Positions 1 through 64,000 of a DNA stretch of 64,000 bases are shown here, piece by piece; position 1 is the stretch's first letter, and every line of letters starts with the position of its first letter. This stretch comes from Pseudomonas saponiphila (GTDB taxonomy: Bacteria > Pseudomonadota > Gammaproteobacteria > Pseudomonadales > Pseudomonadaceae), in the NCBI RefSeq assembly GCF_900105185.1, contig NZ_FNTJ01000002.1, forward strand, positions 186,001 to 250,000. The letters are read 5' to 3'. The position numbers were made by a program, and so were the translations under genes. The notes beneath the pieces are model-generated. The model had not been told where the DNA came from. It saw nothing but the letters and a program-made list of their open reading frames with translations, and searched no databases.

Positions 1-292
1 CATCGGCTTCCAGCGGTACCGGATAGCCGCCCAGGCGGATCTGTTTGTCGTTCATCGCCGGCACGGTCTTGGTGGAATACATCACCGCCGGCAAGCCCTT
101 GCTCTGCTTCAGGCCGCCCTTGTCGGTGAAGGTGCCGTTGGCCTCGGGGGAGTTGTGATCGATTTCCGGCATCTGCTCCAGGGCCTTCTGGTCCGACTTG
201 GGCATCAGCTCCAGCCAGTCGGTTTCCGGCAGTTCGCCGGCGTGGGCCAGGCCGCAGCCCAACAGAACAAAGGTCAATAGAAGACGGCGCAT
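1..292 (-). CDS. DUF3299-like exported protein, 3' part outside the window
   Basis: The start codon at 292 opens a typical signal peptide (MRRLLLTFVLLGCGLAHA, cleavage predicted after AHA), so the product is exported to the periplasm. About 97 residues are visible and the frame runs open to the window edge, so the C-terminus is missing. The mature part has a stretch around ELPETDWLELMPKSD and a later glycine/proline-rich RLGGYPVPLE segment, which resembles small exported DUF3299 proteins of Pseudomonas. No function is known to me for that family. An AGAGGTGG-like stretch just upstream could be the ribosome-binding site. Assignment to DUF3299 is from memory of the family pattern. Confidence 0.6.
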   Translation of the reverse strand, partial: MRRLLLTFVLLGCGLAHAGELPETDWLELMPKSDQKALEQMPEIDHNSPEANGTFTDKGGLKQSKGLPAVMYSTKTVPAMNDKQIRLGGYPVPLEAD

Positions 293-380
293 GAGAGGTG
301 GCTCGGTCAAAAAGGATGGACGGAAAAAACCCGCGCATTCTAGTGCGCAACACGTCGGCTGCGTTGAAGTTTCAGATGAA

Positions 381-416
381 GAAAAGGGCTCCCCTCCGCC
401 CGAGCGGCAGAGGGGG
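381..416 (-). terminator. Intrinsic terminator downstream of the GlsB-like gene
   Basis: Read on the minus strand, CCCCTC and GAGGGG pair around an inner GCC/GGC stem and are followed by AGCCCTTTTC. It lies just after the stop of the small membrane protein gene. Confidence 0.6.
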
Positions 417-430
417 CTTGCAGGGGGGAA

Positions 431-676
431 TCAGCTTTTCTTGATAAAGCCGTAGATCACCAGCAGGACAATGGCACCCACCACCGCGCCGATGAAACCG
501 GCGCCCTGCCCCGCATGGTAGATACCCAGCGCCTGACCACCATAAGTAGCGGCGAAGGAGCCGGCGATACCCAGCAGGATGGTCATGATCCAGCCCATGC
601 TGTCGTCTCCCGGCTTGAGGAAACGCGCCAGCAGACCAACGATCAAGCCGATGAAAATGGTTCCGATAATGCCCAT
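431..676 (-). CDS. GlsB/YeaQ/YmgE-family stress-response membrane protein
   Basis: An 81-residue protein made almost only of three hydrophobic helices (about residues 2-20, 27-47 and 56-77). Glycine-rich turns and the GWIMTILLGIAGS region are typical of the transglycosylase-associated GlsB/YeaQ family of the inner membrane. I chose the ATG at 676 (MGIIGTIF) because AGAGGA lies about seven bases upstream and family members begin this way; a longer frame opens at 703. Family members are often induced in stress or stationary phase, but the molecular role is unknown. It is followed by its own terminator, so it is probably monocistronic. Confidence 0.85.
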   Translation of the reverse strand: MGIIGTIFIGLIVGLLARFLKPGDDSMGWIMTILLGIAGSFAATYGGQALGIYHAGQGAGFIGAVVGAIVLLVIYGFIKKS

Positions 677-746
677 GGCTGTTCCTCTGATAGGGGGTGT
701 CAAGCCAAAGCCTAGTCAGCGCTCTGGCCTCCCGCTATCAGAGAAC

Positions 747-769
747 GGCGGGAAACGAAGGTTCCCGCC
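747..769 (-). terminator. Hairpin after purK, possible terminator
   Basis: GGCGGGAA (747-754) pairs perfectly with TTCCCGCC (762-769), just past the purK stop. No T-run follows on the minus strand, so termination would be weak or Rho-assisted. Confidence 0.35.
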
Positions 770-783
770 AGCCGGTGGATTTG

Positions 784-1866
784 TTACTCGGCGATCAGCG
801 CCTGCACCTTGAGGATCTGCGCCTGCAGGGTCGCCTGATCGGCGCAGCGCAGGTTGGCGTGGCCGACCTTGCGCCCGGCCTTGAAGGCCTTGCCGTAGTG
901 ATGCAGGTGGCAGTCGTCGATGGCGATGACCTGATCCACCGGCGGCACTTCACCGATGAAGTTGATCATTGCGCTCTCACCGACCTTGGCCGTGGAGCCC
1001 AGAGGCAGGCCGGCCACCGCCCGCAGGTGGTTTTCGAACTGGCTGCACTCGGCGCCTTCGGTGGTCCAGTGCCCGGAGTTGTGCACTCGCGGGGCGATCT
1101 CGTTGGCCTTGAGGCCACCGTCCACTTCGAAGAACTCAAAAGCCATCACGCCGACGTAATCCAGCTGCTTGAGCACGCGGCTGGAGTAGTCCTCGGCCAG
1201 GGCCTGCAGCGGGTGATCGCTGCTGGCCACCGACAGACGCAGGATGCCGCTGTCGTGGGTGTTGTGCACCAACGGGTAGAAACGGGTTTCCCCGTCACGG
1301 GCGCGCACGGCGATCAGCGAGACTTCACCGGTGAACGGCACGAAGCCTTCCAGCAGGCAAGGCACGCTGCCCAGTTCGGCGAAGGTGCCTTCGACGTCGG
1401 CGGCGCTGCGCAGGACCTTCTGGCCCTTGCCGTCGTAACCCAGGGTACGGGTCTTGAGCACCGCCGGCAGGCCGATGCGCGCCACCGCGGCATCCAGATC
1501 CGCCTGGGACTGGATGTCGGCGAACTCGGGGGTAGGAATCCCCAGGTCCTTGAACATGCTCTTCTCGAACCAGCGATCACGGGCGATGCGCAGGGCTTCG
1601 GCGCTCGGGTAGACCGGCACGAACTGCGAGAGGAAGGCCACGGTTTCCGCCGGCACGCTCTCGAATTCGAAGGTCACCAGGTCCACTTCATCGGCCAGCT
1701 GGCGCAGGTGATCCTGGTCGCCGTAGTCGGCCCGCAGGTGTTCGCCCAGGGCAGCGGCACAAGCGTCCGGCGCCGGGTCGAGGAAAGCGAAGTTCATTCC
1801 CAGCGGAGTCCCCGCCAGGGCCAACATGCGGCCCAACTGGCCGCCACCGATTACACCGATCTTCAT
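784..1866 (-). CDS. purK: N5-carboxyaminoimidazole ribonucleotide synthetase PurK
   Basis: PurK uses ATP and bicarbonate to convert AIR to N5-CAIR in de novo purine synthesis, in the cytosol. The 360-residue product starts MKIGVIGGGQLGRMLALAG, the family's nucleotide-binding N-terminus. It continues with ATP-grasp features, including the glycine-rich KTRTLGYDGKGQ loop near residue 145 and the acidic metal-binding EIAPRVHNSGH motif near 260. The ATG at 1866 is preferred over an upstream TTG because GAGG lies upstream and the family starts here. It begins 11 bp after the purE stop, so the two form an operon and catalyse consecutive steps. Confidence 0.96.
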   Translation of the reverse strand: MKIGVIGGGQLGRMLALAGTPLGMNFAFLDPAPDACAAALGEHLRADYGDQDHLRQLADEVDLVTFEFESVPAETVAFLSQFVPVYPSAEALRIARDRWFEKSMFKDLGIPTPEFADIQSQADLDAAVARIGLPAVLKTRTLGYDGKGQKVLRSAADVEGTFAELGSVPCLLEGFVPFTGEVSLIAVRARDGETRFYPLVHNTHDSGILRLSVASSDHPLQALAEDYSSRVLKQLDYVGVMAFEFFEVDGGLKANEIAPRVHNSGHWTTEGAECSQFENHLRAVAGLPLGSTAKVGESAMINFIGEVPPVDQVIAIDDCHLHHYGKAFKAGRKVGHANLRCADQATLQAQILKVQALIAE

Positions 1867-1877
1867 CGTCAACAACC

Positions 1878-2369
1878 TCAGGCGACGCGCGGGTCTGGAT
1901 TGTCCAGGACGCTGTCTGTCTGTTCAGCACGGAATTTTTTCAGCACCGCGTGGAACTGCGGGTGCTTGGCGCCCAGGATGCTCGCCGAGAGCAGGGCCGC
2001 GTTGATCGCCCCGGCCTTGCCGATGGCCAGGGTGGCCACGGGAATGCCGGCGGGCATCTGCACGATGGACAGCAGCGAATCCACGCCCGAGAGCATCGAC
2101 GACTGCACCGGCACGCCCAGCACCGGCAGGTGGGTCTTGGCCGCACACATGCCCGGCAAGTGGGCCGCGCCACCGGCACCGGCGATGATCACCTCGATGC
2201 CACGCGCCTCAGCCTCTTCGGCGTACTGGAACAGCAGGTCCGGGGTGCGGTGGGCGGACACCACCTTCACCTCGTAAGGGATGCCGAGCTTTTCCAGCAT
2301 ATCGGCGGTGTGGCTAAGGGTGGACCAATCGGACTTGGAGCCCATGATCACGCCAACCAGTGCACTCAT
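1878..2369 (-). CDS. purE: N5-CAIR mutase PurE
   Basis: PurE moves the carboxyl group of N5-CAIR to C4, giving CAIR, directly after PurK. The 163-residue length is right for a class I PurE. Diagnostic motifs are MGSKSDW (residues 9-15), SAHRTPD with the catalytic His at 40, and the [10 protein letters not shown] substrate loop (64-73). It is first in the purEK operon. A structured leader with a terminator-like hairpin lies between the probable promoter and the ATG, so expression may be attenuated. Confidence 0.97.
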
Positions 2370-2415
2370 CGTCGTGCCTCTTCTCTCTGGGCGCCCGCGG
2401 GCGCGTCAAAAACAA

Positions 2416-2489
2416 CAAGCCACGCGAAAATGCGTGGCTTGACTGTACGAATTATGGCCGGACGAACCGGCCGAAGGCCGCGCAGTATA
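2416..2489 (-). promoter_or_regulatory. purE leader: -10 box, stem-loop and attenuator-like hairpin
   Basis: On the minus strand a TATACT -10 candidate occupies 2489-2484. The leader of roughly 107 nt then contains a GC stem-loop (GGCCGG/CCGGCC, 2456-2472) and a 10-bp perfect hairpin (2416-2425 with 2432-2441). That hairpin is followed at once by TTGTTTTTG, the layout of an intrinsic terminator. It ends about 47 nt before the purE start. I see no short leader peptide with purine-related codons and cannot name a known riboswitch class. The -35 region is poor. Confidence 0.5.
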
Positions 2490-2595
2490 CCGAAAAAGCC
2501 GCGCTAAACGCACTTTCGCCGACCATCTGTCGAACAAAGTATTTGCAGCGCAAAACCCCGGTTTTATTGACTCCAAGGTCAATCCCGCACCCCTC

Positions 2596-2834
2596 GTAGG
2601 AGCTGGCTTGCCAGCGAAGAGGCCAGCCCGACGATCAGCGCCAGCCCGGCCGACGCTTTCGCCGGCAAGCCGGCTCCTACAAAAGAGCCTGCGCCTATCT
2701 GTAGGAGCTGGCTCGCCAGCGAAGAGGCCAGCCCGGCGATCACCGTCAGCCCGACCGACGCCTTCGCCGGCAAGCCGGCTCCTACAAAAGAGCCTGCGCC
2801 TATCTGTAGGAGCTGGCTCGCCAGCGAAGAGGCC
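2596..2834. repeat. REP array: two full inverted units and one half unit
   Basis: Two full units (2596-2680, 2701-2785) each start GTAGGAGCTGGC and end GCCGGCTCCTAC, with inverted GCTGGCTTGCCAGC and GCCGGCAAGCCGGC cores. A third left half runs 2806-2834. The period is 105 bp and includes the constant linker AAAAGAGCCTGCGCCTATCT. This is a Pseudomonas REP/REPIN array between the purE leader and the 3' end of the LysR gene. Confidence 0.95.
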
Positions 2835-2848
2835 AGCCCAGCCAGCAC

Positions 2849-3763
2849 CTACACGGCCGCGGCTTGCGCGGCGGCGCCTTCCAGCTTGCGCCAGAGCAAG
2901 CGCACGTTGGCCTTGCGCACCAGGGCACAGCGGTACAGGCGAATCTCCAGCGGTACATGCCATTGGGCGCCGCCGCATACCACCAGCTCGCCCCGAGCCA
3001 GCTCGGCGCGCACGCTCAACTGCGGCACCCAGGCAATGCCCAGCCCTTCCAGGGCCATGCTCTTGAGGCTGTCGGCCATGGCGGTTTCATAAACCGTGGT
3101 GAAACGCAGGTTGCGCTGGCGCAGCAGCAGATTCACCGAACGCCCGAGAAAGGCCCCAGCGCTGTAAGCCAGCAGCGGCACGCTGGATTCCCCTTCCAGG
3201 TCGAACAGCGGCTTGCCCTGGGGGTTGGCGGCGCACACCGGCAGCATCTCGGTGTGCCCCAGGTGCAGCGAGGGGAAGATTTCCGAGTCCATCTGCAGGG
3301 CCGCGTCCGGGTCATAGAAGGCCAGCATCAGGTCGCAGCCGCCTTCACGCAGGGCGTGCACCGCGTCGCCAACGTTGGTGGCCACCAGCCGCGTGGCGAT
3401 GTTCAGCCCTTCGTTGCGCAGTTGCGCGATCCAGCGCGGGAAGAAACCCAGCGCCAGGGAGTGGGCCGCCGCCACCTGCATCACCTCGCCCTGACCGCCT
3501 TCCAGATGATGCAGGTGACGCACCACCTCGCCGAGCTGTTCGACCACGGTCCGCGCGGTGACCAGGAACAACTGCCCCGCCGCCGTCAGTTCCACCGGCG
3601 TGCGCGAGCGGTTGACCAGGGTCAGGCCCAGGGCCGCTTCCAGGCTGCGGATGCGCCGGCTGAAGGCCGGCTGGGTCACGAAACGTCGCTCGGCAGCCTG
3701 GGAAAAACTGCGGGTGGCGGCCAGGGCACTGAAGTCCTCAAGCCATTTGCTTTCCAGATTCAT
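2849..3763 (-). CDS. LysR-family transcriptional regulator divergent from aspA
   Basis: A 304-residue LysR-type regulator. The N-terminal winged HTH is clear (residues 3-62, with RSFSQAAERRFVTQPAFSRR as recognition region) and a periplasmic-binding-like effector domain follows. The ATG at 3763 is preferred because GGAGG sits six bases upstream; a longer frame opens at 3787. It is divergent from aspA across a 180-bp gap with an ATGC-N7-GCAT box, so it probably controls aspA and itself. The effector is unknown. The gene ends inside the edge of the REP-rich stretch. Confidence 0.88.
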   Translation of the reverse strand: MNLESKWLEDFSALAATRSFSQAAERRFVTQPAFSRRIRSLEAALGLTLVNRSRTPVELTAAGQLFLVTARTVVEQLGEVVRHLHHLEGGQGEVMQVAAAHSLALGFFPRWIAQLRNEGLNIATRLVATNVGDAVHALREGGCDLMLAFYDPDAALQMDSEIFPSLHLGHTEMLPVCAANPQGKPLFDLEGESSVPLLAYSAGAFLGRSVNLLLRQRNLRFTTVYETAMADSLKSMALEGLGIAWVPQLSVRAELARGELVVCGGAQWHVPLEIRLYRCALVRKANVRLLWRKLEGAAAQAAAV

Positions 3764-3831
3764 CACGTCCTCCCGGACACGCACCATTTTAGGTCACACG
3801 CTCGCCGGCAACCCGGCGTCACACCGGCATT

Positions 3832-3846
3832 ATGCCGAATATGCAT
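3832..3846. promoter_or_regulatory. LysR-type T-N11-A box between the LysR gene and aspA
   Basis: ATGC-N7-GCAT at 3832-3846 is an inverted repeat that fits the T-N11-A LysR-box pattern. It lies midway between the divergent LysR gene and aspA. The link to this regulator is inferred from position. Confidence 0.45.
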
Positions 3847-3944
3847 AGCCCAGTGTTTAACAGCATTGGCCCAAAAATTCCCTTCGGCCTAGGATTCGCA
3901 GCGTTCCCGGCACAGACCGGGTCCCTACCGAGATGATCTCCGTC

Positions 3945-5369
3945 ATGTCCTCCGCTGCATCTTTCCGCACAGAAAAAGACCTGCTTGGCGTACTCGAAGT
4001 ACCGGCTCAAGCGTATTACGGCATCCAGACCCTGCGAGCGGTGAACAACTTCCGCCTCTCCGGCGTTCCGATTTCGCACTACCCAAAACTGGTCGTGGCC
4101 CTGGCAATGGTCAAGCAGGCAGCTGCTGACGCCAACCGCGAACTGGGTCATCTGAGCGAAGCCAAGCATGCCGCCATCAGCGAGGCCTGTGCCCGCCTGA
4201 TCCGTGGCGACTTCCACGAAGAGTTCGTGGTGGACATGATTCAAGGCGGCGCTGGCACTTCGACCAACATGAATGCCAACGAAGTCATCGCCAACATCGC
4301 GCTGGAGGCCATGGGCCACAGCAAGGGCGAATACCAGTACCTGCACCCGAACAACGACGTGAACATGGCGCAGTCCACCAACGACGCCTACCCGACCGCG
4401 ATCCGCCTGGGTCTGCTGCTGGGTCACGACGCCCTGCTGGCCAGCCTCGACAGCCTGATCCAGTCGTTCGCCGCCAAGGGTGAAGAATTCAGCCACGTCC
4501 TGAAAATGGGCCGTACCCAGCTGCAAGACGCCGTACCGATGACCCTCGGCCAGGAATTCAAGGCCTTCGCCACCACCCTGAGCGAAGACCTGGCTCGCCT
4601 GAAGACCCTGGCGCCGGAAGTGCTGACCGAAGTCAACCTGGGCGGCACCGCCATCGGCACCGGCATCAACGCCGACCCGCGCTACCAGGCCCTGGCCGTA
4701 CAACGCCTGGCCACCATCAGCGGCCAGCCGCTGGTACCAGCCGCCGACCTGATCGAAGCCACCTCCGACATGGGCGCCTTCGTGCTGTTCTCCGGCATGC
4801 TCAAGCGCACCGCGGTCAAGCTGTCGAAGATCTGCAACGACCTGCGCCTGCTGTCCAGCGGCCCACGCACCGGCATCAACGAAATCAACCTGCCAGCGCG
4901 TCAGCCCGGCAGCTCGATCATGCCTGGCAAGGTCAACCCGGTGATTCCGGAAGCGGTCAACCAAGTGGCGTTCCAGATCATCGGCAACGACCTGGCCCTG
5001 ACCATCGCGGCCGAAGGCGGCCAGCTGCAACTGAACGTGATGGAGCCGTTGATCGCCTTCAAGATCTTCGACTCGATCCGCCTGCTGCAACGCGCCATGG
5101 ACATGCTGCGCGAGCACTGCATCACCGGCATCACCGCCAACGAAGCCCGTTGCCGCGAACTGGTGGAGCACTCCATCGGCCTGGTCACCGCGCTGAACCC
5201 GTACATCGGCTATGAAAACGCCACCCGTATCGCCCGCATCGCCCTCGAAAGCGGCCGCGGCGTACTGGAACTGGTGCGCGAAGAAGGCCTGCTGGACGAC
5301 GCCATGCTCGACGACATCCTGCGTCCGGAAAACATGATTGCCCCGCGCCTGGTTCCGCTGAAGGCGTAA
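3945..5369 (+). CDS. aspA: Aspartate ammonia-lyase AspA
   Basis: AspA converts L-aspartate to fumarate and ammonia reversibly in the cytosol. The 474-residue product belongs to the fumarase/aspartase superfamily. It has TSTNMNANEVIAN in the first third, a GRTQLQDAVP motif near residue 190, and the superfamily signature GSSIMPGKVNP near residue 322, whose serine loop supplies the catalytic base. I chose the ATG at 3945 (MSSAASFRTEKD) because conserved family sequence starts there; an in-frame ATG at 3933 adds four residues. A strong terminator follows the gene. A divergent LysR regulator with a LysR box suggests specific control. Confidence 0.96.
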   Translation: MSSAASFRTEKDLLGVLEVPAQAYYGIQTLRAVNNFRLSGVPISHYPKLVVALAMVKQAAADANRELGHLSEAKHAAISEACARLIRGDFHEEFVVDMIQGGAGTSTNMNANEVIANIALEAMGHSKGEYQYLHPNNDVNMAQSTNDAYPTAIRLGLLLGHDALLASLDSLIQSFAAKGEEFSHVLKMGRTQLQDAVPMTLGQEFKAFATTLSEDLARLKTLAPEVLTEVNLGGTAIGTGINADPRYQALAVQRLATISGQPLVPAADLIEATSDMGAFVLFSGMLKRTAVKLSKICNDLRLLSSGPRTGINEINLPARQPGSSIMPGKVNPVIPEAVNQVAFQIIGNDLALTIAAEGGQLQLNVMEPLIAFKIFDSIRLLQRAMDMLREHCITGITANEARCRELVEHSIGLVTALNPYIGYENATRIARIALESGRGVLELVREEGLLDDAMLDDILRPENMIAPRLVPLKA

Positions 5370-5437
5370 CCATCGCGACACCGAAACACGCAACACCGCT
5401 CACCAGGTTGAGGGACTAGACACCTCTCACCTTTTGA

Positions 5438-5471
5438 GGGCTTGGAGATACGTCTCCAGGCCCTTTTTTTT
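5438..5471 (+). terminator. Intrinsic terminator of aspA
   Basis: GGGCTTGGAGA (5438-5448) pairs with TCTCCAGGCCC (5453-5463) around TACG, followed by eight Ts (5464-5471). It lies about 70 nt past the aspA stop. Confidence 0.92.
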
Positions 5472-5712
5472 GCCTGGAGAAAAGCAGACTTTGTCAGGCG
5501 ATGCCGCCCCGCAACGAAGCAGAATCTCTTTGTTTTGTAGGGCAAATCCGAGAGAATCCCCCACGCCTTTGAGCGCCTTGTACCCCTTCGAACGATCAGG
5601 CAGTCTCCCGGTGCCGCTGCAAAATCAGCGGCCCGGATGTGGAAGTTCGGACCTGAGTAAGCATGAGCGCTCATGAGCATGGCTCGACGTATTTTCGTTG
5701 GCATCGCTTTAT
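5472..5712. other. Gene-free stretch with a 14-bp palindrome
   Basis: I find no credible gene here; the open frames are shadows. One perfect palindrome, CATGAGCGCTCATG (5662-5675), stands out about 50 bp before the structured RNA element. It could be an operator or simply a chance palindrome. Confidence 0.4.
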
Positions 5713-5800
5713 GGCGGTTGTGCGCGGGACACCTTCGGGTGTGCTGGGTTACTCAGTCCCGGTCTTCCACACCCTCGCACAACTGCCACCCCTCATGTGG
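5713..5800 (+). ncRNA. Structured RNA leader upstream of the DUF3077-like gene
   Basis: A 12-bp outer stem pairs 5713-5724 with 5776-5787 (one G-U pair). It encloses two smaller hairpins: ACACC-TTCG-GGTGT (5729-5742) and CTGGG/CCCGG (5744-5748 with 5758-5762). A further CCAC/GTGG hairpin follows near 5786-5800. The three-way-junction layout is on the plus strand, ending about 45 nt before the start of the small gene at 5844. I recall near-identical text (the ACACC-TTCG-GGTGT core) ahead of similar small genes in other Pseudomonas. I cannot assign it to a known RNA family. Confidence 0.55.
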
Positions 5801-5843
5801 AAGTGAGCTCGGCAGTCCGTTAACTACTGAGTGAGTGACCGTC

Positions 5844-6200
5844 ATGAAAAAGCTCGTCCCCGATCCACCCTTGCCCACCGATCGTCCGCGCCGCGACCCG
5901 GAGCTGGACCGCGCCAACGCCAACCTGCTGTCCGCCTTGCACGGCACCCGCCATCGCCCCTTCGGCCTGCGCGATGCCCAGGGCCGCCCGCTGTTCGCCG
6001 TGCAACCCCAGGTAAATGCCGAAGACGCCCTGATGCACGTTTCCTTGCTGCTCAAATGCGCCGAAGAGGTGTCCGATGAAATCACCGAACGAGCCAGCGG
6101 CATTGAACGTGGACTGATCTGGTCCATGGTGCATTCGGTTGAAATGGCCCGCGCCGTAGTGGACGCCCTGCTCGACGGCGCCCGCCCCGGCCCCGCCTAA
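5844..6200 (+). CDS. DUF3077/DUF6124-like small protein of unknown function
   Basis: A 118-residue soluble protein. The N-terminus is proline-rich and basic (MKKLVPDPPLPTD). The rest is mostly helical, with the pattern LFAVQPQVNAEDALMHVSLL (about residues 51-70) and a C-terminal HSVEMARAVVDALLDG helix. This matches small Pseudomonas proteins I know as DUF3077/DUF6124. No function is established. I chose the ATG at 5844; an in-frame GTG lies nine bases earlier and the ribosome-binding site (GAGTGA) is weak. The gene stands alone between the structured leader and a REP array, so the leader probably controls only it. Confidence 0.75.
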   Translation: MKKLVPDPPLPTDRPRRDPELDRANANLLSALHGTRHRPFGLRDAQGRPLFAVQPQVNAEDALMHVSLLLKCAEEVSDEITERASGIERGLIWSMVHSVEMARAVVDALLDGARPGPA

Positions 6201-6212
6201 CCACCGCCCCGT

Positions 6213-6619
6213 AGGAGCTGGCTTGCCAGCGAAGAGGCCCGCCCTGACTTCACCGGCATCCCGGCCGACGCTTTCGCCGGCAAGCCGGCTCCTACAACCC
6301 CAAACCCCGTACATCCCCGTAGGAGCTGGCTTGCCAGCGAAGAGGCCCACCCTGCCTTCACCGACATCCCGGCCGACGCTTTCGCCGGCAAGCCGGCTCC
6401 TACAACCCCAAACCCCGTACATCCCGGTAGGAGCTGGCTCGCCAGCGAAGAGGCCAGCCCTGCCTTCACCGACCTCCCAGCTGACGCTTTCGCCGGCAAG
6501 CCGGCTCCTACAACCCCAAACCCCGTACATCCCCGTAGGAGCTGGCTCGCCAGCGAAGAGGCCCGCCCTGCCTTCACCGACCTCCCAGCTGACGCTTTCG
6601 CCGGCAAGCCGGCTCCTAC
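6213..6619. repeat. Tandem REP array, four full inverted units
   Basis: Four GTAGGAGC...GCTCCTAC units of about 85 bp (6213-6295, 6319-6403, 6427-6511, 6535-6619) repeat with a period of 106-108 bp. Constant linkers read about AACCCCAAACCCCGTACATCCC. Each unit holds two inverted cores (GCTGGC/GCCAGC and GCCGGC/GCCGGC), the REPIN layout. Near-identity of the linkers indicates recent tandem duplication. It fills the gap between the DUF3077-like gene and the next CDS. Confidence 0.95.
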
Positions 6620-6727
6620 AGGTCTTGCGAACAACGTCGGGGCCTCGTTTTAAACAAGCACAATCCATGGCCCGCAGTGGATAATCGCCCCTCCCCAACA
6701 TCCGCCATCCCCGAGGCACCGCAGTCG

Positions 6728-7453
6728 ATGGACCCGACGCCCACCCAGGCCCTGCAACAGCTACGCGCCCTGATTCCGGTTGGCCTGCGCCACGCCCAGG
6801 CCCTGCTCGAGCGCTGTGCAGGCGATCCGCAGCACGCCGCCGAGTTGTACAAAACCGAGCTGCTGCAAGTGCTGGTAGACAAATCCGGCCTGTCCCCCGA
6901 ACAAGCCCGGGAACAACTGCACGCCGCCGGTTACGACCTGAACCGCACCCTGCACGCTATAGATGAAGCGCGCTTCACCCTGACCCAGCGCATCCTGCGC
7001 AAGCACCACCGGGACCCGGGCCAGGCCCTGGACCTGATCGCCCAAGCCATCGAAACCGCCGAGCAACTGCCGCGCCAGTACTGGCTGGACTTTGCAGCGC
7101 TGGAGCAACTGGCACCGGCACCGCGCTGCTTCATGATCCTGCACGAATGGCTGGCCTTCGAGGGCTGGGAAGGCTTCGACAGCGCCCTGCACTTTCATCT
7201 GCCCCAGGCCGTCGCCCAATTGCGCCACCTGCAGCTGGAGGCCCTGGCGGAAACCTTGGAACAGGCCGACCAACGCCAGCAACAACTGCGGGCCGCCCAT
7301 GCCGAAAGCGAAACCCCCGTCGAACTGGCCATGCGCATCAATCAGGACCCGCTGTTCAATCGCTGCCAGGACCACTTCCAGCAGCAGCGGCAGCCGCTCG
7401 CTGACTGTCTGCACCAGTGGGTGGAGCGGCATATAGAGCAGTTTCCCGCCTGA
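6728..7453 (+). CDS. Conserved unknown with UBA-like and possible DUF4375-like parts
   Basis: I do not recognise this 241-residue cytosolic protein as a named family. Two short helical modules at the N-terminus look like UBA domains of the EF-Ts type: one around residues 9-35 (ALIPVGLRHAQALLERCAGD) and one around 50-75 (SGLSPEQAREQLHAAGYDL). The middle (LAPAPRCFMILHEWLAFEGW...GFDSALHF) resembles the DUF4375/DMP19 fold, which binds other proteins. A protein-interaction role is inferred from these resemblances. The start is uncertain: ATG 6728 has GAGG 11 bases upstream, while a GTG at 6677 would add 17 residues. Confidence 0.65.
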   Translation: MDPTPTQALQQLRALIPVGLRHAQALLERCAGDPQHAAELYKTELLQVLVDKSGLSPEQAREQLHAAGYDLNRTLHAIDEARFTLTQRILRKHHRDPGQALDLIAQAIETAEQLPRQYWLDFAALEQLAPAPRCFMILHEWLAFEGWEGFDSALHFHLPQAVAQLRHLQLEALAETLEQADQRQQQLRAAHAESETPVELAMRINQDPLFNRCQDHFQQQRQPLADCLHQWVERHIEQFPA

Positions 7454-7533
7454 GCAACGAGCCGCTGCTCCCCGCACAGCAGAAATCGGTAAACTGCCGC
7501 CCTCACCGAACACGGACCTCGGATTCAGCCGCC

Positions 7534-8178
7534 ATGGAATTGCAGTACCGCCTCACCCCGGCCCACACCGAAGCCCGACTTGCCGAAACCCTGCCCCAGG
7601 CGCTGCTTGAGCAGGACCAGTTGCAGACGCGGATCGCCAGCGCCACCTCGCGCTGGCAGGGGCGCCTGCTCGGCCCGCTGATCCTGCTGCTGTGCCTGAT
7701 CGTCGCGCCCCTGGCGCTGTATTTTCCCGAGCGGCGCTTCACCCCGGAAAAGATCATCGCCCTGGTGCTCTGCGCGCTGATCTTCATCCCGCTCTGGTGG
7801 CGCTTTTCCGGGCGCCTGATCCAACGCCTGCAAGCCCGCACCCGCCAGCGCAAACCGCTGCGGGGGCTGAATCAGCGGCTGATCGAAGCTCGCCTGCGGG
7901 CACGCCTGAAGGCTGCCGAGGGCACTTACCACCTGAGCTTCGACGACCAGGGCTTGACCCTGAGCAAAGCTCCCCGAGCCAGGAACAGCCTGACCTGGGA
8001 GCAGATCGTGTACCTGCGCGAAGCAGCCAGTTTCTACGATCTGGCCGATGCCCAGATGCAGCGCAAGGGCCAGGCCTGGCGCATCGCCAAACACAGTGAA
8101 CTGATGGACGCCGAGGAATATCAGCAAGGGCTGCAAGCCTTTCTGAGCAAGTGCCCGGTGGCGCCGAGCGCCAACTGA
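7534..8178 (+). CDS. YcxB-like inner-membrane protein
   Basis: A 214-residue protein. A short N-terminal region is followed by two transmembrane helices (about residues 45-64 and 73-92) and a basic cytosolic C-terminal domain. That domain carries YHLSFDDQGLTLSKA...NSLTWEQIVYLRE, the pattern of the YcxB-type domain seen in small two-helix membrane proteins. No molecular function is known. The ATG at 7534 begins the conserved part (MELQYRL). It lies 80 bp after the previous gene and 34 bp before the seven-gene cluster, all on the same strand, so co-transcription is possible. Its own content does not point to biosynthesis. Confidence 0.6.
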   Translation: MELQYRLTPAHTEARLAETLPQALLEQDQLQTRIASATSRWQGRLLGPLILLLCLIVAPLALYFPERRFTPEKIIALVLCALIFIPLWWRFSGRLIQRLQARTRQRKPLRGLNQRLIEARLRARLKAAEGTYHLSFDDQGLTLSKAPRARNSLTWEQIVYLREAASFYDLADAQMQRKGQAWRIAKHSELMDAEEYQQGLQAFLSKCPVAPSAN

Positions 8179-8212
8179 TCACCTCACCCCGAGCCCCACA
8201 AACGGAATTTGC

Positions 8213-9232
8213 ATGCACACATCAGCGTCCTCCCCGCGCACCGCCCGCGCGCTAGCCATCCTCGGCACCGGCCACGCCCTGCCACAGCGGGTGGTCACCA
8301 GTGCCGAGCTGGACCATCAACTGGGCCTGGAATCCGGCAGCGTGGCGCGCATCAGCGGAGTGCAGCAACGCCACGTCGCCGCCCCCGCAGACACCGCCGC
8401 CAGCCTCGGCGCCAGCGCCGCGCGCCAAGCCCTGCACGCGGCCGGCCTGGCGCTGGATCAGCTGGACCTGATCGTCTGCGCCAGCGGCACCCAGGACCAG
8501 GGCATGCCCTGCAACGCCGCGCTGCTGCAACGGGAGCTGGGCCTGGGCCAGTCGGGCATCCCGGCCATGGACATCAACGCCAGCTGCCTGGGCGTTATTG
8601 CCGCCCTGGATACCCTGTCCTGGCCGATCCAGGCCGGGCATTACCGGCGCGTGCTGCTGGTGTGCGCCGACATCGCCTCCTGCGGCCTGGACTGGCAGCA
8701 GGTGGAAGTCTGCGGCATCTTCGGCGACGGCGCGGCGGCGGTGGTGCTGGGCCCGGGCCATGGCGGGCAGAAGCTCCTCGCCTCGCGCCTGAAGACCTAC
8801 GCCGAAGGCGCGGCGCTGTGCCAGATCCCCGCCGGCGGTTCACGCTTTCATCCGCGGCGCATCCAGGTGCCGTTCGAGCCCCTGACCAGCTTCGCCATGC
8901 AGGGCAAGGGCGTGTTCCGTCTCGCCGCCAAGCACCTGCCCGAGCTGCTGGACGATTTGCTGCAGCAAGCCGGGCTGACACTGGGGGATATCGACTGGGT
9001 CATCCCCCATCAAGCCAGCCAGCAGGCCATGCAGCACGCAGCCAAGCGCCTGAGCCTGGGGCCGGACAAAGTCATCGATATCTTTGCCCGGCACGGCAAT
9101 CAGGTGGCGGCCTCGCTGCCCACCGCCCTGGACATCGCGGTGCGCGACGGGCGCATTCAACGCGGGCAGACCCTGCTGCTGATCGGCACCGGCGCGGGCC
9201 TGTCCCTCGGCGGCATGATCCTGGAGTTCTGA
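8213..9232 (+). CDS. Ketosynthase III (FabH/OleA-like), first gene of an unknown biosynthetic cluster
   Basis: A 339-residue thiolase-fold condensing enzyme. The FabH-type triad is complete: Cys125 in NASCLG, His266 in VIPHQAS and Asn296 in RHGNQVAAS. The family joins an acyl-CoA to a malonyl-ACP or to a second acyl unit. It is unlikely to be the housekeeping FabH because it heads a seven-gene overlapping cluster with a reductase and ligases rather than fab genes. Pairing with an OleD-like dehydrogenase recalls olefin and beta-lactone pathways, but no OleB or OleC is recognisable. A FabH-type starter condensation for a secondary metabolite is the best guess. Confidence 0.85.
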   Translation: MHTSASSPRTARALAILGTGHALPQRVVTSAELDHQLGLESGSVARISGVQQRHVAAPADTAASLGASAARQALHAAGLALDQLDLIVCASGTQDQGMPCNAALLQRELGLGQSGIPAMDINASCLGVIAALDTLSWPIQAGHYRRVLLVCADIASCGLDWQQVEVCGIFGDGAAAVVLGPGHGGQKLLASRLKTYAEGAALCQIPAGGSRFHPRRIQVPFEPLTSFAMQGKGVFRLAAKHLPELLDDLLQQAGLTLGDIDWVIPHQASQQAMQHAAKRLSLGPDKVIDIFARHGNQVAASLPTALDIAVRDGRIQRGQTLLLIGTGAGLSLGGMILEF

Positions 9233-10239
9233 TGAAAATCCTGGTCACCGGTGGCACCGGTTTTATCGGACGGCATCTGGTGTGGAAGCTGGCCGCCGAA
9301 GGCTGCCAAGTGCAGTTCAGCGGACGCAACCCCGAGGCGGCGGCCGAGGTGATTGCCCACAGCCCGGCGCCGGTGCACTGGCTGCCCCTGGAGCACGGCA
9401 GCCCATTGGCCAAGCGCCAGCTGGCCGATGCCAGCCAGGAGCATGACGCCATCGTGCATTGCGCCGCGCTGTCCTCGCCCTGGGGTTCGCCCCAGGCCTT
9501 TGCCCGGGCCAACCTCGACTCCACCGCCGAGGTGATCCACGCCTGCGACAAGAACCGCATCCCGCGCTTGGTGCATATCTCCACCCCGAGCCTGTATTTC
9601 GACTTCAGCGACCGCCTGGGTATCCGCGAAGACCAGCCGCTGCCGCCGCCGGTGAACGACTACGCGCGCAGCAAGGCCCAGGCCGAAACCCTGCTGGGCG
9701 CGGCGGGCCTGCCCGAGTGCGTGATCCTGCGGCCCCGGGCGGTGTTCGGCCCCTGGGACGCAACCCTGATGCCGCGCCTGCTGCGGGTGATGCAACGCGG
9801 GTCGATTCCGCTGATGCGCGGCGGCCGGGCCCAGCTGGACCTGACCTGCGTCGACAATCTGGTGCACGCCGTATGGCTGGCCCTGACCCAGCCCCTGCCG
9901 CGCCCGCTGTGCGTCTACAACCTGAGCAACGCCACGCCCCTGGCCTTCCGGGATCTGTTGCAACAGCTGGCCGAGCACTTCCAGCTGCCGCTGCGCACCC
10001 GCCGCCTGCCCTGGCCCCTGGTGCATGGCGTGGCGCACCTGCTGGAACTCAAGGCGCGCCTGGGCAGCGGCGCCGAACCCTTGATCACCCGCTACGGCGC
10101 CGGCGTCCTGGCCTTCAGCCAGACCCTGGACATCAGCGCCATCCAGCGCGAGCTGGGCTACCGCCCGGTGATCAGCCAGGAACAGGGCATCCTCCAGCAC
10201 GCCCAATGGTGGCGGGACCAACTGAGGCAACGACCATGA
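9232..10239 (+). CDS. NAD(P)-dependent extended SDR reductase/epimerase, OleD-like
   Basis: A 335-residue extended short-chain dehydrogenase. It opens with the Rossmann motif VTGGTGFIG (residues 5-13) and has the active-site pair Tyr-x3-Lys in YARSK (about 143-147). The family oxidises, reduces or epimerises small hydroxy or keto substrates, so here it may reduce a beta-keto product of the ketosynthase. Its ATG shares one base with the ketosynthase stop (TGATG), indicating translational coupling. The C-terminal half shows the usual substrate-binding region (GGRAQLDLTCVDNL). Sugar epimerase activity is possible but less likely given the neighbours. Confidence 0.8.
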   Translation: MKILVTGGTGFIGRHLVWKLAAEGCQVQFSGRNPEAAAEVIAHSPAPVHWLPLEHGSPLAKRQLADASQEHDAIVHCAALSSPWGSPQAFARANLDSTAEVIHACDKNRIPRLVHISTPSLYFDFSDRLGIREDQPLPPPVNDYARSKAQAETLLGAAGLPECVILRPRAVFGPWDATLMPRLLRVMQRGSIPLMRGGRAQLDLTCVDNLVHAVWLALTQPLPRPLCVYNLSNATPLAFRDLLQQLAEHFQLPLRTRRLPWPLVHGVAHLLELKARLGSGAEPLITRYGAGVLAFSQTLDISAIQRELGYRPVISQEQGILQHAQWWRDQLRQRP

Positions 10240-11090
10240 GCCGCAGCGTGCGCTTGAAGATCCTCCGGGCCGGCTGGTGCCAGCACCTGGAATGCATGGC
10301 CGACCGTGGCGGGCGCCTGGCGCCGGTGCAGTTTCCGGCGCTGTGCGGGCTGATCCAGCACCCAGAGCACGGCTGGATTCTGTACGACACCGGCTACGCC
10401 GAGCACTTCTTCCAGGCCACCCGCACCCTGCCCGAGCGCCTGTACCGCAGCGCGGTGCCGGTGCAACTGCCGGTGGTGGAACAGTTGGGCGCGCAGTTGC
10501 ATGAGCTGGGCATCGGGCCGGGGGATATCCGCCAGGTGATCATTTCCCACTTCCACGCCGATCACATCGCCGGGCTGCGGGATTTTGCCAATGCGCGCTT
10601 CATTGCCCTGCAAGCCGATTACCGGCATATAGAAAGCCTGCGCGGCCAGCGTTGGCGCGCCACCCTCTGCGGCCATTTGCCGGGCTTGCTGCCGGACGAC
10701 TTCAGCGCCCGCCTGCGCCTGGCCGACGCCAGCCCCAGCTGCGCCCTGCCGGACTGGATGGCGCCCTTCGAGCAAGGCCTGGACCTGTTCGGCGATGGCA
10801 GCCTGATCGGCGTGCCGCTGCCGGGGCACAGTGAAGGCCAGCTGGGCCTGTTCATCCCCGACGCCCAGGGCCGGCCGGTGTTCCTGGTGGCCGACGCCTG
10901 CTGGTCGGTGCCGGCCTGCCGCGCCGAGCGCCTGCCCGCCGCCCCGGCGCTGTGGCTGGCCAGCGCCGACCGCCAGCAGTACGTGCGTACCTATCGCGGC
11001 CTGGGCCAGTTGATCCGCCGCGAGCCAGCGGTGGCGGTGCTGCCGTCCCATTGCACCCAGGCCTGGGAGGCGTTCGCCAATGAACAGTGA
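10236..11090 (+). CDS. Metallo-beta-lactamase-fold hydrolase
   Basis: A 284-residue MBL-fold protein with the dinuclear metal motif HFHADH (residues 105-110), a further His in PGHSEGQ (His198) and the bridging Asp220 in FLVADACW. The family hydrolyses thioesters, lactones and similar bonds. N-acyl-homoserine lactonases are among its relatives by this layout. In this cluster it may release or edit an acyl intermediate, or cleave a lactone. Its ATG overlaps the preceding stop by four bases (ATGA) and its end overlaps the next gene by 11 bp. Confidence 0.82.
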   Translation: MSRSVRLKILRAGWCQHLECMADRGGRLAPVQFPALCGLIQHPEHGWILYDTGYAEHFFQATRTLPERLYRSAVPVQLPVVEQLGAQLHELGIGPGDIRQVIISHFHADHIAGLRDFANARFIALQADYRHIESLRGQRWRATLCGHLPGLLPDDFSARLRLADASPSCALPDWMAPFEQGLDLFGDGSLIGVPLPGHSEGQLGLFIPDAQGRPVFLVADACWSVPACRAERLPAAPALWLASADRQQYVRTYRGLGQLIRREPAVAVLPSHCTQAWEAFANEQ

Positions 11091-12438
11091 ACGCCTGCTG
11101 GGCACCCTGCGCAGCATCGGCGCCTTCGTGTTCAGTCGCTACGTGCTGCGCTTTCGCCGCCGCGAGCGCCTGGAAGCCTGGCAGGCCCGGCGCCTGCGGC
11201 ACTTCATGGCCAAGGTCATGCCCCGTGGGCAGCGCTTCAAAGGGCTGCCCCACGGCGGCCTGCAGAGCCTGCCGATCATGGACAAGGCAGCGCTGATGAG
11301 CGATTTCGCCGGCTTCAACACCCGCGCCCTGAGCCTGGAGCAGGTGTTGCCGGTGGCCCTTGAAGCGGAACAGTCACGGGACTTCAGCCCGACCCTGGGC
11401 GACATCACCGTGGGCCTGTCCAGCGGCACCTCGGGGGCCCAGGGGGTATTCCTGGTCAGTAGCGTGGAGCGCCAGCGCTGGGCCGGCATCCTGCTGGCGC
11501 GGACCCTGCCCCGGGCCTTGCTGCCGCGGCTACTGTGCCCGTGGCTGGCGCCGCTGCGCATCGCCTTCTTCCTGCGGGCCAATAGCCGTCTGTACACCAC
11601 CCTGGCCAGCCGCCGCATCGACTTTGCCTTTCATGACCTGACCCTGGGGCTGGGCGCATCCCTGGAGCACCTGAACCAGCAGCAACCGGACGTGCTGGTG
11701 GCGCCGGCCACAGTGCTGCGCGGGCTGGCCCAGGCGGCCCTGGCCGGGCAGTTGACGATCCGCCCGCAACACATTCTGTCGGTGGCCGAAGTGCTGGAAA
11801 GCACTGACGCCGAGCTGGTCCGGCAAGCCTTCGGGCGCCAGCCCCGGCAGATCTATCAGGCCAGCGAAGGCTTTCTCGGCTACAGCTGCGAGGCCGGCAC
11901 CCTGCACCTGAACGAAAGCCACCTGCACATCGAGCCGCAGTGGCTGGACCCGCAACGCTCGCGCTTTCAGCCGATCATCACCGACTTTTCCCGGCGTACG
12001 CAGTTGATCGTGCGTTATCGCCTCAATGACATCCTGCGGGTGGCCGAGGCGCCCTGCCCCTGTGGCCGCGCAGAGCGGGCCATCGCCGCCGTGGAAGGCC
12101 GCGCCGACGAGATTCTCTGGCTGCCCCGGCTCCACGGCCAGACGCTGGGACCGCTCTACCCCGACCTATTGCGCCGAGCCCTGCTGATGCTCGGCGCAGC
12201 GCTTGAAGAGTACGAGATTCACCAGCGCGGCCTGCTCTGGCAGATCAACCTGCGCGCCTCGGGCGACTACCACCAGCTGTGCCAGCGTTTGCGCGAGGCA
12301 CTGGCCGAGCTGTGTGCACAACAGACGCTAGCGCCGCCGAGCCTGAGCTTCGGCCACTGGCAAGCGCCGCCGCCACAGACCAAGAGACGCCGCCTGCTGA
12401 TGCTGCAACTGCCCGAGGGACTGCCATGCATGTACTGA
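11080..12438 (+). CDS. F390-synthetase/CapK-like adenylate-forming enzyme
   Basis: A 452-residue adenylating enzyme of the coenzyme F390 synthetase/CapK/PaaK group. The phosphate-binding loop is SSGTSG (residues 114-119). An adenine-site motif YQASEG sits at 259-264, the hinge-type RYRLNDI is at 312-318, and a CPCG motif (326-329) is typical of the PaaK/CapK branch. It should activate a carboxylate as the acyl-AMP. F420 genes are absent, so the true F390 reaction is not expected. A family called putative adenylate-forming enzyme (TIGR02304) fits this description, from memory. It overlaps both neighbours. Confidence 0.78.
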   Translation: MNSERLLGTLRSIGAFVFSRYVLRFRRRERLEAWQARRLRHFMAKVMPRGQRFKGLPHGGLQSLPIMDKAALMSDFAGFNTRALSLEQVLPVALEAEQSRDFSPTLGDITVGLSSGTSGAQGVFLVSSVERQRWAGILLARTLPRALLPRLLCPWLAPLRIAFFLRANSRLYTTLASRRIDFAFHDLTLGLGASLEHLNQQQPDVLVAPATVLRGLAQAALAGQLTIRPQHILSVAEVLESTDAELVRQAFGRQPRQIYQASEGFLGYSCEAGTLHLNESHLHIEPQWLDPQRSRFQPIITDFSRRTQLIVRYRLNDILRVAEAPCPCGRAERAIAAVEGRADEILWLPRLHGQTLGPLYPDLLRRALLMLGAALEEYEIHQRGLLWQINLRASGDYHQLCQRLREALAELCAQQTLAPPSLSFGHWQAPPPQTKRRRLLMLQLPEGLPCMY

Positions 12439-13580
12439 TTCTCGGCGCCCGCGCCCCGGCCTGCCTGGAGTGGGCCCGGGCCTTTAGCCAAGCCGGCTGG
12501 ACGGTGACCGTGGCCGATTCCCTGGCCCAACCCCTGAGCCGCTTCAGCCGCGCCGCCCGGCACTTCGTGCGCCTGCCGGAGCCGCGCCACGACCCGGACG
12601 CCTGGATCGAAGCCCTGGCCGGGGTGATCCGCCAACAGGCCATCGACCTGCTGCTGCCCACCTGTGAAGAGGTGTTCTACCTGGCCCACGGCCTTGAGCG
12701 CCTACGACCTTTGTGCCGGGTGTTCACCAGCGACTTCGAGTTGCTGCACCGCCTGCACCACAAGGGCGATTTCGCCGCCATGACCCAAGGCTGGGATGTG
12801 GCCACGCCACCGACCCAGGTGCTGCACGACCCGGCCGGGGTGCAGGCTCTGGCGGCCGAGCACGACGCCCTGGTGTTCAAGCCGGCCTATTCGCGCTTCG
12901 CCTCCCAGACCCTGATCCGCCCGAGCCCGGCGCAACTGGCCAAGGTCCGGCCCAGCGCCGAGGCGCCCTGGGTGGCCCAGCAGTTTGTCCCCGGCCAGGA
13001 ACATTGCAGTTTCAGCGTGCTGGTGGACGGCCAGTTGCGCGCCCACAGCAGCTACCAGCCGCGCTACCGGGTCGGGCGCGGCTCGGGGATCTACTTCCAC
13101 AGCGGAGCCCCGGCGCCGGTCCGCGCCTTTTTGGAACAGTTCGGCCGGGCCACCGGCTACACCGGGCAAGTGGGTTTTGACTTTATCGAGGACCAGCAAG
13201 GCCGCTTCCATGTGCTGGAGTGCAACCCCAGGGCCACCAGCGGCGTGCACCTGTTCGACGACCAGCGGCTGCAACTAGTGGCGGCGCTCGGCAGCGAAGC
13301 CAGCGAGACGCTGCAAGCGACCCTGGAACCCCGGATGATCGCCCTGGCCATGCTGCTTCTGGCGGCGCCGCAACGGGCCTTGAGCCGCACGTTCTGGCAC
13401 GACTACCAACAAGCCCGGGACGTGATAGTGCAGGACGGCGATCGCGGCCCGCTGACTGCCCAGCTGCTGAGCCTGGGCGAGATCATCGGCCGCGCCCTGA
13501 CCCGCCGCTGCGGGCTGCTGGCCGCCTCCACCGCCGACATCGAGTGGAACGGCCAGCCCCTGGGAGCACCGCGCCGGTGA
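12426..13580 (+). CDS. ATP-grasp carboxylate-amine ligase
   Basis: A 384-residue ATP-grasp protein starting MHVLILGARAPACLEWARAF, a Rossmann-like pre-ATP-grasp domain. It has the ATP lysine in VFKPAYSR (Lys152), an acidic GFDFIED (about 250-256) and the metal-binding VLECNPRATSG (Glu265, Asn267), the diagnostic ATP-grasp end. Such enzymes join a carboxylate to an amine or thiol through an acyl-phosphate. Within this cluster it may attach an amino acid or amine to the activated product. Its start lies 13 bp inside the previous gene. No carbamoyl-phosphate synthase features are present. Confidence 0.8.
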   Translation: MHVLILGARAPACLEWARAFSQAGWTVTVADSLAQPLSRFSRAARHFVRLPEPRHDPDAWIEALAGVIRQQAIDLLLPTCEEVFYLAHGLERLRPLCRVFTSDFELLHRLHHKGDFAAMTQGWDVATPPTQVLHDPAGVQALAAEHDALVFKPAYSRFASQTLIRPSPAQLAKVRPSAEAPWVAQQFVPGQEHCSFSVLVDGQLRAHSSYQPRYRVGRGSGIYFHSGAPAPVRAFLEQFGRATGYTGQVGFDFIEDQQGRFHVLECNPRATSGVHLFDDQRLQLVAALGSEASETLQATLEPRMIALAMLLLAAPQRALSRTFWHDYQQARDVIVQDGDRGPLTAQLLSLGEIIGRALTRRCGLLAASTADIEWNGQPLGAPRR

Positions 13581-14716
13581 AGCTGCTGATGCCCGAACAG
13601 CTTGCCCAGCAAGCGCCGAGCGCCGACGACAGCCACGCCCGGCGTTACGTGCGCACCTGCGCCGGCGGCGCGCTGATCGGCAATGTCAGCACCGCCCTGG
13701 CCCTGCTGGACACCGGCGCGCAGCAGTTCCCGGTAAGCATCAACCACGGCCACGACCCGGTGGATAACTGCTACGTGGTGTCGCCGCAAACCGCCTACAG
13801 CGGCTACGCCCGGGAAGAACTGCAACGCCTGAAACGGCCCTGGCTGGCCTGGCCGCTGAAGCTGCTGACTCAGGGCGTGGACCGGCTGCTGAGCGCGGCC
13901 AAGGTCGACCGGCTGGTGCAGGTCAACAACTGGCTGCTGTCCACCAACCTCTACCCACCCGACTGGGACGGCGCGGATTTGCCGGCCATCACCGAACTGC
14001 TGCGCCGACAGTTTCCCGACCACGGCTTCGGCTTTCGCTCGCTCAACGACTTCAGCAACCACGAGCTGCGCAAGCGCCTGCAAGCCCTGGGCTACCTGGC
14101 GATTCCCAGCCGCCAGGTGTACCTGTTCGACGGCCGCGAGGGCGAGAAGTCCGCCTTCCTGCGCCACCACAACACCCGCCTGGACGCCACCCTGCTGCGC
14201 CGCAGCCCGTATACGGTGGTGCCCGGTAGCGAGTTGAACGAGGCCGATTTCCAGCGCATCGAGCAGTTGTACAACCTGCTGTACCTGGATAAATACAGCC
14301 GCCTCAACCCCCACTACAGCGCCCAATGGCTGCAACGCGGGCAGACCGAAGGCTGGCTGGAGGTGCGCGCCCTGCGCAACGCCGAGGGGCGCATCGACGG
14401 TGCCCTGGGCTGGTTCGCCAACAGCAGCCTGATCAGCACGCCCATCGTCGGTTACGACACCGCCCTGCCCCAGCGCGCCGGGCTGTACCGGCAACTGACC
14501 AGGCTGTGCCTGCAAGAAGCGGCGGACCGGCGGCAGGTGCTCAACTTCAGCTCCGGCGCGGCGGCCTTCAAGCGCCTGCGCGGTGGCCAGCCCGAGATTG
14601 AATACAGCCTGATTCACGTCGCCCACCTGCCCTGGCCGCGCAGGCTGGTGTGGCAACTGATGGGCCTGCTGTTGCAACGGATAGGCGTACCGCTGATGAG
14701 GAAGCTCAAACTGTGA
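13577..14716 (+). CDS. FemAB/GNAT-like acyltransferase
   Basis: A 379-residue protein with a GTG start overlapping the previous stop (GTGA); an in-frame ATG lies at 13589. The first 100 residues carry no known motif I recognise. The C-terminal half (about 190-350) has the pattern of Acetyltransf_6/FemAB-type GNAT folds, including LYLDKYSRLNPHYSAQWL and WFANSSLISTPIVGYD. Such enzymes transfer acyl or aminoacyl groups, so it may cap an amine formed by the ATP-grasp ligase. The assignment to the fold is by pattern only, without a clear acetyl-CoA pyrophosphate loop, and is the least certain in the cluster. Confidence 0.6.
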   Translation: MKLLMPEQLAQQAPSADDSHARRYVRTCAGGALIGNVSTALALLDTGAQQFPVSINHGHDPVDNCYVVSPQTAYSGYAREELQRLKRPWLAWPLKLLTQGVDRLLSAAKVDRLVQVNNWLLSTNLYPPDWDGADLPAITELLRRQFPDHGFGFRSLNDFSNHELRKRLQALGYLAIPSRQVYLFDGREGEKSAFLRHHNTRLDATLLRRSPYTVVPGSELNEADFQRIEQLYNLLYLDKYSRLNPHYSAQWLQRGQTEGWLEVRALRNAEGRIDGALGWFANSSLISTPIVGYDTALPQRAGLYRQLTRLCLQEAADRRQVLNFSSGAAAFKRLRGGQPEIEYSLIHVAHLPWPRRLVWQLMGLLLQRIGVPLMRKLKL

Positions 14717-15729
14717 ACAGTCACTCGGGCTGGTGGCCCGTCGCCCTGAGCCGACAGCTGCGCAAGCAACCTTTGGCCTGCACCCTGCACGGCGTGCCGC
14801 TGGTGCTGTTCCGCGACGCCAACGGCGCCCCCGCCGTATTGCCGGACCGCTGCCCCCATCGCTTCGCGCCACTGAGCGCCGGGCGGGTTCGGGACGGGCA
14901 GATCCAGTGCCCCTATCACGGCTGGCGCTTCGACCCCCAGGGCCGCTGCACCCAGTTGCCCGGCCAGGCGCAGCAGCGTTGCAGCCAGCCGTTGCTGCAA
15001 CCCCTGCACAGCTGCGAAGCCCAGGGGCTGGTGTGGGCCAGCCTGGCCCGCGAGCGGCCCAATACGCCACCGGTGGCCGCCGCCGAGCAGGCCCAGGCGC
15101 TGGATGTGTTCTGGATCAGCGACCGGGTGCAATGCAGCTTGCAGGACGCTGCGGAGAACTTCCTCGACGGCTTCCACACCCATTTCGTGCACGCGGGCTG
15201 GATTCGCCACGACCGCCAGCGCCAGCGCATTCGCGCCTGGGTGCATCAGCTGGATGACGGGGTTGAAGCGCAGTACAGCGAAGAAGGCACCCAATCCGGG
15301 CTGATTTCGCGGCTGTTCGAGGGTGAACGCGGCCTCAGCATGGGCCGCTTCCGCCTGCCGGGGCTGGCGGAAATCGAATACCGCGACCGCCAGGGCCGGC
15401 TCAACCTGCTGGTCAGCGCCTGGCTGAGCCCGGCCGCCGAGAGCCAACTGCAGCTGTTCGCGCGCATCGCCACGGCCCGGGGCCGCCTGCCGGGCTGGCT
15501 CAAGCGCGGCGTGCTGCAGCCTTTGTTCAAGGTGATCCTCAAGCAGGACCGGCAGATCCTCGAACAGGTCAGCGCCAACCAGCAAAGCTTCGCCCAGGTG
15601 CCGCTGCGCTGGCAGCGGCCCACGCCCCTGGACAGCTCGCTGGATCTGCTGGGGCCGTGGATCCGGCAATTACTGGAGCAAGGTGAACTGCAGGACTTTC
15701 AAGAACGCCGAGAGGAATTCTGGCTGTAA
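14713..15729 (+). CDS. Rieske non-haem iron oxygenase
   Basis: A 338-residue oxygenase alpha-subunit-like protein with a GTG start overlapping the previous stop (GTGA). The Rieske [2Fe-2S] ligands are in CPH (Cys47, His49) and CPYHGW (Cys66, His69). The mononuclear iron site is N-x2-D-x2-H-x4-H: Asn149, Asp152, His155 and His160 in NFLDGFHTHFVH. The family hydroxylates, desaturates or demethylates. No ferredoxin or reductase partner lies in the window. As last gene it may tailor the finished scaffold. A REP unit starts five bases after its stop, marking the probable end of the operon. Confidence 0.85.
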   Translation: MNSHSGWWPVALSRQLRKQPLACTLHGVPLVLFRDANGAPAVLPDRCPHRFAPLSAGRVRDGQIQCPYHGWRFDPQGRCTQLPGQAQQRCSQPLLQPLHSCEAQGLVWASLARERPNTPPVAAAEQAQALDVFWISDRVQCSLQDAAENFLDGFHTHFVHAGWIRHDRQRQRIRAWVHQLDDGVEAQYSEEGTQSGLISRLFEGERGLSMGRFRLPGLAEIEYRDRQGRLNLLVSAWLSPAAESQLQLFARIATARGRLPGWLKRGVLQPLFKVILKQDRQILEQVSANQQSFAQVPLRWQRPTPLDSSLDLLGPWIRQLLEQGELQDFQERREEFWL

Positions 15730-15733
15730 TCCC

Positions 15734-15815
15734 GCAGGAGCCGGCTTGCCGGCGAACCAGCCCTCAAGACGGGCGCCGCTCAAGCGGGCCCCTTCGCTGG
15801 CAAGCCAGCTCCTAC
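15734..15815. repeat. REP/REPIN unit after the Rieske gene
   Basis: Inverted pair GCAGGAGCCGGCTTGCCGGCG and CGCTGGCAAGCCAGCTCCTAC with about 40 bp between them. It is a slightly diverged member of the REP family seen throughout the window. Confidence 0.9.
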
Positions 15816-15968
15816 GGTTGGCAACGGTATCACGGGGCTGATGCGGGCCCCTTGGGGCCCCTGTTCGCGGGGTGTTGCAGGGCGTGACAAGAACCGTTTC
15901 AGCCCGCCGCCGGCACTGCCGTTCCTCGGCTCGACACGCAACATGCAGACGGCGAGCCCGCGCACCGG

Positions 15969-16110
15969 TATAGTGCGCCCCCTCTTCACGTGGACAGCCG
16001 TCGGTAACGAGGCTCGCCCCACGGGAAACCCGAACTAATAACAACCCGCGAAAGATAGAACCGGGACGAACACTCGCCCCACCGCTCTGCCGTGCGTGCA
16101 ATCAGCGGTG
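15969..16110 (+). promoter_or_regulatory. Promoter -10 and structured leader of the alanine/sodium symporter gene
   Basis: TATAGT at 15969-15974 is a -10 candidate with a weak -35. The roughly 180-nt leader that follows can form a nested stem (CGTGG 15989-15993 with CCACG 16019-16023, AGCC/GGCT inside) and a 7-bp stem CACCGCT/AGCGGTG (16080-16086 with 16104-16110). The text CTCGCCCCAC occurs twice (16014-16023 and 16073-16082). It lacks the conserved cores of the glycine riboswitch. From 15816 to 15968 I see nothing else. Confidence 0.4.
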
Positions 16111-16170
16111 TAACTGAATGTTTCCGTCCGTTCCGCTTTTGCCTACACAAAAAACAGCGAGGAATAATCC

Positions 16171-17610
16171 ATGCTCGAAGTCATCAACGACTTCCTCTCA
16201 GGGAAAGTACTGATCGTGCTCATCGTCGGGCTCGGCAGCTACTTCACGATCCGCTCGCGTTTCGTCCAATTGCGCCACTTCCTCCATATGTTCGCGGTGT
16301 TCCGCGATAGCCTGAAAGGCAACGCTGGCCAGCTCAGCTCGTTCCAGGCGCTGATGCTCAGCCTCGCCGGCCGGGTGGGCGCGGGCAACATCGCCGGCGT
16401 CGGCATCGCCGTGACCCTGGGTGGCCCGGGCGCAGTGTTCTGGATGTGGGTGACCGCACTGGTCGGCATGTCCAGCAGCTTCTTCGAGTGCACCCTGGCC
16501 CAGGTCTACAAGCGCGCCGACGGCGACGGCCTGTACCGCGGCGGCCCGGCCTACTACATCCAGCACGGCCTGAAGCTCAAAGGCATGGCGGTAGTCTTCT
16601 CGATCCTGCTGCTGGTCACCTACGGCTTCGCCTTCATCGGCCTGCAGTCCTACACCGTGACCCATTCGCTGCAGAACGCCTTTGCCTTCGATCCGAAACA
16701 CACCGGCATCGTCCTGGCGGCACTGCTGGCCATTACCTTCATCGGTGGCATCAAGCGCATCGCCGCAGTGTCCGACCTGCTGGTCCCGGTCAAGACCCTG
16801 GCCTACATCGGCGTGACCCTGTACGTGATCGGCACCCAGATCGAACACGTGCCTGCCATGCTGGAGACTATCTTCAAGAGCGCCTTCGGCCTCGATCCGG
16901 CCTTCGGCGGCCTGCTCGGCAGCGCCATCGTCATGGGCGTGAAGCGTGGCGTGTTCGCCAACGAAGCGGGCCTGGGCAGTGCGCCGAACGTGGCCGCCGT
17001 GGCCGCCGTGAAGCACCCGGGCGCCCAGGGCGTGGTCCAGGCCTTCAGCGTGTTCCTCGACACCTTCGTGATCTGCACCTGCACCGCGCTGCTGATCCTG
17101 CTGTCGGGCTTCTACACCCCGGGTTTTGAAGGCGACGGCATCGTCCTGACCCAGAACTCGCTGGCCGCCGTGGTCGGTGACTGGGGTCGCCTGTTCGTCA
17201 GCGTCGCGCTGTCGCTGTTCGTCTTCACCTGCATCCTCTACAACTACTACCTGGGCGAAAACAGCCTGCAGTTCCTGACCCGCAACCGTATCGTGCTGAT
17301 GCTGTTCCGTGGCCTGGTGCTGGCGCTGGTGGTGTGGGGTTCGATGCAGGACCTGTCGACCGTGTTCGCCTTCGCCGACATCACCATGACCTGCCTGGCC
17401 TTCGTCAACCTGATGGCCCTGGCCATGCTGTTCAAGGTCGGCCTGCGAGTGATGCGCGACTACGACGAGCAGCGCCGCGCCGGCGTCGACCAGCCGGTGT
17501 TCGACTCGCGCAAATTCGCCGATCTGGACCTGGACCTGAAGGCCTGGCCTGCCGAAGCTTCGGCGGCCACCCAGGCCGAGCCGCAAGGCGTGCCCGCAGC
17601 GCAACGCTGA
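16171..17610 (+). CDS. Sodium:alanine/glycine symporter, AGCS family
   Basis: A 479-residue inner-membrane transporter of the AGCS family, importing alanine or glycine with Na+. About ten to eleven hydrophobic helices are visible. The family signature GRVGAGNIAGVGIAVTLGGP lies near residues 69-88, and KRGVFANEAGLGSAPN near 260 is another diagnostic AGCS stretch. AGGA lies six bases before the ATG at 16171. The downstream gene is an asparaginase, which fits an amino-acid uptake and breakdown pair; the same pairing occurs in P. aeruginosa from memory. A hairpin after the gene separates the two. Confidence 0.93.
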   Translation: MLEVINDFLSGKVLIVLIVGLGSYFTIRSRFVQLRHFLHMFAVFRDSLKGNAGQLSSFQALMLSLAGRVGAGNIAGVGIAVTLGGPGAVFWMWVTALVGMSSSFFECTLAQVYKRADGDGLYRGGPAYYIQHGLKLKGMAVVFSILLLVTYGFAFIGLQSYTVTHSLQNAFAFDPKHTGIVLAALLAITFIGGIKRIAAVSDLLVPVKTLAYIGVTLYVIGTQIEHVPAMLETIFKSAFGLDPAFGGLLGSAIVMGVKRGVFANEAGLGSAPNVAAVAAVKHPGAQGVVQAFSVFLDTFVICTCTALLILLSGFYTPGFEGDGIVLTQNSLAAVVGDWGRLFVSVALSLFVFTCILYNYYLGENSLQFLTRNRIVLMLFRGLVLALVVWGSMQDLSTVFAFADITMTCLAFVNLMALAMLFKVGLRVMRDYDEQRRAGVDQPVFDSRKFADLDLDLKAWPAEASAATQAEPQGVPAAQR

Positions 17611-17616
17611 CGGGTG

Positions 17617-17650
17617 AACCACGGGCGCATCCTCTGCGCCCGTGGTTTAC
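17617..17650 (+). terminator. Hairpin terminator after the symporter gene
   Basis: AACCACGGGCGCA (17617-17629) pairs perfectly with TGCGCCCGTGGTT (17635-17647) around a five-base loop. Only a short T stretch follows, so some read-through is possible. Confidence 0.7.
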
Positions 17651-17662
17651 AGTGCGATAAAT

Positions 17663-17690
17663 GTGCGAGCGGGCCTGCCCGCTCCCACAG
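17663..17690. repeat. Single REP-like palindrome of a second type
   Basis: GAGCGGGC-CT-GCCCGCTC (17667-17684) within GTGCGAGCGGGCCTGCCCGC. This is another common Pseudomonas extragenic palindrome, differing from the GTAGGAGC family. Confidence 0.7.
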
Positions 17691-17714
17691 GAACCCACCG
17701 TTTCGGAGAATCCC

Positions 17715-18716
17715 ATGACCCCTTCGACCTACCCTGCCGCCCAGCACGTCATGGTGCTCTACACCGGCGGCACCATCGGCATGCAGGCCAGCGCCGACGG
17801 CCTGGCGCCGGCGTCGGGTTTCGACGTGCGGATGCGCGCCTACCTCGACAGCCAGCCCGATCTGCGGGTGCCGGCGTGGCGCTTTCGCGAGATGGCGCCG
17901 CTGATCGACAGCGCCAACATGACCCCCGACTACTGGCAGCGCCTGCGTGCAGCGGTGGTCGAGGCCGTGGACCAGGGCTGCGACAGCGTGCTGATCCTCC
18001 ACGGCACCGACACCCTGGCCTACAGCGCCGCCGCCATGAGCTTCCAACTGCTGGGCCTGCCGGCGCCGGTGGTGTTCACCGGCTCGATGCTGCCGGCCGG
18101 CGTGCCCGACAGCGACGCCTGGGAAAACCTCAGTGGCGCCCTGTTGGCCCTGGGCCAGGGCCTGGCACCGGGGGTGCACCTGTACTTCCACGGCGAACTG
18201 CTGGCCCCGACCCGCTGCGCGAAAATTCGCAGTTTTGGCCGCCATCCATTCGCCGCCCTGCGACGCAATGGCGGCGGCGCCAAAGCCGAAGCGCTTCCCG
18301 CGGCGCTGGAATACCGCCAGGCCAGGCAACTGGCCAAGGTCGGCGTGCTGCCGCTGTTCCCCGGCATCGGCGCCGAGCTGCTGGACGGCGTGCTCGACAG
18401 CGGTATCCAGGCCCTGGTGCTGGAATGCTTCGGCAGCGGCACCGGCCCCAGCGACAACCCGGCGTTCCTCGCCAGCCTCAAGCGCGCCCATGAGCGCGGG
18501 ATCGTGGTGGTCGCCGTGACTCAGTGCCATGAAGGCGGTGTGGAGCTGGACATCTACGAAGCCGGCAGCCGCCTGCGCGGCGTGGGTGTGCTGTCCGGTG
18601 GTGGCATGACTCGCGAAGCGGCGTTCGGCAAGCTCAACGCGCTGCTCGGCGCCGGGCTGGAAATCAGCGAAGTACGGCGCCTGGTGGAACTGGATCTGTG
18701 CGGCGAGCTGGCCTGA
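17715..18716 (+). CDS. ansA: L-asparaginase
   Basis: A 333-residue asparaginase that hydrolyses asparagine to aspartate and ammonia. The first catalytic threonine motif is YTGGTIGM (residues 16-23) and the second is ILHGTDTLAYSA (near 98-109). No signal peptide is seen, so the enzyme is probably cytosolic. The ATG at 17715 has GGAG seven bases upstream; the longer open frame has no conserved sequence. It follows the AGCS transporter, and its aspartate product could feed aspartate ammonia-lyase, encoded elsewhere in the window. The ansA symbol is by analogy with P. aeruginosa. Confidence 0.9.
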   Translation: MTPSTYPAAQHVMVLYTGGTIGMQASADGLAPASGFDVRMRAYLDSQPDLRVPAWRFREMAPLIDSANMTPDYWQRLRAAVVEAVDQGCDSVLILHGTDTLAYSAAAMSFQLLGLPAPVVFTGSMLPAGVPDSDAWENLSGALLALGQGLAPGVHLYFHGELLAPTRCAKIRSFGRHPFAALRRNGGGAKAEALPAALEYRQARQLAKVGVLPLFPGIGAELLDGVLDSGIQALVLECFGSGTGPSDNPAFLASLKRAHERGIVVVAVTQCHEGGVELDIYEAGSRLRGVGVLSGGGMTREAAFGKLNALLGAGLEISEVRRLVELDLCGELA

Positions 18717-18723
18717 ACACTCT

Positions 18724-18787
18724 GTAGGAGCCGGCTTGCCGGCGAAGGCGGTCTTGAGGGCCTCTTCGCTGGCAAGCCAGCTCCTAC
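18724..18787. repeat. REP/REPIN unit between asparaginase and AraC genes
   Basis: GTAGGAGCCGGCTTGCCGGCG and CGCTGGCAAGCCAGCTCCTAC form an inverted pair separated by about 23 bp, starting eight bases after the asparaginase stop. Confidence 0.92.
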
Positions 18788-18867
18788 AACCAGCTCCGGC
18801 ACCTGCAGATGCAGGGCGGCATGCAACTTGCTCCGGTCAAGGGTCTTTCCCTGGCTGGAATCTGCGC

Positions 18868-19860
18868 ATGCTGCATTCGCACCTCACCACCCTCAATGCC
18901 GTTTCCCTGGTGCTCGACACCTTCAAGGAGCAGGGGCAGGACGGCGATGCGCTGCTGGCCGGCAGCGGGATAAACCCCGCCGACCTGAGCCGCGCCGACA
19001 CTCGCATCACCACCAATCAGGAAATGCTGGTGTGCGCCAACGCCGTGGCCCTGCAACGGGATATCGGCCTGGAACTGGGCCGGCGCATGCACGTTTCGTC
19101 CTACGGCATGCTCGGCTATGCGCTGCTCACCAGTGCCACCTTAGGTGACGCTTTGCGCCTGGCCATGCGCTATCCGGCGCTGTTGGGAACACTTTTCGAG
19201 CTGAGCCTGGAAGCCGACGGCCCGCGCATCTGGTTCACCGCCGCCGGCTACCGCGAAAATCCGGCCCTGGCGGCGTTCAATACCGAGTTCTGCCTGGTGT
19301 CGCTGAAGGTCATCTGCGACGACTTGCTGGGCCACCCGCTGCCGCTGTTGGGAGCGCGCTTCAACTACCCGGCACCGGACTATCAACAACGCTACGGCGA
19401 ACCCTTCGACTGCCCGCTGCAATTCAATGCCCGCAGCAGTGCCTTCGCCTTCGACCAGCACTGGCTCGAACAACCCCTGCCCCTGGCGGATGCCATTACC
19501 CACCAGGCCATGGCCGAGCGCTGTCGCAAGCAGAACACCGAGTTCACCGGGCGCCAGGCCTGGCTCGGGCGCATCCGCCAGTTGCTGGCGGCGCAACTGG
19601 ACGCCGCGCCAGGGCTGGAGGGGCTGGCGGAACAGATGAACTGCTCGGCCCGGACCCTGCGCCGCCATCTGCGCGACCTGGGTTGCAGCTATCAGGAACT
19701 GCTGGACGAGCTGCGCTTCGAGCGGGCCAAGCAGATGCTCTGCGAAGACCAGATGCCCATCTACCGCATTGCCGAGGCCCTGGGCTTCAGCGAAACCGCG
19801 AGCTTTCGCCATGCCTTCATCCGCTGGAGCGGCGTGGCGCCGAGCCAGTTCCGGCCCTGA
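18868..19860 (+). CDS. AraC-family regulator with Arabinose_bd-type N-terminal domain
   Basis: A 330-residue regulator. The N-terminal domain (about 1-200) has the RRMHVSSYGMLGYALLTSAT pattern of Arabinose_bd (PF12625) regulators such as those for amino-acid or fatty-acid catabolism. The C-terminal double HTH runs from about residue 228, with SARTLRRHLRDLG and the AraC signature IAEALGFSETASFRHAFIRW. ATG 18868 (MLHSHLTTLNAV) begins the conserved part; upstream frame overlaps a REP. Its target is unknown. The asparaginase/symporter pair upstream or the ankyrin genes downstream are candidates by position only. Confidence 0.85.
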   Translation: MLHSHLTTLNAVSLVLDTFKEQGQDGDALLAGSGINPADLSRADTRITTNQEMLVCANAVALQRDIGLELGRRMHVSSYGMLGYALLTSATLGDALRLAMRYPALLGTLFELSLEADGPRIWFTAAGYRENPALAAFNTEFCLVSLKVICDDLLGHPLPLLGARFNYPAPDYQQRYGEPFDCPLQFNARSSAFAFDQHWLEQPLPLADAITHQAMAERCRKQNTEFTGRQAWLGRIRQLLAAQLDAAPGLEGLAEQMNCSARTLRRHLRDLGCSYQELLDELRFERAKQMLCEDQMPIYRIAEALGFSETASFRHAFIRWSGVAPSQFRP

Positions 19861-19931
19861 GACAAACCCCGGCATAAAGCTGCGGATTGCATTACATTGC
19901 CGACCTTCGAAACCGGCAAGGGACTGCAAGC

Positions 19932-21854
19932 TTGAATCCATTCACCAACGCCATCGCCCGGCGCATCGGCATTCGCGGGCTCTGTCTGACGCTGGTGCTG
20001 CTGGCTGGCATCCCCCTCGCCCAGGCTTTCGAGCTGTCCAAGATCCGCTGGTGGGAATTGCAGAGCAGCATCCTTCTGGACGATCCGGAAACCGCCACGC
20101 TGCAACTCGAACCCTTTCCCCTGCCCGGACTGGCCCAGGCTCCGGCCCGGTTGATCCTCAGCCAGTACCACGGGCTGTTCTATCTCAACGCCTATGAAGA
20201 CGCGCAGTACCAGCGGCGGGTCTACAAGTCGCCAGCACTGGCGATGTTCGATGACCAGGCGCTACAGGCCTGCGTGCCCGAGCAGCGCCCCGTTGAGGTT
20301 ACGGACAACTGGCCGTCGAGCAAGCAGCTGGAAGCCGCCCTGAGCCTGACCAAACTGAGTTTCGACTGCCAGAGCCCGGGCTGGCCGCTCAGCAATCGCT
20401 ACCTGCTGGTGGACAGCCGCGATCCCCAGCGGCCATTGCTGGCCATCGGTCAGCGCCAGGGCGAGGCACGGATCGACTTCATCCCGCAGCAACCGATCAG
20501 CCCCGAGCTGCAGCAGCAATGGCAACAGGCCCTGCAAAAATACCCAAAACTGCTGGAGCCCTTTGACCCCAGCACCGGCCAGCTGAGCGTCAAGCCCTAT
20601 GCGCCGGAGCCCGGCGCGGAGCAGGTCTGGGCCCAGTTCCGCCAGTTGCACGCGCAACTGCGCGACGCCAAGGACAAGGCGCCGGGCATCGTCCGGGTGG
20701 AAGCCTTCTTCACCCGCCATGACTTTCGCGCTATCGCCGCCGAGCGCAGTAGCTACCCCGGCCTGCTCAACGACATCGCCTATTGGGCTACCGAGGCTGG
20801 CCGCTTGCAGAGCGCCCGGCCCTGGCTGGCCTATGTACTGCGCCGCGACCCGGGACGCATGCCGACCTACCTCAACCTGGCTGACCTGGACTGGCGCCTG
20901 TACGAGCAGCAGCCGGGAGACTCCAGGCACCTGGGCCGGGCCCTGGAGAACTATCGGCGGTACTGCGGGCTGCGCCTGCAACGCCAGCTCGGGGTGCCCG
21001 CCAGGGTCACCCAGCGCCTGGGCCTGGAGACACCCAGCGAACTAGCCTGCCAAAGCGCCTGGCCGCTGGTGACGGCGGTGGACCAGGGTGACGCGGACGA
21101 AGTCCGGCGCCTGCTGCAAAGTGGCCTGCGCGGCGACGTCATCGCCGCCGATGGGCGCCCGGCGCTGTTGCACGCGCTGGATAAGCCCGACCTGGAGCTC
21201 GCCCGGCTGTTGCTGGCCCATGGCGCCCGCCCCCAGGGCCAGTACAACGGCCGCACCCAGGTGTTCCTGGCCATGCGCCGCGACCTCAAGGACAACCCGG
21301 ACCTGAGCCAGGCCAAGCGCCTGAACTTCCTCCTGCAGGCCGGCGCCGCCATCGATGAACAGGATGTCCAGGGCGGCACCGTGCTGCAGGCCATGGCCAA
21401 GGAACGCGACGACATCGAGCGCTTCAACTGGTTGCTGCAACATCCCCAGGACCTCGACAAGCGCAGCGGGCCAGACGGCGAAACCGCGCTGTTTCTGGCG
21501 CTCAGGGGCGGCAACTACGCCGCTGCCAGAGCACTGATAGAGGCCGGCGCCAACCTCAACCTGAGCTATGGCCGCTACGTTTGCGAACAGCAGCCGAGTC
21601 GCCAAAGCCTGCTGATGATCGTCGCCGAACAGGGCTCGCCCGAGGTCATCAATCCCTGGGTCAGCCAGCAACAGAGCCTGGACATGTTCACCCTGCTGCT
21701 GGAAAAAGGCGCCGATCCCAACGTCGGCCGCTACTGCAAGAACAACGGCTACACCTGGCTGCTGGAGATCATGGCCCGGCGCAAGCGCGACGACATGCTC
21801 AAGGTGCTGCAAGGCTTTGCGCCGCCACCGCCGGCGACGGCGTTCCGCCTTTGA
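19932..21854 (+). CDS. Exported ankyrin-repeat protein, copy 1
   Basis: A 640-residue protein with a TTG start: AAGGGA lies eight bases before TTG 19932, and the signal peptide (ending LAQA, before FELSK) follows directly. The N-terminal 370 residues are a conserved domain I do not recognise (with LILSQYHGLFYLNAYED and LNDIAYWATEAGRL). The C-terminal part has ankyrin-type repeats, such as ARLLLAHGARPQ, ARALIEAGANLNL and FTLLLEKGADPNV. It is probably periplasmic and may bind other proteins. It is a tandem paralogue of the next gene, and even the leader before the TTG is duplicated. Confidence 0.75.
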   Translation: MNPFTNAIARRIGIRGLCLTLVLLAGIPLAQAFELSKIRWWELQSSILLDDPETATLQLEPFPLPGLAQAPARLILSQYHGLFYLNAYEDAQYQRRVYKSPALAMFDDQALQACVPEQRPVEVTDNWPSSKQLEAALSLTKLSFDCQSPGWPLSNRYLLVDSRDPQRPLLAIGQRQGEARIDFIPQQPISPELQQQWQQALQKYPKLLEPFDPSTGQLSVKPYAPEPGAEQVWAQFRQLHAQLRDAKDKAPGIVRVEAFFTRHDFRAIAAERSSYPGLLNDIAYWATEAGRLQSARPWLAYVLRRDPGRMPTYLNLADLDWRLYEQQPGDSRHLGRALENYRRYCGLRLQRQLGVPARVTQRLGLETPSELACQSAWPLVTAVDQGDADEVRRLLQSGLRGDVIAADGRPALLHALDKPDLELARLLLAHGARPQGQYNGRTQVFLAMRRDLKDNPDLSQAKRLNFLLQAGAAIDEQDVQGGTVLQAMAKERDDIERFNWLLQHPQDLDKRSGPDGETALFLALRGGNYAAARALIEAGANLNLSYGRYVCEQQPSRQSLLMIVAEQGSPEVINPWVSQQQSLDMFTLLLEKGADPNVGRYCKNNGYTWLLEIMARRKRDDMLKVLQGFAPPPPATAFRL

Positions 21855-21954
21855 GGCGTGGCGCCGAGCCCGCTGCGCCCCTGCAACAAAGCCCGGCACA
21901 ACGGCGCCGATTGCATTACATTGCCGGGCTTTCTATCGGCAAGGGACTGCAACG

Positions 21955-23871
21955 TTGAAGCTATTCTCAGACACCGCCCGGCGCCTCGGCCTGCACGGGT
22001 TGGGCCTGGCGCTGCTAGTGCTGACAGGCGCACCCGCCGTCCAGGCCTTCGACCTGGACCTGGCCGGGATCAAATGGTCGGGCATGGCCCGCTCCTTCGT
22101 TCTCGACTACCCGGAAACCGCCACCCTGCAGATCAAGCCGTTCCCCGTGCCGGGCCTGGCGCAGGTGCCGGCGCGAATCGTCCTGAGCCAGTACCGCGGG
22201 CTGTTCTACCTCAACGCCTACCAGGACCTGAAGTACCAGCAGCGGGTGTACAAGTCGCCACCCATTGCCCTGTTCAGCCCAGAAGAGCTAAGGGCCTGCG
22301 CGCCCACGGACACCTCGCTGCGGGTCAGCGACCACTGGCCACCGAGCAATGAGCTGGACACGGGGCTGACCCTGACGCCCCTGGACTTCGACTGTTCGAC
22401 GCCCTCGGACTGGCAACTCAGCCAACGCTACCTGCTGATCGACCAGCGCGACCCGCAGCACCCGCTGTTGGCCATCAGTCACCGCCAGGACCTGAGCCAG
22501 ATGACGTTCACCCCGCTGCAACCGATCAGCGAGGACACCGGGCAGCAATGGTTGCAGGCCCTGCAGGCGTTTCCCCGCTGGTTCCGTCCCTTCACCCAGG
22601 GCAAGGGGCCGATCACCCTCAACGCCTATGCGTCGGCGCCGTCCCCGGAGAGCGTCTGGAAGGAGTTCCGCGCGCTGCACGAGCAACTGCGCAGCGCCAA
22701 GGACAAACGGCCGGGCATCCGCCAGGTGGAGGACTTCTTCGCCGTCCATGACGTTCGCAGCATCGCCACCGAGCGCCGCGAATACCCAGGCCTGCTCAAC
22801 GACATCGCCTACTGGAGCAGCGAAGCCGGGCAGCTGCAAACCGCCCGCCCCTGGCTCAAGGAAGTGCTGCGCCGCGACCCAGGGCGGATGCCGACCTACC
22901 TCAACCTGGCGGACCTGGACTGGGCGATCTACCAACAACGCACCCTGGACAACATCCACCAGGGCCGGGCCATCGAGGGTTATCGGGTGTATTGCGGCCT
23001 GCGCCTGCAACGCCAGATGAGCATCCCGCCCCGGGTGCTGCAGCGCCTGGGCCTGAACGCCGCCACCGCCCGGGACTGCCAGGCGTTCTGGCCGCTGGTG
23101 GACGCGGTGGATGCCGGCGACCTGGCCGAAGTGCAGCGCCTGCTGGCCAGTGGCGTCAGCGGCGAGGTCATGGCCGACGATGGCCGCAGCGCCCTGTTGC
23201 ACGCCCTGGACGCACCGCGCCTGGACATCGCCCGGCTGCTGCTTGAACACGGCGCCCACACCAGCGGCCTGTACAACTGGACTACCCTGGCGACCCTGGC
23301 CATGCGCCGCGATCTGGGCGACAGCCCCGACCTGAGCCAGGGCGGACGCCTGAAGTTCCTGATCGAATCCGGTGTCGCCGTCGACGAGCCGGACAGCCAG
23401 GGCGTGACACCGCTGATGCAGATGACCGAGAACAAACGCAGCCTGCAAGGCTTCAGCTGGCTGCTGAAGTACCCGCAAAACCTCGACCTGCGCACGGCAA
23501 GGGATGGCGAAACCGCCCTGTACCAAGCGTTCTCGGGCAGCAACTACGAGGCCGTGCGGCAACTGATAGCGGCCGGCGCCAACCTCAACCTGAGCTACGG
23601 CCGCGGCACCTGCTACAACCAGCCCGTTGGCGAAAGCCTGCTGACCCTGGTGGCCGACAAGACCGCCGCCGACGCCAAGGCCCCCTACGTCAGCCAGCAG
23701 GACACCCTGGCGCTGTTCACCCTGCTGCTGGAAAAAGGCGCCGACCCGACTGTCGGCCAGCACTGCGAGAAAAAGGGCTACACCCTGTTGCTGGAAGCCA
23801 TCGCCCGGAAAAAGCGTGAGGACATGCTCCAGGTCCTGCAGCGCTACGTTCCCACTGCGCCCGCCGGCTGA
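21955..23871 (+). CDS. Exported ankyrin-repeat protein, copy 2
   Basis: A 638-residue paralogue of the preceding product with the same order: signal peptide (ending AVQA), unknown N-terminal domain (LSQYRGLFYLNAYQD), tetratricopeptide-like LNLADLDW region, and C-terminal ankyrin repeats (ARLLLEHGAHTSG, VRQLIAAGANLNL, FTLLLEKGADPTV). The start is TTG 21955 by alignment with copy 1, with the same AAGGGACTGCAA just before it. The two genes are 100 bp apart. The second copy has its own duplicated leader and is followed by a strong hairpin terminator. Function is unknown. Confidence 0.75.
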   Translation: MKLFSDTARRLGLHGLGLALLVLTGAPAVQAFDLDLAGIKWSGMARSFVLDYPETATLQIKPFPVPGLAQVPARIVLSQYRGLFYLNAYQDLKYQQRVYKSPPIALFSPEELRACAPTDTSLRVSDHWPPSNELDTGLTLTPLDFDCSTPSDWQLSQRYLLIDQRDPQHPLLAISHRQDLSQMTFTPLQPISEDTGQQWLQALQAFPRWFRPFTQGKGPITLNAYASAPSPESVWKEFRALHEQLRSAKDKRPGIRQVEDFFAVHDVRSIATERREYPGLLNDIAYWSSEAGQLQTARPWLKEVLRRDPGRMPTYLNLADLDWAIYQQRTLDNIHQGRAIEGYRVYCGLRLQRQMSIPPRVLQRLGLNAATARDCQAFWPLVDAVDAGDLAEVQRLLASGVSGEVMADDGRSALLHALDAPRLDIARLLLEHGAHTSGLYNWTTLATLAMRRDLGDSPDLSQGGRLKFLIESGVAVDEPDSQGVTPLMQMTENKRSLQGFSWLLKYPQNLDLRTARDGETALYQAFSGSNYEAVRQLIAAGANLNLSYGRGTCYNQPVGESLLTLVADKTAADAKAPYVSQQDTLALFTLLLEKGADPTVGQHCEKKGYTLLLEAIARKKREDMLQVLQRYVPTAPAG

Positions 23872-23875
23872 AACC

Positions 23876-23910
23876 CGCGGCGCCCCGCAATGGGGCGCCG
23901 CGCCTCTTTA
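23876..23910 (+). terminator. Terminator of the ankyrin gene pair
   Basis: CGCGGCGCCCC (23876-23886) pairs perfectly with GGGGCGCCGCG (23892-23902) around GCAAT, followed by CCTCTTTAA. It starts five bases past the stop. Confidence 0.8.
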
Positions 23911-24034
23911 AGGGGCGAATTTCGGTCAAACACTTTGGCCAGATTGATCCCCTTTTGGCCGCTCCTGCCGTTCTCCGAAACTCCGTGCCCCGCAAGACTG
24001 TGAGCCACCGAATCAGCCTACGGAGAACAAGAAA

Positions 24035-25066
<1,032 letters not shown>

Positions 25067-25078
25067 GGGACACGCATC

Positions 25079-26179
25079 ATGCAAAGACGCCAACGCTTTA
25101 TCGTTCCCGCCCTGTGCGCCTGCCTGCTGGGCACCGCCGCCCACGCCGAAGAGCGCACCCTGCGGGTGTACAACTGGTTCGACTACATCACCCCCAAGGC
25201 CCTGGAGGATTTCAAGGCGCAGAACAGCCAGGTGAAACTGGTCTACGACATCTTCGACACCAACGAAGCCCTGGAGGCCAAGCTGCTGACCGGCAACTCC
25301 GGGTATGACGTGGTGGTGCCGTCCAACGTGTTCCTGGCCAAGCAGATCGAGGCCGGGGTGTTCCAACCCCTGGACCGCAGCAAGCTGCCCAACTGGAACC
25401 ACCTGGACCCCAAGCTGATGAAGCTGATCGAGGCCAACGACCCGGGCAACCAATTCGCCGTGCCCTACATGTACGGCACCATCCTGATCGGCTTCAACCC
25501 GGACAAGATCAAGGCCGCCCTCGGCGACAAGGCGCCGGTGGACAGCTGGGACCTGATCTTCAAGGAAGAGAACATCAGCAAGCTCAAGCAGTGCGGCGTG
25601 GCCCTGCTCGACTCGCCATCGGAAATCCTGCCCCTGGCCCTGCAGCACCTGGGCCTGGACCCCAACAGCAAGAAGCCGGCGGACTACGAGAAGGCTGAAG
25701 CGCTGCTGATGAAAATCCGGCCATACGTCACCTACTTCCATTCATCCAAGTACATGGCCGACATCGCCAATGGCGACATCTGCGTGGCGGTGGGCTACTC
25801 GGGGAGCTTCTCCCAGGCCGCCAACCGCGCCAAGGAAGCCAAGAACGGCGTGACCGTGGACATGCGCCTGCCCAAGGAAGGCGCGCCGATCTGGTTCGAC
25901 ATGCTGGCGATCCCCAAGGGCGCCAAGAACCAGGAAGATGCCTACACCTTCATCAACTACCTGCTGCAACCCCAGGTCATTGCCCCGGTCAGCGACTTTG
26001 TCGGTTATCCCAACCCGAACAAGGACGCCACCGAACTGGTGGACCCTTCGATCCGCCACAACCCCAACCTGTATCCGACGGAAGCGGCGATGGGCACCCT
26101 GTACACCCTGCAACCGTTGCCCCGCGATGCGGAACGGGCAAGGACCCGGGCCTGGACCAAGATCAAGTCCGGAACCTGA
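25079..26179 (+). CDS. Polyamine ABC transporter substrate-binding protein (PotF/SpuD-like)
   Basis: A 366-residue periplasmic binding protein. The signal peptide ends AAHA (residue 23). Mature residues TLRVYNWFDYITPKALEDF are the PotD/PotF/SpuD family start. Later MYGTILIGFNPDK and VGYSGSFSQAANRAKEAK match the polyamine-binding fold. It probably binds putrescine or spermidine. No permease or ATPase genes follow, so it must work with a transporter encoded elsewhere. It sits 12 bp after the acetylpolyamine deacetylase gene, suggesting one operon for recovering acetylated polyamines. Confidence 0.9.
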   Translation: MQRRQRFIVPALCACLLGTAAHAEERTLRVYNWFDYITPKALEDFKAQNSQVKLVYDIFDTNEALEAKLLTGNSGYDVVVPSNVFLAKQIEAGVFQPLDRSKLPNWNHLDPKLMKLIEANDPGNQFAVPYMYGTILIGFNPDKIKAALGDKAPVDSWDLIFKEENISKLKQCGVALLDSPSEILPLALQHLGLDPNSKKPADYEKAEALLMKIRPYVTYFHSSKYMADIANGDICVAVGYSGSFSQAANRAKEAKNGVTVDMRLPKEGAPIWFDMLAIPKGAKNQEDAYTFINYLLQPQVIAPVSDFVGYPNPNKDATELVDPSIRHNPNLYPTEAAMGTLYTLQPLPRDAERARTRAWTKIKSGT

Positions 26180-26223
26180 TTGCCGGTTGCGCCGGGAGCC
26201 GCCCATGCGTCTCCCGGCCGGCG

Positions 26224-27774
26224 TCAAACCCGCCAGACCTGGCGCAGGCGGCCCAGGGCCGCCTGGATATCGACCTCGGGCACCGCGGCGAACCCCAGCA
26301 CCAGTCCGGCCCGCCGATCCTCGGGCAAGGGGCTTTGCGGCAACCAGTAACTGCTCAGACCGTTGACCTCGACATCGACATTGGCCGCCTGCTCCAGCAG
26401 TTGCTGCTCCCGGGCCAGGCTGTCCACGCGCACGGTCAGGTGCAACCCGGCGGCCACCGTGGGCAGTGGTCCGACGCCCGGGATCGTCTCGGGCCAGCCG
26501 GCAAGCAAGGTGTTGCGCCGGCTCAGGGCGGCGCGGCGCATGCGCCGGATATGTCGCTGGAAGTGCCCGGCGGCCATGAACTCGGCCATCACTGCCTGGG
26601 TGCTGACTTCGGAATGACGCACATCCACCGCCCGGCGCCGGGCGAAGGCCTGCACCAGGCCCGGCGGCAACACCAGGTAGCCCAGGCGCAGTGCCGGGAA
26701 CGCGACCTTGCCGAAGGTGCCGACGTAGATCACCCGCCCCTGGCGGTCCAGCGCCGCCAGCGGGGCCAGGGGCGCGCCGCTGTAGCGGTACTCGCCGTCG
26801 TAGTCGTCCTCGACGATCCAGCCACCGCTGCGCTCGGCCCAGGCCAGCAACTCCAGGCGTCGGGCCAGGCTCATGATCACCCCGGTGGGGTACTGATGGG
26901 ACGGGGTGACATAGGCCAGACGGCAGTGCTCCAGTTGTTCCAGCTGACGACAGTCGATGCCGTCCTGGTCCACCGCCACGCCCTGCAGTTGTGCCCCGGC
27001 CACGGCAAAGGCGTGACCGGCCGCTCGATAGCCGGGGTTTTCCACAGCCACGACGTCGCCGGGCTCCACCAGCAGCTGTGCACAAAGACTGATGCCCTGT
27101 TGCGCGCCACTGGTGATCACAATTTGTTCAGCGCTGCATTGCAGCCCCCGGGCGCTGCGCAGATAAGCGGCGATCAGGCTGCGTAGCCGTGAATCGCCGG
27201 CGGAATCGCCGTAGCACAGCTGGTGCAGGTTCGGCCTGCGCCAGAAAGCCGCATTCAGCTTGGCCCAGACCTCGAACGGGAACAGATCGAAAGCCGGCAC
27301 GCCGACCCGAAAAGCCCGCGGCGGACCACTGGGCGGCGTGCTCAAATGGTGCTCTTGCAGGCGCTGCAGACCACTGCTGTGGATAACTTTACTGGATGCA
27401 TCACCAGTTATTTCGACGGATTTTGTGGATAAAGCTGTGGGTAAGCCTGTTGACAACCCTGTGGATACTTTTGTGGATAGTTTTTTGATGGGGAGTCGGG
27501 TTTCCGGCAACTGGGCCACGTAGGTGCCATCACCGACCCGCCCTTCGATAAAACCCTCGGCATACAGCTGGTCATAGGCGCGCACCACGCTGTTGCGGGA
27601 AATCCCCAGCGCCGCCGCCAGGTCACGGCTGGCGGGCAAGCGCGTGCCGCTGGCCAGGCGCCCGTCCAGCACCCGCAGACGCAAGGCCTGGTATAGCTGG
27701 CGGCTAAGGCCCTGGCGGCGATCCAGCTCGATCCCGGCAGGGTTGAAAGACAGCGGAGGCAAAGCACTGTTCAT
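26224..27774 (-). CDS. MocR/PdxR-family regulator (GntR HTH plus aminotransferase domain)
   Basis: A 516-residue fusion regulator. The GntR winged HTH is at the N-terminus (about 20-90, with LPASRDLAAALGISRNSVVRA), then a low-complexity linker, then a PLP-dependent type I aminotransferase domain (about 150-516). The PLP-lysine region reads IYVGTFGKVAFPALRLGYLV. Such proteins sense PLP or a PLP adduct. The linker (about residues 98-122) is built of four-residue steps of the form L-S-T-K/G, encoded by five 12-bp DNA repeats that resemble DnaA boxes. It is divergent from the paiB-GNAT operon, its likely target. Confidence 0.9.
   Translation of the reverse strand: MNSALPPLSFNPAGIELDRRQGLSRQLYQALRLRVLDGRLASGTRLPASRDLAAALGISRNSVVRAYDQLYAEGFIEGRVGDGTYVAQLPETRLPIKKLSTKVSTGLSTGLPTALSTKSVEITGDASSKVIHSSGLQRLQEHHLSTPPSGPPRAFRVGVPAFDLFPFEVWAKLNAAFWRRPNLHQLCYGDSAGDSRLRSLIAAYLRSARGLQCSAEQIVITSGAQQGISLCAQLLVEPGDVVAVENPGYRAAGHAFAVAGAQLQGVAVDQDGIDCRQLEQLEHCRLAYVTPSHQYPTGVIMSLARRLELLAWAERSGGWIVEDDYDGEYRYSGAPLAPLAALDRQGRVIYVGTFGKVAFPALRLGYLVLPPGLVQAFARRRAVDVRHSEVSTQAVMAEFMAAGHFQRHIRRMRRAALSRRNTLLAGWPETIPGVGPLPTVAAGLHLTVRVDSLAREQQLLEQAANVDVEVNGLSSYWLPQSPLPEDRRAGLVLGFAAVPEVDIQAALGRLRQVWRV
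27424..27480. repeat. Five 12-bp tandem repeats resembling DnaA boxes, inside the MocR gene
   Basis: Starting at 27424, 27436, 27448, 27460 and 27472, the plus strand reads TGTGGATAA, TGTGGGTAA, TGTTGACAA, TGTGGATAC and TGTGGATAG at an exact 12-bp period. A sixth, perfect TGTGGATAA is at 27378-27386. The DnaA consensus on this strand is TGTGGATAA. On the coding strand each unit encodes a Leu/Val-Ser-Thr-type step of the linker. Confidence 0.85.
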
Positions 27775-27792
27775 CGCGGGGCACCCGGGAAT

Positions 27793-27812
27793 TGGACCTA
27801 TGAAATAGACCA
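27793..27812. promoter_or_regulatory. Inverted repeat between the MocR gene and paiB
   Basis: TGGACCTAT-GAA-ATAGACCA is an imperfect inverted repeat in the divergent region. TGGACCTA resembles binding half-sites described for PdxR-type MocR regulators, from memory. Its role as the MocR operator is inferred from position. Confidence 0.4.
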
Positions 27813-27877
27813 GAGATGGCTCTTACAACGAACCATTAGCCTGCCTAGGATGCAGCCACTCGCCAAGGAGTTTTTCC

Positions 27878-28501
27878 ATGTACCTGCCTCGCGCTTTCGT
27901 CGATGAAGACCTTTCCCGCCTGCACGGGGTGATGCAACGCAGCCGTCTGGCGACCCTGGTGACCTGGGGCGCCCTGGGCCTGCAGGCCAGCCACCTGCCC
28001 CTGCTGCTGGATCCCGCGGCAGGTCCCAATGGCACCCTCTCCGGGCACCTGGCCAAGGCCAATCCGCAGTGCACCGAGCTGGCCAGTGGCGCCGAGGCTC
28101 TGCTGATCTTCATGGGCGAAGATGCCTACGTCAGTCCCTCCTTCTATCCGAGCAAGGCCGAACACGGCAAAGTGGTGCCGACCTGGAACTACGTGGCGGT
28201 GCACGCCTACGGCCAGCCGGAGGTGTTCACCGATCCGCAGCGGCTGCTGCAGGTGGTCGAAGGCCTGACCGAGCGCCATGAGGCCGGCCGCCCGCAACCA
28301 TGGAAGGTGGCCAATGCCCCGGCCGACTATGTCGACGGCATGCTCAAGGCGATTGTCGGTTTCGCCCTGCCGATCCAGCGCCTGGAAGGCAAGCGCAAGC
28401 TCAGCCAGAACCGCAATGCCGAAGATATCGCCGGAGTACGCGACGGCCTGGCGGCCAGCGCCGACCTGCGCGACCAGCAACTGTCGCAACTGATGGGCTG
28501 A
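27878..28501 (+). CDS. PaiB-type FMN-binding protein / negative regulator
   Basis: A 207-residue protein starting MYLPRAFVDEDLSRLHGVM, the typical PaiB start. Conserved stretches are SHLPLLLDP, GHLAKANPQ, YVSPSFYPSK...VPTWNYVAVHAYG and a later VGFALPIQRLEGKRKLSQNR. In Bacillus, PaiB acts with the polyamine acetyltransferase PaiA. Here two GNAT acetyltransferase genes follow, a comparable arrangement. The family has an FMN-binding split-barrel fold. AAGGAG precedes the ATG. The gene is first of a three-gene operon divergent from a MocR regulator. Confidence 0.88.
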   Translation: MYLPRAFVDEDLSRLHGVMQRSRLATLVTWGALGLQASHLPLLLDPAAGPNGTLSGHLAKANPQCTELASGAEALLIFMGEDAYVSPSFYPSKAEHGKVVPTWNYVAVHAYGQPEVFTDPQRLLQVVEGLTERHEAGRPQPWKVANAPADYVDGMLKAIVGFALPIQRLEGKRKLSQNRNAEDIAGVRDGLAASADLRDQQLSQLMG

Positions 28502-28531
28502 GTGCCCGCCCACAACAATAAAGGAGCTTTC

Positions 28532-28978
28532 ATGAGCCAGATCCAGATCCGCCCCGTCACCACCGCCGATCACGCCGCCTGGCTGCCTCTGTGGCAGGCC
28601 TACCTGCGCTTCTATGAAACCGAGCTGCCGGACGCCGTGACCCAGAGCACCTGGCAGCGTTTTCTCGATGCCCGCGAACCGACCCATGCCGCCCTGGCCT
28701 GGGACGGCGAGCGCGCCGTGGGCCTGGTGCATTTCATCTACCACCGCTCCAACTGGAGCATCGAGAACGCCTGCTACCTGCAAGACCTGCTGGTGACCCC
28801 GGACCAGCGCGGCACCGGTGTCGGCCGCCAACTGATCGAATTCGTCTATGCCCAGGCCAAGCAGGACGGCTGCGCCAAGGTGCATTGGCTGACCCACGAA
28901 ACCAATGCCACGGCCATCCAGCTGTATGAGCGCATTGCCGAGCGCCCGGGCTTCATCCAGTTCCGCAAACCCCTCTGA
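28532..28978 (+). CDS. GNAT acetyltransferase, 148 residues
   Basis: A compact GNAT-fold N-acetyltransferase. The acetyl-CoA pyrophosphate loop is visible in LLVTPDQRGTGVGRQLI (Q/RxxGxG/A form, about residues 84-100), and the C-terminal strand pair THETNATAIQLYERIA is typical. AAAGGAG lies seven bases before ATG 28532. It sits 30 bp after paiB, so by analogy with PaiA it may acetylate polyamines. The sequence alone does not fix the substrate; an amino-acid or amine resistance function is equally possible. Confidence 0.85.
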   Translation: MSQIQIRPVTTADHAAWLPLWQAYLRFYETELPDAVTQSTWQRFLDAREPTHAALAWDGERAVGLVHFIYHRSNWSIENACYLQDLLVTPDQRGTGVGRQLIEFVYAQAKQDGCAKVHWLTHETNATAIQLYERIAERPGFIQFRKPL

Positions 28979-28997
28979 ATTGCCAAGGAGCCACTGC

Positions 28998-29669
28998 ATG
29001 TCGATTTCACTTGCCGATTGGAAAGGCGTCCCCGCCCCTTCGGCCACCCTGCTTGAAGGGCGCTTCATCCGTTTGGAAAGGCTCGACCCGACGCGCCACG
29101 GCGATGAGCTGTTTCAGGTGCTGCAAGGCCCTGGCGCCGACCCTGTGCTGTGGAACTACCTGCCTTACGGCCCCTTCCCCGAGCGCCCGGCGTTCGATGC
29201 CTGGCTCGGCAACCACGCCCTTGCCAGCGATCCGTATTTCTTCACCGTGATCGACCGCGCCAGTGGCCAGGCCCAGGGCCTTATCAGCCTGATGTCCATC
29301 GTCCCGGCCCAGGGCCGCATCGAGATCGGCCACGTCACCTTCGGCGCGCCGATGCAGCGCTCGCCCAAGAGCACCGAGGCGGTGTACCTGCTGGCCAAGG
29401 AAGCCTTCGCCCTGGGCTACCGACGCCTGGAATGGAAGTGCAACAACGCCAATGCCCGCTCGCGCTACGCCGCGGAACGTCTGGGTTTCAGCTTCGAGGG
29501 TGTGTTTCGCCAGCACATGGTGGCCAAGGGGCAGAATCGCGATACCGCGTGGTTCTCGATCCTGGACGGGGAATGGCCGGCGATTGCCAAGGGCTTCGAG
29601 CAATGGCTCAGCGATGAGAACCAGAGCGGCGCGGGGCAACTCAAGTCGCTGGCGGAGTGTCGCGGGTAA
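28998..29669 (+). CDS. GNAT acetyltransferase, RimJ/RimL-like
   Basis: A 223-residue GNAT protein of the RimJ/RimL type: EGRFIRLERLDPTRHGDELF at the N-terminus, IEIGHVTFGAPMQRSPKSTEA containing the CoA-binding strand and loop, and a C-terminal LEWKCNNANARSRYAAERLG with FEGVFRQHM. Such enzymes acetylate amino groups of proteins or small molecules. AAGGAG lies seven bases before ATG 28998. It starts 19 bp after the preceding GNAT gene, making it the last gene of the paiB operon. A REP follows immediately. Confidence 0.87.
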   Translation: MSISLADWKGVPAPSATLLEGRFIRLERLDPTRHGDELFQVLQGPGADPVLWNYLPYGPFPERPAFDAWLGNHALASDPYFFTVIDRASGQAQGLISLMSIVPAQGRIEIGHVTFGAPMQRSPKSTEAVYLLAKEAFALGYRRLEWKCNNANARSRYAAERLGFSFEGVFRQHMVAKGQNRDTAWFSILDGEWPAIAKGFEQWLSDENQSGAGQLKSLAECRG

Positions 29670-29677
29670 GCGGGATT

Positions 29678-29750
29678 TTCGCCGGCAAGCCGGCTCCTAC
29701 AGGAATTGCGGTGAACCCGAACCTTGTAGGAGCTGGCTTGCCAGCGAAGG
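29678..29750. repeat. Two REP halves in tail-to-tail order
   Basis: CGCCGGCAAGCCGGCTCCTAC (to 29700) is followed by GTAGGAGCTGGCTTGCCAGCG (29726-29750), the reverse of the usual unit order. It fills the gap between the convergent GNAT and methyltransferase genes. Confidence 0.88.
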
Positions 29751-29752
29751 AC

Positions 29753-30667
29753 TCAACCGAGCTTCTGCGCCAACACCGCAATATGCTCCGGCCCGATGCC
29801 GCAGCAACCGCCGACATGGCTGGCACCGCGCTGGTGCCAGTCCGCTACCCATCGCAGATAACCCGGCGGATCCAGGTCTTCGCGCAGCGGGCACAGGCCG
29901 TCGTTGGCGGTGGCATCCTCGGGCTGCGGCGGGAAGGCGTTGGCGTACACGCCAATGTGGATCTGCGCCCCCAGGCGCTCGAAGGTGTCACGGGCCGCAT
30001 CCACCGCCGCACCGATCACTTCCGGCTGGCTGCAGTTGAACAGCAGGGTCTGCACCCCGAGTTGCGCCGCCACCGCCGCCGCGTCAGCCACCGGCTCGCC
30101 GGAACGCAGGCGCGGCACTTCATCGACATCTTCATCCTTCAGGGTGAAGGACAGCCAGAACGGCTTGCCGTCCTCGGGCAGTCCCGCGTGGATGGCCCGC
30201 GCTTCGGCGATCGAGCTTTGGGTTTCCGCCAGCCACAGGTCCACGAACGGCGCCAGCCCGTTAACCAGCGGGCTCAGCACTTCCTCGACCCGGGACGCAT
30301 CGAACAGATCCGGGCGATAGGAGCCGAACAGCGGCGGCAACGAACCCGCCACCCGCACCGGCTTGCCGGAGGCCTCCACCGCGCGACGCGCCAACTCACC
30401 GGCCAGGGCCGCCAGGGCCTGGCCTTCGGCGGCAAAGCGCTCTTCACCGATGTGGAACGGCACCACGGCGTAGCTGTTGCTGGTGATCACGTTGGAACCA
30501 CTGGCGATATAGGCCGCATGCACCGCCTCCACCGCCTGGGGATCTTCGCTCAACGCCAGGGCTGACCACTCGGGCTGCCGGAACGGCGCACCACGGCGCT
30601 GCAACTCACGACCCATACCGCCATCCAGAATTACCGTGCTACCTGCGCCCATATGCTTTTTACTCAT
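29753..30667 (-). CDS. Homocysteine S-methyltransferase family protein
   Basis: A 304-residue TIM-barrel enzyme that transfers a methyl group to homocysteine from a donor such as S-methylmethionine or betaine. Three zinc cysteines are visible: one in LLFNCSQPEV (near residue 205) and the pair in HVGGCCGIGPEHI near the C-terminus. The N-terminal LDGGMGRELQRRG and ITSNSYAV are also family features. Several ATGs lie close together (30688, 30667, 30652) with no strong ribosome-binding site; I took 30667. It is divergent from an amino-acid ABC importer gene, which might bring in a substrate. Confidence 0.87.
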   Translation of the reverse strand: MSKKHMGAGSTVILDGGMGRELQRRGAPFRQPEWSALALSEDPQAVEAVHAAYIASGSNVITSNSYAVVPFHIGEERFAAEGQALAALAGELARRAVEASGKPVRVAGSLPPLFGSYRPDLFDASRVEEVLSPLVNGLAPFVDLWLAETQSSIAEARAIHAGLPEDGKPFWLSFTLKDEDVDEVPRLRSGEPVADAAAVAAQLGVQTLLFNCSQPEVIGAAVDAARDTFERLGAQIHIGVYANAFPPQPEDATANDGLCPLREDLDPPGYLRWVADWHQRGASHVGGCCGIGPEHIAVLAQKLG

Positions 30668-30762
30668 ATGCTTATGAAAATAACTCACTACCGGAGTCGT
30701 TCTTATAACTATTAAATACGCACCATTCGGTTAATAACAACTCTTTTTCAGTCAGGATTCCG

Positions 30763-31584
30763 ATGAATTTCAAACCGCTGCTGGCCCTCGGCCTGACCGT
30801 ACTTGCCGCCTCTTCCCAAGCCTTCGCCGGCGCCACCCTGGAGCGCATCGAGCAGAAAAAGGAACTGGTCGGGGTGCTGATGGAAAGCTACCCGCCCTTC
30901 TCCTTCCTCAATGAGCAGAACCAGCTGGACGGCTTCGATGTCGACGTGGCCAAGGCCGTGGCCGACAAGCTCGGGGTCAAGCTGCGCCTGGAAACCCCAT
31001 CCTGGGACGTGATCGCCGCCGGCCGCTGGAGCGGGCGCTACGACATCTGCATCTGCTCCATGACCCCGAGCAAGGCCCGCGCCGAAGTCTTCGACTTCCC
31101 GGTGCAGTACTACGCCTCGCCGGCGGTGATCGTGGTCAATGCCAAGGATGAGCGGATCCACAGCGCCAAGGACCTGAGCGACAAGAAGGTCGGCCTCACC
31201 GCCGCCTCCAGCTACGAGAGTTACCTGAACAAGAACCTGGTGATCGAAGGCGCTGAAGACACCCAGTTGCACTACCCCTTCGAGAACGTGCAGATCGCCC
31301 CCTACGACACCGACAACGTGGCCTTCCAGGACCTCGGCCTGGGCCCGGGCGTGCGCCTGGATGCGATCCTCACCAACCTGGTCACCGCGCAACCGCGGCT
31401 GACCCAGGATTCGCGCTTCAAGCTGGCCGGCGAGCCGCTGTACGCCGAGCCCAACTCGGTGGCCATCGAGAAAGGCGATGCGCAGTGGAATGCCAAGGTG
31501 CGTGAAGTCTTCGCCCAGCTGAAGCAGGACGGCACCCTGAGCAAGCTGTCGCAGAAGTGGATCGGCGCCGACATCAGCCAATGA
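30763..31584 (+). CDS. Amino-acid ABC transporter substrate-binding protein
   Basis: A 273-residue periplasmic binding protein of the polar amino-acid family. The signal peptide ends AFA (residue 22). Mature motifs include MESYPPFSFLNEQNQLDGFD, with the amino-acid-binding pattern GFDVDVAKAVADKLG, and DICICSMTPSKARAEVFDFP. The exact ligand cannot be read. The next gene, the permease, overlaps it by four bases. No ATPase gene follows, because the next genes on the plus side are replaced by the convergent HTH/HipA pair. Confidence 0.9.
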   Translation: MNFKPLLALGLTVLAASSQAFAGATLERIEQKKELVGVLMESYPPFSFLNEQNQLDGFDVDVAKAVADKLGVKLRLETPSWDVIAAGRWSGRYDICICSMTPSKARAEVFDFPVQYYASPAVIVVNAKDERIHSAKDLSDKKVGLTAASSYESYLNKNLVIEGAEDTQLHYPFENVQIAPYDTDNVAFQDLGLGPGVRLDAILTNLVTAQPRLTQDSRFKLAGEPLYAEPNSVAIEKGDAQWNAKVREVFAQLKQDGTLSKLSQKWIGADISQ

Positions 31585-32417
31585 CTGCCTACACGCCACC
31601 GCCCCGGCCACCGCAACCGGTGGCTGAACCGCTGCTCAAGCGCCTGCTGGGCTTTCGCAGCCGTCTGTACCTGACCTGGGCGGCGCTGCTGGGGCTGTTC
31701 GCCAGCTTCTTCCTGAGCTTCGACCTGAAGTTCTCGATCATCCTCGACAAGCTGCCAAACCTGCTGGGCCTGCACCTGTCCCCCAGCGGCTTTCTCCAGG
31801 GCGCGGCGCTGACCCTGTTCCTCTGCGCCTGCTCCATCGTCGCCTCGTCGCTGCTGGGCTTCGTCACCGCCCTGGCGCGCCTGTCGTCGAGCGCCGTGGC
31901 GTTCGGCATCGCCAGCTTCTACGCCTCGTTCTTTCGCGGCACGCCGCTGCTGATCCAGATCCTGCTGATCTACCTCGGCCTGCCGCAACTGGGGGTGGTG
32001 CCGGGCGCCATCACCGCCGGGATCATCGCCCTGTCGCTGAACTACGGCGCCTACCTCAGCGAGATCTTCCGTGCCGGCCTCCTCGGCGTGCCCCACGGCC
32101 AACGCCAGGCGGCCCTGGCCCTGGGCATGAGCGACAGCGTGATCTTCTGGCAGGTGACCCTGCCCCAGGCCATGCGCACCATCATTCCGCCGACCACCAA
32201 CCAGTTCATCTCGATGCTCAAGGACTCGTCGCTGATCTCGGTGATGGGGGTCTGGGAGGTGATGTTCCTGGCCCAGTCCTATGGCCGCTCCAGCTACCGC
32301 TACATCGAGATGCTGAGCACCGCGGCACTGATCTACTGGCTGCTGTCCATCGGCCTGGAACTGATCCAGGCGCGGATGGAAAAGCACTACGGCAAGGGTT
32401 ACGCCAAGCGCGGTTGA
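31581..32417 (+). CDS. Amino-acid ABC transporter permease
   Basis: A 278-residue inner-membrane permease of the HisMQ type with about five to six helices. The ATPase-contacting EAA loop is clear: EIFRAGLLGVPHGQRQAALA followed by LGMS. ATG 31581 overlaps the binding-protein stop by four bases (ATGA), so translation is coupled. Its C-terminal coding end overlaps the end of the convergent HTH gene by 19 bp. Polar amino-acid importers need an ATPase, usually encoded next; it is missing here and must be supplied from elsewhere, or the system has lost it. Confidence 0.9.
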   Translation: MTAYTPPPRPPQPVAEPLLKRLLGFRSRLYLTWAALLGLFASFFLSFDLKFSIILDKLPNLLGLHLSPSGFLQGAALTLFLCACSIVASSLLGFVTALARLSSSAVAFGIASFYASFFRGTPLLIQILLIYLGLPQLGVVPGAITAGIIALSLNYGAYLSEIFRAGLLGVPHGQRQAALALGMSDSVIFWQVTLPQAMRTIIPPTTNQFISMLKDSSLISVMGVWEVMFLAQSYGRSSYRYIEMLSTAALIYWLLSIGLELIQARMEKHYGKGYAKRG

Positions 32418-32764
32418 GGTTCAGCCGCAAGCCCGGAAGGCCCCGGGCTTGGTTCCGAGCTTTCAAGCTCATCGAACAGCGAACGGGCGCGGCTGGTCTT
32501 GTGCACCTTTACCACCCCCATCTGCAGGCCGAACGGCTTGAACACCGCGGTCAGTGACTTGAGGGTCGGGTTGCCGTCACCGTGTTCGATATGGATCAGG
32601 GTGCGCAGGGAGATCCGGCACATGCGGGCGAACTGACTCTGATGCAGCCCGGTGACTTCGGTACGCAGGCGCTTGACCGCCTCGCCAAGCGGCAGGCGAC
32701 CGGCCGCCATTTCCTGCTGGATGTGGTCGATCAGGGCCCCGCGTTGTTCCAGCGTCATGTTCAT
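32399..32764 (-). CDS. HipB-like HTH antitoxin, downstream of hipA
   Basis: A 121-residue protein with a Cro/C1-type HTH (about residues 36-95, LHQSQFARMCRISLRTLIHI and EHGDGNPTLKSL), which fits a HipB-type DNA-binding antitoxin. Its ATG overlaps the hipA stop by four bases (ATGA), so it is translated after the toxin; the classic hipBA order is the reverse. GGGGA lies five bases before ATG 32764. A proline/serine-rich tail follows the HTH. Its end overlaps the end of the ABC permease gene by 19 bp. Confidence 0.8.
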   Translation of the reverse strand: MNMTLEQRGALIDHIQQEMAAGRLPLGEAVKRLRTEVTGLHQSQFARMCRISLRTLIHIEHGDGNPTLKSLTAVFKPFGLQMGVVKVHKTSRARSLFDELESSEPSPGPSGLAAEPQPRLA

Positions 32765-34086
32765 CGCAATCCCCACTCCTGCAGGCGTCGGTCCAGGTGG
32801 CGCAAGTGAATGCGCGGATGATTCAGGGTGGCTTCGGGCAAGCCGCCGGCACTCAGCAGGTCCGGCAGGGCCCGCAGTTGTTCGGCATCCGCGCGCAGGC
32901 GGGTCAACGCGGCCTCAGGATCGAGCAGCGGCTTGAGGCTGGCGCACACCAGGCGCCAATCGACATCCCCGGCCACTTCCATGCGCCCGGGCCATTTGGT
33001 GGTGCGGGCAATCCCCTGGTCATCCATGACCTTGGGCGCCAGGTCATGGATCGGCGCCAGATGCACCCCGGTATCCGTGCGCACCACCGAAAGCGTGCGG
33101 CCGTGATTGTCGGTGTTGCCGAGGATCTTGTTGAGCAGATCGCGCCGCAGGTAGTCCGCAACCAGTTCGGGGATCGACGTCTCCTGGCCGGTGGCGCGCC
33201 ACAGTTCGGCGAGAATCCCCAGGACCTCGGTATGGCGCATGCCCTGGCCATGGCCCACCAGCCCGGCCAGGGAATAGATCGACTCCACCGCCAAGCGTTC
33301 GACTCCGGCGGGCGTTGGCCGACGGTCAAAGCGCTGCATCCACAGGCTCGGCCGGCGCCCCTCTTCCAGGGCCAGCCCGGAAGCCGCCGGCGTCTCGATC
33401 CCCAACTGCTGCAGCGCCCGGTAGTAGTGGAACTCGCTTCTGAGGATGTCGCAGGCATTCGGCGAGGCCGGGTTACGGGGGAACTTCACCCACCAGTGAC
33501 GCGCTGCATATGCGTCATCGAGCAGCGCATCGGGGTACAGCAAGCCCTCGCGGTTTTCCGTCAGCAACAGCTTGGGCGCTTCGTCTCCGAGGCTCGCCGT
33601 GCCACCAAAAGCCGCCGCCTGCTCATGGGCGTATTCAAGAAACCGGTTGTCCAGGGTCACCACCTGTTCCCGGGTGAAGCCCAGGGCCGGGCGCCTGTGC
33701 AGCCCTGCCAGCGACTCCTTGATCCGCAGATGGCCAATCGGCGCCGCCGTGCTTCGGGCCAGGAGGAACAACTCGCTGCCCACGCCATCGGGCCGCTCAT
33801 GACCCATCTGCCGGAGCAAAAAGCCGCGCGCCGCCGGCGTGGCGACCAGGTCATAAAGAAAGGCCGGCGCCCGGTCTTCTCGCCAGGACTCCCACCCCAG
33901 AGGTATCTGTGCACTGACCGAACGGCCCAACGGGCTGGCAACAGCTTCCAGGTTGTCCACCAGATACTGCGGGACATAACCAAAGCTGCAAGGGCTGGCA
34001 AAGCCCTCTGCGGGGTTGTCGAAACTCAGGGTCATGGCATCGGCCCACGCCCCTGCGCCGTAGAGCTGCAACGTCAGCCGGAGCAT
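32761..34086 (-). CDS. HipA-family serine/threonine kinase toxin
   Basis: A 441-residue HipA-like kinase. HipA of E. coli phosphorylates glutamyl-tRNA synthetase; the target here is unknown. The ATP lysine is in WVKFPR (Lys201). The catalytic loop reads GNTDNHGRT with Asp326 and His328, and the activating Asp348 is in PIHDLAP. In classical HipA the loop ends D-x-H-x-x-N, where Asn binds Mg2+. Here that position is Thr331, so activity might be weakened or this is a subfamily trait. Start 34086 (MLRLTLQLYG) is preferred to a GTG at 34110. Confidence 0.82.
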   Translation of the reverse strand: MLRLTLQLYGAGAWADAMTLSFDNPAEGFASPCSFGYVPQYLVDNLEAVASPLGRSVSAQIPLGWESWREDRAPAFLYDLVATPAARGFLLRQMGHERPDGVGSELFLLARSTAAPIGHLRIKESLAGLHRRPALGFTREQVVTLDNRFLEYAHEQAAAFGGTASLGDEAPKLLLTENREGLLYPDALLDDAYAARHWWVKFPRNPASPNACDILRSEFHYYRALQQLGIETPAASGLALEEGRRPSLWMQRFDRRPTPAGVERLAVESIYSLAGLVGHGQGMRHTEVLGILAELWRATGQETSIPELVADYLRRDLLNKILGNTDNHGRTLSVVRTDTGVHLAPIHDLAPKVMDDQGIARTTKWPGRMEVAGDVDWRLVCASLKPLLDPEAALTRLRADAEQLRALPDLLSAGGLPEATLNHPRIHLRHLDRRLQEWGLR

Positions 34087-34142
34087 TGGGGTACCTGTAA
34101 TTTGCTGCACTTCAATAGACGTTCCGTCTCAATCATCCGCGC

Positions 34143-34228
34143 ATTATATTGCAGTTATTCCAGGTAACGATGCCAATACATGCACCTAAATGCATTTATA
34201 TAAAATATTACCTCCACGAAAATGCATT
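34143..34228 (-). promoter_or_regulatory. AT-rich promoter/operator region of the hipA-hipB pair
   Basis: On the minus strand TATAAT (34148-34143) is a good -10. Two copies of the palindrome AATGCATT lie at 34189-34196 and 34221-34228, 32 bp apart, about three helix turns. They are a plausible operator for the HTH antitoxin, by position. The surrounding DNA is clearly more AT-rich than the rest of the window. Confidence 0.45.
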
Positions 34229-34246
34229 AAATGACACTTCAAAAAA

Positions 34247-34275
34247 GCAAAAAAAAGGGGAGCCGTAGCTCCCCC
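34247..34275 (-). terminator. Intrinsic terminator of the pycA-pycB operon
   Basis: GGGGAGC (34257-34263) and GCTCCCC (34268-34274) form a perfect stem; the minus-strand transcript then runs into eight Us (34249-34256). It lies about 32 nt past the pycB stop. Confidence 0.93.
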
Positions 34276-34306
34276 GAGGTAAACCGTTACAGATGAGAGC
34301 CTGAAC

Positions 34307-36115
34307 TCAGCCCTCGATTTCGATCAGGATTTCGCCCGGGTTGACCCGGTCGCCCTTGGCCACATGAATCGCCACCACCTTGCCGGCCACCGCAGCCTGG
34401 ACTTCGGTTTCCATCTTCATGGCTTCAGTGATCAGCACCGCCTGACCCTCCTTGACCACATCGCCTTCCTTGACCAGCACATCGACGATGTTGCCCGGCA
34501 TGGTGGTGCTGACATGGCCCGGCGCGCTGGCCTGCTTGCGCTTGCTGCCACCGCCGCCGACAAATTCGTTGAGCGGCTCGAACACCACCTCTTCCGGCAT
34601 GCCGTCGATGGACAGGTAGAAGTGGCGCTTGCCTTCGGCCTTGACCCCGACACCGGTGATGTCGACGCGGTAGGTTTCGCCATGGACGTCGATGACGAAC
34701 TCGGTCGGCACGCCCTCACCGCCCGGCTTGCTGACACCGCCGGCTTCGGGGATCGGCAGCAGCGCTTCCGGAACCAGGGTGCCGGCCTCACGCTCTTCGA
34801 GGAACTTGCGCCCGATGTCGGGGAACATGGCGTAGGTCAGCACGTCTTCTTCGGAATGGGCCAGGACACCGATTTCGCCGCGCAGCTTGGTCATTTCCGG
34901 CTGCAGCAGGTCGGCCGGACGCACATCGATCACGTCCTCGCTGCCGATGGCCTGGCGCCGCAGGTTCTCGTCCACCTGACCCGGGGCCTTGCCGTAGCGG
35001 CCTTGCAGGTAGAGCTTCACTTCGTTGGTGATGGTCTTGTAGCGCTCGCCGGCCAGGACGTTGAAGAACGCCTGGGTGCCGACGATCTGCGAGGTCGGGG
35101 TCACCAGCGGCGGGTAGCCCAGGTCATGACGCACCCGCGGAATCTCCGCCAGCACTTCGCCCATGCGGTTCAGCGCGCCCTGCTCTTTCAACTGGTTGGC
35201 CAGGTTGGAAATCATCCCGCCCGGCACCTGGTTGACCTGCACCCGGGTATCGACCGCGGTGAATTCGCTTTCGAACTGGTGGTACTTCTTGCGCACGGCG
35301 TAGAAGTACAGGCCGATTTCCTGCAGCAGCTCCAGGTCCAGGCCGGTGTCGAACTCACTGCCTTTGAGGGCCGCGACCATGGACTCGGTGCCCGGGTGGC
35401 TGGTGCCCCAGGCAAAGCTGGAGATGGCCGTGTCGATGTGGTCGGCGCCGTTCTCGATGGCCTTGAGCTGACACATCGCGGCCAGGCCCGCAGTGTCGTG
35501 GGAGTGAATGAACACCGGCAGCGACAGCTCGGCCTTCAGCGCCTTGACCAGCTCGCCGGTGGCGTAAGGCGTCAGCAGGCCGGCCATGTCCTTGATCGCG
35601 ATCGAGTCGCAACCCATGGCTGCCATCTGCTTGGCCTGGGCCACGAACGCCTCGATGGTGTGCACCGGGCTGGTGGTGTAGGCGATGGTGCCCTGGGCGT
35701 GCTTGCCGGCGGCCTTCACTGCCTCGATGGCGACCCGCAGGTTACGCACGTCGTTCATCGCATCGAAGATGCGGAATACGTCGATGCCATTGACCGCGGC
35801 CTTGGCCACGAACGCCTTGACCACGTCGTCGCTGTAGTGGCGATAGCCCAGCAGGTTCTGCCCGCGCAGGAGCATTTGCAGGCGAGTGTTGGGCAGCGCG
35901 GCGCGCAGTTGGCGCAGGCGCTCCCAGGGGTCTTCCTTGAGGAAGCGCACGCAGGCGTCGAAGGTGGCGCCGCCCCAGACTTCCAGGGACCAGTAGCCGA
36001 CTTTGTCGAGCTTGTCGCAAATCGGCAGCATGTCTTCGGTGCGCATGCGGGTGGCCAGCAGCGATTGGTGAGCGTCGCGCAGGATGGTGTCGGTAACGAA
36101 GATCTTCTTAGTCAT
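34307..36115 (-). CDS. pycB: Pyruvate carboxylase subunit B (carboxyltransferase plus biotin carrier)
   Basis: A 602-residue biotin-dependent carboxyltransferase. It moves CO2 from biotin to pyruvate, making oxaloacetate for anaplerosis. The N-terminal TIM barrel has TDTILRDAHQSLLATR (metal site) and DVFRIFDAMNDVRNL. A linker then leads to a biotinyl domain with EAMKME, biotin on Lys567. No membrane segment is present, so this is the soluble two-subunit carboxylase, not a sodium-pumping decarboxylase, although it is often named oadA. It is downstream of pycA by about 100 bp, separated by a palindromic repeat. Confidence 0.93.
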   Translation of the reverse strand: MTKKIFVTDTILRDAHQSLLATRMRTEDMLPICDKLDKVGYWSLEVWGGATFDACVRFLKEDPWERLRQLRAALPNTRLQMLLRGQNLLGYRHYSDDVVKAFVAKAAVNGIDVFRIFDAMNDVRNLRVAIEAVKAAGKHAQGTIAYTTSPVHTIEAFVAQAKQMAAMGCDSIAIKDMAGLLTPYATGELVKALKAELSLPVFIHSHDTAGLAAMCQLKAIENGADHIDTAISSFAWGTSHPGTESMVAALKGSEFDTGLDLELLQEIGLYFYAVRKKYHQFESEFTAVDTRVQVNQVPGGMISNLANQLKEQGALNRMGEVLAEIPRVRHDLGYPPLVTPTSQIVGTQAFFNVLAGERYKTITNEVKLYLQGRYGKAPGQVDENLRRQAIGSEDVIDVRPADLLQPEMTKLRGEIGVLAHSEEDVLTYAMFPDIGRKFLEEREAGTLVPEALLPIPEAGGVSKPGGEGVPTEFVIDVHGETYRVDITGVGVKAEGKRHFYLSIDGMPEEVVFEPLNEFVGGGGSKRKQASAPGHVSTTMPGNIVDVLVKEGDVVKEGQAVLITEAMKMETEVQAAVAGKVVAIHVAKGDRVNPGEILIEIEG

Positions 36116-36129
36116 TGGTATCTCCTCAT

Positions 36130-36209
36130 AGCGGCAAGCTCAAAGCTACAAGCTGCAAGTGAAAGCCGATCGGCTCTGGCTTGGCGCTTGCCGCTGAAAG
36201 CTTGCCGCT
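36130..36209. repeat. Palindromic repeat between pycA and pycB
   Basis: AGCGGCAAGC (36130-36139) is inverted as GCTTGCCGCT at 36186-36195 and again at 36200-36209, with AAGCTACAAGCTGCAAG-type text in between. This is a Pseudomonas extragenic palindrome of another family, close to the pycB ribosome-binding site. Confidence 0.65.
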
Positions 36210-36215
36210 GTTTAT

Positions 36216-37631
<1,416 letters not shown>

Positions 37632-37768
37632 TTGGAGGTTCCCTTGAGCCGTTGGAACAAACGACCCGCTAGACCGAGTCGGCGCGTGACCAAATGTTTC
37701 AGGTCAGTCGCCGCGTCACACTAGCCCTGAAGAGGGATTAACAAAAATCAATAATTATTGGGTTGGGC

Positions 37769-37784
37769 ATAAGTAAAGACTTAT
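37769..37784. promoter_or_regulatory. Inverted repeat between pycA and the LysR gene
   Basis: ATAAGT-AAAG-ACTTAT is a perfect inverted repeat, and AATAATTATT (37750-37759) is a second palindrome, both in the divergent gap. They are likely binding sites for the adjacent LysR regulator, inferred from position. Confidence 0.5.
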
Positions 37785-37821
37785 AGTCGTGCCACAAGCC
37801 CCAGGCGCGAGCACTCCATAA

Positions 37822-38784
37822 ATGCGTAAGTCCTTGATGAGACTGACATTGCGTCAGTTGCAGATTTTCAATGAAGTCTGTGATCTGCGCTCCTACAGCC
37901 GCGCCGCCGATGAAATGAATCTCACCCAGCCGGCAGTCAGCCTGCAGATCCGTCAGCTGGAGGAACTGATCGGCCAGCCGTTGTTCGATTACGTCGGCAA
38001 GAAGCTCTACATGACCGAAGCCGCCGAAGCCCTGCAACGGGCCAGCCGGGACATCTTCGGACGCCTGGAAAACCTCGACATGCAGCTCTCGGACATGCAG
38101 GGCTCGCTGCAGGGCCAGCTCAAGCTGGCGGTGGAATCCAGCGCCAAGTATTTCGTCCCGCACCTGTTCGCCGCCTTCAAGCGCCAGCATCCGGAAGTCC
38201 ACCTGCAACTGACCGTGGTCAACCGCGCCCAGGTGATCCGCCGACTCTCGGACAACCGCGACGATCTGGTGATCATGTCCATGGTGCCCCAGGACATGGA
38301 GCTGGAATTCCTGCCGTTTCTCAACAACCCGATCGTTGCCGTAGCGCCACCGGATCATCCCCTGAGCCACATGGGCCCGCTGCGCCTGCAGGACCTGGAG
38401 CCCTACACCCTGGTGCTGCGCGAACCGGGCTCGGGCACGCGCCTGGCCTGCGAGGAGTACTTCAAGGAGAAGCGCGTGCACTTCACCCAGATCCTCGAAG
38501 TGTCGTCGGCCGAGGCTCAGCGCGAGTGCGTGCGGGCGGGCCTGGGCGTGGCCTTGCTGACGCGCCACGCCCTGAACCTTGAGTTGGCGACCGGCGGCTT
38601 GATCGAGTTGCCGGTCGAAGAGCTGCCATTGCTGCGCAGCTGGTGCCTGGTACAGGCCAAAGCCAAACGCCTGTCACCGGTAGCGCATGCGTTCCTGGGA
38701 TTCATCCGCAGCGAACGGGTACAGATCAGCGGGCTGGTTGAACGCTTCGACGGGAAGCCGCGGGTGCCGCCTGCCAGTAATTGA
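37822..38784 (+). CDS. pycR: LysR-family regulator of pyruvate carboxylase
   Basis: A 320-residue LysR regulator. The N-terminal HTH covers about residues 8-66 (SYSRAADEMNLTQPAVSLQI). The effector domain resembles CbbR/CysB-like members. I chose ATG 37822 (MRKSLMRLTLRQ) because the P. aeruginosa orthologue, as I recall it, begins in the same way; an alternative ATG lies at 37837. It is divergent from pycA, and the P. aeruginosa counterpart has been named PycR. Its effector is unknown. The gene end overlaps the small convergent gene by 59 bp. Confidence 0.88.
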   Translation: MRKSLMRLTLRQLQIFNEVCDLRSYSRAADEMNLTQPAVSLQIRQLEELIGQPLFDYVGKKLYMTEAAEALQRASRDIFGRLENLDMQLSDMQGSLQGQLKLAVESSAKYFVPHLFAAFKRQHPEVHLQLTVVNRAQVIRRLSDNRDDLVIMSMVPQDMELEFLPFLNNPIVAVAPPDHPLSHMGPLRLQDLEPYTLVLREPGSGTRLACEEYFKEKRVHFTQILEVSSAEAQRECVRAGLGVALLTRHALNLELATGGLIELPVEELPLLRSWCLVQAKAKRLSPVAHAFLGFIRSERVQISGLVERFDGKPRVPPASN

Positions 38785-38938
38785 CCGCCTCAAGCTCGGG
38801 GTAATCGTTGATTTCCTGCTGCAACTGACGCAGCTCGAAGCGGTGTTCGATCGCACGCCGAAACTCCATGCGGCGCTGGTCTTCCTGCTGACGACGGGTC
38901 TTGACGGCGCTGTTGCTCTCTTCGTAAGGCCGGGCCAT
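38726..38938 (-). CDS. Small conserved charged protein
   Basis: A 70-residue protein of no known function, very rich in Arg, Glu and Gln (MARPYEESNSAVKTRRQQED and MEFRRAIEHRFELRQL). The helical charged core suggests a coiled coil or nucleic-acid contact, but there is no motif to rest this on. I recall similar small proteins beginning MARPYEE in other Pseudomonas at this place near the RpiR regulator. GGGAGA lies six bases before the ATG. The gene end overlaps the LysR gene on the other strand by 59 bp. Confidence 0.65.
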   Translation of the reverse strand: MARPYEESNSAVKTRRQQEDQRRMEFRRAIEHRFELRQLQQEINDYPELEAVNYWQAAPAASRRSVQPAR

Positions 38939-39046
38939 TTCGAGTCTCCCAATGCGAGTACGGAAGCTTCACGATGGACGTCGGCGGTTACGGTTTGGCG
39001 GCGGGTCGGTTACAGGACGATGAACATTCACAGCGCCCACCTATCA

Positions 39047-39073
39047 GTAGGCGCTGGCTTGCCAGCGAAGGCG
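39047..39073. repeat. Half REP element
   Basis: GTAGGCGCTGGCTTGCCAGCGAAGGC, a single left half with one changed base in the GTAGGAGC start. Confidence 0.8.
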
Positions 39074-39123
39074 TCCGTCAGCGCGATGCACAACCCTGAG
39101 GCCTCATCACCGGCCAGAGAAAC

Positions 39124-39990
39124 TCAATCGTCCAGGGCTTTGACCGACTTGGGCGACAGGCGCAGGCTGCGCAAGCTGCGCTTGACGCTCTTGAGGTGGT
39201 TCACCAGGCTCGGGCCACGAGCCATGGCCACGCCCATCGCCAACACGTCGATCACCACCAGATGGGCGATACGCGAGGTCAGCGGGGTGTAGATCTCGGT
39301 GTCTTCATGGACGTCGATGGCCAGGTTGACCGTGGACAGCTCGGCCAAAGGCGTCTGGCTCGGGCACAGGGTGATCAGCGAGGCGCCACTTTCACGCACC
39401 AGGTTGGCGGTGATCAGCAGGTCCTTGGAGCGCCCGGATTGGGAAATGCAAATCGCCACGTCGGTGGGCTTGAGGGTCACCGCCGACATCGCCTGCATGT
39501 GCGGGTCGGAATAGGCCGCCGCGGTCAGCAGCAGGCGAAAGAACTTGTGCTGGGCATCCGCCGCCACCGCGCCCGAGGCGCCGAAGCCGTAGAACTCCAC
39601 GCGCTGGGCCTGGGACATGGCGGTCACCGCCTGCTGCAGGGCCACCGGATCGAGCTTCTCGCGAACCTCCATCAGGGTGTGCAGGGTGGTGTCGAAGATC
39701 TTCAGGCTGTAGTCGGCGACGGAATCGTCTTCATGAATCGCGAACTGGCCGAAACTGGCGCCGGCGGCGAGGCTCTGGGCCAGCTTGAGCTTGAGGTCCT
39801 GGAAACCGGAGCAGCCGATGGCTCGGCAAAAGCGCACGATGGTCGGTTCGCTGATGCCCACGCTGTGGGCCAGGTCCGCCATGGAACTGTGCATCACCGC
39901 CGCCGGATCAAGGAGCACGTGATCGGCGACCTTGAGTTCCGATTTGCGTAACAAATGACGTGACTGGGCGATGTGCTGCAACAGGTTCAA
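39124..39990 (-). CDS. RpiR/HexR-family transcriptional regulator
   Basis: A 288-residue regulator with an N-terminal RpiR HTH (about 1-76, ADLAHSVGISEPTIVRFCRA) and a SIS sugar-phosphate domain (about 120-270, with VEFYGFGASG and ICISQSGRSKDLL). It closely resembles HexR, which senses KDPG and controls glucose catabolism. In P. aeruginosa a comparable gene stands next to a glucose-6-phosphate dehydrogenase gene; here that partner is absent and the neighbour is a GGDEF/EAL gene. A HexR-like palindrome 48 bp before the start suggests self-control. Confidence 0.85.
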   Translation of the reverse strand: MNLLQHIAQSRHLLRKSELKVADHVLLDPAAVMHSSMADLAHSVGISEPTIVRFCRAIGCSGFQDLKLKLAQSLAAGASFGQFAIHEDDSVADYSLKIFDTTLHTLMEVREKLDPVALQQAVTAMSQAQRVEFYGFGASGAVAADAQHKFFRLLLTAAAYSDPHMQAMSAVTLKPTDVAICISQSGRSKDLLITANLVRESGASLITLCPSQTPLAELSTVNLAIDVHEDTEIYTPLTSRIAHLVVIDVLAMGVAMARGPSLVNHLKSVKRSLRSLRLSPKSVKALDD

Positions 39991-40037
39991 AGGGCTGGAC
40001 TCATTGTTATTGGCTGACGCCGGAGATGTAGCAGGCT

Positions 40038-40052
40038 TGTAGTTATACTACA
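40038..40052. promoter_or_regulatory. HexR-like palindrome upstream of the RpiR gene
   Basis: TGTAGT-TAT-ACTACA is a perfect inverted repeat 48 bp before the RpiR start. It fits the TGTAGT/ACTACA pattern I recall for HexR sites. An autoregulatory operator is the likely role. Confidence 0.55.
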
Positions 40053-40157
40053 GGAATCGTCTTTTTGCCTGCTCAATGCATCACGAAGTTGCCGGCCTAC
40101 CCCCCATTTTCAGCCGGGTACGACTTATGTAGCCGTTCTGGCGCACGCCCATGAAGG

Positions 40158-43022
40158 CTAGCGCGCCTGGGCCTGCAACAGCAGCGCCAGGCCTTCGGCG
40201 TCCACCGGACGACTGATCAGATAGCCCTGCACTTCATCGCAGTGTTCGGCCCGCAGGAACGTCAGTTGACCGGGTTCTTCAACGCCTTCGGCCACCACCT
40301 TCAGCGACAGCCCGTGGGCCATGGCGATGATCGCCCGGGTGATCGCGGCATCCTCGCCGCCATCGGCCAGCCCACGGATAAAGGCCTGGTCGATCTTCAC
40401 GTAGTCCACCGGAATCCGCTTGAGGTAGCTCAGGGACGAGTAGCCGGTGCCGAAGTCGTCAATCGCCAGCTTCACCCCCAGGGCGCGTAGTTGCCGGAAG
40501 GTGGCGATGATGTGCTCGACGCTGTCCAGCAACTGGCTTTCGGTCAGTTCCAGCTCCAGCAGGTGCGGCTCCAGGCCGGTTTCCTCCAGCACCTGGCGTA
40601 CCAGGCTAACCAGCTTGCCCTGGCGCAACTGATACACCGACAGGTTGACCGACACCCGAATCGGTTCCAGGCCCTGGCGCTGCCATTCACAGGCCTGCCG
40701 GCAGGCCTGGCGCAAGACGAATTCACCAATGGGGCCGATCAGCCCGGTTTCTTCCGCCAGACCGATAAAGTCTCCCGGCGGCACCCGGCCCATGATCGGA
40801 TGGTCCCAGCGCACCAGCGCCTCGGCGGCATTCAGGCGGCCCGTGGCCAGGCACAGTTTGGGCTGGTAGAAGACCATCAGCTGGTGTTCTTCGATGGCCT
40901 TGCGCAACTGGTTCTCCAGTTGCAGCCGCTCCAGGGTGCTGGCTTGCAGGCTTTCGGTATAGAACTGGAAGTTGTTGCCACCCAGGTGCTTGGCGTGGGC
41001 CATGGCCATGTTCGCCTGGCTGACCAGGGCGGCGACCTCCCTGGCGCTGTCCGGCAGCATGCTGATGCCAATGGAGGCGCTGACCACCAACTCGTGGCCT
41101 TCAACGGTGATCGGCAGGCGCAACTTGCTCAACAAGCGGGTCGCCACCCGGGTCAGGCTCGACAGGCTGCCGTAGGCATCGAACAGCACGGCGAACTCGT
41201 CCCCGGACAAGCGCGCGATGGTGTCGGCTTCCGGCAGCGCGTTGACCAGCCGCCGGGCCATTTTCTGCAACAGCTGGTCGGCCATTTCATGGCCGAGGCT
41301 GTCATTGAGCAGCTTGAAGCGATCCAGATTGATGTGCAGCAAGGCCAGGCTGCGGCTGCCCTGGCGCACCCGCTGGTGGGCCTCGCGCAGACGCTCGCGG
41401 AACAGCGAGCGGTTGGCCAGCCCGGTGAGTTCGTCATAGTGGGTGAGGTAGCGCATACGCTCCTCGGATTCACGCCGGGCCGACAGATCGGCGAAGAAGC
41501 CCACGATATGCCGGACTTTTCCCCGCCTGTCGCGCACTACATTCAGTTGCAGCCACTGCGGATAAAGCTCGCCGTTCTTGCGGGTTTCCACCAGTTCGCC
41601 CTGCCAGCTGCCGTGCTGCTCCAGGGCCTGATGGATCATTGGGTAGTGACGACGGGCGTCGCGGCTGCAGGACAGCTCCACCACATTGCGCCCGAGCATG
41701 TCTTCGACCTGATAGCCGGTGACCAGGCTGAAGGCCTGGTTGGCGGCGATCAGGGCGTAATCGGGGTCAAGGATGACAATCCCTTCGCTGGCCGCCTCGA
41801 ACACCGTGGCGGCCAGGTCGCGCTGCACTTCCAGCTCCTTGTCGGCACTGATGTCGCGCCGCGTGCCCACCATGCGCAGCACCCGTCCGCCGGGGCTGCG
41901 CTCCACCGCCCGACCTCGGTCCTCGACCCACACCCAGCGGCCATCGCCATGGCGCACCCGGTACTCCACCTGATAGTCCTCGCTGCGGCCCTTGAGGTGC
42001 TCCACCAGGGCACGCTTGAGCACCGGCAGATCCTCGGGATGCAGACGCGGCTTGAGGTGGCTGAGCATCGCCGTGACATCTTCCGGCTCCAGGCCGAACA
42101 GCTCCTTGAGCTGGGTGTGATGGACCTCGTCGGTCTGCAGGTTCCAGTCCCACAAGCCCAGTTCGCTGGCATCCAGGGCCAGGGCCAGGCGTGCCTCGCT
42201 CTTGCTCAGGGCCTGGTTGGCCGCGTCCAGCTCCAGGCTGCGCTGAGCCACCCGGTGTTCCAGTCCGGCCTGGGCCTCGCGCAATTGCTCCTCGGCGCGG
42301 CGGCGTTGCTCCACTTCCCGGGCCAGCTCGCGGTTGAGCTGGTTGCTGCGGCTCTGGGCGTCCTGCAGGTGCTCGATCAAGGCCTGATTCTGAAAGCGTC
42401 GCAGCAAGCCACGCTGGATCAGGCGATTGACCTGCCAGGCCACCACGCTCAGGGACCCCAGGAGAATCAGCCCCAGCCAGCCCCAGCCACGCTGCTGCTC
42501 GTCGCCACCCCAGAACAGGTAGGCGATCGCCGGCAGCAGGCAAGGCAAGGTGAAGGAAAGGAAGGCCTGCAGGCTGACCGCATAGGCCACGCTGGCCGAC
42601 AGAATGGCCGCGCCGATCAGGCCGAAGACCCAGGCCTGCTGGAGAAAACTGTCGGTGGGCACCAGAGCGATGCCGGCGCAGGCCAGGGTCAGGCCGCTGA
42701 CCGTCGACCCCAGCAGAAACATGCGCTGCCAGACCGGCTGCGCCTGGCGGCTGGGGATTGCCGAGTCGAAGGCCGCCACCTGGATCACCCGCAAGGCCAC
42801 CAGGGCCAACAGCCAGACCATCCACACGCTGAGCAACAAATAGCGCGCCGGGCTCCAGAGCAGCCAGGTGCACACCAGGCCGTTGAGCAACATGAACAGC
42901 GTCGGCAGCAGCGAGCCCTGATACAGCAGACGCGTGCGTTCCACCGCCATCTCGACGGCGTAGCGCAGAAGGATGACCCGCGGTTCCACCAAGGGTCCGG
43001 ACAGGTCGGAATCATGAGTCAT
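40158..43022 (-). CDS. Membrane PAS-GGDEF-EAL protein, cyclic-di-GMP metabolism
   Basis: A 954-residue inner-membrane signalling protein. In order: an N-terminal membrane region of about six helices (to about 200), a coiled-coil (about 210-275), two PAS domains (about 275-400 and 400-515), a GGDEF domain (about 520-685) and an EAL domain (about 700-950). The cyclase motif reads SGDEF. The I-site arginine is replaced (PEAD instead of RxxD), so product inhibition is probably lost. The EAL motif reads EALVRWDH and DDFGTGYSSLS is intact, so phosphodiesterase activity is likely. Start 43022 (MTHDSDLSG). Confidence 0.88.
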   Translation of the reverse strand: MTHDSDLSGPLVEPRVILLRYAVEMAVERTRLLYQGSLLPTLFMLLNGLVCTWLLWSPARYLLLSVWMVWLLALVALRVIQVAAFDSAIPSRQAQPVWQRMFLLGSTVSGLTLACAGIALVPTDSFLQQAWVFGLIGAAILSASVAYAVSLQAFLSFTLPCLLPAIAYLFWGGDEQQRGWGWLGLILLGSLSVVAWQVNRLIQRGLLRRFQNQALIEHLQDAQSRSNQLNRELAREVEQRRRAEEQLREAQAGLEHRVAQRSLELDAANQALSKSEARLALALDASELGLWDWNLQTDEVHHTQLKELFGLEPEDVTAMLSHLKPRLHPEDLPVLKRALVEHLKGRSEDYQVEYRVRHGDGRWVWVEDRGRAVERSPGGRVLRMVGTRRDISADKELEVQRDLAATVFEAASEGIVILDPDYALIAANQAFSLVTGYQVEDMLGRNVVELSCSRDARRHYPMIHQALEQHGSWQGELVETRKNGELYPQWLQLNVVRDRRGKVRHIVGFFADLSARRESEERMRYLTHYDELTGLANRSLFRERLREAHQRVRQGSRSLALLHINLDRFKLLNDSLGHEMADQLLQKMARRLVNALPEADTIARLSGDEFAVLFDAYGSLSSLTRVATRLLSKLRLPITVEGHELVVSASIGISMLPDSAREVAALVSQANMAMAHAKHLGGNNFQFYTESLQASTLERLQLENQLRKAIEEHQLMVFYQPKLCLATGRLNAAEALVRWDHPIMGRVPPGDFIGLAEETGLIGPIGEFVLRQACRQACEWQRQGLEPIRVSVNLSVYQLRQGKLVSLVRQVLEETGLEPHLLELELTESQLLDSVEHIIATFRQLRALGVKLAIDDFGTGYSSLSYLKRIPVDYVKIDQAFIRGLADGGEDAAITRAIIAMAHGLSLKVVAEGVEEPGQLTFLRAEHCDEVQGYLISRPVDAEGLALLLQAQAR

Positions 43023-43269
43023 AGGCAGTGTTCTTATAATGGTTGAGCCTGAAACGTCGGCGGAGCATACACAAGCAAAGGCGCGAGCCAAACTGCTCCA
43101 AGTCATAAATTCGATAAAACCGATCCCCCATCAATCCACGGGGCAACAGCCCGGACTTGAAGCGCCAAAGGCTGCGACCCATGACCGACCGGTCGTCACC
43201 CGTGGTTGTTTTATCGGCTAATGCAAAGCCGGGTTTGCCCGGGGTGGCGCGGGCCCCTAGAATGCCCCG

Positions 43270-45453
43270 ATGCGCGATGATCTCTCCCTCTTGTTGAACT
43301 CCCTCAACGATGCCCAACGCCAGGCCGTAGCCGCCTCCGTGGGTCGTCAGTTGGTCCTGGCCGGTGCTGGCTCCGGCAAAACCCGTGTGCTGGTGCACCG
43401 TATCGCCTGGTTGATCCAGGTCGAGAACGCCTCGCCCCACTCGATCCTGTCGGTGACCTTCACCAACAAGGCCGCAGCCGAGATGCGCCACCGCATCGAG
43501 CAATTGCTGGGCATCAACCCGGCGGGCATGTGGGTCGGCACCTTCCACGGCCTGGCTCACCGCCTGCTGCGGGCCCACTGGCAGGAAGCCGGCCTGAGCC
43601 AGACTTTCCAGATCCTCGACAGCGACGACCAGCAACGCCTGGTCAAGCGGGTGATCCGCGAGCTGGGCCTGGACGAGCAACGCTGGCCAGCCCGCCAGGC
43701 CCAGTGGTTCATCAACGGGCAGAAGGACGAAGGCCTGCGCCCACAACATATCCAGGCCAGCGGCGACCTGTTCCTGGCCACCATGCGCAGCATCTATGAA
43801 GCCTACGAGGCCGCCTGCCAGCGCGCCGGGGTCATCGACTTCTCCGAGCTGCTGCTGCGGGCCCTGGACCTGTGGCGTGACCACCCCGGCCTGTTGGCGC
43901 ACTACCAGAAGCGCTTCCGCCACGTGCTGGTGGACGAGTTCCAGGACACCAACGCCGTGCAGTACGCCTGGCTGCGACTGCTGGCCAAGGGTGGCGACAG
44001 CCTGATGGTGGTGGGCGACGACGACCAGTCGATCTACGGCTGGCGCGGGGCGAAAATCGAGAACATTCACCAGTATTCCGCCGACTTCCCGGACACCGAA
44101 GTGATCCGCCTGGAGCAGAACTACCGCTCCACCGCCGGCATCCTCAAGGCCGCCAACGCCCTGATCGCCAACAACACCGGGCGCCTGGGCAAGGAGCTGT
44201 GGACCGACGGCGGCGATGGCGAAGCCATCAACCTGTACGCCGCCTTCAACGAGCACGATGAAGCCCGCTATGTCGTGGAAACCATCGAGAGCGCGCTGAA
44301 GACTGGCCTGGCCCGCAGCGACATTGCCATTCTCTACCGCTCCAACGCCCAGTCCCGGGTGCTGGAAGAGGCCCTGCTGCGCGAGCGCATTCCGTACCGC
44401 ATCTATGGCGGCCAGCGCTTCTTCGAGCGGGCCGAGATCAAGAACGCCATGGCTTACCTGCGCTTGCTGGAAGGCCGTGGCAACGACGCGGCCCTGGAGC
44501 GGGTGATCAACGTTCCGGCCCGGGGCATCGGCGAGAAAACCGTCGAAGCCATCCGCGAACACGCGCGCCACAGCGATGTATCAATGTGGGAAGCCATGCG
44601 CCAGCTGGTGGCCAATAAAGGCCTGACCGGTCGCGCCGCGGGTGCCCTCGGGGCCTTTATCGAACTGATCGAGAACCTCGCCGCCAAGACCCTGGAAATG
44701 CCCCTGCACCTGATGACCCAGACCGTCATCGAGCAGTCCGGGCTGATCGCCTACCACGAAGCGGAAAAAGGCGAGAAAGGCCAGGCCCGGGTGGAAAACC
44801 TTGAGGAACTGGTGAGCGCAGCGCGCAACTTCGAGAACAGCGAAGAAGACGAGGACCTGACGCCGCTGGCGGCCTTCCTCGGCCACGCTTCCCTGGAAGC
44901 CGGCGATACCCAGGCCGACGAGCATGAAGACAGCGTGCAACTGATGACCCTGCACAGCGCCAAGGGCCTGGAGTTCCCCTACGTGTTCCTGGTGGGCATG
45001 GAAGAAGGCCTGTTCCCGCACAAGATGAGCCTGGAAGAGCCCGGCCGCCTTGAGGAAGAACGCCGTCTGGCCTATGTCGGCATCACCCGGGCGATGCAGA
45101 ACCTGGTGATGACCTATGCGGAAACCCGGCGCCTGTACGGCAGCGAAACCTACAACAAGGTGTCGCGCTTCGTCCGCGAGGTGCCCAAGGGGCTGATTCA
45201 GGAAGTACGCCTGTCCAACAGCGTCAGCCGGCCTTTCGGCGGTGGCCAGTCGCAAAGCACCAGCAGCCTGTTCGGCGGCAGCGAGATTCCGGACACCGGC
45301 TTGAGTCTCGGCCAGGCGGTGCGCCACTCAGTGTTCGGCGACGGCGTAATCCTCAATTTCGAAGGCGCCGGCGCCCAGGCCCGAGTCCAGGTCAACTTCA
45401 GCGAAGGCAGCAAATGGCTGATGCTCGGCTACGCCAAGCTGGAAGCCATCTAA
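43270..45453 (+). CDS. uvrD: DNA helicase II UvrD
   Basis: A 727-residue superfamily 1A helicase that unwinds DNA 3' to 5' in nucleotide excision and mismatch repair. Walker A is AGAGSGKT (residues 31-38), Walker B VDEFQDTN (near 221-228), then GDDDQSIYGWRGA, the late LMTLHSAKGLEFPYVF and VGITRAMQ motif VI. The C-terminal Tudor-like tail (SVFGDGVILNFEGAG...WLMLGYAKLE) is also present. Length fits UvrD (about 720). No SOS box is visible upstream. A REP unit follows. Confidence 0.96.
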   Translation: MRDDLSLLLNSLNDAQRQAVAASVGRQLVLAGAGSGKTRVLVHRIAWLIQVENASPHSILSVTFTNKAAAEMRHRIEQLLGINPAGMWVGTFHGLAHRLLRAHWQEAGLSQTFQILDSDDQQRLVKRVIRELGLDEQRWPARQAQWFINGQKDEGLRPQHIQASGDLFLATMRSIYEAYEAACQRAGVIDFSELLLRALDLWRDHPGLLAHYQKRFRHVLVDEFQDTNAVQYAWLRLLAKGGDSLMVVGDDDQSIYGWRGAKIENIHQYSADFPDTEVIRLEQNYRSTAGILKAANALIANNTGRLGKELWTDGGDGEAINLYAAFNEHDEARYVVETIESALKTGLARSDIAILYRSNAQSRVLEEALLRERIPYRIYGGQRFFERAEIKNAMAYLRLLEGRGNDAALERVINVPARGIGEKTVEAIREHARHSDVSMWEAMRQLVANKGLTGRAAGALGAFIELIENLAAKTLEMPLHLMTQTVIEQSGLIAYHEAEKGEKGQARVENLEELVSAARNFENSEEDEDLTPLAAFLGHASLEAGDTQADEHEDSVQLMTLHSAKGLEFPYVFLVGMEEGLFPHKMSLEEPGRLEEERRLAYVGITRAMQNLVMTYAETRRLYGSETYNKVSRFVREVPKGLIQEVRLSNSVSRPFGGGQSQSTSSLFGGSEIPDTGLSLGQAVRHSVFGDGVILNFEGAGAQARVQVNFSEGSKWLMLGYAKLEAI

Positions 45454-45466
45454 CCCCAAACGGTCC

Positions 45467-45543
45467 GTAGGAGCCGGCTTGCCGGCGAATCTCACAGGCG
45501 ATGACCGGCTCAAGGGCCTCTTCGCCGGCAAGCCGGCTCCTAC
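45467..45543. repeat. REP/REPIN unit after uvrD
   Basis: GTAGGAGCCGGCTTGCCGGCG and CGCCGGCAAGCCGGCTCCTAC form an inverted pair with about 35 bp between. It lies in the gap before the EamA gene. Confidence 0.93.
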
Positions 45544-45570
45544 AGTCAGTGCAGAAAAGGCAGCGCGAAC

Positions 45571-46011
45571 ATGGGTTCAGGCTTTTTTTCCTCGTGGACA
45601 TTCTGGGCGCTGCTCTCGGCAACTTTCGCCGCTTTGACGGCGATCTTCGCCAAAGTCGGGATAGAAAACGTCAATTCAGACTTCGCCACCCTGCTGCGCA
45701 CCGTGGTGGTACTGGTCAGCCTGGCCTTGATTTTGTACGCAACGGGCCAATATCAGTCCCTGGGATCGATTTCCACCAAGAGCTATCTGTTCCTGCTGCT
45801 GTCGGGACTGGCCACCGGGGCCTCCTGGCTGTGCTATTTCCGCGCTCTGAAACTCGGCCCGGCCTCGCTGGTGGCGCCGGTGGACAAGCTCAGCGTGGTG
45901 TTGGTCGCAGTGATCGGCGTGGCCCTGCTGGGCGAGAAACTCGATCTGCGCCAGTGGGGCGGAATCGGCCTGATCACCGCCGGCGTGGTGCTCCTGGCAC
46001 TGCGTCGCTGA
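45571..46011 (+). CDS. Single-domain EamA/DMT transporter
   Basis: A 146-residue membrane protein with about five hydrophobic helices, covering one EamA domain rather than the usual two. TFAALTAIFAKVGIENVNSD at the start and the terminal VIGVALLGEKLDLRQWGGIG followed by LITAGVVLLAL are typical DMT features. Such single-domain members work as dimers. The substrate is unknown. A REP lies just before the gene and its start is clear (MGSGFFSSW). Confidence 0.88.
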   Translation: MGSGFFSSWTFWALLSATFAALTAIFAKVGIENVNSDFATLLRTVVVLVSLALILYATGQYQSLGSISTKSYLFLLLSGLATGASWLCYFRALKLGPASLVAPVDKLSVVLVAVIGVALLGEKLDLRQWGGIGLITAGVVLLALRR

Positions 46012-46192
46012 ACGGCGGCGGGATTGAACCAAAGCCGCGTCCTTGAGGACAAAAAGCCTATCGGCGAGCATGCCGGCGAACGGAACTGAACCGAGCCTTT
46101 CAGGCAAAAGCCCGAAACATTATGCCGCTCGCCACTGACACTTCACCTGTGCAATATGGCGCGCGTGCCATCCACAAATGGGAACCCCCTTT

Positions 46193-47068
46193 ATGAAACG
46201 TTTTCTTAGCATCGCCATGGCGCTGTGCATCGGCCTGACGATGAGCCTCGACGCCAACGCCAAGCGCTTCGGTGGCGGCAAAAGCGCCGGCGCTGCCCCG
46301 ACCCACCAGGCTCGCCAGGCGGCCCCCGCCACTCCGGGCGCACCTGCCGCTGCCGCCACCGCTGGCGCAGCCGGTGCTGCAGGTGCCGCGGCCAAGGCCG
46401 GTGGCGCTTCGCGCTGGCTCGGCCCTCTGGCCGGCATCGCGGCCGGTGGCCTGCTGGCCTCCATGTTCATGGGCGGCGGCTTCCAGGGCATGCAGATCTT
46501 CGACATCCTGATCATGGCGGTCATTGCCTTCGTGATCTTCCGCTTCATCGCCGCGCGTCGTCGCAAGCAGCAGGAGCAGTTCGCTCCGGCAGGCCACGCG
46601 CCCATGCAGCGCGAGGCATTCGAACCTCAGCAACCGGCTGGCGGCTCGATCTTCGGTGGCTCGGCAGCTCCTGCCGCGCGTCCGGTGATCAACGCTCCGG
46701 CCTGGTTCAACGAAGAACGCTTCATTGAAGCGGCGCGCAACCACTTCCAGTCCCTGCAGCAACACTGGGACGCCAATGAAATGGACAAGATCGCCGAGTT
46801 CGTGACCCCGCAGATGCTGCAGTTCCTCAAGCAGGAACGTGCCGATCTGGGCGACGGCTTCCAGTCCACCTACATCGACAACCTGCAAGTGCAGCTGGAA
46901 GGCGTGGATGACCGCGCCGACAAGACCATCGCTACCCTGACCTTCAGCGGTGTGTCGAAGACCTCGCGCTTCGACCAGGGCGAAGTGTTCAGCGAAAGCT
47001 GGAACATGGAGCGTGCCCAGGGCGACAACCAGCCATGGCTGGTGGCAGGTATCCGCCAGAACGGTTGA
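46193..47068 (+). CDS. Tim44-like domain membrane protein
   Basis: A 291-residue protein with a signal peptide (ending DANA near residue 22), an alanine/glycine-rich low-complexity region (about 25-75), two short transmembrane stretches (about 80-95 and 103-121) and a C-terminal Tim44/MBA1-like domain (about 180-291). That domain shows RNHFQSLQQHWDANEMDKIA and a closing W-x-V-AGIRQ. The function in bacteria is not established; the mitochondrial relatives bind import machinery. ATG 46193 is used; an in-frame ATG lies 15 bases upstream. A strong bidirectional terminator follows. Confidence 0.88.
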   Translation: MKRFLSIAMALCIGLTMSLDANAKRFGGGKSAGAAPTHQARQAAPATPGAPAAAATAGAAGAAGAAAKAGGASRWLGPLAGIAAGGLLASMFMGGGFQGMQIFDILIMAVIAFVIFRFIAARRRKQQEQFAPAGHAPMQREAFEPQQPAGGSIFGGSAAPAARPVINAPAWFNEERFIEAARNHFQSLQQHWDANEMDKIAEFVTPQMLQFLKQERADLGDGFQSTYIDNLQVQLEGVDDRADKTIATLTFSGVSKTSRFDQGEVFSESWNMERAQGDNQPWLVAGIRQNG

Positions 47069-47093
47069 TTCATGCCGTTGTCACAGCAGTAAG

Positions 47094-47127
47094 GCAAAAC
47101 CCCGACTCAAGTCGGGGTTTTGCATTT
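47094..47127 (+). terminator. Intrinsic terminator after the Tim44-like gene
   Basis: GCAAAACCCCGACT and AGTCGGGGTTTTGC form a perfect 14-bp stem followed by ATTT. The A/T arms make it usable in both directions. Confidence 0.88.
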
Positions 47128-47204
47128 CACGATTGCACTTACAGCGAGCTACTGTATAAACCGCCGTCAAACAACCGCGCCATAGAGCTAAGAGGACCCA
47201 GGCC

Positions 47205-47612
47205 GTGGAAGAAGTCATCGAACAACTCCGAGAAGCCAACGAACCGGTACCCGTCCCCCTGGAACTGCCGGACGAAGACCTGCTGGTGGAAATTGAGGAA
47301 CAGCTGTTCATCAATATCCCGTTCGTCTTCAAAGAGTTCCTGTTGACCGTCAGCGATGTGGTTTACGGCAGCCTGGAGCCGGTTACCGTCACCGACCCGC
47401 AATCCCACACCTACCTGCCGGAAGTGGCCGCGACCGCCTGGGACATGGGCGTGCCGCGCGAGCTGATCCCGATCTGCCAGGACGGCGACGATTACTACTG
47501 CGTCGAGGAAGACGGCACCGTGGTGCTGTGGTCCGGCGAAGAAGAGCTGATCACCGAGGAATCCTGGGAATCGGTGTGGCACTGGGCGCGTGACGTCTGG
47601 CTGGAAAGCTGA
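47205..47612 (+). CDS. SMI1/KNR4-family protein
   Basis: A 135-residue acidic protein, start GTG 47205 with AGAGGA about nine bases upstream. The pattern INIPFVFKEFLLTVSDVVYG...VPRELIPICQDGDDYYCVEE with a closing tryptophan-rich WESVWHWARDVW fits the SMI1/KNR4 fold. Many members are immunity proteins of toxin systems. However, no toxin gene is next to this one, so a housekeeping role is equally likely. The gene is convergent with the antiporter gene. Confidence 0.85.
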   Translation: MEEVIEQLREANEPVPVPLELPDEDLLVEIEEQLFINIPFVFKEFLLTVSDVVYGSLEPVTVTDPQSHTYLPEVAATAWDMGVPRELIPICQDGDDYYCVEEDGTVVLWSGEEELITEESWESVWHWARDVWLES

Positions 47613-47633
47613 GCCGACGCCAGGCATGAACAG

Positions 47634-47658
47634 GCTCGCCAGCGCCCTGCTGGCGAGC
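47634..47658. terminator. Hairpin between convergent genes
   Basis: GCTCGCCAGC and GCTGGCGAGC form a perfect 10-bp stem around GCCCT between the SMI1 stop and the antiporter stop. No T-tract is seen on either side, but the position fits a shared terminator. Confidence 0.5.
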
Positions 47659-47665
47659 GGCAAGG

Positions 47666-49429
47666 TCAATGCCCGCCGTTGTCCTTGCTGTGATCGAAGG
47701 TTTCGATCAGCGCCACCTGCATCCGCGTGTGCACACGGATGAACCAGCGCCACAGCACCGCGGCCACCGCCGCCGCCACCACCGCAATCAGCACCAGCAA
47801 CTCCAGCGTCGGCAGGATGCTCGACGACAGCGCCGCCAACAGCAGAAAGATCACCAGCAGCGACAAGATCGGGATCACCTCGGCGATCACCCGACGCACC
47901 CGCTGGGTATGGCGCCCGGCCATTTCCGCCTTGACCCCCATCTCCGCCAGCAGCATCGATAGCGCCTTGAGCTTGCGATAGGCGGCGATCAGGAATGGCA
48001 GCGACAGCAGCAGGGCTGCGCCCCAGATCAACGCCTTCTGCCAGCTCGGATCACTGACCCAGCCCTCCAGGTAAGCACCAATACGCCTGGCGAAATAACC
48101 GCCGGAAAAGAAGATCGCCACCACCAGCGCCAGGTTCACCCCCACTTGCAGCAGGATCTTGCGAATCATCGACGCCAGCAGCGCGCCCTCGCCCTGTGGC
48201 TGGATGCTGCGCAGCCACTCGCCATACATCCCCAGCACCCGGCTAAGGCGCTGGGGCACAACCCCCGCCAACTTCAACGACAAAGGATCGGCAGCGCGGA
48301 TCAGATAGGGCGTGAGCAAGGTGGTCATGGCCGACACCGCCACCGCCACCGGGTAGAGAAAGTCGCTGGTGACCTGCAAGGTCATGCCCAAGGCGGCGAT
48401 GATGAAAGAAAACTCGCCAATCTGTGACAGGCCCATTCCCACGCGCAACGAAGTTCGGCCGTCGTTGCCAGCGATAAAGGCCCCCATACCACAGGAAAAC
48501 AGCTTGCCCAGGACCACCGCCACGGTGATCACCGCAATCGGCCAGGCGTATTGCAGGAGGATCTGCGGATCGATCATCAGACCGATGGCGACGAAGAAGA
48601 TCGCGCTGAACAGATCGCGAACCGGCTCGATCAAGCGCTCGATCTTCAGCAACTGACGGGATTCGGCCATGATCGCGCCAATCAGGAAGGCCCCCAGGAC
48701 CATGCTGTACTCCAGCTTGACCACCAGCAGGCAGAAGCCGAAACACAACCCCAGCACGGTGATCAGCAGCATCTCGTTGCTGTCGAACTTGGCCACGTAG
48801 GCCAGCAGGCGCGGCACCAGCAGAATGCCGACCACCAGCGCCACGATCATGAACAGCGAGAGCTTGCCGACCGTGGAAAACACCTCGCCGGAACTCACCG
48901 TGCCGCTGACCGCGATGCTCGATAGCAAGGCGATGATGCCGATGCCGAGGATGTCCTCGACGATCAGCACGCCGAAGATCAGCTGGGCGAAGCGCTCGTT
49001 CTTCATCTTCAGGTCGTTGAGCGCCTTGACGATGATGGTGGTGGAGGAAATGGCCAGGATCGCCCCGAGGAACAGCGAATCCATGGTGCTCCAGTCGAAC
49101 CAGCGGCCAATTTCATAGCCGATCCAGATCATCAGGACGATTTCCAGGAACGCCGCGATAAAGGCCGTGGCCCCCACCTTGAACAGCTTGCGCAGGCTGA
49201 ACTCCAGTCCCAGGCAGAACATCAGGAAGATCACCCCCAGCTCGGCCAGGGTCTTGATGGTCTGCTCATCGTGGATCAGGCCGAAGGGCGGCGTGTGCGG
49301 GCCGATGAGGAAGCCGGCGACGATATAGCCCAGCACCACCGGTTGCTTGAGTCGATGAAAGAGAATGGTCACCACGCCTGCGACCAACATGATCACGGCC
49401 AGGTCCTGAATGAAGCTGATGGCATGCAT
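47666..49429 (-). CDS. CPA2-family cation:proton antiporter
   Basis: A 587-residue inner-membrane antiporter with about 12 helices in the first 380 residues. Features are LKQPVVLGYIVAGFLIGP, the LAELGVIFLMFCLGLEFSL segment, and ISSTTIIVKALND with a later VEDILGI acidic pair in the transport core. The C-terminal half has two to four further helices and a basic loop but no TrkA-N (RCK) domain, unlike KefB/KefC. It probably exchanges K+ or Na+ for protons; the ion cannot be read from sequence. Confidence 0.9.
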   Translation of the reverse strand: MHAISFIQDLAVIMLVAGVVTILFHRLKQPVVLGYIVAGFLIGPHTPPFGLIHDEQTIKTLAELGVIFLMFCLGLEFSLRKLFKVGATAFIAAFLEIVLMIWIGYEIGRWFDWSTMDSLFLGAILAISSTTIIVKALNDLKMKNERFAQLIFGVLIVEDILGIGIIALLSSIAVSGTVSSGEVFSTVGKLSLFMIVALVVGILLVPRLLAYVAKFDSNEMLLITVLGLCFGFCLLVVKLEYSMVLGAFLIGAIMAESRQLLKIERLIEPVRDLFSAIFFVAIGLMIDPQILLQYAWPIAVITVAVVLGKLFSCGMGAFIAGNDGRTSLRVGMGLSQIGEFSFIIAALGMTLQVTSDFLYPVAVAVSAMTTLLTPYLIRAADPLSLKLAGVVPQRLSRVLGMYGEWLRSIQPQGEGALLASMIRKILLQVGVNLALVVAIFFSGGYFARRIGAYLEGWVSDPSWQKALIWGAALLLSLPFLIAAYRKLKALSMLLAEMGVKAEMAGRHTQRVRRVIAEVIPILSLLVIFLLLAALSSSILPTLELLVLIAVVAAAVAAVLWRWFIRVHTRMQVALIETFDHSKDNGGH

Positions 49430-49716
49430 GGCCAGGGTTCTCCTTGAAAGCGGGGCGGCGCAGATCGCCTAATTAGAAAGCTCTGATCGGCAGTAGGAAT
49501 AATCCTGAAGGAGTGTCGGAAAAAGCCCTGGAACGGGTGTTTTGCAGGTTAACACCGCGACTTCCGGCAGAAAGGCGGTGCAATATTAGGAAACAGATCC
49601 ACCAGGGCGTGACGGCGCGGCCTGGCCCGGCGTCCCGTTATCGATGGTTTGAAAACCTTGAACCCAGCACCCGCAGAGGTGCTCCAGCAACCCCTGCCCA
49701 GAACCGTGAGCGTGCT
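49430..49716. other. Intergenic region without recognisable features
   Basis: Divergent gap between the antiporter and thioesterase genes. I see no REP, clear hairpin or operator here. A frame open from 49513 joins the thioesterase, but its translation looks non-coding before the ATG at 49717. Confidence 0.5.
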
Positions 49717-50202
49717 ATGGAACCCGGAAACGCCCAGCTGTCGATGACGGTATTGATGACCCCTGACATGGCCAATTTCTCTGGCAATGTGCACGGCGGC
49801 ACCCTGCTCAAGTACCTCGATGAAGTCGCCTACGCCTGCGCCAGCCGTTATGCCGGTCGCTACGTGGTGACCCTGTCGGTGGACCAGGTAATCTTCCGCG
49901 AGCCGGTGCATGTCGGCGAACTGGTGACCTTCCTGGCCTCGGTCAACTACACCGGCAACACCTCCATGGAGGTGGGCATCAAGGTGGTGACCGAGAATAT
50001 TCGCGAACGCTCGGTGCGCCACACCAACAGCTGCTTCTTCACCATGGTGGCGGTGGACGACCAGCGCAAACCGGCCCCGGTGCCGCCGCTGCAGCCGGAA
50101 ACGGCCGACGGCAAGCGTCGCTATATCCAGGCCCAGCAGCGCCGGCAGATCCGTCAGGAACTGGAAAAGCGCTACCAGGAAATCAAGGCCGACGGCCCGT
50201 GA
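49717..50202 (+). CDS. Acyl-CoA thioesterase, hotdog fold
   Basis: A 161-residue hotdog thioesterase of the YciA/BACH type. The motif NFSGNVHGGTLLKYLDEVAY (about residues 16-35) carries the HGG turn and the catalytic Asp region. VDQVIFREPVHVGELVTF and a Thr-Ser-Met-Glu stretch follow, typical for the family. It hydrolyses acyl-CoA thioesters in the cytosol. A charged C-terminal extension (QAQQRRQIRQELEKRYQEIK) looks helical and may mediate oligomerisation. The longer frame (from 49513) is not conserved-looking. Confidence 0.9.
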   Translation: MEPGNAQLSMTVLMTPDMANFSGNVHGGTLLKYLDEVAYACASRYAGRYVVTLSVDQVIFREPVHVGELVTFLASVNYTGNTSMEVGIKVVTENIRERSVRHTNSCFFTMVAVDDQRKPAPVPPLQPETADGKRRYIQAQQRRQIRQELEKRYQEIKADGP

Positions 50203-50463
50203 CCTTAAGGCACACGCGCTGATTCAGCCGGACCACGGACGGTCCCATCACCACGCCCTGCAGAGCCTCCCGCGCTCGTCCTGCTTTGCCGCTGTCGCTT
50301 CAGGCAGTCTTCTACGGTCATCCCGAATGGCCACATTCATCCCTTTTTGACCACATAGAGAGTTATGCCCCAGGGGCACCGCTGCCAGAATCGTTGGGCA
50401 AGGCACAAGCGCACTCCCCGTTTGGGGAGCCTTCGAACCCACGAACGCGTGAGAACAATAACA

Positions 50464-51858
50464 ATGCCCAGCGCCAATACACTCTCCGACAATCCCACCC
50501 TCACCCCCAGCGATTTCACCCACAGTGCCCAAGGCACCTCCCTGCGGCGCATCCTCGGGCTGCCGGCCCTGGTGTTCTTCGGCCTGGTCTACATGGTCCC
50601 GCTGACCGTCTTCACCACCTACGGCGTGGTCACCCAGATCACCGGCGGCAGGACGGCCGCTGCCTATGTAGTGACCCTCTTGGCCATGCTCTTCACCGCC
50701 CTTTCCTACAGCGTCATGGTGAAAAAATACCCGATTGCCGGCTCGGCCTATTCCTACGCCAGCCTCAGTTTCGGGCCGGGGATCGGCTTTCTTGCCGGCT
50801 GGTCGCTGCTGCTGGATTACCTGTTCCTGCCGATGATCAACTACCTGGTGATCGGTCTGTTTCTCAACCTGGCCTTTCCCGCGGTGCCGGCCTGGGTCTT
50901 CGTGGTGGCGACCATCAGCCTGGTGACACTGCTGAATATTCGCGGCATCGGCTCGGTGTCGAGCATGAGCAACCTGATCGTCTGTGCGCAGATGGTGTTC
51001 GTGGTGGTGTTCGTGGCCCTGGTGATTCGTCAGCTGGCCGGGGCCGAGAGCCTGGACCTGAGCGCGCCCTGGGTTGGCGATGGCAGCCAGGGCGGGCTGC
51101 TGCCGTTGATGGCCGGGGCGGCGGTGCTGTGCCTGTCGTTCCTCGGCTTTGACGCGGTATCGACCCTGGCCGAAGAAACCCGCGACCCGCGCCGCGACAT
51201 CCCCCGAGCCATCGTCATCACCACCCTGGGGGCTGGCCTGCTGTTCATCCTGCTGGCCATGACCAGCCAGCTGGCCTTCCCCGGCAGCAGCTTCAAGGAC
51301 GCCGACTCGGCGGCCAGCGAGGTGATGCTGCACGCCGGCGGACGCTTCCTGGAGATGTTATTCACCGCCACCTATGTGGCCGGCGCCGCCGGTTCGGCCC
51401 TGGCGTCCCAGGCGTCGGTGTCGCGCATCCTGTTCAGCATGGGCCGCGACGGCATCCTGCCGCGGCGAATGTTCGGCACCTTGTCCGAGCGCTACAAGAC
51501 CCCGGTGCTGGCCATTGTCCTGGTGTCGCTGGTGTCCTTGCTGGCGGTGGTCATCGACCTCACCACCCTGGCGTCGATGATCAGCTTCGGCGCACTGGTG
51601 GCGTTTTCGGTGGTCAACCTGGCGGTGATCAAGAGCCATCTGGGCCAGGGACAGCCGCGCACCGGGGCACGACTGCTGCAATACGGCCTACTGCCGCTGA
51701 TCGGCTTCGGCCTGATCGTCTGGCTGTGGACCAGCCTTTCGGCCCTGACCCTGGGGATTGGCCTGGCCTGGTTCGCCCTGGGCGTGCTGTACCTGGCGGC
51801 GCACACCCGCGGCTTCCGGCAGCCGGCGCCAACGGTGCAGTTCTCCGAGCAGGCCTGA
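50464..51858 (+). CDS. APC-family amino-acid/polyamine permease
   Basis: A 464-residue inner-membrane permease with about 12 helices of the amino acid-polyamine-organocation superfamily, close to the PuuP/YeeF branch. Typical segments are GLVYMVPLTVFTTYGVVTQI, KKYPIAGSAYSYASLSFGPG and CLSFLGFDAVSTLAEETRDP. It probably imports putrescine or an amino acid. The 260-bp leader holds a TGCCCC/GGGGCA palindrome (50364-50376) and a CTCCCCGTTTGGGGAG stem-loop just before the ribosome-binding region. The gene is convergent with pdxY. Confidence 0.87.
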   Translation: MPSANTLSDNPTLTPSDFTHSAQGTSLRRILGLPALVFFGLVYMVPLTVFTTYGVVTQITGGRTAAAYVVTLLAMLFTALSYSVMVKKYPIAGSAYSYASLSFGPGIGFLAGWSLLLDYLFLPMINYLVIGLFLNLAFPAVPAWVFVVATISLVTLLNIRGIGSVSSMSNLIVCAQMVFVVVFVALVIRQLAGAESLDLSAPWVGDGSQGGLLPLMAGAAVLCLSFLGFDAVSTLAEETRDPRRDIPRAIVITTLGAGLLFILLAMTSQLAFPGSSFKDADSAASEVMLHAGGRFLEMLFTATYVAGAAGSALASQASVSRILFSMGRDGILPRRMFGTLSERYKTPVLAIVLVSLVSLLAVVIDLTTLASMISFGALVAFSVVNLAVIKSHLGQGQPRTGARLLQYGLLPLIGFGLIVWLWTSLSALTLGIGLAWFALGVLYLAAHTRGFRQPAPTVQFSEQA

Positions 51859-51879
51859 TGCAGCGGCCCGCCGTTTGAA

Positions 51880-52752
51880 TCAGAAACCGATCGGCGTGGC
51901 CTCGAACCGCACCCGCGGATGGACAATGCGATCCTGGGCCCGCACCAGCTCCAGCTCGTAGCTGGCGCAGGCCTGGGTTTCCAGCAGCACTTCATGCACC
52001 GCCGCGGCGGTGAACTCGAACGCCGCCACCAGGCTGTCGCCCAACAGCACCCGGGCCAGGAACAGACCCGACGTCAGGTCACCCACGCCCACCGGCTGCC
52101 GCGGAAACGCCAGCAGCGGACGCCGCAGGTGCCAGCTGCCCTCGGCGGTCACCAGTAGCATCTCGAAGCCTTCCGCCAGCTTGCCCGGGTAGTCCAGGTG
52201 CTTGACCAGCACCGCCTTGGGGCCTTTCTCCAACAGCGAACGGGCCATGCCCAGGCAATCGAACAGCGATTGCGGCTTGCGCCCGCAAAAGCTGTCCAGC
52301 TCCAACTGGTTGGGGCACAGCAAGTCGGCCATGGCCACCGCCTCGTCCAGCAGGAAGTCGCTGACTTCCGCCGGCACGCTGCAGCCCTTTTCCGGATGGC
52401 CCATCACCGGGTCGCACAGGTACAGGGCCTTGGGATTGACCGCCTTGATCCGCGCCACACCGCTGAGAATCGCCCGGCCCTGGGCCGCACTGCCCAGGTA
52501 GCCGGAGAGAATTGCGTCGCAGTTGCCCAGCTCACCGATGGCGGCGATGCCTTCCACCAGCTCGGGAATCTGCTGCGGCGCCAGCACTTCTCCGGCCCAG
52601 TGACCATACTGAGTGTGGTTGGAAAACTGTACGGTATTCAGGGGCCAGACATTCACCCCGACCCGCTGCATGGGAAACACCGCAGCACTGTTACCGGCGT
52701 GGCCGAAAACCACATGGGACTGGATCGCAAGCAGGTGGGGCGTACGTTTCAT
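51880..52752 (-). CDS. pdxY: Pyridoxal kinase PdxY
   Basis: A 290-residue ribokinase-fold kinase that phosphorylates pyridoxal in B6 salvage. Family features are the start [20 protein letters not shown], the substrate segment [24 protein letters not shown], and the ATP-site [18 protein letters not shown], where the Gly-Asp pair supplies the catalytic Asp. Length fits PdxY. The product PLP could serve the MocR regulator and other PLP enzymes. The gene is monocistronic here, convergent with the APC permease. Confidence 0.95.
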
Positions 52753-52869
52753 GCAGGATTTTCCATAAAACCGGTGGAATTCAAGCCGCGCAGTATGCGA
52801 CTAAACGCAGCCTGTACGACAGACCGGAGACGCAGTTAAGCTGATGCCACTTCGTTGGAGCAAACCTTC

Positions 52870-53262
52870 ATGCTGACCCTTGGAAACATCTTTGTGCTGA
52901 TGCTGCTGGCGACCGGCGCCGCCTGGCTGTGGCACAACCACGGCCTGCGCGAACGGGCGCTGGAGCGGGTCAAGCAGCACTGCGCCCGACTCGATATCGA
53001 GCTGCTGGACGGCAACGTCGCGCTCAAGCGCATCGGCCTGGTCAAGGACGCCAATGGTCGCCGGCGCCTGGCGCGGATCTACAACTTCGAGTTCACCGTG
53101 ACCGGCGAAACCCGCCACGCCGGGACCATCACCCAGTTCGGCGCCCACAGCGCCCATATCGAGCTGGCGCCCTATCCGTTCGAGGCCAAGGAGCCACTGC
53201 CCAGCGCCGAGGTGATCGAGCTGAGCCAGTGGCGCGAAGAGCATCGCAAGTTCAAGCAGTGA
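52870..53262 (+). CDS. DUF3301-family membrane-anchored protein
   Basis: A 130-residue protein with one N-terminal transmembrane helix (about 3-21) and a soluble domain starting LWHNHGLRERALERVKQHC. The block LARIYNFEFTVTGETRHAG is characteristic of DUF3301 as I recall it. No function is known. GGAG precedes ATG 52870 and a longer in-frame start at 52855 lacks support. The gene is convergent with the zinc-island GTPase, seven bases away. Confidence 0.8.
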   Translation: MLTLGNIFVLMLLATGAAWLWHNHGLRERALERVKQHCARLDIELLDGNVALKRIGLVKDANGRRRLARIYNFEFTVTGETRHAGTITQFGAHSAHIELAPYPFEAKEPLPSAEVIELSQWREEHRKFKQ

Positions 53263-53269
53263 GATGCGC

Positions 53270-54232
53270 CTACAGGCGGCAGGCAGCAAGACTGGCTTGC
53301 AGGGCGGCCATGTCCTGAGGGGCGTTGAAGATCAACTCCAGGCGCGAATCCCGGCGCCATTCGCTGGGCAGCCAGTTCAGCGGTGAGTTATCCAACCCGT
53401 TGCCCGAGCGCCAGCCCTGATCGCTGTGGATCACCAGCTTGGCCCGGCGCCAGTCGAGGTTCTGCAACCAGTGCTCGACCCGGACCAGATCGAAACGCTG
53501 GCTCGGGTGCCAGCGCCAGCCAATGCTCCAGCCATCCTGCTGAGACTGACTGAGGCAGATCGGTTGCGCCGGATCGCTCCACAACGCCGGTAACTGTGCC
53601 AGTCCCTGGGGAATATCCAGTTGCTCCAGCGCCGCCCCGGCGCTGACTTCCAGGCCCGGCAACTCGGCCAGGGGCAAGGCGGCGTGGCGGGTCCAGAACA
53701 GCGGCAGGTCCGGCAGTTGCTCCAGTACCCGCAACCGATCGCTGTCGCTGAGCAGTTCGTCCTTGTTCAGCACCAGCAAACCGGCGCTGGCCAGGGCGTC
53801 CTGCTGGGCCTGGGGCAGCGGCTTGCCGGCGGCCAGGGCCTGGGCATCGAGCACCAGCACACAGGGCTGCACCGCCAGCACGCCTTGCCAGGGCGCAACA
53901 CTCAGTTGCCTGAGCAACTGCGCCGGGTGACCCAGGCCGGAAGGCTCGATGAACAAGCGGTCCGGCCGGGCCGTGCGCAACAGCCGCCCAAGCCCGACCT
54001 GAAACGGCGCGCCATTGACGCAGCACAGACAACCGCCAGCCACTTCGCCCAGAGCGATGCCGTCTTCATCGCGAGTTAGCAAGGCTGCATCCAGGCCGAT
54101 CTGGCCGAACTCGTTGATCAGCACCGCCCAGCGCTCTTGGGCCGGACGCTGGCTCAGCAGGTGGCGGATCAGGCTGGTCTTGCCGGCGCCAAGCGGGCCG
54201 GCGATCACATGGGTGGGAATGTTCTGCAGCAT
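53270..54232 (-). CDS. COG0523 GTPase metallochaperone (second copy)
   Basis: A 320-residue G3E GTPase of the CobW/COG0523 group. Walker A is GPLGAGKTS (about residues 12-20). The metal-binding CxCC motif sits in GGCLCCVN (near 67-74), and NKDE gives guanine specificity. Such proteins deliver zinc to client proteins during zinc shortage. It lies downstream of DUF1826 (104 bp, with a half REP in between) and is probably part of the dksA2 operon. The start at 54232 (MLQNIPTHV) is used; the longer frame is not supported. Confidence 0.85.
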   Translation of the reverse strand: MLQNIPTHVIAGPLGAGKTSLIRHLLSQRPAQERWAVLINEFGQIGLDAALLTRDEDGIALGEVAGGCLCCVNGAPFQVGLGRLLRTARPDRLFIEPSGLGHPAQLLRQLSVAPWQGVLAVQPCVLVLDAQALAAGKPLPQAQQDALASAGLLVLNKDELLSDSDRLRVLEQLPDLPLFWTRHAALPLAELPGLEVSAGAALEQLDIPQGLAQLPALWSDPAQPICLSQSQQDGWSIGWRWHPSQRFDLVRVEHWLQNLDWRRAKLVIHSDQGWRSGNGLDNSPLNWLPSEWRRDSRLELIFNAPQDMAALQASLAACRL

Positions 54233-54301
54233 GGAAGGACTTCCGCAAGCTTGTGCGCTGATGCTACGCCCTTCCCCGTCGTGACGAAAATCCGCCGACC
54301 A

Positions 54302-54336
54302 CCGCAGGAGCGGGCTTGCCCGCGAACGCTCGCGGG
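54302..54336. repeat. Half REP-like palindrome in the zinc operon
   Basis: GCAGGAGCGGGCTTGCCCGCG is a diverged half REP between the DUF1826 and GTPase genes. It overlaps no coding frame of either gene except the DUF1826 end. Confidence 0.7.
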
Positions 54337-55043
54337 TCACCCCAACCAATCAAGGGTGAGGATCAGCCGCCGCTCTCCCGGCGCCGGTTGCGGCGAACGG
54401 TGGATCAGCCCGAACCCTTGGTTGCCGTGCCACTTCTCGCCCTTGAACAGCGCCACCTCGCCGCTGCTGATCTGCTGGATCAGCGCCGGATCCCGGGGCT
54501 CGCCCTCCGCCTGCCCCAGCCGGCGGCGATCCATCGCCCCCTCGCGCAACCACTGGCTGCCAATCCCGGCGTAGGTGGTGATCAGGCGCACCGGCACGTG
54601 GTCGACGTGAAAGCGCGGGCACATGGCCTTGTCCAGAACCCGCAGGCGCAAGCCCACGCGCTTGGCGCCCAGCAGGCAGGCAAAGGCGCTGACCAGCCAG
54701 GAAACGTCGGCGATAAAGCCGTCATAGCCGTGCAAATCACTGAAACCCGATGCCAGGCCCTGCAGGTTCGGTGAGGCCTCCTCGTCCGGCAGCTCCAGGG
54801 ACAGGGACTCCGCCAAGGGCTGGTTCAGGGACAACAGCAACTGGCCGAAGTCCTCGATGTGCGCCGGCAACTGGCGCTGCCAGAGGCCGAGGTTGACCTC
54901 ATCGTCCAGCACTTCGGCCAGGACCGCCGGGGTCGGGCCAATGGCTGCGCGCCGGGAAACCAGCGGCACCGCACAAGGCCGCAGCAAACTCTTGGCCGCC
55001 AATGGAATGCGCAGTGGAGTCACCGGGGAACTCAGGGTCAGCA

Positions 55044-55044
<1 letters not shown>
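54337..55044 (-). CDS. DUF1826-family protein
   Basis: A 235-residue cytosolic protein. It has the motif FHVDHVPVRLITTYAGIGSQ with an H-x-D pair, plus a late EKWHGNQGFGLIHRSP, which recall 2-oxoglutarate/iron dioxygenase-like metal sites. Family name DUF1826 is from memory of zinc-starvation gene clusters; no reaction is known. Its ATG overlaps the upstream GTPase stop by one base (TGATG), so the two are translationally coupled. An iron-using substitute for a zinc enzyme is speculation. Confidence 0.75.
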
Positions 55045-56252
<1,208 letters not shown>

Positions 56253-56281
56253 GGGTGTTTCCTCATCAGGTTCGCGGCGGG

Positions 56282-56686
56282 TCAAAGCGCCCGTTGGTGG
56301 CGTTCGCGCAGCTCTTGGCGTTCTTTGGCTTCGATGCACAGGGTGGCGGTGGGCCGCAGCAGCAAGCGCTGCAGGCCAATGGGCTCACCGGTGTCGGCGC
56401 ACCAGCCGTATTCACCACGGGCCAGGCGCTCCAGGGCCTCGTCGATCTTGTCCAGGAGCTTCTTTTCCCGCTCCAGCAGGCGCAGTTGCCACTGCCGCTG
56501 TTCTTCGGCGCTGCCGATATCGGCGGGGTCGCTGTGGGGCTCCTGCTCGCGCAGTTGATCGAACTCCGCGGCGATGCGTTCCTGCAGCTCAGTGCGCTGG
56601 GCCAGCAGCAAGTCGCGGAAAAAGCCCTGTTGGGCGTCGTTCATGTAATGCGCTTGGGGTTCGGCGAGGAGCTCTTGTTCAGTCAT
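56282..56686 (-). CDS. dksA2: DksA2, zinc-independent DksA paralogue
   Basis: A 134-residue DksA-type RNA-polymerase secondary-channel protein: N-terminal coiled coil with the tip region [11 protein letters not shown] and C-terminal globular part. Canonical DksA binds zinc by four cysteines. Here only the first and last remain (CADT ... ATLC): Cys, Thr, Ala, Cys. This exactly matches P. aeruginosa DksA2, which replaces DksA when zinc is low. It is first of the leftward operon; the Zur palindrome lies 28 bp upstream of its start. Confidence 0.95.
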
Positions 56687-56714
56687 GGCAGGTCACGGAT
56701 CAGGCTTTATTCAA

Positions 56715-56729
56715 TGTTATATTATAACA
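56715..56729. promoter_or_regulatory. Zur box between dksA2 and the small exported gene
   Basis: TGTTATATTATAACA is a perfect 15-bp palindrome in the divergent gap. It fits the Pseudomonas Zur consensus GTTATnnnATAAC, as I recall it. It would control dksA2 and its operon leftward and the exported gene rightward. Confidence 0.92.
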
Positions 56730-56806
56730 ACACAAATTAGCCAACCCTGCCTTGCCGCCCGCGACGAAGGGCGCGATGCTGCAGCCCTGCCGCCACGAGA
56801 ATCGCC

Positions 56807-57187
56807 ATGCGCCCCGCCCTGCCGCTCCTGCTTTCAAGCCTGATCCTGACGTTTGCCGGCCATGCCGGTGCAGCCGTACCCAACCCTCTGGCCACCTGCA
56901 CCCGCAGCGCCACCCTGCTGGCCTGCGTCGATCCTTTGGGCAATGCCTACAGCGTCGCCACGGCAGGCAGCACCACCTACTTGCGCGGGTTCGAGGTGAT
57001 CGGCAAACGCTATTGGGTGCAGACCAACAGCCGCTACGGCCAACTGACCTTCTTCACCGGCCTGGCTTCCGATGGCGAAGCCTGGGTGGGCTACAGCCAG
57101 CGCGTGGGCTGGACCACCCGCAACCGTTTCTCCAGCTCCGGCGGCAGCCGCGGCCAGTTCACCTGCAGCCGCATCAGTGGTTGCTAG
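56807..57187 (+). CDS. Small exported cysteine-containing protein of unknown function
   Basis: A 126-residue protein with a signal peptide (ending GHAGA, near residue 22), so periplasmic. Four cysteines in the mature part (in ATCTRS, LACVDP, FTCSR and the terminal SGC) could form two disulfides. The rest is rich in Ser, Gly and aromatic residues with no named motif. It starts 77 bp to the right of the Zur box shared with dksA2, so it is probably zinc-regulated. A zinc-binding role is only a guess. P. aeruginosa has a comparable unknown in the same place. Confidence 0.7.
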   Translation: MRPALPLLLSSLILTFAGHAGAAVPNPLATCTRSATLLACVDPLGNAYSVATAGSTTYLRGFEVIGKRYWVQTNSRYGQLTFFTGLASDGEAWVGYSQRVGWTTRNRFSSSGGSRGQFTCSRISGC

Positions 57188-57208
57188 CCCCTCTTTCTCA
57201 CCCCTTTC

Positions 57209-57290
57209 GCAGGAGCTGGCTTGCCAGCGAAAGCGCCCTCAGGGACGGCACAACACGCAACGACCGGTTCGCCGGCAAGCCGGCTCCTAC
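57209..57290. repeat. REP/REPIN unit overlapping the end of the amidase gene
   Basis: GCAGGAGCTGGCTTGCCAGCG and CGCCGGCAAGCCGGCTCCTAC form an inverted pair. The minus-strand GTAGGAGC end supplies the TAG stop codon of the amidase gene. Confidence 0.9.
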
Positions 57291-58510
57291 ACGGGGCGGG
57301 TGTTCCTGGTTTCCTGCAGCCAGGCCAGGTAGCTGTTGGCCGGCGGATTCTTCTCGAAGTAGCGTTGCAGGCCGTTGAACAGGCCATCGGCAAGCGCCTG
57401 CTGGTGCCGCGCGGTGACCAGCCGCTGGCTGTCGCGGCTGTTGGAGATGAAGCCGGTCTCCACCAGGATCGACGGTACGTCCGGTGACTTGAGCACCGCA
57501 AAACCCGCCTGCTCCACACGCTTCTGGTGCAAGGTGGTGATCCCCGACAGGCTCTCCAGCACGGTACTGCCCAATTGCAGGCTGGCGGCGATAGTGGCGT
57601 TCATCGACATGTCCACGATCACCCCCGCCAGCATCGGGTCCTTGTCCTTGAGGTTGAGCAGCGTGTTCGCCCCCAGCAGGTCGGCGCCGTTTTCCCGCTG
57701 CGCCATCAAACGCGCGGTGGCCGATGTCGCGCCGCCTTCGGACAGGGCGTACACCGAAGCACCGGACGCGGTCAGGCGCGGCGCCGCGTCGGCATGCACC
57801 GAGATGAACAGGTCGGCCTGATGCTTGCGGGCTATCTCCACGCGCTTGCGCAGCGGCACGAAGAAGTCGTCGTTGCGGACCAGCTTCACGTCGAAACCCT
57901 TCTCGCGTTTGAGCCGTTTGGCCAGCAAGCGGGCGATGGCCAGCACCACATCCTTCTCCCGCTCGCCCTTGGCCCCGACCGCGCCCGGGTCCTTGCCGCC
58001 ATGACCGGGGTCCACCACCACGATGATGTCGCGCTTGGGATGCGGCTTGCCCGGCGCCGCCTGGGATTTGACCAAAGGCGCGCTGGCCGCAGCGATCGGC
58101 AACGCTGCCTTGCCGGGGGCGGACAGGTCCAGCACCAGTCGGTGCCCCTGCCCATCCTGGGGTGGCAGGAGAAAGCTGTTGAGCTGCAGCGGTTGAGTCA
58201 GGTCAAGGACGATCCGCGTGTCGCCCTGGCCAAAAGGCCCGGAGCGGATTGCGCGGATCGGTGTGTCGGCCAGGTTCAGCTGGCTGAAGTCGCCCCCCAG
58301 GCGAGCGCTGCTGACGTCGATGATCAGACGCTCCGGGGCGCTGAGGCTGAAGGTTTTGTATTGCACCGGCCCGCTCAGATCGAGCACCAGGCGCACTTTG
58401 TCCGCCGAGTTCCACAGCCGGGCATGGCGAATCTGCGCGGCGCTAACACTCCAGGGAAACATCAGGGCCGTACCGGCCAACAGCAGGTTGAGCAATTGAC
58501 GTCTGTGCAT
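57287..58510 (-). CDS. N-acetylmuramoyl-L-alanine amidase, AMIN plus Amidase_3
   Basis: A 407-residue periplasmic zinc amidase that cuts the stem peptide from peptidoglycan during cell separation. Order: signal peptide with a Tat-like HRRQLLNLLLAG, an AMIN domain (about 25-135), a linker, and the Amidase_3 domain (about 160-390). Zinc ligands are visible: DPGHGGKDPG (His), the GEREKDVV Glu, FISVHADA (His) and the catalytic ETGFISN Glu. A second copy of AmiC/AmiB is expected elsewhere. A Zur box lies 82 bp upstream, so this copy is probably raised in zinc shortage. Confidence 0.9.
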   Translation of the reverse strand: MHRRQLLNLLLAGTALMFPWSVSAAQIRHARLWNSADKVRLVLDLSGPVQYKTFSLSAPERLIIDVSSARLGGDFSQLNLADTPIRAIRSGPFGQGDTRIVLDLTQPLQLNSFLLPPQDGQGHRLVLDLSAPGKAALPIAAASAPLVKSQAAPGKPHPKRDIIVVVDPGHGGKDPGAVGAKGEREKDVVLAIARLLAKRLKREKGFDVKLVRNDDFFVPLRKRVEIARKHQADLFISVHADAAPRLTASGASVYALSEGGATSATARLMAQRENGADLLGANTLLNLKDKDPMLAGVIVDMSMNATIAASLQLGSTVLESLSGITTLHQKRVEQAGFAVLKSPDVPSILVETGFISNSRDSQRLVTARHQQALADGLFNGLQRYFEKNPPANSYLAWLQETRNTRPV

Positions 58511-58592
58511 GGCAAATACCGCAAAAAAGGAGCGTCCGTACTCACAAGGCAGGATGAACGACCGTCGCGGAAAAACTTCCCACCGGACGTAT

Positions 58593-58607
58593 TGTTATAA
58601 TATAACA
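58593..58607. promoter_or_regulatory. Zur box between the amidase gene and folE2
   Basis: TGTTATAATATAACA is a perfect 15-bp palindrome, 31 bp before the folE2 start and 82 bp before the amidase start. It is almost identical to the other Zur box of the window. Confidence 0.93.
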
Positions 58608-58638
58608 TGTCGAATTATTTCCCACGACGGACCTGTCC

Positions 58639-59532
58639 ATGAACGCGCTGACTCTGCCGGATATCGCCGCGCAGGCCTCACGCCAAGCCTTGCCCCTGGA
58701 ATGGGTGGGCATGTGCGGTATTGCCTTACCTGTAGTGATCGACGGCCAGCGAACCGCTGCCAAGGCCGATGCCGGCGTCAGCCTCGACGATGGCGAAGCG
58801 CGAGGCATTCATATGTCGCGCCTGTACCTGGCCCTGGAAATGCTCGAACAGGAAAACCTCAACCCGGCGCTGTTACATCGGGTATTGCAGCGTTTTCTCG
58901 ATAGCCATGATGGCCTGGCCCACAGCGCCTACCTGCGCCTTCACTTCGATCTGCTGCTCAAACGCCCGGCCCTGGTCAGCCCATTGACCGGTTGGAAGCG
59001 TTATCCGCTGAGCATCGAGGCACGCCTGAAAAACGCGATGTTCCACGTGGAACTAAAAATCGACGTGCCTTATTCCTCCACCTGCCCTTGCTCGGCCGCC
59101 CTTTCCCGACAGCTGATCCAACAGCAATTCGTCGAGGACTTCGCCAACCGGCCACTGCAGCACGCTGATGTCCTGGCCTGGCTCGGTTCGACCCAAGGCA
59201 TAGTCGCCACGCCCCACAGTCAACGCAGCACCGCCGAATTGCGCCTGCGCCTAGACGATTTCCTCGATGAATTGCCACTGATTGCGCTGATCAACGACGC
59301 GGAAAGCGCCCTGGGCACCGCCGTGCAGACCGCGGTCAAACGCGCCGACGAGCAAGCCTTTGCCCTGGCCAACGGACAGAACCTGATGTTCTGCGAAGAC
59401 GCCGCCCGCCGCCTGAATCAGGCGCTGCGCCGCTCCCCCGGCGTCAACGCCTTCCACTTGCGGGTGGTGCATGCCGAAAGCCTGCACGCCCATGATGCAG
59501 TGGCGGAAAGTCGCTGGAACTGGGAGGTCTGA
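58639..59532 (+). CDS. folE2: GTP cyclohydrolase FolE2
   Basis: A 297-residue type IB GTP cyclohydrolase, which makes dihydroneopterin triphosphate for folate. FolE2 works with Mn2+ or Fe2+ instead of the zinc required by FolE, so it stands in during zinc limitation. The catalytic Cys lies in YSSTCPCSAALS (near residue 150). The length matches FolE2 rather than FolE (about 180-220). It is first of a seven-gene operon, with a Zur box 31 bp upstream. Its stop overlaps the next ATG. Confidence 0.95.
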   Translation: MNALTLPDIAAQASRQALPLEWVGMCGIALPVVIDGQRTAAKADAGVSLDDGEARGIHMSRLYLALEMLEQENLNPALLHRVLQRFLDSHDGLAHSAYLRLHFDLLLKRPALVSPLTGWKRYPLSIEARLKNAMFHVELKIDVPYSSTCPCSAALSRQLIQQQFVEDFANRPLQHADVLAWLGSTQGIVATPHSQRSTAELRLRLDDFLDELPLIALINDAESALGTAVQTAVKRADEQAFALANGQNLMFCEDAARRLNQALRRSPGVNAFHLRVVHAESLHAHDAVAESRWNWEV

Positions 59533-60200
59533 TGCTGCGCTGCCAAGCTTTGCTCTGGGGCGCGCCGGGCCAACCATTGACCCCGCCGCTGGATCTGCAC
59601 CTGCCCACAGGCAGCCTGAGCGCGGTGATCGGCGCCAATGGTTCGGGCAAGACCAGTCTGCTGAAAGTCCTGGCCGGCCTGCAAAAGCCGTTGGCCGGCA
59701 AGGTCGAACTGGCGATCCCGCGACGAGGTGGCCTGGCGTTCTTAGCGCAACAGCAACAGCTGGACCGGCAATTTCCCATCAGCCTCGAAGAGCTGGTGGC
59801 CGCCGGGTTCTGGGGCAAGCACGAGCCGGCCAGGACTCGTCGGGACAAACTGCGAACCGCCCTCGCCGACTGGCACCTGAGCGGCCTGGAACAGCGTCCA
59901 TTGATGGCACTCTCCGGCGGCGAACTGCAGCGCGCGCTGCTGGCACGGATGAGTCTCACCGAAGCCCCCCTGCTGTTTCTGGACGAACCCCACGCCGCCC
60001 TCGACGAAGCGGGCCAGGCCCTGCTCTGGCAGCAGTTGCACGCCTGGCATGCCCAGGGCCGGACCTTGCTGCTGGTCTGCCATGACCTGGCCGCGGTGCG
60101 CCAGCACATCCCCCAGACCCTGCTGATCAGAAGCACCGGCTGCCTGTACGCGCCAAGCCGCGAACTGATTGCCCAGCCCCTGCAGACGCAGGTGGCTTGA
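59532..60200 (+). CDS. Zinc/manganese ABC transporter ATP-binding protein
   Basis: A 222-residue ABC ATPase: Walker A GANGSGKT (about 34-41), signature LSGGELQRALLARM (near 133), Walker B LLFLDEP (near 154) and an H-loop in LLVCHDL. By position and partners it powers the metal importer of this operon. Its ATG shares a base with the folE2 stop (TGATG). It resembles ZnuC-type subunits but lacks their extra C-terminal region, so I leave the symbol empty. Confidence 0.88.
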   Translation: MLRCQALLWGAPGQPLTPPLDLHLPTGSLSAVIGANGSGKTSLLKVLAGLQKPLAGKVELAIPRRGGLAFLAQQQQLDRQFPISLEELVAAGFWGKHEPARTRRDKLRTALADWHLSGLEQRPLMALSGGELQRALLARMSLTEAPLLFLDEPHAALDEAGQALLWQQLHAWHAQGRTLLLVCHDLAAVRQHIPQTLLIRSTGCLYAPSRELIAQPLQTQVA

Positions 60201-61066
60201 TGCAGTTCGCCGCGCATTTCTGGCAACCCTTCAGCGAGTTCCTGTTCATGCGCCGGGCTCTGCTCGGCGGTCTGGTCCTGGCCTGCAGCATCGCGCCTCT
60301 GGGGGTGTTTCTGATCCTGCGGCGCATGAGCCTGATCGGCGACGCGGTGGCCCACGGCATCCTTCCCGGTGCAGCCCTGGGCTTCTGGTTCGCCGGCCTC
60401 AGCCTGCCGGCCCTGACCCTCGGCGGGCTTGGCGCCGGCCTGGGCATGGCCGGGCTGGCCGCCTGGATCACCCGCCGCACCGGCCTGCGGGAAGACGCCA
60501 GCATCGCCGCGATCTACCCCATTTCCCTGGCCAGCGGCGTGCTGATACTCGGGCTGGCGGGCAAACGCCTGGACCTGTTGCACCTGCTGTTCGGCTCGGC
60601 CCTGGCGGTGGACGAGCCGACCCTCGACGCCATGCTCCTGGTTTCGACCTTCAGCCTGCTGGCCCTGGCCCTGATCTACAGAGCCCTGTTGCTGGACACC
60701 CTCGACCCGCTGTTCCTGCACAGCGTCAGCCGCCTGGGTCCCCTGGCCCATGGCCTGTTCCTGACCCTGGTGGTGCTCAATCTGGTGATGGGGTTCCAGG
60801 CCATCGGTGCGCTGATGGTGGTCGGCCTGATGATGCTGCCGGCCGCCGCCGCGCGCTTCTGGAGCCGGCGCCTGCCGAGGCTGCTGGGCATCGCCGCCCT
60901 GCTCGGCTGCCTGTCGGTCTGGCTCGGCCTGTTGCTGTCGTTCCATTACTCGTTGCCCAGCGGCCCGGCCATCGTCCTGGTGGCCGGCTGCCTGTACCTG
61001 CTGTCCGTGGTGTTCGGTCCGGTGCACGGCCTGCTGTACCGCCCGCCCTTGCTCACATCCCCATGA
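60200..61066 (+). CDS. Zinc/manganese ABC transporter permease
   Basis: A 288-residue permease of the ABC-3 (ZnuB/MntB) family with about eight helices. Conserved parts are FLILRRMSLIGDAVAHGILPG near the start and MGFQAIGALMVVGLMMLPAA near residue 200. ATG 60200 overlaps the ATPase stop by one base. It forms the membrane channel with the neighbouring ATPase and binding protein. Confidence 0.9.
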   Translation: MQFAAHFWQPFSEFLFMRRALLGGLVLACSIAPLGVFLILRRMSLIGDAVAHGILPGAALGFWFAGLSLPALTLGGLGAGLGMAGLAAWITRRTGLREDASIAAIYPISLASGVLILGLAGKRLDLLHLLFGSALAVDEPTLDAMLLVSTFSLLALALIYRALLLDTLDPLFLHSVSRLGPLAHGLFLTLVVLNLVMGFQAIGALMVVGLMMLPAAAARFWSRRLPRLLGIAALLGCLSVWLGLLLSFHYSLPSGPAIVLVAGCLYLLSVVFGPVHGLLYRPPLLTSP

Positions 61067-61077
61067 GGTGTTTCCCG

Positions 61078-61962
61078 ATGCGCGCTCTTCTCGTGCTGTT
61101 CAGCCTGCTGCTGCCATTGTCCTGGTCCACGGCCCAGGCCGCAGACAAGCTGGCCGTGGTGACCAGCTTCAGCATCCTCGCCGACCTGACCCGCCAGGTC
61201 GGCGGCGAGCATGTACAGATCACCAACCTGGTGGGCGCCGACGAGGATGCTCATACCTACGAACCTACGCCGGACGATGCCAAGGCTCTGCTCCAGGCCC
61301 GGCTGATCATCAAGAATGGCCTGGGTTTCGAACCCTGGCTGGATCGCCTGGTGGCCAGCTCTGCCAGCAATACACCGGTGATCACCGCCAGTCGCGGGGT
61401 GATTCCACGCACCCTGGACGAGGACGGTGAACAGATTCCCGACCCGCACGCCTGGCACAACCTGGCCAACAGCGAACTCTATGTGCACAACATCACCCGG
61501 GCGCTGATCGCCGCGGACCCGGCCCATCAGGCCGACTACCTGCGCAACAGCCAGGCCTACCTGCAACAGATCTACCGCCTGCTGGCCGAAGCCAAGGCCA
61601 AGCTCGGCGCCCTGCCTGCGGGCAACCGCAAGCTCGTCACCTCCCACGACGCCTTCGGCTACCTGGGCCAGGCCTACGGCATCGAGTTCATGGCGCCCCA
61701 GGGCCTGTCCACCGAACGCGAACCCTCGGCCGCCGAAGTCGCGGCGCTGATCACCCAGATCCGCAATGCCAAGGTCAAGGCGGTGTTCATGGAAAACATC
61801 AAGAACCCGCGCCTGCTCCAGCAGATCGCCGAGGAAAGCGGCGCCCACATCGGCGGCACCCTGTATTCCGATGCCCTGGCGGCCAGCGGCCCGGCCAGCA
61901 GCTTCATCGGGCTGTTCGAATCCAACCTCAACACCCTGTACGACGCCCTGAGCCAACCATGA
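61078..61962 (+). CDS. Zinc-binding lipoprotein-less periplasmic protein (ZnuA/TroA family)
   Basis: A 294-residue cluster 9 solute-binding protein. The signal peptide ends AQA (residue 21). Metal-binding His in DAHTYEPTP (His59) and DPHAWHN (near 125), plus a central SHDAFGYL and a late C-terminal Asp (LYSDALA), are the typical ZnuA-type four ligands. It lacks the His-rich loop of E. coli ZnuA. ATG 61078 has GAGG nine bases upstream. Its end overlaps the hisI-like gene. Confidence 0.9.
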   Translation: MRALLVLFSLLLPLSWSTAQAADKLAVVTSFSILADLTRQVGGEHVQITNLVGADEDAHTYEPTPDDAKALLQARLIIKNGLGFEPWLDRLVASSASNTPVITASRGVIPRTLDEDGEQIPDPHAWHNLANSELYVHNITRALIAADPAHQADYLRNSQAYLQQIYRLLAEAKAKLGALPAGNRKLVTSHDAFGYLGQAYGIEFMAPQGLSTEREPSAAEVAALITQIRNAKVKAVFMENIKNPRLLQQIAEESGAHIGGTLYSDALAASGPASSFIGLFESNLNTLYDALSQP

Positions 61963-62402
61963 TCCAACGCCCTGCGCTATCGCTGCTGGACCTGGAAAGC
62001 GCTGCCCTAGGCAGTCGCTGGCCACTGACCGCGGTGCTCGATGCCCTGCCCTGGAACAGCGACGGCCTGATCGCCGCCATCGCCCAGCAACACGACAGCG
62101 GCGAGGTGCTGATGCTGGCCTGGATGAACCGCCGGGCCCTGGCCGAAACCCTGGCCAGCGGCCAGGTCTGCTACTGGTCGCGCTCGCGCCAGTGCCTGTG
62201 GCGCAAGGGCGAAAGCTCGGGCCACCGCCAGCGCCTGATCGAGGCGCGCCTGGACTGCGATGGCGACGCCGTACTGCTGCAGGTGGATCAGCACGGCCCG
62301 GCCTGCCACACCGGCCGCCCCAACTGTTTCTACAACGCCATTCGCGATGGCGCGGTGGAAGTCATCAGTTCCCCCTTGAAGGACTCGCGCCATGATCCGT
62401 AA
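61959..62402 (+). CDS. HisI-like phosphoribosyl-AMP cyclohydrolase paralogue
   Basis: A 147-residue PRA-CH-type cyclohydrolase of histidine synthesis. Motifs: GEVLMLAWMNRRAL, CYWSRSRQCLWRKGESSGH, and the Mg/Zn-binding CDGDAVLLQVDQ followed by ACHTGRPNCFY. The usual HisI is a zinc enzyme. This second copy in a Zur operon is thought to work when zinc is scarce, which is established for the cluster in general rather than this protein. It overlaps the binding-protein gene (ATGA) and the next gene. Confidence 0.88.
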   Translation: MIQRPALSLLDLESAALGSRWPLTAVLDALPWNSDGLIAAIAQQHDSGEVLMLAWMNRRALAETLASGQVCYWSRSRQCLWRKGESSGHRQRLIEARLDCDGDAVLLQVDQHGPACHTGRPNCFYNAIRDGAVEVISSPLKDSRHDP

Positions 62403-62952
62403 AAACCCTTCCGGCGACCTGCCGGTGATCGCTGAATCCGCCTACGTCGACAAGACCGCCATCATCTGCGGCAAGGTGGTGATCGGCGAAAACGTGTTCG
62501 TCGGCCCCTACGCGGTGATCCGCGCCGATGAAGTGGACGCCAGCGGCCAGATGCAGGCCATCACCATCGGTGCCAACTCGAACATCCAGGACGGCGTGGT
62601 GATCCACTCCAAATCCGGCGCGGCGGTGACCATCGGCCAGCACACCTCCATCGCCCACCGCTCAATCGTCCACGGCCCCTGCGTGGTCGGCGACCGGGTA
62701 TTCATCGGCTTCAACAGCGTGCTGTTCAACTGCGAGGTGGGCGACGGCAGCGTGGTCCGGCACAACTCGGTGGTGGACGGTCGCGACCTGCCGCCGGGCT
62801 TCTATGTGCCCTCCACCACCCGCATCGGCCCCAAGACCGACCTGGCGCAGTTCCCTCCGGTGAGCATCAGTGCTGCGGAGTTTTCCGAAGACGTGGCCCG
62901 CACCAACATCGATCTGGTGCGCGGCTACAAGGCCCTGCAGAACGAGTTCTGA
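62392..62952 (+). CDS. Gamma-carbonic anhydrase family protein
   Basis: A 186-residue left-handed beta-helix protein with hexapeptide repeats from ANSNIQDGVVIHSK onward. His residues in VVIHSK, and in SIAHRSIVHG, are the metal ligands of the gamma class. The gamma class can use iron or cobalt in place of zinc, which fits its place in a zinc-starvation operon as a substitute for zinc carbonic anhydrases. Activity is not assured; many such proteins lack it. It overlaps the hisI-like gene by 11 bp. Confidence 0.85.
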   Translation: MIRKNPSGDLPVIAESAYVDKTAIICGKVVIGENVFVGPYAVIRADEVDASGQMQAITIGANSNIQDGVVIHSKSGAAVTIGQHTSIAHRSIVHGPCVVGDRVFIGFNSVLFNCEVGDGSVVRHNSVVDGRDLPPGFYVPSTTRIGPKTDLAQFPPVSISAAEFSEDVARTNIDLVRGYKALQNEF

Positions 62953-62954
62953 CC

Positions 62955-64000
62955 ATGAGCCGAATCCTTATCCGCAATGCCCGACTGGTGAACGAAGGTC
63001 GCGAGTTCGACGCCGACCTGCTGGTCAGCCATGGGCGCATCGACACCATCGGCAGCCTCGACCACCTCAGCGCCGACCTGGAAATCGACGCCCAGGGCCA
63101 GTGGCTGCTGCCGGGCATGATCGACGACCAGGTGCACTTTCGCGATCCCGGGGCCCCGGAAAAAGGCAGCATCCATAGCGAGTCGCGCGCCGCCGTGGCC
63201 GGTGGCATCACCAGCTTCATGGACATGCCCAACACCTCGCCGGCAACCTTGACCCTGGCCGCCCTGGCCGACAAGAAACGCCGCGCAGCGGTGGCCTCGG
63301 TGGCCAACTACGGCTTTCACTTCGGCGTCAGCAACGACAACCTGGACACCGTCGCCGCTCTGGACCCGACCCAGGTCGCCGGGGTCAAGGTGTTCATGGG
63401 GGCCTCCACCGGCAACCTGCTGGTGGACGATCCCGAGGTGCTGGACCGCCTGTTTCGCCAGGTGCCCACCCTGCTCCTGGCCCACTGCGAACACACCCCG
63501 AGCATCCAGCTCGCGCAACAACGCTGGCAGCAACTCTACGGCGAACAGATTCCCGCCGCCGCCCACCCGCGCATTCGCGACGCCGAGGCCTGCTACCGCT
63601 CCTCGTCCCTGGCGGTAGCCCTGGCGAAGAAACACGGCACCCGCCTGCACGTGCTGCACTTGACCAGCGCCCGGGAACTGGCCCTGTTCGAGGACCGGCC
63701 CCTGGCGCAAAAGCGCATCACCGCCGAAGTCTGCCTGCACCACCTGCTGTTCGATGACCGCGACTATCCGCGCCTCGGCCACCTGATCAAATGCAACCCG
63801 GCGATCAAGACCCAGGCCGATCGCGACGCCTTGCGCCAGGCCCTGAACAGCCAGCGCCTGGACGTCATCGGCAGCGACCACGCGCCTCACACCTGGGAGC
63901 AGAAGCAGCAGCCCTACACCCGCGCGCCGGCGGGCCTGCCGCTGGTGCAACACGCACTACCCGCACTGCTGGAGCTGGTGGCGGACCGAGTCCTGCCGCT
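62955..64000 (+). CDS. pyrC: Dihydroorotase paralogue, C-terminus outside the window
   Basis: 348 residues are visible and the frame runs open to the window edge. The start MSRILIRNARLVNEGREFD and GMIDDQVHFRDPG (near residue 57), PNTSPAT, and a late VIGSDHAPHT with the zinc/catalytic Asp-His match class I dihydroorotase (amidohydrolase fold), acting in pyrimidine synthesis. The usual first metal pair HxH is QVH here, as I recall also from some Bacteroidetes homologues. The main PyrC is probably elsewhere, and this is the Zur-operon back-up. Two bases separate it from the previous stop. Confidence 0.88.
   Translation, partial: MSRILIRNARLVNEGREFDADLLVSHGRIDTIGSLDHLSADLEIDAQGQWLLPGMIDDQVHFRDPGAPEKGSIHSESRAAVAGGITSFMDMPNTSPATLTLAALADKKRRAAVASVANYGFHFGVSNDNLDTVAALDPTQVAGVKVFMGASTGNLLVDDPEVLDRLFRQVPTLLLAHCEHTPSIQLAQQRWQQLYGEQIPAAAHPRIRDAEACYRSSSLAVALAKKHGTRLHVLHLTSARELALFEDRPLAQKRITAEVCLHHLLFDDRDYPRLGHLIKCNPAIKTQADRDALRQALNSQRLDVIGSDHAPHTWEQKQQPYTRAPAGLPLVQHALPALLELVADRVLP

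Follow-up and report, generated by a model that had tools for sequence, protein, structure and literature searches.

The OleABCD/OleACD pathway, as presented in PMC7064751, leads to long-chain olefins and beta-lactones. A cluster of seven genes in the window analysed here (64,000 nucleotides of Pseudomonas saponiphila, contig NZ_FNTJ01000002.1) resembles OleABCD in that a thiolase-fold condensing enzyme, an OleD-like reductase, an adenylate-forming enzyme and a hydrolase are encoded together, and the Glu-Pro signature of OleA is found in the ketosynthases of two distant members of the family. However, the ketosynthase (KS) of the window is FabH/CorB-like and lacks the glutamate, its adenylating enzyme is of the F390/PaaK type and not OleC, its hydrolase is of the MBL type and not of the OleB fold, and ATP-grasp, Fem-like and Rieske genes are added. 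CorB and 4V2P, the respective stand-alone ketosynthases for corallopyronin and myxopyronin, operate alongside PKS assembly lines and carrier proteins. The window KS shares the NASC active-site context with both, and they belong to its three best structure matches, at 214 and 211 bits, the other being a FabH-type entry (213 bits), but no PKS assembly line is present in its cluster, and family searches bore out the original prediction that the seven genes include no PKS/NRPS module or carrier protein. The GT21, fatty-acid hydroxylase, PAP2-type, desaturase and sulfotransferase families are used on sphingolipids and ornithine lipids; they supply the end genes of related clusters, whereas the version in the window is without those modules. 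No described pathway was found in the open-licence PMC literature, in line with the original remark that none was known, although a subscription paper could exist. PMC9823363 and PMC5467263, each with a single relevant table line, and PMC5501837, an expression study with a single relevant gene, do not describe the cluster either. The genes of the cluster and the insert that carries it are as follows.

8213-9232, + strand: ketosynthase III (KSIII), core gene 1; open reading frame (ORF) with PF08541/PF08545 match
9232-10239, + strand: extended SDR, core gene 2; ORF whose best curated family is OleD (under cut-off)
10236-11090, + strand: MBL-fold hydrolase, core gene 3; ORF with MBL family match
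11080-12438, + strand: F390-synthetase-related adenylate-forming enzyme, core gene 4; TIGR02304
12426-13580, + strand: ATP-grasp enzyme; PRK06849 family and fold of the model
13577-14716, + strand: two-GNAT-domain transferase of Fem/MprF fold; GTG start, fold comparison
14713-15729, + strand: Rieske non-heme iron oxygenase, terminal oxygenase only; GTG start, Rieske/VanA_C
5370-16170, no strand: insert carrying the cluster, between aspA and agcS; comparison with cluster-less relatives

All seven ORFs of the predicted overlapping cluster (8213-15729) were found intact on the + strand in an ORF check of the window. The overlaps, put at 1-13 bp beforehand, measure 1, 4, 11, 13, 4 and 4 bp in succession, and the two expected GTG starts are those of the GNAT-fold and Rieske genes. 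Residues were read from alignments of 31-48 rows per gene, the window included and many rows being close kin, after rows with less than 60% coverage had been dropped (for the Rieske protein, L026, whose match was in two pieces, and L035, which a contig end truncates). The claimed active-site residues are present in the KS, SDR, MBL, F390-like and Rieske proteins, and are invariant or nearly so, distant relatives included.

The 10.8 kb insert also holds a DUF6124/DUF3077 ORF (5835-6200) and two ORFs without a Pfam match. The site is empty in all 9 cluster-less relatives examined, where the spacing between aspA and agcS is 435-616 bp. Within Pseudomonas the cluster is patchy (18 of 298 genomes), and a search for the ATP-grasp protein among 57 relatives gave 5 matches, namely its own, that of the cluster-bearing G018 and three weak ones (22-29% identity). 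Each of the seven genes has a dN/dS of 0.10-0.23 in three comparisons, and purifying selection acts on all seven. Because these values are accompanied by the same gene order and strand in 14/14 named Pseudomonas loci and in Hahella, the set is more than a chance association, and the seven genes form one inherited unit.

Four genes, for the ketosynthase III, the OleD-like reductase, the metallo-hydrolase and the F390-like adenylating enzyme, make up a core that is found again in Pseudomonadota, Bacillota and Fusobacteriota; one actinobacterium and one archaeal-labelled bin have partial versions of it. Orthologues that are usually unlinked had been named as the observation that would speak against a unit, and this is not what was seen; when the F390-like gene served as anchor, and hence in genomes selected on F390, core genes adjoin it in 17/17 other Pseudomonas genomes having that gene and in 6/6 other Pseudomonadota genomes. 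When the class was searched for TIGR02304, 57 of 229 genomes matched at E <= 0.001 and two were over the cut-off, the window's own and G238, which has the core four (locus L051). Matches also came from 55 plasmid records; thirteen were examined, and 11 of these carry the four core genes together; on plasmid pMPPla107 the core genes are split by about 15 kb, and no KS was found within the 15 kb examined in Leaf58. The core stays cohesive across phyla while the flanking genes change, and the following end genes accompany it.

Window version: ATP-grasp enzyme, Fem-type transferase and Rieske oxygenase
Some Pseudomonas and E. coli: PAP2, fatty-acid hydroxylase and desaturase
Paracoccus: sulfotransferase
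Fusobacterium: glycosyltransferase 21 (GT21)

The PAP2/hydroxylase/desaturase version is found in 672 of 5426 complete E. coli genomes, about an eighth. E. coli ABU 83972, isolated from asymptomatic bacteriuria, carries the cluster. L053 (G822) groups beside the E. coli-type rows in the tree but was counted as core only, since the 9 kb downstream of its core is without E. coli-type end genes. The core is thus conserved across phyla and its end genes differ between lineages. The proposal of a single functional unit stands, but it is the core of four genes that holds together, the seven-gene set being only one of several versions of it.

As the cluster is a real inherited unit and its core recurs in distant bacteria with swapped end genes, its product is probably an undescribed lipid-like compound. 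The reading that we tentatively prefer is a horizontally spread operon for a lipid-like acyl metabolite, in which an Ole-like core is conserved and an end-group module can be exchanged. We infer the substrates, the step order, the lipid nature of the product and the direct use of aminoacyl-tRNA, like every proposed step, from families and folds. The KSIII would be loaded with an acyl thioester on Cys125 and condense it with a second thioester, giving a beta-keto product from which the OleD-like SDR would make a beta-hydroxy acyl compound by reduction. The MBL enzyme may hydrolyse a thioester or lactone, and the F390-like enzyme, in the place held by OleC in the Ole pathway, would convert a carboxylate to an acyl-AMP. 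The ATP-grasp enzyme would join a carboxylate and an amine, and the Fem/MprF-like transferase would attach an aminoacyl group donated by aminoacyl-tRNA. Hydroxylation of the product would fall to the Rieske enzyme, together with a reductase encoded elsewhere in the cell.

The ATP-grasp protein scores 444.1 bits against PRK06849 (cut-off 406), and its model (pLDDT 91) has a predicted fold like those of CPSase-like 2PN1, GAR synthetase, PurK, biotin carboxylase and PylC. The GNAT-fold protein itself matched no Pfam or NCBIfam model, although PF13480 is matched by 20 of 47 aligned homologues. For both proteins a PDB sequence search gave no credible relatives, which were found by fold comparison only. 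By that comparison the GNAT protein has the two-GNAT-domain Fem-like fold, which is also common to CoA-dependent double-GNAT enzymes, and the folds closest to it belong to the peptide synthases Sbb17/Sba18, whose structures were solved with streptothrisamine. It differs from Fem-type ligases, MprF and Sbb17/Sba18 in having only 9-15% identity in the fold-match rows, and a sequence search gave no match to any of these. The suggested acyl-type chemistry is supported, but the protein given as a FemAB/GNAT transferase is better read, by fold, as a Fem/MprF-type, putative aminoacyl-tRNA-dependent transferase than as a plain acylating enzyme. FemX reportedly uses Phe-Lys catalysis; the same was considered here because Phe331-Lys332 is invariant in the GNAT protein, and such catalysis is not claimed. 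The Rieske protein (77.6 bits against PF00355) has cluster ligands Cys47/His49/Cys66/His69 (CxH...CxxH) and a mononuclear iron site of His155/His160/Asp279, with Asn149/Asp152, all invariant in 31 rows.

The same end genes would suit a product that is not a structural lipid but a small diffusible natural product (acting as an antibiotic, a toxin or a signal), formed by joining a short or medium acyl unit to amino acids in the manner of streptothricin-type and belactosin-type pathways, where ATP-grasp ligases join the amino acids. Patchy occurrence at one insertion site is usual for secondary metabolism, and the resemblance to Sbb17/Sba18 points the same way. Family searches with the seven genes turned up no transporter, resistance gene or regulator, however, and the versions in E. 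coli, Fusobacterium and Paracoccus carry lipid-type tailoring genes, so that such a product is possible but rather unlikely.

The four kinds of chemical role shared with OleABCD raise the further alternative of an Ole-type beta-lactone (or olefin) pathway, in which condensation and reduction would be followed by the F390-like enzyme as beta-lactone synthetase and the MBL enzyme would open or decarboxylate the ring. The SDR (Ser117/Tyr144/Lys148) agrees with this in that its best curated family is OleD 2-alkyl-3-oxoalkanoate reductase NF042422 (164.3 bits, far under the cut-off of 580), and the best NCBIfam model for the two distant Glu-Pro ketosynthases is PRK09258, which presumably covers OleA. 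The window KSIII (Cys125/His266/Asn296) scores 248.6 bits against TIGR00747 (FabH), under the cut-off of 292.1, and passes that of the broader subfamily NF006829 (263 vs 249). The OleA signature, glutamate 117 followed by proline, is absent from it and is replaced by Met98-Pro99, the register to OleA being set by the proline and by L018 and L020 without aligning OleA itself. Of 47 rows with letters at this position, 45 have Met, Leu or Ile, and only L018 and L020 have Glu. The adenylating enzyme exceeds the TIGR02304 cut-off (384.7 vs 251.9 bits) and otherwise matches only DVU_1553/PaaK/FlxY-type families; its PDB matches are PaaK-type entries, it has no Pfam match at all, and no OleC-type match was obtained among curated families, Pfam or PDB. 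The MBL enzyme carries HxHxDH plus His198/Asp220/His272, and this fold differs from the alpha/beta-hydrolase fold of OleB. An Ole-type pathway is improbable.

Three narrower functions were considered. The true F390 synthetase model TIGR03335 is not among the matches of the window protein, and the E. coli relative scores just 22/459 bits against it, so F420/F390 coenzyme metabolism was rejected. PMC2649909 lists, among ladderane candidates, an 'F390 synthetase' belonging to a FASII cluster. For the MBL enzyme, AHL quorum quenching was set aside at an AHL lactonase score of 75/390 bits, the gene being tied to the core. Sterol demethylation, for which SdmA/SdmB resemble the Rieske and SDR proteins, was rejected at just 57.6/600 and 34.4/600 bits.

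A catabolic or detoxifying operon degrading an acyl or aromatic compound by means of the Rieske enzyme, a CoA-ligase-like enzyme and a lactonase is very unlikely. Rieske enzymes and PaaK-like ligases are frequent in catabolism and the best curated families of the MBL enzyme are AHL lactonases (far under cut-off) and pyridoxo-lactonases, but the presence of a FabH-like condensing enzyme, together with ATP-grasp and Fem-like proteins, points rather to biosynthesis, and Fusobacterium and Paracoccus alcaliphilus have no oxygenase gene beside the core. In Paracoccus sp. MA a ring-hydroxylating dioxygenase gene lies about 7 kb away. That the genes are neighbours by chance, without joint function, is scarcely conceivable, for although tight overlaps are frequent in Pseudomonas operons, the gene set stays together across phyla with a cohesive core and varying flanks.

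The preferred reading of a lipid-like product may extend, though this is doubtful, to an undescribed lipid class spanning phyla, in which the Ole-like core, without a dedicated carrier protein, would make a beta-hydroxy (possibly alpha-branched) acyl backbone that, depending on the lineage, receives one or another sphingolipid-like head group or modification of the chain, these being interchangeable. These would be an aminoacyl/amide group and Rieske hydroxylation in the window version, hydroxylase, desaturase and PAP2 modifications in some Pseudomonas and E. coli, a sulfate in Paracoccus and a sugar in Fusobacterium. If true, a family of lipids or lipid-like metabolites has been overlooked in well-studied bacteria, including the E. 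coli genomes counted above and a Fusobacterium, and a function could be given to TIGR02304, whose name so far says no more than 'F390 synthetase-related'. The core would define the backbone and each module the end group, making the swap of end genes a built-in experiment.

The seven forward-strand ORFs at 8213–15729 are all intact and overlap their neighbours by 1, 4, 11, 13, 4 and 4 bp, and the original prediction described them accurately, with the families as named:

Gene 1, within 8213–15729, + strand: ketosynthase III (KS)
Gene 2, within 8213–15729, + strand: extended SDR
Gene 3, within 8213–15729, + strand: MBL hydrolase
Gene 4, within 8213–15729, + strand: F390-like adenylating enzyme (TIGR02304)
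Gene 5, within 8213–15729, + strand: ATP-grasp protein (PRK06849)
Gene 6, within 8213–15729, + strand: GNAT protein, without a family match in the profile search
Gene 7, within 8213–15729, + strand: Rieske oxygenase

The source genome (7.38 Mb, 4 contigs) is of Pseudomonas type, and the cluster's nearest named relatives come from Pseudomonas, with P. protegens represented several times. Alignments of 31 to 48 rows per gene, counting the window and leaving out rows with <60% coverage, revealed invariant or near-invariant residues that we take, from general knowledge of the families, to be catalytic. These are Cys125-His266-Asn296 in the KS, Ser117-Tyr144-Lys148 in the SDR, His105-His107-Asp109-His110-His198-Asp220-His272 in the MBL protein, Glu263-Asp317-Arg341 and the GxSxGTxG loop in the F390-like enzyme, and the Rieske-cluster and iron ligands of the oxygenase. 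Lys435, close to the C-terminus of the F390-like enzyme, seems to have counterparts in 5 relatives whose unaligned sequences were inspected.

In named species genomes, 17 loci match the F390-like query protein, and 14 of these, all from Pseudomonas, have the window gene order at 67–96% identity. Hahella sp. HN01 carries the same seven genes at 34–43% identity, and the remaining two loci, in Herbiconiux and the UBA486 bin, the latter labelled Euryarchaeota, are partial versions. An F390-like relative was found in 18 of 298 Pseudomonas genomes (E ≤ 1e-20, own genome counted), and the KS-SDR-MBL-F390 core is present in all 17 others, at least 4 of which duplicate loci of the named set. ATP-grasp, GNAT and Rieske genes follow the core in 12 of the 17, including one locus where the contig ends inside the Rieske gene and the KS matched in two pieces, and PAP2, FA hydroxylase and desaturase genes follow it in 5. 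Among 299 Pseudomonadota genomes, 7 have a relative (E ≤ 1e-30, own genome counted), and the core is present in all 6 others. One of these carries the PAP2-hydroxylase-desaturase module seen in E. coli, two carry GNAT and Rieske genes with a divergent ATP-grasp, two carry ATP-grasp and Rieske genes with no GNAT match (the SDR being in two pieces in one), and one has the core only. In the last (locus L053, genome G822, 8528–8827 and upstream), the core is followed by unrelated genes. Each of these surveys took the F390-like gene as its starting point, so they gauge the partners beside it and not how often these occur alone.

F390-like matches were present in 55 plasmid records, and the four core genes occur together in 11 of the 13 examined. 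The core is accompanied by ATP-grasp, GNAT and Rieske genes in Paraburkholderia (where the Rieske match is in two parts), by GNAT, Rieske and a divergent ATP-grasp in Shinella, by a divergent sulfotransferase and TetR in Ketogulonicigenium and two Paracoccus records, and by the E. coli module in E. coli KE48 and Burkholderia stagnalis. ATP-grasp sits between KS and SDR in Paenibacillus and Pontibacillus, Paenibacillus has a GNAT gene as well, and one unassigned ORF follows the core in the Pseudomonas FeN3W megaplasmid. Fusobacterium vincentii (L070 2204–9147, a 2.1 Mb record listed as plasmid) has a seven-gene operon in the order SDR, glycosyltransferase 21, unknown protein, SDR, MBL, F390, KS, with no oxygenase gene. 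Two records deviate. The Pseudomonas megaplasmid pMPPla107 has KS-hypothetical-SDR-MBL with F390 and ATP-grasp ∼15 kb further on, the core extending over ∼20 kb with unknown genes between (L073 3968–7218 and L031 7893–11481). The Leaf58 megaplasmid has a related gene set with the SDR apparently split, and no KS was seen in the 15 kb examined. A reverse search of plasmid records with the Fusobacterium KS (E ≤ 1e-40) found 9 records. Of the 8 besides Priestia, six have their match inside clusters examined here, and those in E. coli CP054248 and pMPPla107 are ∼2 kb and ∼18 kb from the F390-like match of the same record.

The E. coli version, with PAP2, FA_hydroxylase and FA_desaturase genes, was detected in 672 of 5426 complete E. 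coli genomes, with ≥80% of its 6.9 kb present in 671, and 671 of its 673 places are chromosomal. Its position was taken from ABU 83972 and KE48; in ABU 83972 (NC_017631.1, L033 3001–9882) it is chromosomal, between narI and the tyrosine tRNA genes next to purU. The best curated family for the FA_hydroxylase is OlsE (66.6 of 475 bits). A 386 kb E. coli plasmid record (L028, NZ_CP141085.1), which also has this version between narI and the tyrosine tRNA genes, includes the narGHJI-purU-galU region, normally chromosomal, and is possibly a piece of chromosome filed as plasmid; it is counted among the plasmid records. Searches of the open-licence PMC literature found no paper describing the window cluster or the E. 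coli version. A P. syringae pv. actinidiae mutant screen lists a transposon mutant in a gene named 'coenzyme F390 synthetase', IYO_RS29540 (PMC9823363).

A quick-method tree of 26 rows, built from the four core proteins, places the six rows of E. coli type together with core-only L053 in one clade (SH-aLRT 100) and pairs the two sulfotransferase rows (SH-aLRT 100); the ATP-grasp/Rieske rows do not make up a single clade. This distribution of modules indicates that the core stayed together while the ends changed. Placement of Herbiconiux, the UBA486 bin and locus L054 is unsure because of long branches.

The relationship to the OleABCD olefin/β-lactone pathway was also considered. In one study, all but two of the aligned sequences have the OleA feature of Glu117 with Pro after it (PMC7064751). 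The window KS instead has Met-Pro, and 45 of 47 KS rows have Met, Leu or Ile at this position. Glu-Pro KSs occur in Herbiconiux and the UBA486 bin, so condensing enzymes of both signatures accompany the F390-like enzyme. Their best NCBIfam model is PRK09258, which we take to cover OleA (158 and 132 bits, cut-off 285), and their best solved structures are FabH-type (110.6 and 66.4 bits), with OleA entries close for Herbiconiux (105.0) and lower for UBA486 (57.6). Neither locus has an MBL match; the extra genes are a P450 in Herbiconiux and a cupin/JmjC-type protein in UBA486, where the KS is followed by a weakly KS-like ORF (20 bits to PRK09258; L020 5575–7367). A related SDR accompanies the F390-like gene in every examined locus with a KS. 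These data support a cluster that works like Ole. That it is Ole is not backed for the window, as its cluster was negative for both the OleA glutamate and OleC.

The cluster genes are under selection, with dN/dS of 0.10–0.23 for each of the seven against three relatives. The cluster lies between the end of aspA at 5369 and the start of agcS at 16171. In the nine best AgcS matches besides its own (51 of 59 genomes had a match; 12.5–13 kb examined in each), the two genes are separated by 435–616 bp and no cluster gene was found. The cluster is therefore either part of an insert of 10.8 kb or has disappeared from this site in the others. The GC content is 68–70% in the cluster, 62–66% on the left and 63–69% on the right. 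A 108-bp unit, presumably REP-like, is repeated 3.8 times (96% match) at 6207–6620 and yields spurious-looking ORFs; a similar segment directly follows the Rieske gene (∼15735–15815).

The predicted seven-gene cluster is thus real and conserved, though wider and more structured than was originally apparent, with a cohesive core and differing end modules; its chemistry is a proposal. The most economical reading, in which we infer substrate, order and product, is a core acyl pathway with an end group particular to each lineage. The core would make a condensed, reduced acyl unit and activate it as an adenylate, to which each lineage would add its own end group, in the window version an amino acid or amide, together with hydroxylation by the Rieske enzyme. 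End-gene families elsewhere (GT21, FA hydroxylase, desaturase, PAP2 and sulfotransferase) largely act on lipids, which makes a lipid the favoured product rather than a small diffusible compound.
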